Source: Gammaproteobacteria bacterium
GTDB lineage: Bacteria; Pseudomonadota; Gammaproteobacteria; Steroidobacterales; GCA-2729495
Length of the DNA stretch: 40,597 nt
Direction: 5' to 3'
Assembly (NCBI GenBank): GCA_027293165.1
Contig: JAPUGB010000035.1
Span: forward strand, 1-40,597
Shown here: positions 1 to 40,597 of the stretch, one piece after another
Position numbering within the stretch: position 1 is the stretch's first letter
Layout: every line of letters starts with the position of its first letter
The notes under the pieces: model-generated
Database searches by the model: none
Seen by the model: only the letters and a program-made list of their open reading frames with translations
What the model was told of the DNA's origin: nothing
Made by a program: the position numbers and the translations under genes

Positions 1-771
1 GTCGAAGAGCACGGCGAAGAGGAGCCGGTCGCGACACCTGCGGCCACGACAACGCCATCGCATCCGGTCATCACCGAGGCCATCGCCTATGGCGAGGTCG
101 AAGGGCAAAACCTGCGGGGCTATTTGTCGATGCCGTCCGACACAACCGGACCGTTGCCGGGACTGATCGTGATCCACGAGTGGTGGGGACTGAACGACAA
201 CATCAAGCAAACCGCCGAGCGGCTGGCCGCGGAAGGGTATGCCACACTGGCCGTAGACTTGTATGACGGCAAGGTTGCCGCGGTTCCGAAGGAAGCCATG
301 CAGCTGAGCCAGGGGCTAATGAAGGCGCCGGGGCCGGCCGAAAAAAACCTCGTGGCGGCCTATGAATACCTCGAAGAGGCCGTCGGATCACCGCGCATCG
401 GTGTCATTGGCTGGTGCATGGGGGGCCGCTGGTCACTGAAAACCGCGCTGCTGTTACCCGAGCAGATCGACGCATCGGTCATCTACTACGGCAACCTCAC
501 CGATGACGAGGCCCAGCTCGCCACGCTGAACATGCCGATTATCGGCTTTTTCGGCGCCAGCGATCCGATCGTCAAGGTCGAAAGCGTGCGGAAGTTCGAC
601 ACCACAATGCGCCGCCTGAACAAGTCCGCGAGTGTCCACGTGTATCCGGACGCTAACCACGGATTCGCCAACCCGAGCGGTCAGGCATACGACGCGGTGG
701 CCGCCGAGGATGCCTGGCAGAGGACGGTTGCGTTCCTGCAGGAGAATCTCGCGTCCGAGCAACCGCTCTAG
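1..771 (+). CDS. Dienelactone hydrolase family protein, 5' truncated
   Basis: Alpha/beta hydrolase of the dienelactone hydrolase family; characterised members open lactone rings or cleave small esters. The frame is open from base 1, so the start lies outside the window and at least 41 residues precede the in-frame TTG at 124. Counting from that TTG, the nucleophile motif GWCMGG places the catalytic Cys at residue 98 (TGC at 415-417). The acid is probably the Asp of SDPIVK and the base the His of DANHGF, completing the Cys-Asp-His triad. The segment VIHEWWGLN near the front is typical of the family and lines the active site. The upstream stretch is rich in Glu, Pro, Ala and Thr (EEHGEEEPVATPA), suggesting a linker after a missing N-terminal part or signal peptide. 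Substrate cannot be told from sequence. Family assignment is firm. Confidence 0.9.
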   Translation, partial: VEEHGEEEPVATPAATTTPSHPVITEAIAYGEVEGQNLRGYLSMPSDTTGPLPGLIVIHEWWGLNDNIKQTAERLAAEGYATLAVDLYDGKVAAVPKEAMQLSQGLMKAPGPAEKNLVAAYEYLEEAVGSPRIGVIGWCMGGRWSLKTALLLPEQIDASVIYYGNLTDDEAQLATLNMPIIGFFGASDPIVKVESVRKFDTTMRRLNKSASVHVYPDANHGFANPSGQAYDAVAAEDAWQRTVAFLQENLASEQPL

Positions 772-800
772 CGCTTATCGCAGCATTAACGGTCCCTGGC

Positions 801-847
801 AAAAAAAAGGGCCAGCGACCCGTTCCAATCGAACGGGTCACCGGCCC
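801..847 (-). terminator. Rho-independent terminator facing left
   Basis: On the minus strand a GC-rich stem-loop (outer GGGCC with GGCCC, inner GACCCGTTC with GAACGGGTC, loop of five) is followed directly by eight T (A8 at 801-808 on plus). The stem is 14 pairs with a small internal loop. There is no T-run on the plus-strand side, so it should end transcripts coming from the lipoprotein gene at 1024-1341. It may still act as a weak or Rho-assisted stop for the dienelactone hydrolase gene. Confidence 0.8.
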
Positions 848-1013
848 TGGTAGGGCGGGATTCGGGGGGGAATCCGAAGCCCATGCGATGGCACACTGCC
901 ATCGCGTCCGGTCACATCGGCAGTAGGGGGAGACTGAAGTCCGACGTGCCCGAATTGTGTCGGCCTGTAAAGGCCGGCGCACGCGCCGCTGTCTGCGGCC
1001 GCGAATTCTCGCG
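801..1013 (-). other. Stem-loop-rich non-coding segment
   Basis: The 250-base gap between two genes is filled with consecutive inverted repeats: 809-847 (terminator), GGATTC/GAATCC at 858-875, a perfect 9-bp stem GCGATGGCA/TGCCATCGC with a 3-base loop at 885-905, CGGCCT/AGGCCG around a GTAA loop at 959-978, GCCGC/GCGGC at 985-999 and CGCGA/TCGCG at 1000-1013. The T8 tract says the transcript ends leftward, so this is either the 3' untranslated part of the lipoprotein mRNA or a separate structured RNA. The strand is inferred only from the terminator; the GTAA loop would be a GNRA tetraloop on the plus strand. No known RNA family was recognised. Confidence 0.45.
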
Positions 1014-1023
1014 CGCTTTGCTC

Positions 1024-1341
1024 TTAGCCACGCTCGTGTGGGTCGGTTCCGGCCAGCAGCATGCTGCGGTCATGTTCCATTCGATCGGCCAGTTCCGCCG
1101 TCACGTCTGCACGAGTTATCCGCGCGGCGTTGCTGGCCTGCTCGCGGAAAGCCCTGGTCAGTGCGGACCGGGCCAAATCCTTTGTGGGCGCCGGCGTGGT
1201 CACCGTGGTGACGCTGTCCGAAACCTGTTCGAAAGGCTCGCCGCTGCAACCGTTAAGCCCTGTGGCCAGGGCCACCCACAGCCACAGCCGGCGGCGGATG
1301 CGCGCGTTCGCTGTTGCCTGAGTGGTCATTTCTCTATCCAT
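1024..1341 (-). CDS. Small lipoprotein, probable target of the adjacent sigma-54 activator
   Basis: Predicted 105-residue exported lipoprotein of unknown function. A basic n-region (RIRRR, residues 14-18) leads into a hydrophobic stretch LWLWVALATGL and a lipobox LNGC with Cys at 32. The mature part is about 74 residues, Thr-rich at first (VTTVTTPAPT) and then helical and charged. Start choice is open: ATG at 1341, or the ATG four codons on at 1329, which has AGAG just upstream; both fit a transcript starting near 1363 from the sigma-54-type promoter at 1374-1389. The gene is divergent from the activator gene at 1500 and appears monocistronic, with a terminator at 801-847. No family recognised. 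Reality of the gene is supported by the signal peptide, the promoter and the terminator together. Confidence 0.7.
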   Translation of the reverse strand: MDREMTTQATANARIRRRLWLWVALATGLNGCSGEPFEQVSDSVTTVTTPAPTKDLARSALTRAFREQASNAARITRADVTAELADRMEHDRSMLLAGTDPHERG

Positions 1342-1373
1342 CCATACGTCGATACTGTTTGGGTACTATTCAA

Positions 1374-1389
1374 TGCACAAACTGTGCCA
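1374..1389 (-). promoter_or_regulatory. Sigma-54 (-24/-12) promoter for the lipoprotein gene
   Basis: Read on the minus strand the sequence is TGGCACAGTTTGTGCA. It matches TGGCACR-N4-TTGCA with one clear mismatch and keeps the invariant GG and GC ten bases apart. The start point would be near 1363, 22-34 bases before the two candidate start codons. It lies upstream of a divergent sigma-54 activator gene. Confidence 0.75.
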
Positions 1390-1406
1390 ACCCTTCGCCC
1401 TATAAA

Positions 1407-1419
1407 AAACAATTACTTG
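1407..1419. promoter_or_regulatory. IHF-like site between promoter and activator sites
   Basis: AAACAATTACTTG matches the IHF consensus WATCAANNNNTTR with one mismatch and is preceded by an A-tract (TATAAAAAAC). Its position, about 50 bases upstream of the predicted start, is where IHF usually bends DNA to bring an enhancer-bound activator to sigma-54 polymerase. The consensus is loose, so this is suggestive only. Confidence 0.45.
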
Positions 1420-1435
1420 CGCCAAAGTTGCCCAT

Positions 1436-1487
1436 CGGAAATCCGTGAATTACGGAAAACCGGGTGTCATAGTCACGGAAAACCGTG
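1436..1487. promoter_or_regulatory. Three inverted-repeat activator sites (putative UAS)
   Basis: Three related CGGAAAWCCG-type inverted repeats: CGGAAATCCG at 1436-1445, CGGAAAACCG at 1453-1462 and the longest, CACGGAAAACCGTG, at 1474-1487. Their centres lie about 77, 94 and 117 bases upstream of the predicted sigma-54 start at 1363, a normal range for enhancer sites. The third sits inside the spacer of a possible sigma-70 promoter for the activator gene, so binding there could also repress the activator. Confidence 0.65.
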
Positions 1488-1493
1488 TATGAT
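1464..1493 (+). promoter_or_regulatory. Possible sigma-70 promoter of the activator gene
   Basis: GTGTCA (1464-1469) and TATGAT (1488-1493) are spaced by 18 bases. The start point would fall at about 1500, on the ATG itself, and no ribosome binding site is visible, so the mRNA may be leaderless. The third inverted repeat fills the spacer. The -35 match is 4 of 6. Confidence 0.4.
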
Positions 1494-1499
1494 CGCCGC

Positions 1500-3332
1500 A
1501 TGATTACGAAAGCTCGTGAGCAACAACTGTTCCGCGCGCTGCCGATTCTGGCCGCGCTGCTGGACCGCGATGGCCGTTTCATCGATGTCAGCGACGAATG
1601 GGTGCAGCGCATCGGCTTCGGCCGTGAGGAAATGCTCGGCCGGTCTCCCGAAGACATCGCCACCGAGGCCACCGCGCAGCGAATCCGTGAGGAGCACTTG
1701 CCCGGTTTCCGCCGCACCGGTCGTCTCGATCAGGTCCCGGTCGGATTTATCTGCAAGGATGGCGAAACCATCGAGCTACTTGCGACCACCGTGGCGCAAC
1801 AGGATGAAGACGGACAGTCCCTGTATTCGATCTCGGTGTTTGTAGAAATCGCCGGACGGGCACGCACGGAACGGCGGTACCAGGACCTATACCACTCAAC
1901 TCCGGCAATGCTGCATACGGTCGACTCCCAGGGCCGAATCACCGACGTCAGCGACCACTGGCTGGCAAAACTCGGCTACACGCGTGCCGACGTCATCGGG
2001 CGCAGCATTCTCGACTTTATGAGCGAAGAGTCACGTCAACCATTGTTGGAAGACGGCGTATCTGAGGTCATCAACGCCGGTGATCGTCAGAATGTCCCCC
2101 GCCAGATGGTGACGCGCAGTGGTGAAATACTGGACGTGCTGATGTCGGCCAGAACCGAGCGGGACGAGAGCGACGGTTTGCTGAGGTTGCTGGTTGCCAG
2201 CAAGGACATGACCGAACGCAACCGGAGCGAAGCCAAGCTCCGTGAAGCCTACGGTGAGATCGCCCGCCTGAAAGAAGAACTGGAGCGAGAGCGGGATTAC
2301 CTGCGTGAAGAGGTCGACGTGTCGATGAATTTCGGTCGCATTGTTGGTGAAAGCGCGGCACTGGCGGCCATGCTGACGCGCATCGAAGCGGTCGCCGAGA
2401 CGCCGGCGAATGTGCTGATTATCGGCGAGACGGGTACCGGGAAGGAACTGGTCGCGCACGCCATTCACGGCCGCAGTCAGCGCGCCGATGCCCCGCTGGT
2501 CAAGGTGAACTGTGCGTCGATTCCGCACGAGCTGTTCGAGAGTGAATTTTTCGGTCACGTTAAAGGCGCGTTTACCGGCGCCTATCGCGATCGTGTCGGC
2601 CGTTTTCAGCTGGCCGACGGCGGCACGATATTTCTCGACGAAGTCGGCGAGATACCGCTGGCGCTACAGGGCAAATTGCTGCGCGTATTACAGGAAAAAG
2701 AGTTCGAGCGCGTCGGTGACGACGTGACCAGGCGTGTCGACGTGCGCGTGATTGCTGCTACGAATCGGGACCTGGAACAGCGGGTCGAAGCCGGGAAGTT
2801 TCGCGAGGACCTGTATTATCGGCTGAGCGTTTTTCCGGTGCAGGTTCCACCACTGAGAAGGCGCCGTGACGACGTGGTCCAATTGGCCCTGCATTTCCTG
2901 GAGCAGGCTTGCCGCGATTTCGGTCGCGACTGCCCGAAGCTGACGCGTAGTCAGGTCGATATTCTTCGGCGCTATGACTGGCCAGGCAACATCCGCGAAC
3001 TGAAAAACGTGATCGAGCGGGCAGTGATTCTTTCGCAGGGAGAAACCCTGCGACTGGACCTGTCACTGCCCGAGGCAACGGCCGAACGTTCGGATGAACC
3101 CGGACCAACGCTGGACACGCCATCTGACCGGGTCTTTGTGACCGACGCAGAAGTCCGTAAGCAACAGCGCGACAATATGCTGGCCGCGCTGGAACACGCT
3201 GACTGGCGCATTTCCGGACGTGGCGGGGCGGCAGAACTGCTGGGTCTGAAGCCGAGCACGCTGACAGACCGATTGCGGGCCTTCGGTATCGAGCGGCGCC
3301 GTGATGGCGGGAACGCGGCCACTCAATCCTGA
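1500..3332 (+). CDS. Sigma-54-dependent transcriptional activator with two PAS domains
   Basis: Enhancer-binding protein of 610 residues that should remodel sigma-54 polymerase by ATP hydrolysis. Order: PAS-like sensor (about 8-118), second PAS (about 124-240, ending in the PAC-like [10 protein letters not shown]), a short coiled coil (248-272), AAA+ domain (279-510) and a C-terminal Fis-type helix-turn-helix (about 576-597, [20 protein letters not shown]). Walker A GETGTGKE is at 309-316, the sigma-54 contact loop GAFTGA at 356-361, Walker B GGTIFLDE at 374-381 and arginine-finger region FREDLYYRL at 434-442; all are intact. There is no receiver domain, so it probably senses a ligand, redox state or partner through PAS. 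The start at 1500 is preferred because an upstream in-frame ATG (1485) lies within an inverted repeat. Likely target is the divergent lipoprotein gene. The signal is unknown. Confidence 0.95.
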
Positions 3333-3413
3333 AGGCCGTGTCTGGACGGCGCCACCCCCGATTAGGCACAATCAGACAGCCGGAATCTGCGAAGTACGCT
3401 CGCCCAAACACGG

Positions 3414-4853
3414 ATGTTCACCCACCGCACAGCCCATTGCCTGCTGATCATTGCAATTTGGCCGCTGTGGTCAATTGCAGCGGCTGATACCACCGCGGCA
3501 TTGCCCGGTTCCGTGGCGCGGATTATTGCCGGTTATAAAGTTCCGCCCGCGGATTTCAGCGCCTACGTGCACGAAATCGGCCAGCCGGAACCACTGCTGG
3601 CATTCAACGAAACGGTGCCGAGGAATCCGGCGTCGACGATTAAACTCGTGACCACCTTCGTCGGTCTGGAATCGCTGGGTCCGGCGTACACCTGGAAAAC
3701 CGAAGCCTTTCTCGATGGCGAGCTCACGGATGGAACGCTGGATGGCGATTTGCTCATCAAGGGCTATGGCGATCCCTATTTCGTCATCGAGCGGTTCTGG
3801 TTGTTCCTGCGCGAACTGCGAAATCGCGGTCTCAGGTCCGTGGCCGGGGACTTGCTGATCGATGACAGCTACTTCGATCTGGCGGAGGATCGCCCCGGCA
3901 GTTTCGACGGCCAGCCGCTGCGCGTCTACAACGTGACTCCATCGGCCTTGCTGGTCAACTTCCAGTCGGTCCGATTCAGTTTTTCGCCTGATGCCGTGAC
4001 CAAACACGTACGGATTGTCGCGGATCCGATGCCTGCCAATCTCAAAATCAGCAATAGATTGAAATTGGTACGTGGTCGCTGCGGTGGTTATCAAAACGGT
4101 GTGGCAATAACGGTAGGCGACCCGGACCGCGGTAACCCGGTCATTTTCAGCGGCAGCCTTGCCGAGAATTGCCGCGACTACAGCATGTCGCGCTCTGTGC
4201 TGCAGCCGGTGACTTACACCTACGGCGTATTCAAAACGCTTTGGGAAGCGGACGGGGGAGAGATCACCGGTGGGGTCGGATTGAAACGGGCGCTCGCAGA
4301 CCGCGAGCCATTTGTAAGTTTTGCATCGCCGCCGTTGGCCGACGTCATTCGTTCGGTCAACAAGTTCAGCAATAACATCATGGCGCGACAGTTGTTGTTG
4401 ACCATCGGCGCGGAGTTAATCGGACCACCGGGCACGGTGGAGAAGGGGCGAGAGGCGATTAGCCTGGTGCTGGCCAGCCGCGGCTTGGCCTTGATTGACC
4501 TGAACCTGGAAAATGGTGCCGGACTGTCGCGGGAAACCCGGATATCAGCACGCGATCTTGGCCGCGTGTTGCTGGATGCCAGCGACAGTCCGTACCAGGC
4601 GGAGTTCATATCGTCGTTTGCTCTGGCCGGGCTCGATGGAACCCTGCGGCGACGATTCACCCAGGAGGATTTGCGCGGCCGCGTGCATTTGAAGACGGGG
4701 CGGCTGGATGATGTTTTCGCGATGGCCGGGTACGTGCACAGTCGCAGCGGCCGGCAATTCATCGTGGTAGGGATACAGAATTCAAAGGGCGCGCACCGCG
4801 GACCCGGCGAAGAGGCGGAGACGGCGTTGGTGAGGTGGGTATATGAACATTAG
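3414..4853 (+). CDS. dacB: D-alanyl-D-alanine carboxypeptidase/endopeptidase (PBP4 type, family S13)
   Basis: Periplasmic serine peptidase acting on peptidoglycan stem peptides: it removes the terminal D-Ala and can cut cross-links. All three penicillin-binding motifs are present: STIK with nucleophile Ser74 and Lys77, SNN at 319-321, and KTG at 427-429. An N-terminal signal peptide (LLIIAIWPLWSIAAA) directs export. The 479-residue length equals that of E. coli PBP4, including the large insert between the first two motifs that marks family S13. The gene ends inside the start of the next one (11-base overlap), so the two are probably translated together. The 80-base gap upstream follows the activator gene in the same direction, so read-through from it is possible. 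Confidence 0.95.
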   Translation: MFTHRTAHCLLIIAIWPLWSIAAADTTAALPGSVARIIAGYKVPPADFSAYVHEIGQPEPLLAFNETVPRNPASTIKLVTTFVGLESLGPAYTWKTEAFLDGELTDGTLDGDLLIKGYGDPYFVIERFWLFLRELRNRGLRSVAGDLLIDDSYFDLAEDRPGSFDGQPLRVYNVTPSALLVNFQSVRFSFSPDAVTKHVRIVADPMPANLKISNRLKLVRGRCGGYQNGVAITVGDPDRGNPVIFSGSLAENCRDYSMSRSVLQPVTYTYGVFKTLWEADGGEITGGVGLKRALADREPFVSFASPPLADVIRSVNKFSNNIMARQLLLTIGAELIGPPGTVEKGREAISLVLASRGLALIDLNLENGAGLSRETRISARDLGRVLLDASDSPYQAEFISSFALAGLDGTLRRRFTQEDLRGRVHLKTGRLDDVFAMAGYVHSRSGRQFIVVGIQNSKGAHRGPGEEAETALVRWVYEH

Positions 4854-5466
4854 CAGGGACATTGAAAGACCAGGGATCTGGTTGCTTGCCTTGATTGCCG
4901 GCAGCTGTCTCGCCGGGCCCGCTATGGCGCAGACCCTTTACGTGACCGACGTCCTGCAACTCGGCCTGCACGATACCGAGGATCTCATCAATCCGCCGTT
5001 TCGCAGTTTGCCGAGCGGCAGCAAAGTCGAAGTAATCGCGACCAGCGGGCCCTATACCCGGCTTCGCACCGCCGATGGCTCGATCGGCTGGGCCAAGAGC
5101 CTGTACCTCGTCAGCGAAAAGCCGGCGCGGGCCCGGCTGGCAAGCCTGGAGCAGCAGAACAGTGCTCTGGACGCCAGCAACAAGAAGCTGCGGTCGCAGC
5201 TCGCCGATCAGAGCCAGCGAGCGAGAAATTTAGAAGAACAAACCGCCGAGGCAACGGCGCTCACGTCCGCGAATCACAGTGAGCTGCAGCGCTTGCGCAT
5301 CGCCAATCAGGCGCTGGAGATCGAAGTCAGCAAGCAGGGCATAACGCTTAGCCTGGGCTGGTTGGCGGCGGCCATTGGGTTTGCCATTGCCGCAGGCTTT
5401 GGCGGCGGCTGGTGGTGGATGGACCACAGCATCCGGGCCCGTCACGGCGGCTTCCGGATCCACTGA
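4843..5466 (+). CDS. SH3-domain, coiled-coil, membrane-anchored protein (YgiM/TIGR04211-like)
   Basis: Predicted periplasmic protein of 207 residues held in the inner membrane by a C-terminal helix. Order: signal peptide to about residue 29 (LAGPAMA), a bacterial SH3-like domain (about 30-90, with SGPYTRLRTADGSIGWAKSLYL), a Gln/Leu/Arg-rich coiled coil (about 97-165), a transmembrane segment LGWLAAAIGFAIAAGFGGG and a short basic tail. The architecture and length fit the YgiM-type family. The ATG lies in the last codons of dacB (overlap 4843-4853), suggesting coupling; a wall-binding or scaffolding role beside the DD-peptidase is inferred, not shown. It ends 11 bases from the convergent miaE. 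Confidence 0.85.
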   Translation: MNISRDIERPGIWLLALIAGSCLAGPAMAQTLYVTDVLQLGLHDTEDLINPPFRSLPSGSKVEVIATSGPYTRLRTADGSIGWAKSLYLVSEKPARARLASLEQQNSALDASNKKLRSQLADQSQRARNLEEQTAEATALTSANHSELQRLRIANQALEIEVSKQGITLSLGWLAAAIGFAIAAGFGGGWWWMDHSIRARHGGFRIH

Positions 5467-5477
5467 ATTCGTCACGC

Positions 5478-6062
5478 TTAATGCAGTGCAGGGCGAATCT
5501 CCAGCCCGGCCACGATGCCTGCTTCGAGCTCGGCGAGTTCGTGCAAACGAGGATAAACCGCATCCTCATCGATCTCCCGCAGCAGCAAGTGCACGAATTG
5601 GTGACCGTGTTTGACCTCGCTCTTCCACAGTTTTGTATAAAACGACTTGAGTTCGGAGTCATCTAACGCTGCGGCGATCAATCCGAAGCGCTCTGCACCG
5701 CGGGTTTCGACCAACGACGAGATCAGCATTCGGTCGATGAACCGCTCGTCGCGTCCGTGCCGTGCCAGCGCGATCAGTTCATTGACGTATGGATCCGGTG
5801 AATCCCTGTAAAATCGCAGCCCGCGCCGCTCCATGAATTGATAGGCTTCACCGAAATGCTGCAATTCCTCCTGCGCCAGTTTGATCAGATCGGGAATAAT
5901 CCGCGTGCGGTCCGGGTACTTGACGACCAGGCTCATGACCAGCGCGCTGGCTTTGCGCTCACAATTGGCATGATCGACCAGAAACGCGTCAAAATCAGCC
6001 AGAACCGCATCGACCCAGTCCGCGGGTGTGTTCACTAAAAGCTCGACTGATTTGCGCGCCAT
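5478..6062 (-). CDS. miaE: tRNA-(ms2io6A)-hydroxylase MiaE
   Basis: Non-haem diiron mono-oxygenase that hydroxylates the isopentenyl side chain of ms2i6A at position 37 of tRNAs reading codons that begin with U. The 194 residues form a ferritin-like four-helix bundle. Iron ligands are visible: Glu35 (NCERKA), EELQH with Glu66 and His69, Glu119 (VETRGAERF), and EVKH with Glu149 and His152. These motifs and the length match the MiaE family well. It is divergent from the glycosyltransferase gene with only 25 bases between the start codons, and tail-to-tail with the SH3 gene. Confidence 0.95.
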   Translation of the reverse strand: MARKSVELLVNTPADWVDAVLADFDAFLVDHANCERKASALVMSLVVKYPDRTRIIPDLIKLAQEELQHFGEAYQFMERRGLRFYRDSPDPYVNELIALARHGRDERFIDRMLISSLVETRGAERFGLIAAALDDSELKSFYTKLWKSEVKHGHQFVHLLLREIDEDAVYPRLHELAELEAGIVAGLEIRPALH

Positions 6063-6087
6063 AAAACTCGATCTCAGGTCCGTGTGA

Positions 6088-7407
6088 ATGAATTCGATCG
6101 CTATCGATAAACCGGCAATAGACAGTCGATTTGCTATCCAACGCTATTTGTCCCGGCATCGATTGTACCCGGCACAGCTCGACGATGAACCGCCAGCGAA
6201 CCTTGGCCTTGCCGTGGTCATTCCCTGCTACGCTGAGCCGGCGGTCGGGGCGACGCTGGAATCACTGGCCGCGTGCACGCTGCCGGACTGCGCGGTTGAG
6301 GTGATCGTGGTCATTAACAGTGCGGCAGCCGCATCACCGGATGTGCGTGCAGCGAATGAGCACAGCCGCAGCGAAGTCGAGGCATGGAATCGGCACTTCG
6401 CCGATGGCCCGATACGCTACCGGGCACTCGATTACCCGTCGCTGCCGCAGCGTCACGCCGGCGTTGGGCTGGCGCGCAAGCTCGGCATGGACGAGGCGGT
6501 GGCACGCTTTGCCCGCACGCCGGGCGCCAATGGTGTTGTGGCATCGCTGGATGCCGACTGCATGGTTCGGCCAGACTACCTGCAGGCACTCGTTAAGCAT
6601 TTCGCTGATGACCCCGCCTGTCCCGGCGCATCGATATATTTCGAGCACCGATTGGAGCAGGCCGACGATGCATCGTTGCGCCGTGCCGTGGCCGAATACG
6701 AATTGCATCTGCGCTATTACGTTGCCGGAATGCGGATGGCCGGATTTCCCTATGCGTTCCACACCGTCGGTTCGGCAATGGTTTTCCGCGCCGAAACCTA
6801 CGCACGCCAGGGTGGCATGAACCGGCGCCAGGGCGGCGAAGACTTTTACTTCATTCAGAAATTGGCCGCCTTGGGTGGCTACGCCACGATCGTTAACACC
6901 GTCGTTTTTCCGGCGGTTCGGAGATCCGACCGCGTTCCTTTCGGCACCGGGCCCGCGCTGAGGCAGGCGACCGACTCCGCTACAGCGTTGCAAACCTACC
7001 CGGTACAGGTGTTTCTCGACCTGCAGGTATTCTGCCGGGCGATCGCGATTGTGCAGGACGGCAGCCTGGATGTTGATACAAGCGCTTGTTCGCCGGCACT
7101 GCGCGAATTTCTCGCTCAACTGCACTTCGAGCAGCGGCTACAGGAAATACGTCGCAACGTTTCATCAAGCGACAGCTTTCGCAGACGGATATTCCGGTGG
7201 TTCAATGCTTTTCGCTTCATGAAATTCGCAAATTTTGCTCGCGAAAACTTTTACGTTCCGGCAGACGTGACCGACGCCGCGGCCGAACTGCTTGCCTGCG
7301 TGGAGCCCCAGGACAGCGGGTTGACCGACGCCGAAGCGCTGCTCGAGCGTTACCGTGCCTTGGACCGGGCCGCCGGGGCTGGCTTCAGCGGGTCGGAAAT
7401 CGGCTAG
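6088..7407 (+). CDS. Family 2 glycosyltransferase
   Basis: Cytoplasmic GT-A fold glycosyltransferase of 439 residues with no membrane segment. The fold is marked by VVIPCYAEP (43-51), the metal/nucleotide-sugar DXD-type motif SLDADC with DAD at 155-157, and the catalytic-base region GGEDFYF with ED at 251-252. The C-terminal third (about 300-439) is helical, with Phe and Arg repeats (FRRRIFRWFNAFRFMKFANF), and is not recognised. Donor and acceptor cannot be told. The start at 6088 leaves only 25 bases to the divergent miaE start, so its promoter must overlap miaE coding sequence or the true start is a little further in. It may be cotranscribed with nothing else; the glnK promoter follows at once. 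Confidence 0.85.
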   Translation: MNSIAIDKPAIDSRFAIQRYLSRHRLYPAQLDDEPPANLGLAVVIPCYAEPAVGATLESLAACTLPDCAVEVIVVINSAAAASPDVRAANEHSRSEVEAWNRHFADGPIRYRALDYPSLPQRHAGVGLARKLGMDEAVARFARTPGANGVVASLDADCMVRPDYLQALVKHFADDPACPGASIYFEHRLEQADDASLRRAVAEYELHLRYYVAGMRMAGFPYAFHTVGSAMVFRAETYARQGGMNRRQGGEDFYFIQKLAALGGYATIVNTVVFPAVRRSDRVPFGTGPALRQATDSATALQTYPVQVFLDLQVFCRAIAIVQDGSLDVDTSACSPALREFLAQLHFEQRLQEIRRNVSSSDSFRRRIFRWFNAFRFMKFANFARENFYVPADVTDAAAELLACVEPQDSGLTDAEALLERYRALDRAAGAGFSGSEIG

Positions 7408-7412
7408 AATAC

Positions 7413-7428
7413 GGGCACGCGTGTGGCA
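7413..7428 (+). promoter_or_regulatory. Sigma-54 promoter of glnK-amtB
   Basis: GGGCACGCGTGTGGCA matches TGGCACG-N4-TTGCA at all but two defined positions, with GG (7414-7415) and GC (7426-7427) ten bases apart. The start point would be near 7439, leaving a leader of about 76 bases. glnK-amtB operons of Gammaproteobacteria are known NtrC/sigma-54 targets. I could not find a convincing NtrC site upstream. Confidence 0.75.
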
Positions 7429-7444
7429 GCAGGTTCCTGCTGCC
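7425..7444 (+). repeat. 20-base inverted repeat over the glnK start-point region
   Basis: GGCAGCAGG and CCTGCTGCC are perfect complements separated by two bases. The repeat overlaps the -12 element and the predicted start point, so it could be an operator or a hairpin near the 5' end of the mRNA. No T-run follows, so it is not an ordinary terminator. Confidence 0.6.
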
Positions 7445-7514
7445 GGACCGCGGACACTAAAAAAACGGTACTGCCCGGACCAGTCTGACCCGGCCGGGCG
7501 CGGGGGGATTCTGA

Positions 7515-7853
<339 letters not shown>

Positions 7854-7917
7854 CCGATGATGGACCAGCCTGGTACGGCAGGCCGGGACAGCGATAACAA
7901 TTGCGGGGGGATTTGAC

Positions 7918-9201
7918 ATGCTACGGCTGATCGGGACGGCGTGCTGGCTGACTTTCTTATCGATTGTTATTCCGACGGCTGCATTCGCAGCCGAGGTTGA
8001 TTCCGGCGATACCGCCTGGATGCTGACGGCAACGGCCTTGGTGCTGTTCATGACCTTACCCGGGCTCGCGCTGTTCTACGGCGGACTGGTGGGTACTAGA
8101 AATGTGTTGTCGGTGCTGATGCAGTGTTTCGCGATTGCTTGCATGGTGTCGCTGCTGTGGGTGTTTATTGGCTACAGCCTGGCATTCGCCGGTGGCAATA
8201 GCGTCATTGGCGGTTTCGGCAAGATGTTTTTGTCCGGCGTCGGTATCGACTCTGTCGAGGGCACCATGCCCGAAACCGTGTTTCTGATGTTCCAGATGAC
8301 CTTCGCCATCATCACGCCGGCGCTGGTTGTGGGCGGATTTGCCGAGCGCATGCGTTTTTCGTCGATGCTGTTGTTCACTGCATTGTGGCTGTTGCTGGTC
8401 TACGCGCCGGTGACGCACTGGGTGTGGGGTGGTGGCTGGTTGCAGGACCTGGGTTTCATGGATTTTGCCGGTGGCTCCGTCGTGCACGTCAATGCCGGCG
8501 TCGCCGCAATCGTTGCAGCGCTGGTCATGGGCCGGCGCAAAGGGTTTCCGACCACACCGATGCCGCCGCACAACCTGCCAATCACGGTGGCCGGCGCCTG
8601 TATGCTGTGGGTCGGCTGGTTCGGTTTTAACGCCGGCAGCGCGCTCGCGGCTGACGGGGCTGCCGGCATGGCGATGCTGGTCACACACATAGGTGCATCG
8701 GCCGGTTCGCTGGCGTGGATGACGTCGGAGTGGATCAAGTTCGGCAAACCCAGCGTGCTGGGCATCGTCACCGGCATGGTCGCCGGTCTGGGCACGATAA
8801 CGCCCGCGTCCGGATTCGTCGGTCCGGGCGGCGCGCTGGTGATCGGGTTGGTGGCCGGCGTCGCCTGCTTCTGGGCCACACAGACGATCAAGCGGCATTT
8901 CGAGATCGATGATTCGCTGGACGTGTTCCCGGTCCACGGCGTCGGTGGTTTCATCGGTCTACTGCTGACGGCGGTGTTCGCCGCGAACCTCGGCGGCCAG
9001 GGCTTGCCGGAAGGCGCGACCGTCGGCAGTCAGCTGCTGGTGCAGTTGACCGGTGCCGTGGCAACAATCGTCTGGTGCGGCCTCGTCACGCTTGTGTTGC
9101 TGAAGATCGTCGATGCGATTCTCGGCTTGCGGGTCTCCGAAGAAGAAGAAACGGAGGGATTGGATCTGACGCTACACGACGAGCGCGGTTACAACTTGTA
9201 G
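7918..9201 (+). CDS. amtB: Ammonium transporter AmtB
   Basis: Inner-membrane ammonium channel of 427 residues, expected trimeric with eleven helices after a cleaved signal peptide (PTAAFAA, to about residue 25). The pore histidines are present in THWVWGGGW (His167) and VFPVHGVGG (His340), and the Phe gate region is FQMTFAIITPALVVGGFAERM. The cytoplasmic tail after helix eleven is acidic (SEEEETEG), as often seen. It lies 64 bases after glnK with its own GGGGGGA ribosome site, forming the usual glnK-amtB operon in which GlnK docks on AmtB. Confidence 0.97.
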   Translation: MLRLIGTACWLTFLSIVIPTAAFAAEVDSGDTAWMLTATALVLFMTLPGLALFYGGLVGTRNVLSVLMQCFAIACMVSLLWVFIGYSLAFAGGNSVIGGFGKMFLSGVGIDSVEGTMPETVFLMFQMTFAIITPALVVGGFAERMRFSSMLLFTALWLLLVYAPVTHWVWGGGWLQDLGFMDFAGGSVVHVNAGVAAIVAALVMGRRKGFPTTPMPPHNLPITVAGACMLWVGWFGFNAGSALAADGAAGMAMLVTHIGASAGSLAWMTSEWIKFGKPSVLGIVTGMVAGLGTITPASGFVGPGGALVIGLVAGVACFWATQTIKRHFEIDDSLDVFPVHGVGGFIGLLLTAVFAANLGGQGLPEGATVGSQLLVQLTGAVATIVWCGLVTLVLLKIVDAILGLRVSEEEETEGLDLTLHDERGYNL

Positions 9202-9226
9202 CAGTTCCTTCTTGGGCCCAACTGCT
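9200..9226 (+). terminator. Possible weak terminator after amtB
   Basis: AGCAGTT and AACTGCT form a 7-bp stem overlapping the amtB stop codon, with a 13-base loop containing TTGGGCCCAA. No T-run follows, so termination is doubtful. It lies between convergent amtB and chaC. Confidence 0.3.
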
Positions 9227-9246
9227 CAACAAAAGCCAGATCTCGT

Positions 9247-9816
9247 TTAGATGTTTTGGGTTGCCAGAACGAGTGTTTCGAGCTCGAAGACGTGCGGATC
9301 CGAGATATCAAGTTGCCGCAACGTACGTGCCAGCTCTAACAGATAATCAATGTTCGTACCGCTTGGTCCGGCGCAACGCTTGATGTGTGCAGCAATTTCG
9401 TTTAACGGCGCGTCGCCGAGAAATGCGAAATTGCTTGTCGCAGCGACGTAGACAATACCCGGTGCGCTTGCATCATCGAAAAATGTAGCAACGGTATTAC
9501 GCTCGTAGCCATTCTTTTCGCGGTGGTCGAGGTGTTCGAAAATATCTGGCTCGATCAAAAAGGCGCGTCCGTAACAGCGCTCCCCGGGCGCTTCAATCAG
9601 TGTCACGACCCTGCCGGGGTCGGTCTGCACACCACGATGATCATGGGAGCCCTGCCAGAATCGCCGCGTCCAGCCCGGAATATACGCGCGGCGCGCATCG
9701 ATGTAGGGGAAGTCCTGCCGCCACATCAGGGAGCCATAACCAAATAGCCAGGTTGGGTCTGTCAAGCTGCAATCTGCTATTTGGCCGCGTCGGGTCGCGG
9801 ACTCTGCTACGGCCAC
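9247..9816 (-). CDS. chaC: Gamma-glutamylcyclotransferase, ChaC type
   Basis: Cytosolic enzyme that splits the gamma-glutamyl bond of glutathione, giving 5-oxoproline and Cys-Gly. The signature FGYGSLMW (residues 25-32), which binds the gamma-glutamyl group, is intact, and the catalytic Glu lies in HREKNGYER. The 189-residue length is close to ChaC2-like proteins. The start is GTG at 9816; a TTG before TDPTWLFG is an alternative. It runs in the same direction as msrP-msrQ and lies 87 bases beyond msrQ, so it may be the last gene of that unit. Confidence 0.9.
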   Translation of the reverse strand: MAVAESATRRGQIADCSLTDPTWLFGYGSLMWRQDFPYIDARRAYIPGWTRRFWQGSHDHRGVQTDPGRVVTLIEAPGERCYGRAFLIEPDIFEHLDHREKNGYERNTVATFFDDASAPGIVYVAATSNFAFLGDAPLNEIAAHIKRCAGPSGTNIDYLLELARTLRQLDISDPHVFELETLVLATQNI

Positions 9817-9903
9817 CGACCGTTCATTTCAAGCACCATCGTCCGACCGATCGGCCGCTAGACAACTGAAAATTCTGCTCGGAGCCGATGGCGTTAGTCA
9901 TTT

Positions 9904-10539
9904 TTATCCCGGTCTTCGCCGCCACAGCCGATAGCCCAGTAACATTGCAAGGATCAGGCAGTATATCAGCGGTTCAAGAATGTCCTGTTTGACCTGCCAA
10001 AAGAAATGCCAGCAGACCATGATCCCAATCGGGTAAATCAGGTAATGCAATTTCTGCCAGCGCCTGCCGAGACGCCGTCGCCAGCCGTTGGTTGACGTGA
10101 TTGCTAACGGGATCAAGAGTAGAAGCGACGCTGCTCCCAAGGTGATGAACAGGCGATCGAGAACGTCCTCGATAATGGCCGGGAAGTCGAATCTCTTATC
10201 GAGCACGAGATAGTTCAAGAAATGAATGGAAGCGTAAAAGAATGCAAACAAACCGAACATCCGGCGCAACTGCAGTAACCAGACCATGCCGGTTATGTGC
10301 CGTAGCGGTGAAATCGACAAAGTGATCAGCAGAAATCGCAGCGCCCAGATACCGAACCAGTCCTGGATCGCCTCGATCGGGTTGGCGCCGAGTCCCCTGC
10401 CGAGTGTTCCAAAGGCCTCCAGCAGCAGCCAGGCAAAAGGCATCAGGCTTGCGATGAATACCAGCGGCTTGATGATCCGCTTGACCTGACGCAGCGATGG
10501 CGACCAGAACATGATATTTGACTGTGGGACCGTAGCCAT
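9904..10539 (-). CDS. msrQ: Haem-binding membrane subunit MsrQ
   Basis: Inner-membrane b-type cytochrome of 211 residues that passes electrons from the quinone pool to MsrP for repair of oxidised methionine in periplasmic proteins. Six hydrophobic helices are visible (for example VFIASLMPFAWLLLEAF and LLLLIPLAITS), with haem-ligand type His residues in SPLRHITG, FYASIHFLNYL, WQKLHYLIYP and MVCWHFFW. Family signatures of the ferric-reductase-like YedZ/MsrQ group are clear. It starts 52 bases after the msrP stop, so the two are an operon. Confidence 0.93.
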   Translation of the reverse strand: MATVPQSNIMFWSPSLRQVKRIIKPLVFIASLMPFAWLLLEAFGTLGRGLGANPIEAIQDWFGIWALRFLLITLSISPLRHITGMVWLLQLRRMFGLFAFFYASIHFLNYLVLDKRFDFPAIIEDVLDRLFITLGAASLLLLIPLAITSTNGWRRRLGRRWQKLHYLIYPIGIMVCWHFFWQVKQDILEPLIYCLILAMLLGYRLWRRRPG

Positions 10540-10591
10540 GGCCGCCCAGCTTACCCGGAATTAAAAAATAGGGGTCGCGTCGTGATGCCGG

Positions 10592-11554
10592 TCAGAAATT
10601 CCGCCGGAGATCCAGACCCTCGTAGAGGCTAGCGACCTGATCACCGTATCCGTTGAACATCAGCGTCGTTTGCCTGGGCGCGAACAGCCCGGCACCGATC
10701 GGACGTTCCGATGCCTGACTCCAGCGCGGGTGATCAACGGTGGGATTCACATTTGCATAGAAACCATACTCGCTCGGTGCCTGCAGCGACCAGGTCGTCG
10801 GTGGTTCCTTTTCGGTGAAGCTGATCCGGACGATCGACTTGATGCCCTTAAAGCCGTATTTCCACGGCACGATGAGCCGCAGTGGTGCGCCATTTGGGTT
10901 CGGCAGTTCAACACCGTAGACGCCGACCGCCATGATCGTCAGCGGATGCATTGCCTCGTCCATTCTCAGGCCTTCGACATATGGCCAGTCGAGACCGAAA
11001 AAGCCACGCTGTCCCGGCATTTCCGAGGGACGCACGATGGTTTCGAACGCGACATATCTTGCCTTTGACGTTGGCTTATAACGTTGCAACAAGTCGCCGA
11101 GCGGAAACCCGACCCACGGTATGACCATCGACCATGCCTCCACACAACGCAGGCGGTAGATGCGTTCTTCCAGCGGATGCGGTCCGACGATGTCTTCGTA
11201 ACTGAATGTACCGGTGATCTCGGCTTCACCGTCTATCGTGACCTCCCACGGTCTCGGCTTGAATTTGCCCGAGTTTTCGCCCGGGTCGCCCTTGTCAGTG
11301 CCAAATTCGTAAAAGTTGTTATAGGTCGTGATGTCTTCGAAACTGTTCGGCGGTTCATCGGTGCTCAGTGGGCTCGGCGAAATGTCCGGCAGCGGTACCG
11401 CCGAGGCCGGCACGTCCTGCGCACCGGACGGGGTTGCGAGCAAACCGGCCGCACCGGCGAGTCCCGCCGAGTGGATAAACTCCCGCCGGTTCATGAAGTT
11501 ACTCTCCGAGGTGATCTCGGATGGTTTGATATCCGGTGCTTTTTTGATCAGCAC
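10592..11554 (-). CDS. msrP: Molybdopterin methionine sulfoxide reductase MsrP
   Basis: Periplasmic molybdenum enzyme that reduces both diastereomers of methionine sulfoxide in proteins. The 320 residues carry a twin-arginine signal ([17 protein letters not shown], Arg23-Arg24). The Mo ligand is probably Cys137 in [11 protein letters not shown], and the oxidoreductase fold is shown by [10 protein letters not shown] and [16 protein letters not shown]. The GTG at 11554 is chosen because [13 protein letters not shown] resembles the pre-Tat region of E. coli MsrP; an internal ATG at 11494 with a GGAGAG ribosome site is the alternative. Upstream of msrQ in one operon, divergent from the TRAP binding-protein gene. 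Confidence 0.93.
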
Positions 11555-11723
11555 GGCCCGTCCTCCGAACTGTTCTGTTAATGAGCTATAGACAACGCGT
11601 GACCCCCATCGGGTTCCCCGGAATTGAGGCCGGGCTGACCGGAGGCTGCACGCGACTCTTTGTCGACCATCGATTATGCCCTCTCAAGTCTGTATATATG
11701 AAGCTGTTCGAAAGGAGAAATCA

Positions 11724-12746
11724 ATGCCAAAACCGATCCACCATCGTTGTCTCACTTGCCTGGTGCTGCTGCTGGCCCTCGGTGGCTGCGGGGGTCGGGC
11801 GACGGACGCGATAACAGTGGCTGGCACGACCTTTCCGAACACGACCGGAGAACAGCACTGGCTGACATTCCAGCGCAACGTCGCGTCGGCTGAGACCGGC
11901 AGCATGGACCTGCGCATGCTGATCTACGGGCAGCTCGGTTCCGAAGAGCAAATCGTCTCCGGTCTCAGGCGCGGGCGCGTGCATTTCGCGAACCTGTCGG
12001 CGTTGGTCGCATCAACCATCGTGCCGGAATTAACACTGCTCTACGCACCGTATCTGTTCGACAGCGAAGCCGAGGCCGATTACGTCTACGATAAATACCT
12101 GACGGATCTGTTTCGCGAGATGCTGGCGCCACACGACCTGCACCTGCTGACCTGGTACGAGATCGGCTTTTTAAATGTCTACGGGAAAACGCCGATCATT
12201 GTCCCGGGCGATGCCATCGGTAAGCGCTTTCGCGTGGGTAAGAGTATGGCAGCGCGGTTGTTTGCCGAGGCGATTGGCGGCGACGTCATTCCATTGGGCT
12301 ATGGTGAAGTGGTGTCGTCGTTACAAACCGGGCTGATCGAAGCCGGTGAAAACTCCATCAGCCTGTATGCGCGCACCGGTATTGCGAGCGAAGCACCGCA
12401 TGTGACGATAACCGAACATTCCTTCGGCATATCACTGATCGTGACTCGGAAGTCGTGGTGGGATTCGCTCAGTGACGTTCAGCGACAAGTGCTAAGCGAT
12501 GCGTTTCCCGCGATCGAAGAAACGCGCCGGGGAGTGCGCTTGGAAGCGGTGGCGGATCTCGAAAACGGCATCGAAATGGGCATCGTCGTGCACCAACCGA
12601 CGCCGGCGCAGCTCGAACTGTGGCACGCCGCAACCGCTGCGGTGACCAGCGAACTGGTCGAAAGAACCGGCGGGCGATCGGCGGACATTTTGGAAATCAT
12701 TGAAGCCGGGAAAAGGGAGTTTGCCGAATCGCAAGTGGCTGAGTGA
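11724..12746 (+). CDS. TRAP transporter solute-binding lipoprotein (DctP family), orphan
   Basis: Predicted periplasmic solute-binding protein of a TRAP transporter, 340 residues, anchored as a lipoprotein: hydrophobic LTCLVLLLALGGCGG with the lipid-bearing Cys at the GGC. The DctP fold is indicated by LTLLYAPYLFDSEAEADYVYD, WYEIGFLNVYG and GKRFRVGKS, whose Arg normally binds a ligand carboxylate. The ATG at 11724 is chosen for its AAAGGAG ribosome site seven bases upstream; an in-frame upstream ATG has none. No DctQ or DctM membrane gene is next to it, so it must pair with distant partners or act otherwise. Most TRAP ligands are organic acids; the ligand here is unknown. Confidence 0.88.
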   Translation: MPKPIHHRCLTCLVLLLALGGCGGRATDAITVAGTTFPNTTGEQHWLTFQRNVASAETGSMDLRMLIYGQLGSEEQIVSGLRRGRVHFANLSALVASTIVPELTLLYAPYLFDSEAEADYVYDKYLTDLFREMLAPHDLHLLTWYEIGFLNVYGKTPIIVPGDAIGKRFRVGKSMAARLFAEAIGGDVIPLGYGEVVSSLQTGLIEAGENSISLYARTGIASEAPHVTITEHSFGISLIVTRKSWWDSLSDVQRQVLSDAFPAIEETRRGVRLEAVADLENGIEMGIVVHQPTPAQLELWHAATAAVTSELVERTGGRSADILEIIEAGKREFAESQVAE

Positions 12747-12787
12747 CGCGCAGCACGTTGGCCACTGGGCTTCTCAAGCCATATCGA

Positions 12788-12793
12788 TATAAT
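12788..12793 (+). promoter_or_regulatory. Perfect -10 hexamer upstream of the amidohydrolase gene
   Basis: TATAAT within CGATATAATGTCC. No good -35 lies 16-18 bases upstream (CTGGGC there), so it may need an activator. The start would be near 12800, giving a leader of about 100 bases that contains the paired elements at 12806-12869. Confidence 0.5.
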
Positions 12794-12805
12794 GTCCGGA
12801 CTTTT

Positions 12806-12869
12806 GGGCTGCTCTTGGCCGGCTAATCACCAGCCGGGCAGCAAATAAACGACAACAAACGAGCAGCCC
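12806..12869 (+). promoter_or_regulatory. Structured 5' leader with two alternative foldings
   Basis: GGGCTGCTC (12806-12814) is fully complementary to GAGCAGCCC (12861-12869). Inside, CCGGCT (12819-12824) pairs with AGCCGG (12832-12837). GCTGC of the left arm can instead pair with GCAGC (12838-12842), stacking on the inner hairpin. The two pairings of the left arm exclude each other, as in attenuators and riboswitches. The ribosome site GGGGA lies about 20 bases further on. No known riboswitch class was recognised. Confidence 0.5.
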
Positions 12870-12900
12870 TTACGGGCGATTCATTCAGGGGAATCCACTC

Positions 12901-14310
12901 ATGCGCGCCGTCGAAGTCACGACACGGACCGTGTTGACCGTAGTAATCGCAATCGTCCTATCTGTATTCAGCAACGCGAAGCTCATGGCCGCCGCTCATG
13001 AATCCGACGGGCCGGCGCAGATCCTGATCACCAATGTCCGGGTCTGGGATGGTACGAGCGAAACGCGTACCGATGCCTCCAGTGTGTTGATTGAAGGCAA
13101 TTTAATCAAGCGGATCGCACTGGGAACGATGAATGCACCCGGCGCAACGGTCATCAATGGTGGTGGCCGTACGCTGATGCCGGGTCTGATCGACAACCAT
13201 ACTCATCTGATGTTGAACGGCAAAGGCCTGCTGGATATCGAAGCCAATCTGACGTGGGAGGACCTGGCCATCGGTGGTGCGGCGATGGCGAGGCTGTACC
13301 TGATGGAAGGATTTACCACGGTGCGCGACATGGGTGGCGCCAATCGCGGCCTGACCCGGGCCATCGACGCTGGACTGATCATCGGGCCGCGGGTCTATCC
13401 GTCGTGCGCCTTTATTGGTGGTCGTGGCGGTCACGCTGACTTTGCGCTGTATTCGTCCATACCGGGTGGCGACACCCAGATGTCGCGCTTGAACTTGGCT
13501 GTTACTACTGATGGCGCGGACGAGGTTCTGGCAGCCGCGCGCAACAACTTTCGGCAGGGTGCATCCCAGATCAAGATCATGCAGACGGGCGGCGTGGCTT
13601 CCTTGTTCGATCCTTGGCAACTGAACGGCATGACGGAGGACGAGATCAAGGCGGCGGTCCAGGTCGCCAATGATTATCAGAGCTATGTAGGCGCTCACTC
13701 CTATACGAAAGAAGCGATTCTGAGAGCTCTGAACCTCGGCGTGAAAACTATCGAACACGGCTTCATGTTTGACGGCGACATCGCCAAGGTAATGAAAAAG
13801 AACGGTGCCTATATCACTACCAATCTGACCGCATTTTCGCCTTTGTTGGCCGAAGTCAGCGCGCTGAGCGACCCGCGCAATCAGTACAAACTGAAAACTG
13901 CGCAGGCGGCATTCAAGGGCTATCTCGATAATGTGCGCGAGTACAAGCCCAAGCGTGGGCATCAAACTGACTGTGTGGGTAACGCTTTTGACTGTCAGAA
14001 ACAGATCGCTTACGAGAAGTATCTGAACGGCGATTTCTTCGGCAACCACGCGGCACTCGTCAGTATGACTTCGGTCGGTGGCGAGATCGCGGCGCTGAGC
14101 GGTCCCGTGGCCAGCCCCTATCCTGAAACCAGGCTCGGCGTGATCGAGGAAGGCGCCACAGCGGACATCCTCGTCGTCGACGGCAACCCGCTCGAAGACC
14201 TCTCAGTCATCGGCGCCGTCGACAAGTGGTTCGATGCGCCCGCGCGGGATGGCGTTGCGACGATTCGAGTCATCATGAAGGATGGGGTGATCTACAAGAA
14301 CAGTTTGTAG
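12901..14310 (+). CDS. Exported amidohydrolase, imidazolonepropionase/prolidase-like
   Basis: Metal-dependent hydrolase of 469 residues with a signal peptide (VLTVVIAIVLSVFSNAKLMAAA). Relatives cleave Xaa-Pro or Xaa-Arg/Lys dipeptides and cyclic amides. Metal and catalytic residues visible: DNHTHL (His100, His102), Lys225 in QIKIMQTGG (probably carboxylated), His266 in GAHSYT and His286 in TIEHG. The usual final Asp, in a GTDA- or GSDA-like motif after strand 8, is not found. The sequence runs from NGDFFGNHAAL almost directly into MTSVGGEIAAL, so 20-30 residues seem missing there compared with typical members. The C-terminal part ILVVDGNPLEDLS is normal. Preceded by a structured leader and followed 24 bases later by a porin gene, suggesting joint uptake and periplasmic processing. 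Confidence 0.87.
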   Translation: MRAVEVTTRTVLTVVIAIVLSVFSNAKLMAAAHESDGPAQILITNVRVWDGTSETRTDASSVLIEGNLIKRIALGTMNAPGATVINGGGRTLMPGLIDNHTHLMLNGKGLLDIEANLTWEDLAIGGAAMARLYLMEGFTTVRDMGGANRGLTRAIDAGLIIGPRVYPSCAFIGGRGGHADFALYSSIPGGDTQMSRLNLAVTTDGADEVLAAARNNFRQGASQIKIMQTGGVASLFDPWQLNGMTEDEIKAAVQVANDYQSYVGAHSYTKEAILRALNLGVKTIEHGFMFDGDIAKVMKKNGAYITTNLTAFSPLLAEVSALSDPRNQYKLKTAQAAFKGYLDNVREYKPKRGHQTDCVGNAFDCQKQIAYEKYLNGDFFGNHAALVSMTSVGGEIAALSGPVASPYPETRLGVIEEGATADILVVDGNPLEDLSVIGAVDKWFDAPARDGVATIRVIMKDGVIYKNSL

Positions 14311-14334
14311 GTTGAGCGCCTTTTGACGTTCATC

Positions 14335-15609
14335 ATGCAATGGACACACGTCCGCCGAGCCCTTCTTGCAACCATATTGCTGGTCTTACCGGTTAGCCTG
14401 AGCTTTGCCGAGGAGCACGAGACGCCGCAGCGGGGCGGTGCCGACTTCGGCGGCCCGAACGCGGTACCCAACCAGATCGAATCGGATGCACAGCACTCAT
14501 TGCTTGGCCGAGGCACGGCAGTCGGCGAGCAATGGGACGCATGGAAGTCAGACATCCAGAAAGACCACGGCTTCGGTCTTGGTCTCGATTACACGGGCGT
14601 GTATCTGAATGCCAGCGAGGCGGTTCCCGGGGGCGATGATTCCGCGGGTGCCGGCATCGTGCGTGTCTTCGGGGCCTGGGATCTGACTGGGGGCGAGAGC
14701 GGCAACACGGGAACTTTTGTCTGGAAGTTCGAGCACCGGCATGCGTACGGTGACCCGGCGCCGTCACCGTTGTGGGCCGCGCTTGATCTCGGTTACGTCG
14801 GCCTGATGGCGCCGCCGTTCAATGATCAGGGCTGGCGAACGCAGAACTTCTATTGGCGCCAGCGCCTGAATCAGGGTCGCTTCTCTTTCGCCGCCGGCTT
14901 TCTCGATGCCACCGATTTTCTCGATCTCTACGGCATGATCAGCCCATGGCTGCATTTCACGAATTTTGTGTTCAGTACCGGCAGCGCGACGATGGACGTG
15001 CCGAACGATGCCGGGCTGGGTGTTGGTTTTGGGACGATGCTGACTGACGAATTCTATCTGCTTGCCAGTTTCATTGATGCGAACGGCAACCCCGACAGAT
15101 TCTGGGAAAGCGTTGATACTCTTTTCAACGACAAAGAGTATTTCAAGGCCTTAGAGCTAGGTTGGACCAGCGGGCAGAACCGGATCTATCTCGATAACTA
15201 CCACGTGACCGTCTGGCACAAGGATGCGCGAACCGAGGCGGGCAAGCCGAACGGCTGGGGCGTCAACGTGTCCTTCGCCCGGTTCGTCGACGAGACCTGG
15301 ATGCCGTTCCTGCGCGGAGGCTATTCGGATGATGGTGACTCCCTGCTGGAGAAATCGATCAGCGCGGGCATCGGTTACCGCCTGCGCAGCAACAAGGACC
15401 TCGTCGGCTTTGGTTTGAACTGGGGCAAACCGAACCCGAACCAGGGGGTGCCAGACATCGACCAGTATGCCGCGGAATTGTTCTACCGATTGCTGGTAGG
15501 CAAGCGCATCAATCTGACCGCCGACCTGCAGTATCTGAAAGATCCGGCGGCGAATCCGACGAAAGATTCAATCTGGGTCTGGGGTCTGCGCGGACGAATC
15601 GCGTTCTAA
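14335..15609 (+). CDS. Outer-membrane porin, carbohydrate-selective OprB type
   Basis: Predicted beta-barrel of 424 residues with a signal peptide (ALLATILLVLPVSLSFA) and a C-terminal Phe (GLRGRIAF), the mark of barrel insertion by BamA. OprB-like features are a WDAWKSDIQKDHGFGLGLDY segment after a short periplasmic lead, alternating aromatic strands, and motifs such as FYWRQRLNQGRFSFAAGFLDATDF. ATG at 14335 is used; an in-frame TTG at 14323 is possible. Neither has a clear ribosome site, so translation may be coupled to the amidohydrolase stop 24 bases upstream. The passenger solute is not known. Convergent with the AraC-type gene. Confidence 0.75.
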   Translation: MQWTHVRRALLATILLVLPVSLSFAEEHETPQRGGADFGGPNAVPNQIESDAQHSLLGRGTAVGEQWDAWKSDIQKDHGFGLGLDYTGVYLNASEAVPGGDDSAGAGIVRVFGAWDLTGGESGNTGTFVWKFEHRHAYGDPAPSPLWAALDLGYVGLMAPPFNDQGWRTQNFYWRQRLNQGRFSFAAGFLDATDFLDLYGMISPWLHFTNFVFSTGSATMDVPNDAGLGVGFGTMLTDEFYLLASFIDANGNPDRFWESVDTLFNDKEYFKALELGWTSGQNRIYLDNYHVTVWHKDARTEAGKPNGWGVNVSFARFVDETWMPFLRGGYSDDGDSLLEKSISAGIGYRLRSNKDLVGFGLNWGKPNPNQGVPDIDQYAAELFYRLLVGKRINLTADLQYLKDPAANPTKDSIWVWGLRGRIAF

Positions 15610-15682
15610 CCACCTTGACTTATGGAAACTCGAACCGCCCGGCTACGACGCAGAGGTTAACTAGCTGGAATGCGCGGCGGCG

Positions 15683-16678
15683 TTAATGAATGTGCGATTC
15701 GGTGACTATTTGCGCGGCGCGCGTCTCCGCTGGCGCTTCGCCGAACTGCCGCGCGTACAGCTTTGCGAACTGATCCACCTGCCGGAATCCCCACTCGGCG
15801 GCGATCTCTGCGATCGGGCGACGCGGATTGTCGCGCAGCGATCTGCGAACTGCGTTCATACGCACCGCGGTGAGATAGCGCTTGGCAGTGATCCCGTAAT
15901 AATCCAGGAAGGCGGAATTCACTGTATTCCAAGTGGCGTGGCCGACCTGGCACAGGTCCTTCGTGCTGATATGCTGATTGTCATGGGCGGCAATATAGCT
16001 GCGCGCCTGCTCCAGGGCAGAATACTGAAGGCGAGGCAAAGAATACCGTGCCCGGCCTTTGCTCGTGGCCAGTGCCATCACCAGCGTAGCCGGCAGATTC
16101 ATCACCAACTCATCAACAGCGGCGCTGGACCGGGTCATCCCGGGGTGAGTCTGAATTGCCTCACACAGAAGGGTAAATCGCTGCCGCAGCGCTTTGGTTA
16201 CGCGTGGGTCGCAAACGACCGCCGCGTGCTGGTCTCTGCGTAACTCATCGTTGACCGAATACCCAATCAATTCGCCGCAAAGTTCGAGATCCTCCTCGCT
16301 GATTGCCAGCGTGTAGAGGATCGTATCGGCCGGTCGCGCGGCCTCGAATTGGCGATTGGCTCCGAAGGCGAGCACCGTCGAATCGTCGACCTCGCGGCCG
16401 CACCACTTCGCGCTACCATCACCCCCGGTCGTGATGCCGAATGTTCGATAACCGGCCGGCGCCGCGCCTTGCTGATCGATCTTGCGGTTGTAAACGCCGC
16501 GGGTCAGGATGAACCGTGGGTGATGAACCTGCATGACCACCGCGTCCAGTTTCCCGGCCTCCAGTTGCAGATTGTCGATATGCCAGCCACGTAGGGCTGC
16601 ATCGAGTTCGTTCAGGTCGGAGTAGTGACCCTGAATCCCGATCGGCATTTCAGCATATGGGTAGCTTTGGTCGGTCAT
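15683..16678 (-). CDS. AraC-family transcriptional regulator
   Basis: DNA-binding regulator of 331 residues. The C-terminal third (about 225-322) holds the two helix-turn-helix motifs; the first, STKDLCQVGHATWNTVNSAFLDYYG, is atypical in sequence but of EutR-like layout, and the second is PIAEIAAEWGFRQVDQFAKLYARQFG. The N-terminal 200 residues resemble AraC ligand-binding parts in secondary structure but give no known ligand. It follows the alcohol dehydrogenase gene in the same direction after 153 bases and faces the porin gene tail to tail, so either unit could be its target. Confidence 0.9.
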   Translation of the reverse strand: MTDQSYPYAEMPIGIQGHYSDLNELDAALRGWHIDNLQLEAGKLDAVVMQVHHPRFILTRGVYNRKIDQQGAAPAGYRTFGITTGGDGSAKWCGREVDDSTVLAFGANRQFEAARPADTILYTLAISEEDLELCGELIGYSVNDELRRDQHAAVVCDPRVTKALRQRFTLLCEAIQTHPGMTRSSAAVDELVMNLPATLVMALATSKGRARYSLPRLQYSALEQARSYIAAHDNQHISTKDLCQVGHATWNTVNSAFLDYYGITAKRYLTAVRMNAVRRSLRDNPRRPIAEIAAEWGFRQVDQFAKLYARQFGEAPAETRAAQIVTESHIH

Positions 16679-16831
16679 AGGCGGCGTTAGGGCGGTCCAA
16701 ATTCCGAATTAAAGCGCATACATTAATACTCTCACAGTCAGTCCAAGCTGGACAACCGTCTTAAATGCGACGTTACCACCGGGTGCCATTATCGGCCCGA
16801 TATAGCTCGCAGACCGGCATGACCGGTATTG

Positions 16832-17818
16832 TTAATCGATGACCAGGACCGCCGTGCCAGTGATCGCACCGGTTCGCAGCGCGGCCAAGGCAGCGTTGGC
16901 TTCCTCCAGCGCGTAGGTTTGTATCTGCGCCGTGATTTTCGCGTCTCGGGCCAGTTTTAGAAACTCGTTGCCATCCTGACGCGTGAGATTCGCTACCGAT
17001 CGGATTTCGCGTTCTCCCCATAGATCGGCGTATGGAAAGCGCGGTATGTCGCTCATGTGAATGCCACCGCAAATGACCTTGCCGCCCTTTTTTAGATCCT
17101 TGAGGGCCTTCGGCACCAGGGCTCCGACCGGCGCGAATATGATGGCGGCATCGAGCGGCTCCGGGGCGGGTTGATCGGAACCACCAACCCAAACCGCGCC
17201 GAGTTCGCCAGCGAATACTGCGGCCGCCTCGTCGCCGGGCCGAGTAAACGCATATATTTCGCGACCCTGGTAAATTGCCGCCTGCGTGACAAGGTGCGCG
17301 GCGGAACCGAAGCCGTAGATGCCAACCTTTTCGGCTTCGCCGGTCAGACGCAGGCATCGGTAACCAATCAGGCCGCCACATAACAATGGGGCAATCTGCT
17401 CAGCGGGTTCACTGGAATCCAGCGGAAAACAATAGCGCGAATCGGCGAGCATGTACTCGGCATAGCCTCCGTCGACGTGGTAGCCGTTGAACCGGGCACG
17501 GTCGCAGAGGTTCTCGCGATCGCTCGCGCAGTACTCGCAGTCGCCGCAGGTCCAGCCAAGCCACGCAACGCCGACACGGGCGCCGACAGCGAGTTCGGCG
17601 CGACCGCCGACCGCGGTAATTTCGCCGACGACCTGGTGCCCGGGGATCAACGGATACCGGATATCCGGGAGTTCTCCATCGACGAGATGCAGGTCGGTCC
17701 TGCAAACCGCACAGGCCCGAACCTTGATCACAACCTGCTGATCTTTTGGAGTGGGCTGTGGCGTTTCTACCAGTCGGAGCTCAGTTCCCGGTTTCTCGAG
17801 AACCATCGCGCGCATCAT
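16832..17818 (-). CDS. Zinc-dependent alcohol dehydrogenase (MDR superfamily)
   Basis: Cytosolic NAD(P)-dependent oxidoreductase of 328 residues acting on alcohols or aldehydes. Catalytic zinc ligands are Cys39 (CAVCRTDLH) and His61 (PGHQVVGE), with the third probably Cys156 region (LLCGGLIGY). The structural zinc cluster is complete: CGDCEYCASDRENLC, Cys91, 94, 97 and 105. The Rossmann motif is slightly unusual, GIYGFGSAAHLVTQ, still GxGxxA-like. The two ATGs at 17818 and 17815 are both possible starts. Lies between the TPR-TonB gene (36 bases upstream) and the AraC-type gene. Confidence 0.92.
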   Translation of the reverse strand: MMRAMVLEKPGTELRLVETPQPTPKDQQVVIKVRACAVCRTDLHLVDGELPDIRYPLIPGHQVVGEITAVGGRAELAVGARVGVAWLGWTCGDCEYCASDRENLCDRARFNGYHVDGGYAEYMLADSRYCFPLDSSEPAEQIAPLLCGGLIGYRCLRLTGEAEKVGIYGFGSAAHLVTQAAIYQGREIYAFTRPGDEAAAVFAGELGAVWVGGSDQPAPEPLDAAIIFAPVGALVPKALKDLKKGGKVICGGIHMSDIPRFPYADLWGEREIRSVANLTRQDGNEFLKLARDAKITAQIQTYALEEANAALAALRTGAITGTAVLVID

Positions 17819-17854
17819 TGCTGACCTTCAAGTCAAAAAATCCAACATTGCCAG

Positions 17855-19363
17855 CTATCGAGGGTACTCCAGGGCACCGCTCGACTTGCTGTCCATCTCG
17901 TTGGGATTCGGCAGGCGTTCGTCCTGATCCGATTTTTCTTCTTTGGCGCCTCTCAATACCGTCTTGTCGTATTTGAATTCGTGCACATAGGTCATGCCCG
18001 GTCGGGAAACGGGCAAGCCATCCTGGAACTCGGGGCGAAAGTACGAGCGGCGCAACGCAGCGGCGACTTTGTCGTCGAGCAAGTCCGGAGGGTCGGACTC
18101 GATGATCTCGACATCCTCGACGCGGCCGCGGTCGGTGACGGTGTACCTGGCCATCACGATGCCGTCGCCGAATATATCGGGATCATTTACCGAGTCCCGA
18201 CCTGCACTGCTTCTTGGATAGATGGCGGGAATCGCCATGCGGCGAACGCTTTGCGGTTTGCTGAAATAGCGTTCGAGGCGTTCTCCGTAGAGTTCCGGAT
18301 CCGCGGCAAAAATCTGCCATGCTTCGGAATAACTGTCCACGGCTCGGCGGGAATACGCAAAGGTGATATACATGTCCCCCAAGTCCACGAGCAGGTCACC
18401 GCGGAGCGTGACATTCGGCTCGGGCTGCATCTCGTTTATGTCGATCGCCTTTTTTTGCATGCGAAATGCTTCGTCGGGAAGTTCCTGTCGGCGGTACAAG
18501 GCTGCATACCGGCGGTAAGTATCGATCAAAAGCGGGTCTGTTTTACCCCCCGATTGCTTAACCATGCGCAAGGCGGCGACATAGATCGAATGTTCGTTTT
18601 CGAATTGACCGGTGCGGTGATACCAGTCAGCGACCTTGTACATTGCCGGCAGGACCGCCGGGTTGTCCTCGCCGTACTCGTGTTCGTAAATGGAAACCTG
18701 GACCGTTTGCTGAAATTCGGCTTTCTCGAGATCTTCCAGACCAAGATAGCTTGCCGTAAGTCCATCTCGGGCAGGAATTTGCGCGAAATTATAAAATCCC
18801 TCGTTGACATGATTGACACGCAGGGCGCGCTGGTAAGCGCCCAGGCCAAGGGCGTGCAATCCCGCATCATTGTAGGTTGCACCGAGTCCCATCAAAGGAT
18901 TGATCAGCTCCGTCGACAAATTGCCGTTGTTATCTTCAATGATTCCTATCGCAACGTTGTAGGTCGCCAGCGCGGATTGTGTATCGCCGCTGCGCCGATA
19001 GGCGCTGGCCAGGTTCATTATCGGGTTAGCCAGCTCAATGCTGCTGTCACCGAAAATCTCGCCAGTCAGTTCCACAACCCGGTTAGCGAAGAAAATGCTT
19101 TGCTCGTAGTTTCCGTCGTCATAGAGGACTAGAAACTGCCGCTGTGCGCGGTCGCGTCCGATAAACCGTTCATCGCTGGTCAGCTCGGCTGGACCGACGG
19201 TTTGCAGTTGCTCGCTGGCGCTGGTTTGTTCGGCACGGGCTGGCTGTGCAGCCGTCTCGGGAGTGGCCGGCAACACGGTCGCCGACGCATCCTGTCCCGG
19301 GCTGCTCGGGGGAGCGATTAACATAATCACGGCCAACCAGGCCGGCTTAGGCGTCGCAACCAT
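17855..19363 (-). CDS. TPR-repeat protein with C-terminal TonB domain
   Basis: Exported protein of 502 residues. An N-terminal hydrophobic segment (AWLAVIMLIAPPSSPG) is followed by a low-complexity Ala/Thr/Gln stretch. Then come tetratricopeptide-like helical repeats from about 75 to 350 (DSSIELANPIMNLASAYRRSGD is one unit, in overlapping form), and a TonB C-terminal domain at about 375-470 (ARYTVTDRGRVEDVEIIESD, then LRRSYFRPEFQDG). Stop to stop the layout is TPR first, TonB last. The family is seen as a TonB-like protein without the usual Pro-rich arm, so energy coupling to a receptor is uncertain; a scaffold role is as likely. ATG at 19363 preferred over the TTG one codon upstream. Heads the leftward run with the alcohol dehydrogenase gene. 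Confidence 0.85.
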   Translation of the reverse strand: MVATPKPAWLAVIMLIAPPSSPGQDASATVLPATPETAAQPARAEQTSASEQLQTVGPAELTSDERFIGRDRAQRQFLVLYDDGNYEQSIFFANRVVELTGEIFGDSSIELANPIMNLASAYRRSGDTQSALATYNVAIGIIEDNNGNLSTELINPLMGLGATYNDAGLHALGLGAYQRALRVNHVNEGFYNFAQIPARDGLTASYLGLEDLEKAEFQQTVQVSIYEHEYGEDNPAVLPAMYKVADWYHRTGQFENEHSIYVAALRMVKQSGGKTDPLLIDTYRRYAALYRRQELPDEAFRMQKKAIDINEMQPEPNVTLRGDLLVDLGDMYITFAYSRRAVDSYSEAWQIFAADPELYGERLERYFSKPQSVRRMAIPAIYPRSSAGRDSVNDPDIFGDGIVMARYTVTDRGRVEDVEIIESDPPDLLDDKVAAALRRSYFRPEFQDGLPVSRPGMTYVHEFKYDKTVLRGAKEEKSDQDERLPNPNEMDSKSSGALEYPR

Positions 19364-19527
19364 CAAATTTCTGCAGCAGATGTGCCGTTCCTCAAATTCC
19401 GTGCTGTCTGATAGACCGTGCGCGGCGCCGGCGGTTTCATCGCTTTAAAGGCCTAGGCTGCCGAGGTCGGCCGGCGGCGCGCTGTCAACGCTTTTCTCCG
19501 AGGCCCGTTATCAGCCTGAGGACAGAT

Positions 19528-19546
19528 CCTGATAGACAGTATCAGG
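19528..19546 (+). promoter_or_regulatory. Inverted repeat upstream of the 11-residue-repeat gene
   Basis: CCTGATAGACAGTATCAGG: perfect 7-bp arms around five bases, ten bases before the ribosome site CCGGAGG. Either an operator or a hairpin in the 5' leader. The 200-base region between the divergent genes shows no other clear site. Confidence 0.45.
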
Positions 19547-19567
19547 GATTTTAGCCGGAGGCGCATT

Positions 19568-20095
19568 ATGTACGAATACAGAAAAGCAACGGGTGTGGTG
19601 GTTGTGGCCGGGTTGCTGTGGGCTGGCACGACGCTGGCCGCTGCTGACACGGATGTCGTGGAGGACCGGTTGGACCAACGCGGTGACCGGATCGAGGCGC
19701 ACCTTGATCACAAGGGCGATCGCATCGACCAACGGTTGGACGCCAAGGGTGATCGAATCGATCAGCATCTGGATACCCGGGGCGACCGCATCGATGCGAA
19801 GCTTGACCGCCGCTCGGATGTGGCTGCCGCGCACGGTAATGACGAGCTGGCGGCGAAACTGGATCGCAAGGGTGATCGCATTGATGCGCGCCTGGATCAC
19901 AAGGGCGACCGTGCCGATGCCAGGCTGGATCGCAAAGGCGACCGTGTGGATGCGCGGCTGGACCGCAAAGGCGAACGTGCCAACACCAGGCTGGATCAAA
20001 AAGCCCAGCGCGTTGATCGCAATGCTGGCCGGCGGGGCAGCAGTGCCGGGAACAACCGGCAGTCGCGCCAGCGCAGTGGCCGGCGCACCGGATGA
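19568..20095 (+). CDS. Exported 11-residue-repeat coiled-coil protein
   Basis: Highly charged exported protein of 175 residues of unknown function. After a signal peptide (VVVVAGLLWAGTTLAAA) come about ten copies of an 11-residue unit, LDRKGDRIDAR, from residue 35 to 152. One unit near 79-97 is degenerate and longer. The tail (153-175) is Gly, Ser and Arg rich. Leu at position 1 and Ile/Val at position 8 give 7+4 spacing, the pattern of a hendecad, right-handed coiled coil. Start supported by GGAGG seven bases before the ATG. A strong terminator follows, so the gene is its own unit. A role in binding nucleic acid, polyphosphate or envelope polymers is possible, but nothing proves it. Confidence 0.8.
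   Translation: MYEYRKATGVVVVAGLLWAGTTLAAADTDVVEDRLDQRGDRIEAHLDHKGDRIDQRLDAKGDRIDQHLDTRGDRIDAKLDRRSDVAAAHGNDELAAKLDRKGDRIDARLDHKGDRADARLDRKGDRVDARLDRKGERANTRLDQKAQRVDRNAGRRGSSAGNNRQSRQRSGRRTG
19670..20023 (+). repeat. Tandem 33-base coding repeat
   Basis: About ten in-frame 33-base units encode LDxKGDRIDxR. Units begin at residues 35, 46, 57, 68, 79 (degenerate, 19 residues), 98, 109, 120, 131 and 142. The copies differ in third bases, so the array is old or kept under protein-level selection. Confidence 0.9.
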
Positions 20096-20117
20096 AGCCA
20101 GCGGTTTTTTCGGTGCC

Positions 20118-20147
20118 AAAACGTCGGCCTTCGCCGGCGTTTTTTTT
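20118..20147 (+). terminator. Rho-independent terminator
   Basis: AAACGTCGGC, loop CTTC, GCCGGCGTTT followed by a run of T (eight in all from 20140). Classic intrinsic terminator 23 bases after the repeat-protein stop codon. Confidence 0.9.
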
Positions 20148-20236
20148 CGTCCAGCGTTCGGGAAATCCCTGACCGGCAATACCAATCCGCGATAGACTTC
20201 GGGTTCGCTCTGTAAAAGCAACGTATCGATAAACAG

Positions 20237-20884
20237 ATGTCATTGTTTCGCAGCAAGTCGGCACCAGCTGAACCGTCGGAGGCCCTGCCGGGACGCGATA
20301 CCCGGATGGCGGTGCCGGATTTCCATTTTGTGAACGGCAATCCGCTGCAGGAACCGTTCCCCGACGGACTGGAACAGGCCATGTTCGGCATGGGTTGTTT
20401 CTGGGGTGCGGAACGTATCTTCTGGGAATTGCCGGGCGTGTACACGACGGCGGTAGGGTATGCGGCCGGCCAAACGCTTAATCCCAACTATCAGGAAGTC
20501 TGCTCGGGCGAGACCGGCCATGCCGAGGTGGTGCTGGTGGTGTTTGATCCGGAGCAGACCAGTTACGCTGAGCTGCTGCGCGTGTTCTGGGAATCGCATG
20601 ATCCGACCCAGGGAATGCGGCAGGGCAACGACGTGGGCAGCCAGTACCGTTCCGGAATATACGTTTACGACGACGCGCAACGCGAGGCCGCGCAGCGATC
20701 GCTGGGTGTGTATCAATCGGGCCTGGAAGCCGTCGGCTATGGCGCGATTACGACCGAGATCGAAACGGTGCCGCCGTTTTATTACGCCGAGGACTACCAC
20801 CAGCAGTATCTGGCCAAGAATCCCGGTGGTTACTGTGGAATTGGTGGGACCGGGGTGGCTTGTCCCGGCCCGGCGGCCGCCTAA
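20237..20884 (+). CDS. msrA: Peptide-methionine (S)-S-oxide reductase MsrA
   Basis: Thioredoxin-dependent enzyme that repairs methionine S-sulfoxide. The 215 residues carry the active-site motif [10 protein letters not shown] with nucleophilic Cys54, the substrate residues in YRSGIYVYD, and two Cys near the C-terminus ([13 protein letters not shown]) that serve as resolving residues. No signal peptide, so cytosolic, in contrast to periplasmic MsrP/MsrQ encoded 9 kb to the left. The N-terminal 25 residues before AVPDF fit the longer MsrA type. Convergent with the glycine-zipper lipoprotein gene. Confidence 0.96.
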
Positions 20885-20919
20885 CCGGTCTGTTTGGGGC
20901 GCCTGCTCGGTATCGGGTG

Positions 20920-21270
20920 TCAGTTCAAAACCCGGTAGCCGCGGTAGCGCAGGCAACGTTTGACGACTTGCTCCTTCTCCCTGGCGCCCTGCACCCCGGA
21001 CTTTGAGCCGCCAAGCACGGCGCCAACGCCGGCATCTTCAGCGATGTCCCCTCCACGAATCACACCAACGGCAGCGCCGGTCGCCGCACCGGCGGCAGCG
21101 CCGCGCGCCATGCCGTACTCGATATGGACCTGCTCTGAAAAGCCCTTACATTCAGCCAGGTCCTCCTCGTATACAGTCCGGTTGACGCCAGTCGTGTCGA
21201 CGATCGGGTCCGGGTGGGATGAACATCCTCCGAGCCACAGGGCCGCGAGAAACAAATGGGTATATCTCAT
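20920..21270 (-). CDS. Glycine-zipper lipoprotein
   Basis: Lipoprotein of 116 residues with an outer-membrane type lipobox (LGGCSS, Cys at 16, Ser at +2). The centre (about 55-95) is a glycine-zipper region, RGAAAGAATGAAVGVIRGG then GAVLGGSKSGVQG, of the sort that packs small helices in membranes. Cys41 and Cys106 could form a disulphide. This size and layout are common among envelope lipoproteins of the YMGG/glycine-zipper groups. Specific function unknown. Confidence 0.8.
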   Translation of the reverse strand: MRYTHLFLAALWLGGCSSHPDPIVDTTGVNRTVYEEDLAECKGFSEQVHIEYGMARGAAAGAATGAAVGVIRGGDIAEDAGVGAVLGGSKSGVQGAREKEQVVKRCLRYRGYRVLN

Positions 21271-21417
21271 GGAACGTCGTCCGTTATCAGGGATCCGATG
21301 GATTAAACGCGCCAGCCGTCTAAGCGTTGACCGCGCGTCGATGGAACGAAAGCTGCCGAGGCCGGCATGTTGTCGGACGATTGCCGCCGCCGGGCACAGC
21401 GGTTAGCGGGAGAAGTA

Positions 21418-22170
21418 ATGCAGGTTTCCGGATCAAATGCTCAATCAATGTTACCCGCACGGAAGGGGCAGCGAGCAAACCGGTGGCTGTTCACGGCATG
21501 CCTGCTGCTCGGCGTGCTGTACCGCGGCGAGGCCGCAGCACCGCCGGATGAGCTTTCCGCACCGTCGCCGGAAGTCGTACGCGCGGCGCGCCTGTATCGT
21601 GTGGTTCCCGACCGCTCGGAACTCCGGCTGCTGGTTTATCGGAGCGGTGCACTCGCAATGCTCGGCCATAACCACGTCATCAGTTCACAAGCGTTTAACG
21701 GGAGTGTGTACGTTGGCGAGCACCCCGAGAACTCCTTTTTCATACTGAACCTGCCGGTACACAGTTTTGAAGTCGACCGACCGGAACTGCGTAGCGAGGA
21801 GGGCAAAGACTTTCCCGGAAGCCTCGACGAGAAAGCGAGGCAGCGAACGCGGAAAAACATGCTTGGCGAGTCAATGCTGGACGCGGAGCGCTATCCGGAT
21901 ATGCGCCTGACCAGCCGGCAGATCAGCGGCGAATTGCCTGAGCTTGTACTAACGATGGATGTTCAGATCCGCGGCCAGGTTTCACAGTTGCAAGTTCCGG
22001 TCGAGGTCGTGATCGACATGGGCCATTTGACGGCAACCGGCCATTTTTCGTTTGAGCAGACGGCTGTCGGAATCAAGCCGTTTCGGGTAATGCTCGGGGC
22101 GATGCGCGTCAGGGATATGGTCGACGTGAAGTTCCGCATCACCGCTGTTCAGACCACTCCTGTTCCTTAA
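21418..22170 (+). CDS. YceI-like lipocalin-fold protein
   Basis: Exported protein of about 250 residues of the YceI superfamily, whose lipocalin-like barrel binds isoprenoid or other hydrophobic ligands. A hydrophobic segment (WLFTACLLLGVLYRGEAAA) gives the signal. The barrel begins at YRVVPDRSELRLLVYRSG and includes the variant motif LGHNHVISSQAFNG and, at the end, VRDMVDVKFRI. ATG at 21418 is chosen for GGGAGA five bases upstream; an earlier in-frame ATG (21367) has no such site. It lies 151 bases before the adaptor gene in the same direction and might share its regulation. Confidence 0.85.
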   Translation: MQVSGSNAQSMLPARKGQRANRWLFTACLLLGVLYRGEAAAPPDELSAPSPEVVRAARLYRVVPDRSELRLLVYRSGALAMLGHNHVISSQAFNGSVYVGEHPENSFFILNLPVHSFEVDRPELRSEEGKDFPGSLDEKARQRTRKNMLGESMLDAERYPDMRLTSRQISGELPELVLTMDVQIRGQVSQLQVPVEVVIDMGHLTATGHFSFEQTAVGIKPFRVMLGAMRVRDMVDVKFRITAVQTTPVP

Positions 22171-22321
22171 ACAAATCATCCAGGGGCGTGCCCGCTTGGT
22201 TTTCTCAGACTGGCATTCGATTGCGCGCGTCCTTTAAATAGGTTCAACTGACAGCCCAGATGGGCCGCCTCGCCCAGAAAATGAAGAATAAAGCGCTACG
22301 CTTTTCAACCGGGAGCAGGAT

Positions 22322-23467
22322 TTGATTAGCAAGAAAAGCATGCAGCGGCTGCTTTTGGCAGCAATTGCGATCGCCGGCATCGCAGCCGTTGTCGGCTACA
22401 CGATGCGGGACACGCCGTTGCGGGTTGTCGCTGTCGCGGTTGAACGTGGTGACGTCGAGGCAACGGTCGCCAATACACGCGCCGGCACGGTCAATGCCTG
22501 CCGCCGGGCCGGTTTGTCGCCGGCCCTGGGCGGCCAGATCGCCAGCCTGCCGGTTTCAACGGGCGATCGCGTGACCTCGGGACAGGTTTTGCTGGAGTTG
22601 TGGAATGAAGACCTGCGTGCCGAGAGAATATTGGCAGAACGGGATGCCATAGCATCGGCAGCCCGTGCAAAGGAATCCTGTGTCATCGCTAAGGTCGCGG
22701 AACGCGAAGCGAAACGCCTCGTCAGTTTGCGTGAGCGCGGGATTTCGTCCGAAGAAGAAACCGATCGTGCCGTCGGCGACGCGGAAGCCAAACAGGCGGG
22801 CTGCGAAGCGGTCCGCGATCTGGTGCGGGTCAGCGATGCCCGGGTCGATGTGGCCACGGCAGCGTTACAACGGACCCTGCTCAAAGCACCGTTCGATGGC
22901 GTGATTGCCGAGATCAATGGCGAACTCGGTGAATTTGTAACTCCGTCACCGGTCGGCGTGCCAACGCCGCCGACCGTTGATCTGATCGACAACAGTTGCC
23001 TGTATATCAGCGCCCCGATCGACGAGGTCGACGCCCCAGCGGTACGCACCGGCATGTTGGCGAGAATCACACTCGACGCCTTTCCGGATCAGGATTTTCC
23101 CGGCCATGTGCGCCGGGTCGCGCCCTATGTGCTCGAAGTCGAAAAGCAGGCCCGAACCGTTGAAGTGGAAGCGGAAATCGACAATCCGGAAAAATACGAC
23201 CTGCTACCCGGGTACAGCGCCGACGTCGAAATCATTCTGGATACCCGTGTCGACGTATTGCGTATTCCGGCGCTGGCCGTCATTGACGGCGAAAAGGTGC
23301 TGCTGCTGAACGAACAGGATCAGGTCATCGAGGAACGCATGATCGAGAGGGGCGTCTCAAATTGGGAATACACAGAGATCGTGTCCGGTCTCGATGGTAG
23401 CGAACTCGTCATACTCTCAGTCGATCGTGAAGGCGTCGAGGCCGGCGCGACAGCTGTACGTGATTAG
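22322..23467 (+). CDS. HlyD/MFP-family efflux adaptor
   Basis: Periplasmic adaptor of 381 residues, inner-membrane anchored by an N-terminal helix (LLLAAIAIAGIAAVVGYTM). Order: lipoyl half (RRAGLSPALGGQIASLPVSTGDRVTSGQVLLELWN), alpha-helical hairpin (about 100-185, two Cys: ESCVIA and AGCEAV), second lipoyl half (LLKAPFDGVIAEINGELGEFV) and beta-barrel domain. Start TTG at 22322 is set six bases after GGGAG; the next ATG is six codons on. Its last eight bases overlap the start of the ATPase gene, so translation is coupled. With the ATPase and two permeases it forms a MacA/MacB-like tripartite exporter missing its outer-membrane partner here. Confidence 0.9.
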   Translation: MISKKSMQRLLLAAIAIAGIAAVVGYTMRDTPLRVVAVAVERGDVEATVANTRAGTVNACRRAGLSPALGGQIASLPVSTGDRVTSGQVLLELWNEDLRAERILAERDAIASAARAKESCVIAKVAEREAKRLVSLRERGISSEEETDRAVGDAEAKQAGCEAVRDLVRVSDARVDVATAALQRTLLKAPFDGVIAEINGELGEFVTPSPVGVPTPPTVDLIDNSCLYISAPIDEVDAPAVRTGMLARITLDAFPDQDFPGHVRRVAPYVLEVEKQARTVEVEAEIDNPEKYDLLPGYSADVEIILDTRVDVLRIPALAVIDGEKVLLLNEQDQVIEERMIERGVSNWEYTEIVSGLDGSELVILSVDREGVEAGATAVRD

Positions 23468-24203
23468 TTCAACCGAATCATTGTCGGATCGTGCAATCGC
23501 CGAAACGTCGAAGCCCATAATCGAGCTCAAGGGGCTGCGCCGTGAATTCCAGGTCGGCGACGAACTCGTCCACGCCCTGAACGGCATCGATCTGCAAATT
23601 ACTGCCGGGGAATATGTGTCGATCATGGGGCCGTCCGGCTCGGGTAAGTCCACACTCCTTTATATACTCGGGCTGCTGGACGTGCCGACCGCGGGTGGGT
23701 ATCGGCTGGCTGGCGTAAACACCGCGCAGATGAATGACGACGAACGCGCCAGCGCGCGGCAACGTGACATTGGCTTCATCTTTCAATCTTTTCACCTTGT
23801 GCCGCGAATGAGCGCGGCGGAAAACGTTGAATTGCCGATGACACTTGCCGGCGTTGCGCCGGACGAACGCCGCGAACGCGTTAAGCAGGCCCTGGAAGGT
23901 GTCGCGTTGGCGGATCGTGCGGGCCACCGGCCAGATCAGCTGTCCGGAGGGCAGCGCCAGCGGGTCGCCATCGCGCGCGCAATCGTCACGCAGCCGAAAG
24001 TGTTACTGGCGGACGAGCCGACCGGCAACCTCGATACCGCTTCCGGAGACGAGGTCCTCCACATCATGGAGGCACTGAACCAACAGGGGCTGACCCTGAT
24101 CGTCGTGACCCACGATCCGGACGTTGGTGAACGCGCCGGTCGTCATATCGGGCTGCACGACGGCGATGTGGCCAGCGATCGTGTAACCGGGGCAGGCGAA
24201 TGA
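23460..24203 (+). CDS. ABC transporter ATPase, MacB/LolD type
   Basis: Cytosolic ATPase of about 247 residues that powers the two adjacent permeases. Walker A GPSGSGKST, Q-loop FIFQSFHLVPRMSA, signature LSGGQRQRVA, Walker B VLLADEPTGNLD and the H-loop THD are all intact, and the LolD/MacB type is shown by LGLLDVPTAGGYRL. The GTG at 23460 overlaps the adaptor stop by eight bases and is preferred to an ATG 22 codons upstream inside the adaptor gene. It overlaps the first permease by ATGA (24200-24203). The N-terminal 20 residues are not part of the ATPase fold. Confidence 0.92.
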   Translation: MISSTESLSDRAIAETSKPIIELKGLRREFQVGDELVHALNGIDLQITAGEYVSIMGPSGSGKSTLLYILGLLDVPTAGGYRLAGVNTAQMNDDERASARQRDIGFIFQSFHLVPRMSAAENVELPMTLAGVAPDERRERVKQALEGVALADRAGHRPDQLSGGQRQRVAIARAIVTQPKVLLADEPTGNLDTASGDEVLHIMEALNQQGLTLIVVTHDPDVGERAGRHIGLHDGDVASDRVTGAGE

Positions 24204-25408
24204 GAGCCGCTGACACGGCGCGTTTGGCGGCGGAGTCGATGCTTCGGTACCCGCTGCGAACGGTGATGATGCTGCTTGCAACATCCATCGGAGTCGCGTC
24301 GGTACTGGCGCTAACGTCGCTCGGTGAAGGGGCGCGGCGCTTCGTCACCGGCGAATTCAGCTCGCTCGGAACCAACCTTGTGATCGTCATGCCGGGTAAA
24401 ACCGAAACGAGCGGGGGTGGTTTGATGCTGCTGGCAGGCGAGACGCCACGGGACCTGACGCTGGAGGACGCCGAAGCAGTGCTGCGCAGTCCCTATGTCA
24501 GCACGGTGGCACCGGTCATGGTCGGTGCCGCGCCCATTTCCTGGGGTGGACTGGAGCGCGAAGTCCCGGTCCTCGGGTCGACGCGCTCTTTGCTGGGCAT
24601 CCGGCATTGGAATATGGCGATAGGCGACTTTCTGCCTAAACTCGACATGGATCGAGCCGCGCCCGTCTGTGTCCTCGGCGGGGTGCTGCGCCGCGAATTT
24701 TTCGGTGACCAATCCCCGGTCGGCAAGTGGATGCGCATAGGCGACCGCCGTTGCCGCGTGATTGGTGTGTTGGCTACCGAAGGTCGTTCGGTCGGCATCG
24801 ATGTCGGCGAGATTGTGGTGATACCGGTGGCCTCGGGCCAGGCGCTGTTCAATTCACCGTCGCTGTTCCGGATCATCGCGCAGGCCCGCAGCCGTGAAAC
24901 GATGGACAAGGCGAAGGCCGACATGATCCGGATCATCAAAGAGCGGCACTACGGCGAAGAGGACGTCACGGTCATTACCCAGGATGCAGTGCTCGGGACC
25001 TTCGACACTATATTCAATGCGTTAACCATGGCACTCGCAGGCATAGCGTCGATCAGCCTGATCGTTGCCGGCGTGCTGATCATGAACGTGATGCTCGTGG
25101 CGGTCAGTCAGCGCACCGAGGAAATCGGATTGTTGAAGGCGCTGGGGGCGAAGCGCCGGCAGATCATTGCACTGTTTTTGACCGAGGCGGGGTTCTTGTC
25201 GGTAACCGGGGCCGTGGCGGGGGTGATGTTTGGCTACACGGCCGTGTTTATTCTCAGGCGGGTCTTTCCGGCCCTGGATTTTACGCCGCCTTTGTGGGCG
25301 GTTGGCGCAGCGTTTGGCGTAGCAATAGTCAGCGGCTTGTTGTTCGGCATCCTGCCGGCGCGTCGTGCCGCCCGGCTCGAGCCGGTCGCGGCGTTGACCG
25401 GACAGTAA
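24200..25408 (+). CDS. MacB/FtsX-type ABC permease 1
   Basis: Inner-membrane permease of 402 residues. One N-terminal helix (TVMMLLATSIGVASVLALTS), a large periplasmic domain (about 45-270, MacB-PCD type, with SSLGTNLVIVMPGKTE), then three C-terminal helices with the FtsX signature EEIGLLKALGAKRRQIIALFLTEA. Such proteins move lipids, peptides or drugs by mechanotransmission, not through a classic channel. It starts inside the ATPase stop codon (ATGA), so the pair is coupled. The second permease gene 64 bases on is related but not a close duplicate. Confidence 0.92.
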   Translation: MRAADTARLAAESMLRYPLRTVMMLLATSIGVASVLALTSLGEGARRFVTGEFSSLGTNLVIVMPGKTETSGGGLMLLAGETPRDLTLEDAEAVLRSPYVSTVAPVMVGAAPISWGGLEREVPVLGSTRSLLGIRHWNMAIGDFLPKLDMDRAAPVCVLGGVLRREFFGDQSPVGKWMRIGDRRCRVIGVLATEGRSVGIDVGEIVVIPVASGQALFNSPSLFRIIAQARSRETMDKAKADMIRIIKERHYGEEDVTVITQDAVLGTFDTIFNALTMALAGIASISLIVAGVLIMNVMLVAVSQRTEEIGLLKALGAKRRQIIALFLTEAGFLSVTGAVAGVMFGYTAVFILRRVFPALDFTPPLWAVGAAFGVAIVSGLLFGILPARRAARLEPVAALTGQ

Positions 25409-25472
25409 TCCGAGCATGCATGGAGCATTCGGTGGGAGTATTTTTCTCATTCAATTCCGGTAGCGCATCCTG

Positions 25473-26735
25473 ATGCATGAGCAGACAGAAGGTGCAAATC
25501 ACATCCGCTTCGAATCGTCGGCAGTTGGTTCGATGCGGTTTCGGGACATCGTCGCCTTCGCCACCGGTGCCGCCATCGCGCATCGGCTGCGGGCGGGGCT
25601 AACCGCGCTTGGAATCGGCATCGGGGTTGCTGCCGTCGTGTTGTTGACCTCGATCGGCGAGGGGCTGCACCAGTTTGTGTTGACCGAGTTCACTCAGTTT
25701 GGCACCAACCTGATCGCGGTGACACCGGGCAAGATGGAGACTTTTGGTGCGCCGATGGGCGGCGCGTTCGGGACGGTGCGGCCGTTGAGTCTCGACGATG
25801 CCGAGGCATTGACTCGAGTTAGCGGCGTTAAGGCCACGGTACCGATGGTCCAGGGCAATGCCGCAGTGAAAGGCGGCGGCCGGCAACGGCGCACCAGTGT
25901 TTATGGTGTCGGCTCGAATTTTCCCGATGTTTTTTCTTTTGGAGTCGCGTCCGGCGAATTTCTGCCTCCGGATGACCCTCGAACACCCCGCGCCCTGGCC
26001 GTTCTTGGCCGCACGCTGCGAGATGAACTGTTCGGTCTGGCAAACCCACTCGGTGCGCGCATTCGTATCGGCGGCGACCGTTATCGGGTCATCGGCATCA
26101 TGGAATCGAAGGGCAACATGCTAGGGGTCGATCTGGACGACGCCGTGTACATACCCGCTGCCCGTTCTCTGGCTTTGTTCAACCGCGAGAGCCTGTTCGA
26201 GATCGATGTGCTCTACGATGAAGCCGCCTCGGTTGACGAGGTGAAGGCAGGAATCCATCGGTTGATGATGGCGCGACACGGCGGTGAGGATTTTACGCTT
26301 ACGGCGCAAGAACAGATGCTGGACGTGCTCGGCTCCATCTTGAACGTGGTTACCTTTGCAGTTGGTGCGCTGGGCGGAATTTCGCTGCTGGTCGGTGGGG
26401 TGGGAATATTTACGATCATGACTATTGCCGTCCGTGAGCGCATGTCCGAAATCGGACTGCTCGGAGCTGTTGGTGCGCAGCGTAAACAGATTCAATGGCT
26501 GTTTCTCGGCGAATCGGTGGTGCTGGCGGGCTTGGGTGGTCTGCTTGGGCTCGTCATCGGTGGGGGTGGCATTGAATTGCTGGGTCTGCTGATGCCGGCG
26601 CTACCGGTCACCCTGTCGCTGCAGTACGTATTGTTTGCCGAAGGCATTGCGATACTTATAGGACTGGTGGCAGGTGTGTTACCGGCGATCAACGCGGCCC
26701 GTTTGGATCCACTGGAAGCGTTGCGCGCCGAGTAG
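25473..26735 (+). CDS. MacB/FtsX-type ABC permease 2
   Basis: Paralogous inner-membrane permease of 420 residues with the same layout: first helix (LTALGIGIGVAAVVLLTSIG), periplasmic domain (TQFGTNLIAVTPGKMETFG shares its pattern with permease 1), and three C-terminal helices with MSEIGLLGAVGAQRKQIQWLFLGES. About 20 residues precede the first family-like stretch; an internal ATG at 25533 (MRFRDIV) could be the real start. Both permeases probably pair as a heterodimer over one ATPase. The gap of 64 bases is longer than the couplings upstream. Convergent with the Nudix gene. Confidence 0.92.
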   Translation: MHEQTEGANHIRFESSAVGSMRFRDIVAFATGAAIAHRLRAGLTALGIGIGVAAVVLLTSIGEGLHQFVLTEFTQFGTNLIAVTPGKMETFGAPMGGAFGTVRPLSLDDAEALTRVSGVKATVPMVQGNAAVKGGGRQRRTSVYGVGSNFPDVFSFGVASGEFLPPDDPRTPRALAVLGRTLRDELFGLANPLGARIRIGGDRYRVIGIMESKGNMLGVDLDDAVYIPAARSLALFNRESLFEIDVLYDEAASVDEVKAGIHRLMMARHGGEDFTLTAQEQMLDVLGSILNVVTFAVGALGGISLLVGGVGIFTIMTIAVRERMSEIGLLGAVGAQRKQIQWLFLGESVVLAGLGGLLGLVIGGGGIELLGLLMPALPVTLSLQYVLFAEGIAILIGLVAGVLPAINAARLDPLEALRAE

Positions 26736-26763
26736 CGCAGGGCTTGATTCTGCTCTGGTCGTT

Positions 26764-27201
26764 CTAGCCGTCGCCTTCGGCGCGGTTAAGCGCGACCGAA
26801 ATAACGTTCGCGTGATCGAATGCCAGCGTCGGCAAAGCGTCGGTGTTGAACCAGCGTGCTTCTGCCGCATCGCTACCCGCTCGCAGCCCATCCGGCTCAG
26901 TATCGAGCACTGACAGGTAAACGATTGACACGGTATGGCCGCGCGGATCCCGGCCCGGTTTGCCGAACGTTTGCAACTGGGCCAGCTTTAGGCCGGTGAT
27001 CCCGGTTTCTTCGGCCAGTTCACGTTGAGCAGCCGGTTCCAGGTCCTCATCGTGATCAACGAAACCGCCGGGCAAGGCCCACTGATCCTCAAACGGTGGG
27101 TTTTTCCTGCGGATTAGCAGTATGCATCGCGGCAACGTTGGCCCGATCAGTACCACGATGTCCACGGTCACTGCGGGTCGGGGGTGAGGGTATGAATACA
27201 C
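26764..27201 (-). CDS. Nudix hydrolase, ADP-ribose pyrophosphatase-like
   Basis: Cytosolic pyrophosphohydrolase of 145 residues that cuts X-linked nucleoside diphosphates. The Nudix box is complete: GGFVDHDEDLEPAAQRELAEETGI, with the conserved Gly, Glu and REXXEE residues. The first strand RPAVTVDIVVLIG and the end AEARWFNTDALPTLAFDH resemble the ADP-ribose or NAD-linked NrtR-like Nudix group. Start is GTG at 27201. Convergent with the permease gene and divergent from prkA, whose long leader lies between. Confidence 0.9.
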   Translation of the reverse strand: MYSYPHPRPAVTVDIVVLIGPTLPRCILLIRRKNPPFEDQWALPGGFVDHDEDLEPAAQRELAEETGITGLKLAQLQTFGKPGRDPRGHTVSIVYLSVLDTEPDGLRAGSDAAEARWFNTDALPTLAFDHANVISVALNRAEGDG

Positions 27202-27313
27202 CAGGGTAACGGTCAGCTGCTTGGTATTGGAGCGGAATCCTAGTAAGCCAGTATTAGCTTAAGTGAATCTGACCCACTGGTACACCGTCCGAACCTCCCG
27301 TGATCTGGCTATT

Positions 27314-27329
27314 AGGCACCGTATTGGCG
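27314..27329 (+). promoter_or_regulatory. Sigma-54 promoter of the prkA operon
   Basis: AGGCACCGTATTGGCG keeps GG (27315-27316) and GC (27327-27328) ten bases apart, with GGCAC matching the -24 element. The start point would be near 27340, giving a leader of about 200 bases. yeaGH of E. coli is a known NtrC/sigma-54 target, which supports the call. No activator site was recognised further upstream. Confidence 0.6.
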
Positions 27330-27371
27330 AGAAATTATGTTCAAAAGATGCGAGTATTGTGACCTCTCTCA

Positions 27372-27401
27372 CAGACTTGAAATCCCCCACAGGGGAGTCT
27401 G
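27372..27401 (+). other. Hairpin in the prkA leader
   Basis: CAGACT (27372-27377) pairs with AGTCTG (27396-27401) and, inside, CCCC pairs with GGGG around CACA; the left arm has six unpaired bases (TGAAAT). The rest of the 27202-27542 gap is A-rich before the gene (AAAAATAAAAGC) and shows nothing else clear except the sigma-54 site. Confidence 0.4.
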
Positions 27402-27542
27402 ACAGCGTACCTGATACACAGAACGTCCTGAATCATTAATTTATGCAGGAAAGGGGATAGGGAGGCAACTCAACACACGAAAAATAAAAGCAATAAAAAA
27501 CCGACGGGCTGAGAAACCTTCGCAGACCTGAGGAGATTGAAC

Positions 27543-29510
27543 ATGCAAGTCGTACCTGACAAGAACCAGGATACGGGCAATCAAAGAACCCTCACCTTTA
27601 TAGAGGATCTGAACGCATTTGCTTCAGATCACAAGGCCTCGCGGTGGAGCGGGACCTTTGCTGAATTTCTCAACGACATCGTTCCTTCCAATCCCCGTCG
27701 TTACACGCGCATCAGTCACCAATACATCTACGATGTGTTGTGCTGGTACCGCAACAAGCGGCGCGCTGAAGACACAGATTCCACCGCTCCAACCGAACTG
27801 TTTACCGAAGATTTATTCGGTATCGATAGTGCGTTGGATCGTGTCGTTGAGTATTTCAAGGCCGCCAGCGCCGGTTCTGATATTGGCCGGCGACTGTTGC
27901 TGTTGCTCGGCCCGCCTTCGGGCGGCAAGTCCACGATGGTGATCCTGCTGAAGCGGGCCCTCGAGGAATACAGTCATACTGACGAGGGAGCCATCTATGC
28001 ACTCAGCGGCTCGCCGCTGCACGAGTCGCCGCTGAATCTGATTCCGGGCAGCATGCGCGCCAATTTCCGCAAGACTTACGGTGTTGATACTGCCGGTGAA
28101 CTGAGCCCGTACAGCCAGGCTCGGCTTGACGATGAATTCCACGGCGATTTCATGCAATTTCCGGTGGAACGGATATTCCTGTCCGAAGCCTCACGCGTAG
28201 GTATCGGCACCTATGCTCCGCACGACCCGACAACTGCCGATATTGCCGACCTGGTCGGCTCGGTCGACCTGTCAAAAGTTGCCGATTTCGGCGACGAAGG
28301 CGACCCGCGCGCCTGGTCATGGTCCGGCGCGGTCTATTCGGCCAGCCGCGGTCTGCTCGAGATGATCGAGATTCTCAAAGTCAAGCGTGAATTCCTGTAT
28401 CTGCTATTGACGCTGACCCAAGAGAAGAACGTCAAGGTGTCACGCTTCCCGTTGATCCACCTGGATGAGACCATCCTGGCGCACACGAATCTCGCCGAGT
28501 TCAACAAGTTTCTCCAGGAGAAAGAAAACGAAGCGTTGCTGGACCGCATGGTTATCGTCAAGGTACCGTACACGCTGTCCTATCTGGACGAATCGCGAAT
28601 TTACGGCAAGCTGGTTTCCAATGCGCCCGCGTTCCGCGAGGTGCATCTGGATCCGCACGTGCTGAACCTGGCTGCGGTATTTGCACTGTACACGCGGCTT
28701 GAGAATCCAGAGCGAGAGGGACTGGACCTGACGAAGAAGCTGCGCCTGTACGCCGCTGAAGATGTCGAGGGGTTTTCAGTCAACGAGGTCGATCGTATTA
28801 AGGCGGAGGCATCCGAAGAAGGCCTGACCGGCGTTAGCCCGCGATTTGTCATCAATGCGATCTCCAACGCAATCACCCGCAGCGACGCTCGCAGCCTGAC
28901 CAGCATGGAAATGTTGTTGGCCCTGAAAGACAACATCGAGAGCGATGCACGCATGGATGCCTCGCAGAAGAAGCAATGGGTCGACTTTCTGGTGTTGGCG
29001 CGCAAGGACTTCTACAACCGGTGGGTCAAAGAAGACGTACACCGCGCCCTTTTTGCCTCGTTCGAAAGTGAGGCCCAGCAATTGCTGGAGAAATACCTTG
29101 ATGAGGTTGAAGCGTCGCTGGATCAACGCGAAGTGACCGATCCGATTACCGGTGAAGGTCGCCCCGCCGATGAGCGTTTTTTGCGCCAGGTCGAGGAAAA
29201 GCTCAAGATTTCCGAGTCCGGCAAAAGTTCGTTCCGGCAGGAGGTTGTGCGCAAGGCGATGGTGTCGTTCAAGGCCGGCGAAAAATTTACGCTGGACAGT
29301 CACTCGCGGCTGCACGAAGCAATCGAGCAGTACCTGTTCGAGGAGCGCCGCGATGTGCTGCGGCTGGTTACCTCCGCAGCGCGTCCGGATGAGGACGCAG
29401 AGCAAAAGATCTCGGCCGTACAGGAGCGCCTGGTGCGGGAATACGGTTACGACGATCACAGCGCAATGGAAGCGCTGAGTTACGTGACCACCTTGCTTGC
29501 GCAGGAGTAA
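27543..29510 (+). CDS. prkA: PrkA-family serine protein kinase (YeaG)
   Basis: Cytosolic protein of 655 residues that combines an AAA+ domain and a C-terminal PrkA domain; homologues are reported to phosphorylate serine and to act in starvation or sporulation. Walker A is GPPSGGKST (residues 123-131). The Walker B-like region is FPLIHLDET, and the second half carries the PrkA part (ESGKSSFRQEVVRKAMVSF). The ATG at 27543 is set by AGGAGA six bases upstream. First gene of the prkA-yeaH-spoVR operon, which is conserved across many Proteobacteria; E. coli YeaG has 644 residues. A long leader and a sigma-54-type promoter precede it. Confidence 0.95.
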   Translation: MQVVPDKNQDTGNQRTLTFIEDLNAFASDHKASRWSGTFAEFLNDIVPSNPRRYTRISHQYIYDVLCWYRNKRRAEDTDSTAPTELFTEDLFGIDSALDRVVEYFKAASAGSDIGRRLLLLLGPPSGGKSTMVILLKRALEEYSHTDEGAIYALSGSPLHESPLNLIPGSMRANFRKTYGVDTAGELSPYSQARLDDEFHGDFMQFPVERIFLSEASRVGIGTYAPHDPTTADIADLVGSVDLSKVADFGDEGDPRAWSWSGAVYSASRGLLEMIEILKVKREFLYLLLTLTQEKNVKVSRFPLIHLDETILAHTNLAEFNKFLQEKENEALLDRMVIVKVPYTLSYLDESRIYGKLVSNAPAFREVHLDPHVLNLAAVFALYTRLENPEREGLDLTKKLRLYAAEDVEGFSVNEVDRIKAEASEEGLTGVSPRFVINAISNAITRSDARSLTSMEMLLALKDNIESDARMDASQKKQWVDFLVLARKDFYNRWVKEDVHRALFASFESEAQQLLEKYLDEVEASLDQREVTDPITGEGRPADERFLRQVEEKLKISESGKSSFRQEVVRKAMVSFKAGEKFTLDSHSRLHEAIEQYLFEERRDVLRLVTSAARPDEDAEQKISAVQERLVREYGYDDHSAMEALSYVTTLLAQE

Positions 29511-29525
29511 GCCCCACACACGGGA

Positions 29526-30728
29526 ATGAGTCTGATGGCTGATCGAAATGAAAAAACGCGCCAGCTGTCAACCTTTTCGGGTTGTACGGAAGGCGATGGG
29601 CAGTGGTACGACCTATTCTCGCGCGGCGCCAGGGACTGGTTGCGACACAACGAGAAAATCAGAAAGGCGGTCCGGGAGAAGCTTCCCGAACTGATTTCCA
29701 GTTCCGGGGTGCTTGGCTCTGACGGCAATCGCACCGTCAAGGTGCCGATCAAATTCCTCGAGCATTTTCGCTTTCGCTTGCACGACTCCAAGGAAGGTGA
29801 TGGTGCCGGCCAGGGCGAGGCCAAACCCGGCGACGTACTGGCCAAGCCGACCAAAAAGGGCAAAGGCGGTTCGAAGGGTGAGGGCGGCAATGAGGACGGT
29901 GGCTACCAGTTTGTGCTGGAACTTAAAGTTGACGATATCGTTGACTGGTTATGGGAGGAGCTGAAACTTCCGAACCTGCAGACCAAGGAAGGCGCTACCC
30001 AGGAAGACGCTTACACTCGGGAGGGCTGGAATAAACGCGGCGCCCGTTCGCGTCTCGACCGCCGCCGATCGATGAAAGAATCCATCAAGCGTCGTGCCGT
30101 TAACCCCGATGGCCCGCTCTTCGTCAATGAGGACCTGAGATACAGGCAACTGGTGATGCGGGAGCGGCCCGCCACCCAGGCGGTGGTGATCTTTGCCATG
30201 GACGTGTCGTCGAGTATGCGTGACCGTGACCGGCAGCTGGCGAAGACCTTCTTTTTCTGGGTTGTGCAGGGACTGCGTCGCCAGTACACACGCATCGAGC
30301 CGGTGTTCATCGCGCATACAGTAAAGGCCTGGGAATTCGACGAAGGAGAATTTTTCCAAGTGCGCGGTTCCGGCGGCACCGTCGCATCTTCGGCTTTCAA
30401 TGCGGCTGAACAGATCGTTTCGGAGCGTTACGATCCGTCCCGCTTCAATATTTACCTGTTCTACGCTTCGGACGGCGAGAACTTTCGCGATGACCATGAT
30501 CGCGCGGCAATCGCGTTGACCAAACTGGCTTCGATTGCCAATTACCTGGGATACGTGGAAACACCGGCCTCCGCGGAACGGGCGCTGGAAACTGAAACCG
30601 CGGCGCTGTTCAAGGATCTCGCCGCGACCGGCGCAGAGACCGACAGCTATGCGCTGACCAGCGACAATTCCGTCTGGGACGCGATTCGCGCGTTTTTCCA
30701 GGACCATTCGGCAAGCAAGGCCGCGTAG
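29526..30728 (+). CDS. yeaH: DUF444/VWA-domain protein YeaH
   Basis: Cytosolic protein of 400 residues in the DUF444 family, the constant partner of PrkA and SpoVR. A basic, Gly-rich linker (KPTKKGKGGSKGEGG, about 107-121) separates an N-terminal part from a von Willebrand A domain whose metal site is DVSSSM with Asp226. The next Ser/Thr and Asp of the site are probably in GSGGTVASS and ASDGENF. It starts 15 bases after prkA; ATG at 29535 is an alternative start. The biochemical role is unknown; the metal-site fold suggests a protein-protein scaffold for the kinase. Confidence 0.93.
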   Translation: MSLMADRNEKTRQLSTFSGCTEGDGQWYDLFSRGARDWLRHNEKIRKAVREKLPELISSSGVLGSDGNRTVKVPIKFLEHFRFRLHDSKEGDGAGQGEAKPGDVLAKPTKKGKGGSKGEGGNEDGGYQFVLELKVDDIVDWLWEELKLPNLQTKEGATQEDAYTREGWNKRGARSRLDRRRSMKESIKRRAVNPDGPLFVNEDLRYRQLVMRERPATQAVVIFAMDVSSSMRDRDRQLAKTFFFWVVQGLRRQYTRIEPVFIAHTVKAWEFDEGEFFQVRGSGGTVASSAFNAAEQIVSERYDPSRFNIYLFYASDGENFRDDHDRAAIALTKLASIANYLGYVETPASAERALETETAALFKDLAATGAETDSYALTSDNSVWDAIRAFFQDHSASKAA

Positions 30729-30761
30729 ATAGCGCAGGCGTACGTTAAGCCGAAACAGATC

Positions 30762-32135
30762 ATGGGGGGAACACTGGCAAGCTACGGCCGCAAGCTCGAG
30801 GTACTCGCCCAAGACCTCGGCCTCGAATATTACCCGGTGCACTTCGAAGAAGTTCCCGACAGCTTCATGATGGAGATTGCGATTTACGGCTTGCCCGTCC
30901 GAATGCCGCACTGGTCATTCGGGGTTCGTTACATCTATCAACTAGTACAACATCGGATGGGACACTCCCGGTTATTCGAGGTGGTGTTTCCCGGGAACCC
31001 CGGCCGGGCGTATCTGGCGAAGAACAACAGTTTGCAGGAAAACACGCTGGTCATGGCTCATGTGCTGGGGCATGCGGATTTTTCCAAGAACAACGCACTC
31101 TTCCGCCGCAGTCAGGAAGAGGGTGGTTATCGGATTGTCGAACAGGCGGCTGCCCACGCGCGGCAGATTGGCTCGGCCATTGAAGAGCACGGTCAGGAGC
31201 GGGTCGAGAAAATTCTCGACGCCGCGTTGGCGCTCGAGGCGCACATCGATATTTTCAAGGGTCTCCCACGCCAGAAATACCCGGAATACCTGGAGGAAAG
31301 GCCCCCGGGCGAACCTGACCCGTTTCTGGAGCGATTCCATTCCCTGCCCGGCGACGAGGGCCGTGCAAGCGAAATAGCAACACGCGTGCGCGCGTCAGTG
31401 CCGCCCCATCCGGAGCGGGACCTGCTTTGGTTTATTGCGAATTACGCGCCTGAACTCGAAGACTGGGAACGCGACATTTTCCTCGCGGTTCGCGAGGAGT
31501 CATTTTATTTTTATCCGGTGTTCGCGTGCCAGATTATGAATGAGGGCTGGGCATCTTACTGGCATGCTCGATTACTGCGCGAGGCGGATTGGTTGCCCCA
31601 GAGTGAATACCTCGATGCGGTCAAAACACATTCAGATGTAGTGCGGCCGCACGCGGCAGGGAACGAAGTGTCGTTACAGGTGAATCCCTACCACCTGGGG
31701 TTTTCGCTGTGGGAAAAAATTGTCGAAGACAAGGGAATGGAAGCAGCGTGCGAAATTCGCGCCCAAGACGATGACTTTAGTTTCATTCGAAATCACCTGA
31801 CCGAGGACTTGGCGGAAGAATTGGACCTGTTCAAATACGATGTCAGTAAAGATGGAACCGTCACGGTAGCCGAACGGGATATTGATGCCCTGCGTGACGC
31901 CTTATTGGCGCCGAAATACAATTTCGGCGCGCCAGCCGTGTTGGCCGTTGAAGTCAGTTCCGACGGCGGTCTGCAACTGCATCACGAGCACCAGACGGAC
32001 GGGCGCGGTCTGGACCTGGACCGTTCGTCCAAGGTCCTGGAATACGTACATCGAGTCTGGAGGCGGCCGGTCACGCTTAGCACGGTCAATGCCAAAGGTG
32101 CTACCAAAACCCTGACGTACCCGGTGGCTGCCTAA
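30762..32135 (+). CDS. spoVR: SpoVR-family protein (YcgB)
   Basis: Cytosolic protein of 457 residues of the SpoVR family, named for its part in spore cortex formation in Bacillus, though found widely in non-spore-formers. Family marks are the early PVHFEEVPDSFMMEIA and MPHWSFGVRY stretches, HVLGHADFSKNN, and EGWASYWHARLL with DVVRPHA and NPYHLGFSLWEKI. His and Glu in HVLGH and EGWASYWH might bind metal. Starts 33 bases after yeaH, last gene of the operon. Function in Proteobacteria is unsettled; association with PrkA and YeaH in stress is known. There are no membrane segments. Confidence 0.95.
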   Translation: MGGTLASYGRKLEVLAQDLGLEYYPVHFEEVPDSFMMEIAIYGLPVRMPHWSFGVRYIYQLVQHRMGHSRLFEVVFPGNPGRAYLAKNNSLQENTLVMAHVLGHADFSKNNALFRRSQEEGGYRIVEQAAAHARQIGSAIEEHGQERVEKILDAALALEAHIDIFKGLPRQKYPEYLEERPPGEPDPFLERFHSLPGDEGRASEIATRVRASVPPHPERDLLWFIANYAPELEDWERDIFLAVREESFYFYPVFACQIMNEGWASYWHARLLREADWLPQSEYLDAVKTHSDVVRPHAAGNEVSLQVNPYHLGFSLWEKIVEDKGMEAACEIRAQDDDFSFIRNHLTEDLAEELDLFKYDVSKDGTVTVAERDIDALRDALLAPKYNFGAPAVLAVEVSSDGGLQLHHEHQTDGRGLDLDRSSKVLEYVHRVWRRPVTLSTVNAKGATKTLTYPVAA

Positions 32136-32304
32136 TCCCGCCACTGGGTCCTCGCGCCAACCACCCCGGGCGAGCGGATACAACCACGGTCTACCAGTCA
32201 TCTGAGCCGGCCGCAGGCGGCTTCCCTCTGCTATAGTTAGCTGAGCCGCGGAGGTCCTGAGTGGCTCTCCCAACGAGGAATCGGAAAACAAAAAGGGGGT
32301 CCGC

Positions 32305-34365
32305 GTGGTTGCATCGCAAAAGCTCCATACCACGGAACAGATTCGGAACATTGCGCTCGTCGGTCACGCCGGCGCCGGTAAAACAACACTCGCTGAAGCA
32401 CTGCTGGCCCAGGCAGGTGCGATCGGAACGGCCGGCGACATAGCTAAGGGCAGCACCGTTGCCGATTTCACCCCGCAGGAAAAACGCCTGCAGCATTCTC
32501 TGGAACCCGCCGCCATGCACCTCGAGCATGACGGGCGGTTTATGAACATTCTCGACACACCTGGATATCCCGATTTCGCGGGTCGAGCCATGAGCGTGTT
32601 ACCGGCTGTCGAGACAGCGGTGGTCGTGGTTAACGCTGAGACCGGTATCGAATTGGTGACCCAGAAGATGATGGATTTCGCGGCCGACCGGCACCTGTGC
32701 CGCATGATCGTCATTAACAAGATTGACGCGCCAGATACCGATTTGCATGGCTTGTTGAGGGAGATACGCGACACGTTTGGCAAGCAGTGCCTGCCTTTGA
32801 ATCTTCCCAGCGACGGTGGCAAGGCGGTGGCCGATTGCTTTTTCACGTTGTCGGACGCCACGCCGGATTTCGCCTCGATCGAAGCAGCCCACACGGAAAT
32901 GGTTGATCAAGTCGTCGAGCTCGATGACGAGCTGATGGAGCTCTATCTCGAGCAAGGCGAAGAGCTCGGTATAGAGCAACTGCACGATCCCTTCGAACGT
33001 GCCCTGCGGGCTGGGCACCTGGTGCCGATTTGCTTTGTATCTGCAGAAACCGGAGCCGGTGTCCGCCAGCTACTGAACATTTTCGCCCAGCTGATGCCAA
33101 ATCCGGCAGAAGGAAATCCGCCAGAGTTTTTGAAGGGCGAGCCGGGCGCTGAGGAACCGGTTGAAGTAACGGCGGACGCTGATGCGCCTTTCATCGGCCA
33201 TGTATTCAAGGTCAATGTCGATCCCTACATAGGCCGTATGGGAGTGTTCCGGGTGCACCAGGGCCGGGTCAAGACCGGCGACCAAATATTTATCGGGGAC
33301 CGGCGCAAAGGGTTCAAGCTTGCACATTTATATCGACTGCAGGGGAAGGACAGTATCGAAATCGCCAGTGCAGTGCCCGGTGACATTTGTGCAGTTTCGA
33401 AAGTCGACGAAATTCGGTTCGATTCCGTAATCCATACCAGCCACGATGAAGATCAGTTTCATCTGCGTTCATTGACTCTGCCACCACCGATGTACGGGGT
33501 TGCACTGGATTTGGCGCGGCGCGGAGATGAGAAGAAACTCTCAGACGCCCTGCATAAACTTGCCGCGGAGGATCCAAGTCTTAGTATCGAGTTCAATTCC
33601 CAATCAAATGAGACGGTTTTACGCGGTATGGGTGAGCTTCATCTGCGCCTGGTGTTGGAGCGAATGCGGGACGAATTCAATGTCGAGGCCAACACCCGCC
33701 CACCAAAAATTGCCTACCGTGAGACGGTTACCCGGTCGGCTGAAGGCCATTGCCGCCACAAGAAGCAGACGGGCGGGGCGGGACAGTTCGGCGAAGTGTT
33801 TCTGAAGGTGGAGCCGCTGACCAGAGACTCCGGTTTCGAGTTCGTCAACAAGGTAGTTGGCGGGTCCATACCCAGTCAGTTCATACCCGCGGTTGAGAAA
33901 GGGGTGCGGCAGGTCCTGCACGAGGGCGCGGTGGCGGGGTTTCCGCTGCAGGATGTTCGCGTGATCGTCTATGACGGCAAATACCATCCAGTCGATTCGA
34001 AGGAAGTCGCGTTCGTTGCGGCCGGCAAGAAAGCGTTTCTGGATGCCATCGACAAGGCTAAACCGATCGTGCTGGAGCCGATCGCGCGGGTTGAGGTTAC
34101 CGCTCCGGGTGATTGTGTCGGCGATGTTACCGGGCACTTGTCGGGCGTCCGAGGGCGGATCAGCGGCAATGATTCGTTGAGTGGCAACCAGATAAAGATT
34201 TCTGCCGAGGTGCCGGTCGCCGAGTTGGGTGACTATCAGACGACGCTTAAATCACTGACCGGGGGCGAGGGCGCCTACACGATGGAATTCGATCATTACG
34301 GGATAGTGCCGCGCAATGTTCAGGCGGATTTGGCCGCGGCAGCCCGGCCGCAAAACGATAATTGA
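32305..34365 (+). CDS. Elongation factor G-like GTPase (EF-G paralogue)
   Basis: Translational GTPase of 686 residues with the five-domain layout of EF-G. G1 is GHAGAGKTT (20-28), G3 DTPGYPDF (84-91), G4 NKID (138-141). Domain IV and V are complete (QTGGAGQFGEVFLKVEP, and GHLSGVRGRISGND). The G3 motif has Tyr where canonical EF-G has His (DTPGHVDF), a change shared by the EF-G-like FusA2 group, so GTP hydrolysis on the ribosome may be altered; this is not the main EF-G. GTG start with AAAGGGGG five bases upstream. The 170-base gap after spoVR contains TATAGT (32232-32237), perhaps its own promoter. Followed by the DUF1838 gene 27 bases on. Confidence 0.92.
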   Translation: MVASQKLHTTEQIRNIALVGHAGAGKTTLAEALLAQAGAIGTAGDIAKGSTVADFTPQEKRLQHSLEPAAMHLEHDGRFMNILDTPGYPDFAGRAMSVLPAVETAVVVVNAETGIELVTQKMMDFAADRHLCRMIVINKIDAPDTDLHGLLREIRDTFGKQCLPLNLPSDGGKAVADCFFTLSDATPDFASIEAAHTEMVDQVVELDDELMELYLEQGEELGIEQLHDPFERALRAGHLVPICFVSAETGAGVRQLLNIFAQLMPNPAEGNPPEFLKGEPGAEEPVEVTADADAPFIGHVFKVNVDPYIGRMGVFRVHQGRVKTGDQIFIGDRRKGFKLAHLYRLQGKDSIEIASAVPGDICAVSKVDEIRFDSVIHTSHDEDQFHLRSLTLPPPMYGVALDLARRGDEKKLSDALHKLAAEDPSLSIEFNSQSNETVLRGMGELHLRLVLERMRDEFNVEANTRPPKIAYRETVTRSAEGHCRHKKQTGGAGQFGEVFLKVEPLTRDSGFEFVNKVVGGSIPSQFIPAVEKGVRQVLHEGAVAGFPLQDVRVIVYDGKYHPVDSKEVAFVAAGKKAFLDAIDKAKPIVLEPIARVEVTAPGDCVGDVTGHLSGVRGRISGNDSLSGNQIKISAEVPVAELGDYQTTLKSLTGGEGAYTMEFDHYGIVPRNVQADLAAAARPQNDN

Positions 34366-34392
34366 CCTAAGGCTTAGATAAGGAGCAGGGTA

Positions 34393-35355
34393 ATGTCAAA
34401 GGCTGATCAAAAGCGTGTGCCGCGGGGCGGCTTGACTCGCAGAGCTGTACTGGCCGGCGTGGGGGGTGCAGCCGGCCTGGCGGCTGGGCTGCAGGCCGGC
34501 ACGAGCAAGGCCGAGACGGCCATGGCGCTGGATCTCGATGATCCGGAAGACAACCTGAAAGCGTTGATCAAACTCCAGGCTGATTTATCCGGCAAAGATG
34601 TCATAGGCGGATTTCCGGGAACAGTATGGTCCTGGGTCCCAGGGGTCGGCAACACGCTATTGTTCAAGAGCTACGGGATCGGTGCGAGCCACGTTGAGCA
34701 AGTCGATGACGGCTGGCGTTTCTACCACCGTGAGTTGCTGTATTACATGGACCCGGTCAGTGGCGAAGTACTTGCCGAATGGGATAATCCGTTTACCGGG
34801 CAGCGGGTTGAGGTCATGCATATTCTCAATGACCCGGTCAATCGCTTTTACACCACCAAAGGTGGTCCGTTTACGTTTCCACGCCCATACGAAATTTACG
34901 GCGACGATCTTGTATTCCGGGTCAGCTTTTTCAAGTTCCAGGAGTCATTGATGCCAAGGGCCGACTACCCGGTGCATTCCGCTCACGACATGTACCAGTC
35001 AGCCGAACTGTGGGGCATAAGCGGTCGTCTTAGCGAAGTCCTGGATCCGGCTGTGACGTCCGCGTCGTGCGTCACTTCATGGGGCCGCATGTCGCAGTGG
35101 TTACCATTCATGGAGATGGGTGACCGGCCCGGATCGATGGTTTTTCACAGCCACGCTTACAAATTGCTCGGCGGGGCGGCTGAACTGCCTGCTGATATTC
35201 TTGCGTACACCGAAAAGCACCATCCGAAGTACCTGGAGTCGCCCAAAACCTGGGTCGGCTTGTCCGACAACCGGAGCCAGTACTCGGAAACCAAGAAGGA
35301 GATCGACCGGCGCACCGATGGATCCGTACCGGCAGGGTCGGTATTCGAGGTATAG
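34393..35355 (+). CDS. DUF1838-family exported protein
   Basis: Probable secreted protein of 320 residues of the DUF1838 family, no known biochemical role. The N-terminus LTRRAVLAGVGGAAG is a Tat-type signal (Arg16-Arg17) and cleavage is likely after TSKAE or nearby. The mature part is rich in aromatic residues and Gly, with FPGTVWSWVPGVGN and WLPFMEMGDRPGSMVFH. A ribosome site AGGAGCAGGG precedes the ATG, and it lies 27 bases after the EF-G-like gene, so an operon is likely. A cofactor-binding fold is not visible. The 3' end faces the next gene, with an inverted repeat between them. Confidence 0.85.
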   Translation: MSKADQKRVPRGGLTRRAVLAGVGGAAGLAAGLQAGTSKAETAMALDLDDPEDNLKALIKLQADLSGKDVIGGFPGTVWSWVPGVGNTLLFKSYGIGASHVEQVDDGWRFYHRELLYYMDPVSGEVLAEWDNPFTGQRVEVMHILNDPVNRFYTTKGGPFTFPRPYEIYGDDLVFRVSFFKFQESLMPRADYPVHSAHDMYQSAELWGISGRLSEVLDPAVTSASCVTSWGRMSQWLPFMEMGDRPGSMVFHSHAYKLLGGAAELPADILAYTEKHHPKYLESPKTWVGLSDNRSQYSETKKEIDRRTDGSVPAGSVFEV

Positions 35356-35373
35356 CCGCAGCCGTACGAGTAC

Positions 35374-35395
35374 CGAAGCGCGATCAGGCGCTTCG
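35374..35395. terminator. Hairpin between convergent genes, possible bidirectional terminator
   Basis: CGAAGCGC and GCGCTTCG form a perfect 8-bp stem around GATCAG. It covers the stop codon of the leftward gene (35384-35386) and lies 18 bases after the DUF1838 stop. The T-runs on either side are poor. Confidence 0.45.
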
Positions 35396-36379
35396 ACGGT
35401 ATTTCTGATCTCGCAATTGTTGGGCCTGGCGGACCCATTCATCCCGCTGGATACGGCCTATACCGACGCCAATGGCATCAGCTAGTTGAGCCAGCTCGCT
35501 ATCTGATAGCTCGGCAATCTGCTGAAAGCGGGCGATTTTTTGCTCATGCAGCTTGCGCTGCAAAGCCGGACCGATTCCACAAATTTGCTGCAGATCATCG
35601 ATGGGCTCCTGGCTCGGTCGGCGTTTAGCCGGCGGTTCTTCAGTTGCCGTCTTCAGCTGCCCGCGAAGTTCCTCGATCATACTGCGCTGTTGCTGGAATT
35701 GCTCTGACAGCGGTTTGACTCGCTCGTCCCATTCCTTCAGTTTGTGCTTGAGTTGTTTGATTCGATCGTCGCGCTCGTGCAAGCCCTGGCGTAAATCAAA
35801 AATCTCGCCATTGCGTCTCGACAGCATTCCGCGTGCTTCTTGCAGTTCCTCCTGCGATGTATCTCCATCGTCGAACTCAGCAACCGGTTCATTCGTGTCG
35901 TCCGTGTCGAGATGCTCCAAACGTTTTTCCAGGTGCTTGATCTGCGACAGAAATTCGCCGCGTTCGCCGCGCAGCATAGTTATTTCATTCTCGACCTCAC
36001 TGTGCATTGACTCAGATCGGTTACCGGTGTGGCGGAGACTTTCGATCGTCTGATCACGGCCAGCCAGGGCGCGTTTCAGGCCAATCAGTTCCTCTTCGAT
36101 GCCCGAGACCAGTTCGTCCTTTTCCGATAGCCTCGCCTTAAGTCCGACAACGCGCTTGCGGGTCGCCTTTCCGATGGCCTCATGTTCGAGGACGACAGAT
36201 TCCAGCGCACGCACCTTTCCAGTCATGCTGAACTTGTCCCGCCCGATCCGTTTTTTGTGAATCCGGACGGTGGGTTCGCCAGCATCCCAGCTGAAGTACG
36301 CCTTGCAGATCAGCCAACCCAAGATGAAGGCCAGCGGGCCAGCGATCAGTGCGGACACAACTACGGCGTTAACAGGCAT
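35384..36379 (-). CDS. Membrane-anchored coiled-coil protein with C-terminal helix-hairpin-helix
   Basis: Protein of 331 residues with an N-terminal membrane segment (VVVSALIAGPLAFILGWLICKAY), a long coiled coil (about 55-255, rich in Glu, Arg, Leu and Lys) and a C-terminal helix-hairpin-helix-like domain (about 265-325: DLQQICGIGPALQRKLHEQ, then LSDSELAQLADAIGV). Such HhH motifs usually bind DNA without sequence choice; related ends occur in other proteins of unknown job. With the membrane anchor it might hold DNA at the inner membrane, or act as a structural spacer. Convergent with the DUF1838 gene. Confidence 0.8.
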   Translation of the reverse strand: MPVNAVVVSALIAGPLAFILGWLICKAYFSWDAGEPTVRIHKKRIGRDKFSMTGKVRALESVVLEHEAIGKATRKRVVGLKARLSEKDELVSGIEEELIGLKRALAGRDQTIESLRHTGNRSESMHSEVENEITMLRGERGEFLSQIKHLEKRLEHLDTDDTNEPVAEFDDGDTSQEELQEARGMLSRRNGEIFDLRQGLHERDDRIKQLKHKLKEWDERVKPLSEQFQQQRSMIEELRGQLKTATEEPPAKRRPSQEPIDDLQQICGIGPALQRKLHEQKIARFQQIAELSDSELAQLADAIGVGIGRIQRDEWVRQAQQLRDQKYRRSA

Positions 36380-36546
36380 GTGGACAAACCAGCATCTCGC
36401 ATGGGTTCAGGCGTGAACTTGTTGCGCCAGCCTAGATTCTTTGGCTTGGTCCAACAGTGAGATGCATCACGGTTCCGCAGCTGCGGGCGGGCAGCGGATC
36501 CGGTGGCCGGGACCGCCGATGGCGCGGAAGCTGCCAGCAGCCCGTT

Positions 36547-37206
36547 TTAGGCTGATTTCAGGCGTTTGCGGAAGGCCGCAATGTAATCGTCGGTATCGAG
36601 GCTGGTGGCTTGGACGCTCGGTCGCTCGTGCATCGCCGTCAACCAGGCCCGGAGCCGCGTGCATTCTGCCGGAATTTCCGCGCCCAAGACTTCCTCATAG
36701 CACGGGAAGCGCACGAGAAACGCCATAAACTGAAAATCAACCAGGGTGGGCAGTTCGCCCATCCAGTAAGGTCCTGAGCTCAGTTTTCGTAAGCCCTCGT
36801 GTTCCATGAACAGGAACAATTCCTTCAGCTCTTCCAGGCTCTGCTGCAACTTCGCCGGGTCGGCATGATTTGCCCTAAGCTGGGCGACCGCTGGCAGGTA
36901 GCGGTTTGTACAATAGTCCATCCAGATGCGCACCTGCGCCCGGCCAACCGGATCCGCCGGCATTAGTGGCGGATCGGGAAATGTTTCGTCAAGGTATTCG
37001 TTGATGATCGCTGATTCATAAATCGTCGCGCCGTCGTGCCGAAGCAGTGGCACCTTGCCGTAAGGTGATATCTTCTCCCAGCCTTCCGGTTTTTTGTTGA
37101 GATTGATTTCCGTCAGTGAGAACTCGACGCCTTTTTCAATCAGTACCATCCGGGTGCGCTGCGCGTACGGGCAGCCTGCGTTGCTGAATATCTCGAGCTT
37201 CGACAT
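36547..37206 (-). CDS. Glutathione S-transferase family protein
   Basis: Cytosolic GST-fold protein of 219 residues. The N-terminal thioredoxin-like part has NAGCPYAQRTRMVL, whose Cys11 is placed as in Omega/SspA-like GSTs, and KVPLLRHDGATIYESAIINEYLDE with the glutathione-binding Pro, Glu and Ser. The C-terminal helical domain follows (about 90-215). The start at 37206 (ATG) is chosen from the family alignment; a longer in-frame start at 37284 would add 26 odd residues. Glutathione transfer or dehydroascorbate or disulphide reduction are possible activities. Divergent from the DUF4404 gene. Confidence 0.9.
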   Translation of the reverse strand: MSKLEIFSNAGCPYAQRTRMVLIEKGVEFSLTEINLNKKPEGWEKISPYGKVPLLRHDGATIYESAIINEYLDETFPDPPLMPADPVGRAQVRIWMDYCTNRYLPAVAQLRANHADPAKLQQSLEELKELFLFMEHEGLRKLSSGPYWMGELPTLVDFQFMAFLVRFPCYEEVLGAEIPAECTRLRAWLTAMHERPSVQATSLDTDDYIAAFRKRLKSA

Positions 37207-37418
37207 CTCCGTTTTTCCCCGGTGACGATCAGCGGCAGTGTAGCAGTTCCACCGACCCGCGTTGGCTCCAAACGAACATCGCAAACTGGCGCTGGCCGAT
37301 CAATCGATTGCCATCGACCAACGGCTGAGCTTGGCGATGGGCACTATTTTTTATGCGACAATGCCAGTTATCGGATTCTGCAATGAATTGTCGTCAGTCG
37401 GATTCTGATTATCACGCG

Positions 37419-37688
37419 ATGGACAAGAACAAGCTTCAGCAACTAATCACCGATCTTCGCCACGAACTCCAAGCTGCGGATTCGGCCGATGAGGCGTCGA
37501 AAGAATTGCTGCGGCGTACGGCAGCGGAAATCGATGAGGCCGTCGGCACCGGGCAGGTATCAGACGATCGGCACCGCTCGATTCGCGAGCAGCTCGAGAA
37601 GTCAGCGATCAATTTTGAAGCCGATCATCCCCGGATTGCCGCCGTGGTGGAATCAATCATCGACACACTGGGTAAGATCGGCATTTGA
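37419..37688 (+). CDS. DUF4404-family small protein
   Basis: Small cytosolic protein of 89 residues with the DUF4404 pattern: a helical, charged first half (MDKNKLQQLITDLRHELQAAD), then RSIREQLEKSAINFEADHPRIAAVVESIIDTLGKIGI. No catalytic residues visible. The ATG at 37419 matches the usual family start; longer in-frame starts at 37353 and 37383 look unlike the family. The 212-base gap to the divergent GST gene shows nothing firm. Function unknown. Confidence 0.75.
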   Translation: MDKNKLQQLITDLRHELQAADSADEASKELLRRTAAEIDEAVGTGQVSDDRHRSIREQLEKSAINFEADHPRIAAVVESIIDTLGKIGI

Positions 37689-37762
37689 GAGCGGTTCGTC
37701 CTGGACGCTTCGCCATCAGCGCAAAACGCAGTTGACCATTTTGCAGCGCGCTACTTCGCGCT

Positions 37763-38812
37763 CTACTGCTCGATGAATGCAACAACGCGACGAGCCAGTT
37801 CCTCCGGTTGATCTTCAACGCTATAAAAGCTCGCGTTCTCGATTCCGGCATGCGGCTGCCCTCGTGTTCCGGGTATATGTTGCAGCAGCTTCTCTGGGCC
37901 CATGGCGGTGTTATTGAATGACGCGCTGAATAAGGTCAAGGTCGGCTTGTTCCAATCGGCGAGTTTTTCCCAGGCTGCCAGGTTTGCCGGGCGGGCGGGA
38001 TCATCGGGTTCGATCGGCAGAATCATCGGGAAGCGTCGCGGGCCGGTCTTATAGCTCTCATCCGGATACGGCGCATCGTAGGCAGCGATGATTTCCGGCT
38101 GCAGCTTAACGACTACACCGTCGTTGACCATGTCACCCTGCGGGAACACGGGCCGGGACAGCATTTCGGCGCGCCATTTCCTGAACCACTTGTGGCCCGC
38201 AGACGGGTCGCCGGTTGGCAGGTGTGTGTTCAGCAGTACCAGCCGGCTGAAATATTGCGGCTCCTCGGCGGCCAGCCGCAACCCGAAAAAGCCTCCCCAG
38301 TCGAGCAGAAAACCGGTGGCGTCTTCGATGCCCAGCTGTTGCATGAATGACTTCAGCCAGTCGATATGCCGTTGGAACGAATAGTCTTCATCGGCAGTCA
38401 GTTTGTCCGATCGCCCAAACCCGATGTAGTCCGGCGCGACGACCCGGTAACCGGCATCAACCAACATCGGGATCATATTGCGATACAGGTACACCCAGCT
38501 GCCCTGTGTTGGCGTCAGCAGAATGATCGGGGCCGCCGGGTTGCCTTCGTCGATGTAATGCATGCGCAACGGGCCGAAGCGTTCATCGGGCACCTCGATG
38601 TAATGGGGCTCGTAGTCGTAGCCTGGCAGGTTCTCGAACCGTTCTTCTGGTGTGCGTTTTATCTCCATGACCTGCTCCCGCCCTGAATCACAGCCGCTGG
38701 TTAAACAGGCAATCAATACGACCGTGAGCCCAGCCGCCTGTAATTGCCCGAAAGAATGCGCGCGGAAACTGGACTTGCCGTTTCCCAGATGTCGCGTGCC
38801 GTCGGTTCGCAT
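37763..38812 (-). CDS. Haloalkane dehalogenase-like protein lacking catalytic acid and His
   Basis: Alpha/beta hydrolase closely resembling HLD-I haloalkane dehalogenases (KRTPEERFENLPGYDYEPHY, then PDYIGFGRSDK and AAYDAPYPDESYK). The nucleophile Asp171 and following Trp are kept (LLDWGG). However the HGEPTW oxyanion motif is TPTQGSW, the acid-bearing FSDxDPIT is FSASFNNTA (residues 295-303), and the base-bearing AGHF is ASFY (328-330, Phe where His belongs). Dehalogenase activity by the known route is therefore unlikely. The 349-residue frame opens with 48 extra residues including a hydrophobic stretch and SGC at 39-41, perhaps a lipobox, while an internal ATG at 38668 has GGGAG eight bases upstream and would give a 301-residue cytosolic protein of usual length. 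Both starts deserve testing. Confidence 0.85.
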   Translation of the reverse strand: MRTDGTRHLGNGKSSFRAHSFGQLQAAGLTVVLIACLTSGCDSGREQVMEIKRTPEERFENLPGYDYEPHYIEVPDERFGPLRMHYIDEGNPAAPIILLTPTQGSWVYLYRNMIPMLVDAGYRVVAPDYIGFGRSDKLTADEDYSFQRHIDWLKSFMQQLGIEDATGFLLDWGGFFGLRLAAEEPQYFSRLVLLNTHLPTGDPSAGHKWFRKWRAEMLSRPVFPQGDMVNDGVVVKLQPEIIAAYDAPYPDESYKTGPRRFPMILPIEPDDPARPANLAAWEKLADWNKPTLTLFSASFNNTAMGPEKLLQHIPGTRGQPHAGIENASFYSVEDQPEELARRVVAFIEQ

Positions 38813-38910
38813 TTTCGGTACCGTCGATGTTATTCGAATGGATTGGCTAACTTTCGCAGCTTTCCGTTTGTACCTGAAGCTGGCCAGATCGCCATTCGGG
38901 GCCTCGGCCG

Positions 38911-39789
38911 CTAGTTGGACCCCCGCCCGCCCAGCGGTGGCAGTGACCCAATATAGACCGCGATGGCTCTGCGGTCCTCCGGGGTCAGGTGGCTGGTGCT
39001 GTCCTCGATGACGTCGGACATGCTGTCGCCGGCGAAGTCACCGTCCGGCAGCATGCCGAATTCCAGCAAATAATCGAGATCTCTTTTGGACCAGTCACCG
39101 ATGCCGTGTTCCCGATTGGGCGTAATATTTGGCGCGCTGTCACCGTATGGTCCCGGACCGCCGCCGGCCAGTTGCTGATCGTAGCGCGATGCTCCGAGGA
39201 GGTTGCGGGGCGTATGGCATTCGCCACAGTGAGCCAGATGACGCACCAGGTAAGCGCCCCGGTTCCACTCGTCGGTGCGCTGTGCGTCGGGTTCGTACCG
39301 CCCACTCCGGAAAAACAAAGCTTTCCACGGGCGGATCAGCGCGCGTTCCGACAGGTACCATGGCAGGAGGTGTTCGCGGTTTGGCTGATGGACCGGCGCC
39401 AGGCTGAACAGATAGGCCTTGATGGCTAGCAGATCCTCGGCGCTCAAGCCGGTGTAAGACGTGTACGGAAAGGCCGGGTAATAGTCCTCCTGTCCCGGGC
39501 TCAAGCCGTCCCAAAACGCGGTGAGGAACTCGCGGTCGGTCCAGTTGCCGATTCCTGTCTCCGCGTTCGGCGTGATATTCGGCGGGTAAAAAGTGCCGAA
39601 AGGCGTTTCCAGTTCGCGGCCACCCGCAAACGGCGGGATTTTGTCGGAGGGGTCGGAATGACAAGTGATGCACCCGGCCGCATGGACCAGGTATTCTCCG
39701 CGCGCAAGCTGTTCCTCAGTCGTGTCTGCCGAAACCGGTGACGCTGCCAACAGACCAGCCAGCAGCACAAATCCACTGCATCGAAACAT
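38911..39789 (-). CDS. Diheme c-type cytochrome
   Basis: Periplasmic electron carrier of 292 residues with a signal peptide (LLAGLLAASPVSA). Two haem-binding motifs, CITCH (Cys40 to His44) and CGECH (Cys188 to His192), mark two cytochrome c domains, typical of the cytochrome subunits of membrane dehydrogenases such as alcohol or gluconate dehydrogenase. The inter-domain part carries YYPAFPYTSYTGLSAEDLLAIKAYLFSL. It starts five bases after the cytochrome c' gene stops, so they form one operon. No dehydrogenase partner is next to it. Confidence 0.93.
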   Translation of the reverse strand: MFRCSGFVLLAGLLAASPVSADTTEEQLARGEYLVHAAGCITCHSDPSDKIPPFAGGRELETPFGTFYPPNITPNAETGIGNWTDREFLTAFWDGLSPGQEDYYPAFPYTSYTGLSAEDLLAIKAYLFSLAPVHQPNREHLLPWYLSERALIRPWKALFFRSGRYEPDAQRTDEWNRGAYLVRHLAHCGECHTPRNLLGASRYDQQLAGGGPGPYGDSAPNITPNREHGIGDWSKRDLDYLLEFGMLPDGDFAGDSMSDVIEDSTSHLTPEDRRAIAVYIGSLPPLGGRGSN

Positions 39790-39794
39790 CGCGG

Positions 39795-40259
39795 CTAGTG
39801 ATGATCGTCGTCCTCACGGAAGCGATCATGGCAGCCCTTGCAGGCTTCGCCGAGCGCCTTGAAGCCTTCCGCAATGGTTTTCTGGTCGCCAGTGGCGACA
39901 GCTGCCGCAAAGCCGGCAGTCGCGGTTTCGGCATTCTGCACTGCTTCGCTGAATTGATCCGGCTCTTCCCATATCAGCGGCAGTGCATGGGAGTCGTCCA
40001 CGCTCGATCCGGGTGGGAACAACGTACCGATTTCGGCACCAACTGCAGCAATTGCATTAGCGTGCGTCCCCATCTGATCCCGCTGATCGACCTTCCCAGC
40101 GAAAAGCAGAAAGAACGCGTGCGCATGGCTGCCCAGCGATTCCATGACGGAGTGCCGGTAATCGTATGCGTCCTCAGGCGTGGTCTCCGCAAATGCCGGG
40201 GTTGCGATCGCGTAGCTCGTGATCAGAACCAGTGCGAGGGGTACGGTTTTCAGCTGCAT
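39795..40259 (-). CDS. Cytochrome c'
   Basis: Periplasmic cytochrome c' of 154 residues, a four-helix haem protein that typically binds NO or CO and takes part in nitrosative defence. Signal peptide (LALVLITSYAIATPAFA). The single haem motif CKGCH (Cys140 to His144) is near the C-terminus as the family requires, followed by the tail RFREDDDHH. ATG at 40259 is set by GGAGA nine bases upstream; a longer frame to 40400 has no support. Operon with the diheme cytochrome. Divergent from the TetR-type gene. Confidence 0.9.
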   Translation of the reverse strand: MQLKTVPLALVLITSYAIATPAFAETTPEDAYDYRHSVMESLGSHAHAFFLLFAGKVDQRDQMGTHANAIAAVGAEIGTLFPPGSSVDDSHALPLIWEEPDQFSEAVQNAETATAGFAAAVATGDQKTIAEGFKALGEACKGCHDRFREDDDHH

Positions 40260-40385
40260 CGGTAGATCTCCATTATTGATATTCGGGTCAGGACGCAAGA
40301 TAGCAGGCTTCAGTTTTGCTTGTAACTCTATGGAACGTTCGCAGCATCGATCCTTGCCCGGGTCAAGACTCGCTGGAAAAAAAGT

Positions 40386-40399
40386 TGACCATTTGGTCA
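40386..40399. promoter_or_regulatory. Inverted repeat, probable TetR operator
   Basis: TGACCATTTGGTCA has 6-bp perfect arms around two bases. It overlaps TTGACC (40385-40390), which resembles a -35 element for the TetR gene, and lies 127 bases before the cytochrome c' start, so it could control both. A T-rich tract on the minus strand (A8 at 40376-40383 on plus) lies next to it. Confidence 0.5.
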
Positions 40400-40414
40400 C
40401 ATTTATCCGTTAGG

Positions 40415-40597
40415 ATGGAGGCCAGCAGCGATCGGGCAGGGAAAGCGGTGACGCAACCGGCAGTACAACGAGAAACCAAGGGCAAGGGCGCGCTGAAACG
40501 CGAAGCCACCGAGGCGGAGATCATCAGCGCGTTTGGCCGGGTCGTCGAGCGCAGCGGCCTTCGCAACGTCGGCGTCAACGAAGTCATCAAGGAAGCG
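40415..40597 (+). CDS. TetR-family regulator, 3' truncated
   Basis: The first 61 codons of a TetR/AcrR regulator; the gene runs off the right edge with no stop. A charged lead (RETKGKGALKREATEAEI) precedes the first helices of the DNA-binding domain: IISAFGRVVERSGLRNVGVNEVIKEA, where the recognition turn begins. Start at ATG 40415 or GTG 40448; neither has a strong ribosome site, AGGGAAA before the GTG being the better. The inverted repeat 29 bases upstream is a likely self-operator. Divergent from the two-cytochrome operon. Confidence 0.8.
   Translation, partial: MEASSDRAGKAVTQPAVQRETKGKGALKREATEAEIISAFGRVVERSGLRNVGVNEVIKEA

Follow-up and report, generated by a model that had tools for sequence, protein, structure and literature searches.

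A minus-strand open reading frame (ORF) in the window, by which we mean the whole 40,597-nucleotide stretch of contig JAPUGB010000035.1 analysed here, encodes a descendant of the haloalkane dehalogenases of subfamily I (HLD-I) that is not itself a haloalkane dehalogenase, since two defining HLD features, the catalytic base and the catalytic acid, are missing. Few alpha/beta hydrolases have been studied as thoroughly as the HLDs, whose catalytic pentad is treated as defining. Judging from the phylogeny, the protein belongs to an old, monophyletic clade with a single origin among active HLD-I haloalkane dehalogenases. As a leading, not dominant, hypothesis (probability about 0.38), we propose that members of this clade may arrest at a covalent ester on the nucleophilic Asp, as in HaloTag (DhaA H272F). 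Our literature search, with most subscription papers outside its scope, returned no report of a natural HLD clade that is devoid of base and acid and keeps the nucleophile and leaving-group site.

The reading frame, its fold and its active site

The ORF is open over 349 codons. It contains the following features.

37763..38812, minus strand: longest ORF as given; codons 1-48 are a basic/hydrophobic stretch ending at a lipobox-like LTSGC
37763..38668, minus strand: His-less HLD-I-like protein, likely true coding sequence from Met49 (301 aa plus stop)
38675..38679, minus strand: Shine-Dalgarno-like GGGAG, 6 nt before the Met49 ATG
38495..38512, minus strand: oxyanion-loop motif PTQGSW (intact HLD-I: HGEPSW), with Gln103 invariant in the His-less clade
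38297..38302, minus strand: nucleophile Asp171 and predicted halide-binding Trp172 (LLDWGG); Asp/Trp in 39/39 readable His-less members
38174..38176, minus strand: Trp213, counterpart of the second halide-binding Trp (DhlA W175); W in 37/40, F in 3/40
37916..37918, minus strand: Phe299 (FSASFNN), catalytic-acid position (DhlA D260)
37826..37828, minus strand: Phe329 (ASFY), catalytic-base position (DhlA H289)

Met49 (38668) is a more likely coding start than Met1 (38812). The latter is without a Shine-Dalgarno sequence, codons 1-48 show a weaker coding base pattern, and the closest relatives (L017, L018) begin just ahead of RTPD/RTPE, with an upstream stop in L017. Against Met49 stands the resulting gap of 245 nt to the upstream gene, which is longer than in relatives, where these two genes are -1 to 85 nt apart. 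The lipoprotein-like N-terminus of the full ORF (basic/hydrophobic leader, LTSGC) is accordingly given as doubtful.

From residue 49 the product matches HLD-I structures end to end (DpcA 6f9o, E 6e-93; DmrA 4mj3, E 3e-90), DhlA being more distant than these two among the solved relatives. It scores 353 bits against NCBIfam NF002043 'haloalkane dehalogenase' (cut-off 265), a model that would name such proteins dehalogenases though they are not expected to turn over hydrolytically in the normal way. An AlphaFold2 model built from the window sequence and the locus sequences (mean pLDDT 95.9, pTM 0.93) predicts the HLD-I fold with its helical cap, and a Foldseek comparison gives it a TM-score of 0.96 to DpcA (6f9o) and DmrA, with HaloTag structures next at about 0.77-0.80. 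Fold and length are thus common to the ORF product and HLD-I proteins (DpcA 6f9o, DmrA 4mj3, DccA 5esr, DppA 2xt0, DhlA), as are the nucleophilic Asp, two halide-binding Trp residues and the N-terminal RTP.xRF signature, at about 48% identity to DpcA and DmrA. The clade differs from them by His to Phe at the base, Asp to Phe/Leu/Ile at the acid, Gln to Phe/Leu before the nucleophile and HGEP to xxQG/A.

Alignment to DhlA equates Asp171 with D124, Trp172 with W125, Trp213 with W175, Gln103 with E56, Phe299 with the acid D260 and Phe329 with the base H289; HGEP of intact HLD-I corresponds to PTQG at residues 101-104. By this alignment the nucleophile and the Trp pair are present, and the base His and acid Asp are both replaced. 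The preliminary description of this DNA had claimed an intact frame, an HLD-I chain with Asp171 in LDWGG, and replaced acid and base motifs (FSASFNN, ASFY), all of which is confirmed.

Distribution, origin and selection of the His-less clade

The homologue survey yielded 40 sequences with Phe at column 329, namely the ORF product and 39 relatives that share its base change, while the 69 other HLD-I relatives retrieved have His. The His-less sequences come from two families of different classes, the window's own (f1) and f348. In f1, a search of 40 genomes at E<=1e-30 gave 33 matches, spread over 24 genomes; each match that was motif-checked is His-less, and no intact HLD-I was seen among these. 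By identity the f1 sequences fall into groups A (59-72%), B (43-48%) and C (about 43%). Surveys above the family level are samples, with motifs read in a subset of the matching loci. Within these, the motif-read HLD-I relatives from the rest of the order (396 genomes) and the phylum (398 genomes) have the base His and acid Asp, and in the class of G964 the His-less form, at 48-63% identity, occurs only in f348 among the matches examined. The pattern DWGG[YF]FG was found in 2 of 369 genomes of the window's class, both from f1, although so strict a pattern misses group C and other variants. A plasmid search gave no match above 50.5% identity. No intact HLD-I paralogue was found in the window's own genome (G000), where the other matches are partial and at most 39% identical, one of them (L002) with DYG at the nucleophile.

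One of the f348 genomes apparently corresponds to the Alphaproteobacteria MAG OFTM367. Its copy sits at two contig ends (L006, L011), and both loci overlap inside the gene, so that it is split by assembly and not frameshifted. This homologue (L011) has a clearer twin-arginine/lipobox-like leader (RRTVST...LSGC), and group B members have an N-terminal membrane anchor; from these sequence features, export or membrane anchoring is likely in some clade members.

Several variants were seen in passing. A further f348 subgroup (L146, L147, L154) pairs DWGAFFGL with Phe in place of His; its acid loop is shortened, and PH is followed by another His (PHHTYE/PHHIYD). In genus g344 of the window's class, three HLD-I relatives (L138, L143 and L144) carry the mirror change, with the nucleophile Asp replaced by Asn (VCQNWGS) and the base His and acid Asp kept. 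A Halieaceae HLD-I relative (L015:6001-7026) combines an intact triad with an insertion of ~35 residues at the cap start.

The residue pattern separates the clade sharply from other relatives. The base column has Phe in 40/40 members versus His in 69/69 others; the acid column, Asp in 69/69 intact relatives, has F/L/I/T/M in 36/40 (35/39 besides the ORF product), while the four members of group C keep D/E. As this Phe recurs in 39 other sequences, 35 of which have lost the acid too, the changes are neither chance nor sequencing artefacts. Gln170, directly before the nucleophile and invariant in 69/69 intact relatives, is replaced by Phe/Leu. Gln103 is found in 39/39 members, followed by a non-Pro residue, and with Phe176 (Met in L152), Trp209 and Phe329 it makes up a near-invariant new set besides Asp171. 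The preliminary description had also listed a change from HGEPTW to TPTQGSW. This is present in the ORF but does not stand as a defining change: HG is lost (PT/PS/ST/AT) only within group A, in 8 of its 18 readable sequences, all other clade members having HGQ, and the sequences thus mark it as a feature of the window's subclade.

In a tree built without the motif columns, all 40 His-less sequences lie on one side of a single branch (SH-aLRT 96; 99 for the same branch in a first tree set of 83 rows), which requires one His/Phe change. The change from CAY to TTY takes two base changes, and both TTT and TTC are used at Phe329 in each of groups A, B and C. Most closely related pairs of clade members have a dN/dS of 0.08-0.14 (extremes 0.04 and 0.26), against 0.08-0.15 in intact relatives. 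An earlier suggestion of a kept pseudo-enzyme or a new chemistry agrees well with such an old monophyletic clade, with purifying selection and with an invariant Asp/Trp/Phe site; as to local decay, none of the closest homologues has the triad, and the relatives have open frames where premature stops might have been met. We rejected a recent pseudogene or a sequencing or assembly error, to which 40 sequences in two families, low dN/dS and open frames leave a practically negligible chance.

In group A, conservation is higher in pocket columns than elsewhere (0.77 vs 0.62, p=0.013) and lower than in the pocket columns of intact relatives (0.94), so the pocket is kept and reshaped. This bears on the idea of a catalytically dead structural or regulatory partner for which the pocket would be irrelevant. 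Such a role would fit a protein in which two catalytic residues and another motif are gone, and also the lower pocket conservation relative to intact relatives; however, an invariant nucleophile and halide Trp, and a group-A pocket still conserved above average, render it improbable.

Possible fate of the reaction in the reshaped site

In HLDs, SN2 attack by the Asp gives an alkyl-enzyme ester, which His and the acid cleave by activating water (PMC6100074). Since there is no general base, normal hydrolytic turnover would not be expected, and from the sequences we infer that the clade has lost it. In the scheme we favour, the base His was exchanged for an invariant Phe, and outside group C the acid Asp gave way to a residue that is hydrophobic or at least not acidic. 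The ligand, an electrophile such as an alkyl halide, would enter the capped pocket and be attacked by Asp171 in SN2 fashion, with Trp172, Trp213 and Gln103 surrounding the leaving group. The alkyl-Asp ester would then persist, no general base being there to activate water, and the protein, working stoichiometrically, would scavenge its ligand or sense it covalently, much like a HaloTag of natural origin. Ester formation, ligand and cellular role are conjectural, and only tentatively do we suggest a natural, evolutionarily stable family of self-alkylating proteins, each used once to scavenge an electrophile from the environment or to sense it covalently.

A paper on DhlA by Pries et al. reportedly, going by its title, belongs beside the engineered base mutants that serve as precedents. 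In DhaA H272F the ester is trapped on D106 (PMC13376172), and in HaloTag7 the H272N replacement abolishes ester hydrolysis (PMC8388125); given HLD chemistry and these two cases, a His-less, Asp-bearing HLD would be arrested if reactive at all. In chemical terms, the stop at the covalent ester that the preliminary description gave as an example would be the most direct prediction. The clade resembles HaloTag (DhaA H272F/H272N, HLD-II) in keeping the nucleophilic Asp and replacing the catalytic His, with Phe also in the first HaloTag version. It differs in being natural and known from sequence, in its HLD-I scaffold (about 25% identity) and in the additional loss of the acid in most members. Its proteins offer ready-made HLD-I scaffolds for self-labelling tags, and a test case for the loss of a hydrolase's second half-reaction.

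Besides these engineered precedents, arrest at the ester is favoured by the constancy of Asp171-Trp172 and Phe329 set against the His and acid Asp of all 69 outside sequences, by the single His-to-Phe change on the tree, by dN/dS as low as in intact relatives with synonymous TTT/TTC turnover at the Phe, and by the match of the model (pLDDT 95.9) to HLD-I with its conserved group-A pocket. Against it count the lower pocket conservation than in intact relatives, the replacement of Gln170 and the loss of the oxyanion HG in the window's subclade. Moreover, any residue other than His suffices to block hydrolysis, whereas a strict Phe suggests a specific demand such as stacking or another chemistry. 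It is mainly this invariance of Phe, unneeded for arrest alone, that keeps us from grading the covalent ester higher.

The strict Phe leads to an alternative scenario, a new non-hydrolytic enzyme centred on Asp171 (elimination, isomerisation, decarboxylation or a ligand-templated reaction) in which Phe329 would stack against the substrate. The near-invariant Gln103, Phe176, Trp209 and Phe329 accord with it, and precedents exist: plant carboxylesterase-like proteins became [4+2] cyclases (PMC10873640), and OleB, an HLD-III-like beta-lactone decarboxylase, is likewise HLD-derived with a job other than dehalogenation, yet belongs to subfamily III and has a conserved catalytic pentad in the cited alignment (PMC10503415). 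On the other hand, column mapping to DhlA found no conserved alternative acid or base; the conserved His columns 85, 149 and 321 match no DhlA active-site position, so that no substitute base was identified. We consider such an enzyme unlikely.

The emptied site might instead belong to a non-covalent receptor or binding protein that holds a small molecule through Asp171 and Gln103, with the cap closing to signal or carry. Base and acid are lost while the fold and part of the pocket are kept, and the hydrophobic residues at both positions suit a ligand pocket. The gibberellin receptor GID1 offers a parallel, as this plant alpha/beta-hydrolase protein lost the active-site His of its hydrolase ancestor and kept the nucleophile (PMC3531792); it differs in descending from hormone-sensitive lipases with a Ser and in having a proven receptor role. 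A strict Asp and Trp and a nearly strict second halide Trp nevertheless exceed what a binder needs, and on our analysis a receptor is possible but rather unlikely. The present data do not separate the covalent ester, the receptor and the non-hydrolytic enzyme, the latter two being close rivals.

Genomic neighbourhood

Genes beside the ORF, and recurrent neighbours at other group-A loci, are as follows.

38911..39789, minus strand: diheme c-type cytochrome, upstream neighbour on the same strand (Pfam Cytochrom_C)
39795..40400, minus strand: cytochrome c', upstream on the same strand (Pfam Cytochrom_C_2), common to four other group-A loci
L095:7885-8862: membrane-anchored alpha/beta hydrolase of no named family, recurrent neighbour
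L095:10878-11975: secreted CbiX-like protein without Pfam hit, recurrent neighbour
L098:9620-11110: ferrochelatase-like protein with weak Pfam hit, recurrent neighbour

Of the 16 group-A loci with flanks, 8 have a diheme cytochrome c as the adjacent upstream gene in the same orientation, at gaps of -1 to 245 nt; it often overlaps the His-less gene or lies within 40 nt of it. Next in line recur cytochrome c' and the membrane-anchored alpha/beta hydrolase, which has a Ser nucleophile elbow and a His; farther out come FtsX/LolD-type ABC genes and a ferrochelatase/CbiX-like protein, named by resemblance (weak or no Pfam hit). From gene order, the cytochromes and recurrent neighbours look like a possible operon. 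That cytochromes and a second alpha/beta hydrolase are conserved neighbours speaks for the non-hydrolytic enzyme, but the neighbourhood varies by genus and was not seen in group B. Among the group-A loci with flanks, no recurring partner or signalling gene adjoins the His-less gene, which tells against a receptor. The neighbourhood does not name the ligand, and for arrest at the ester the cytochrome operon gives no pointer to haloalkanes. Elsewhere in the window, at 34393-35355 on the plus strand, lies a gene for a DUF1838 protein with a signal-like N-terminus, and L095 has a related gene ~4 kb away from its His-less HLD.
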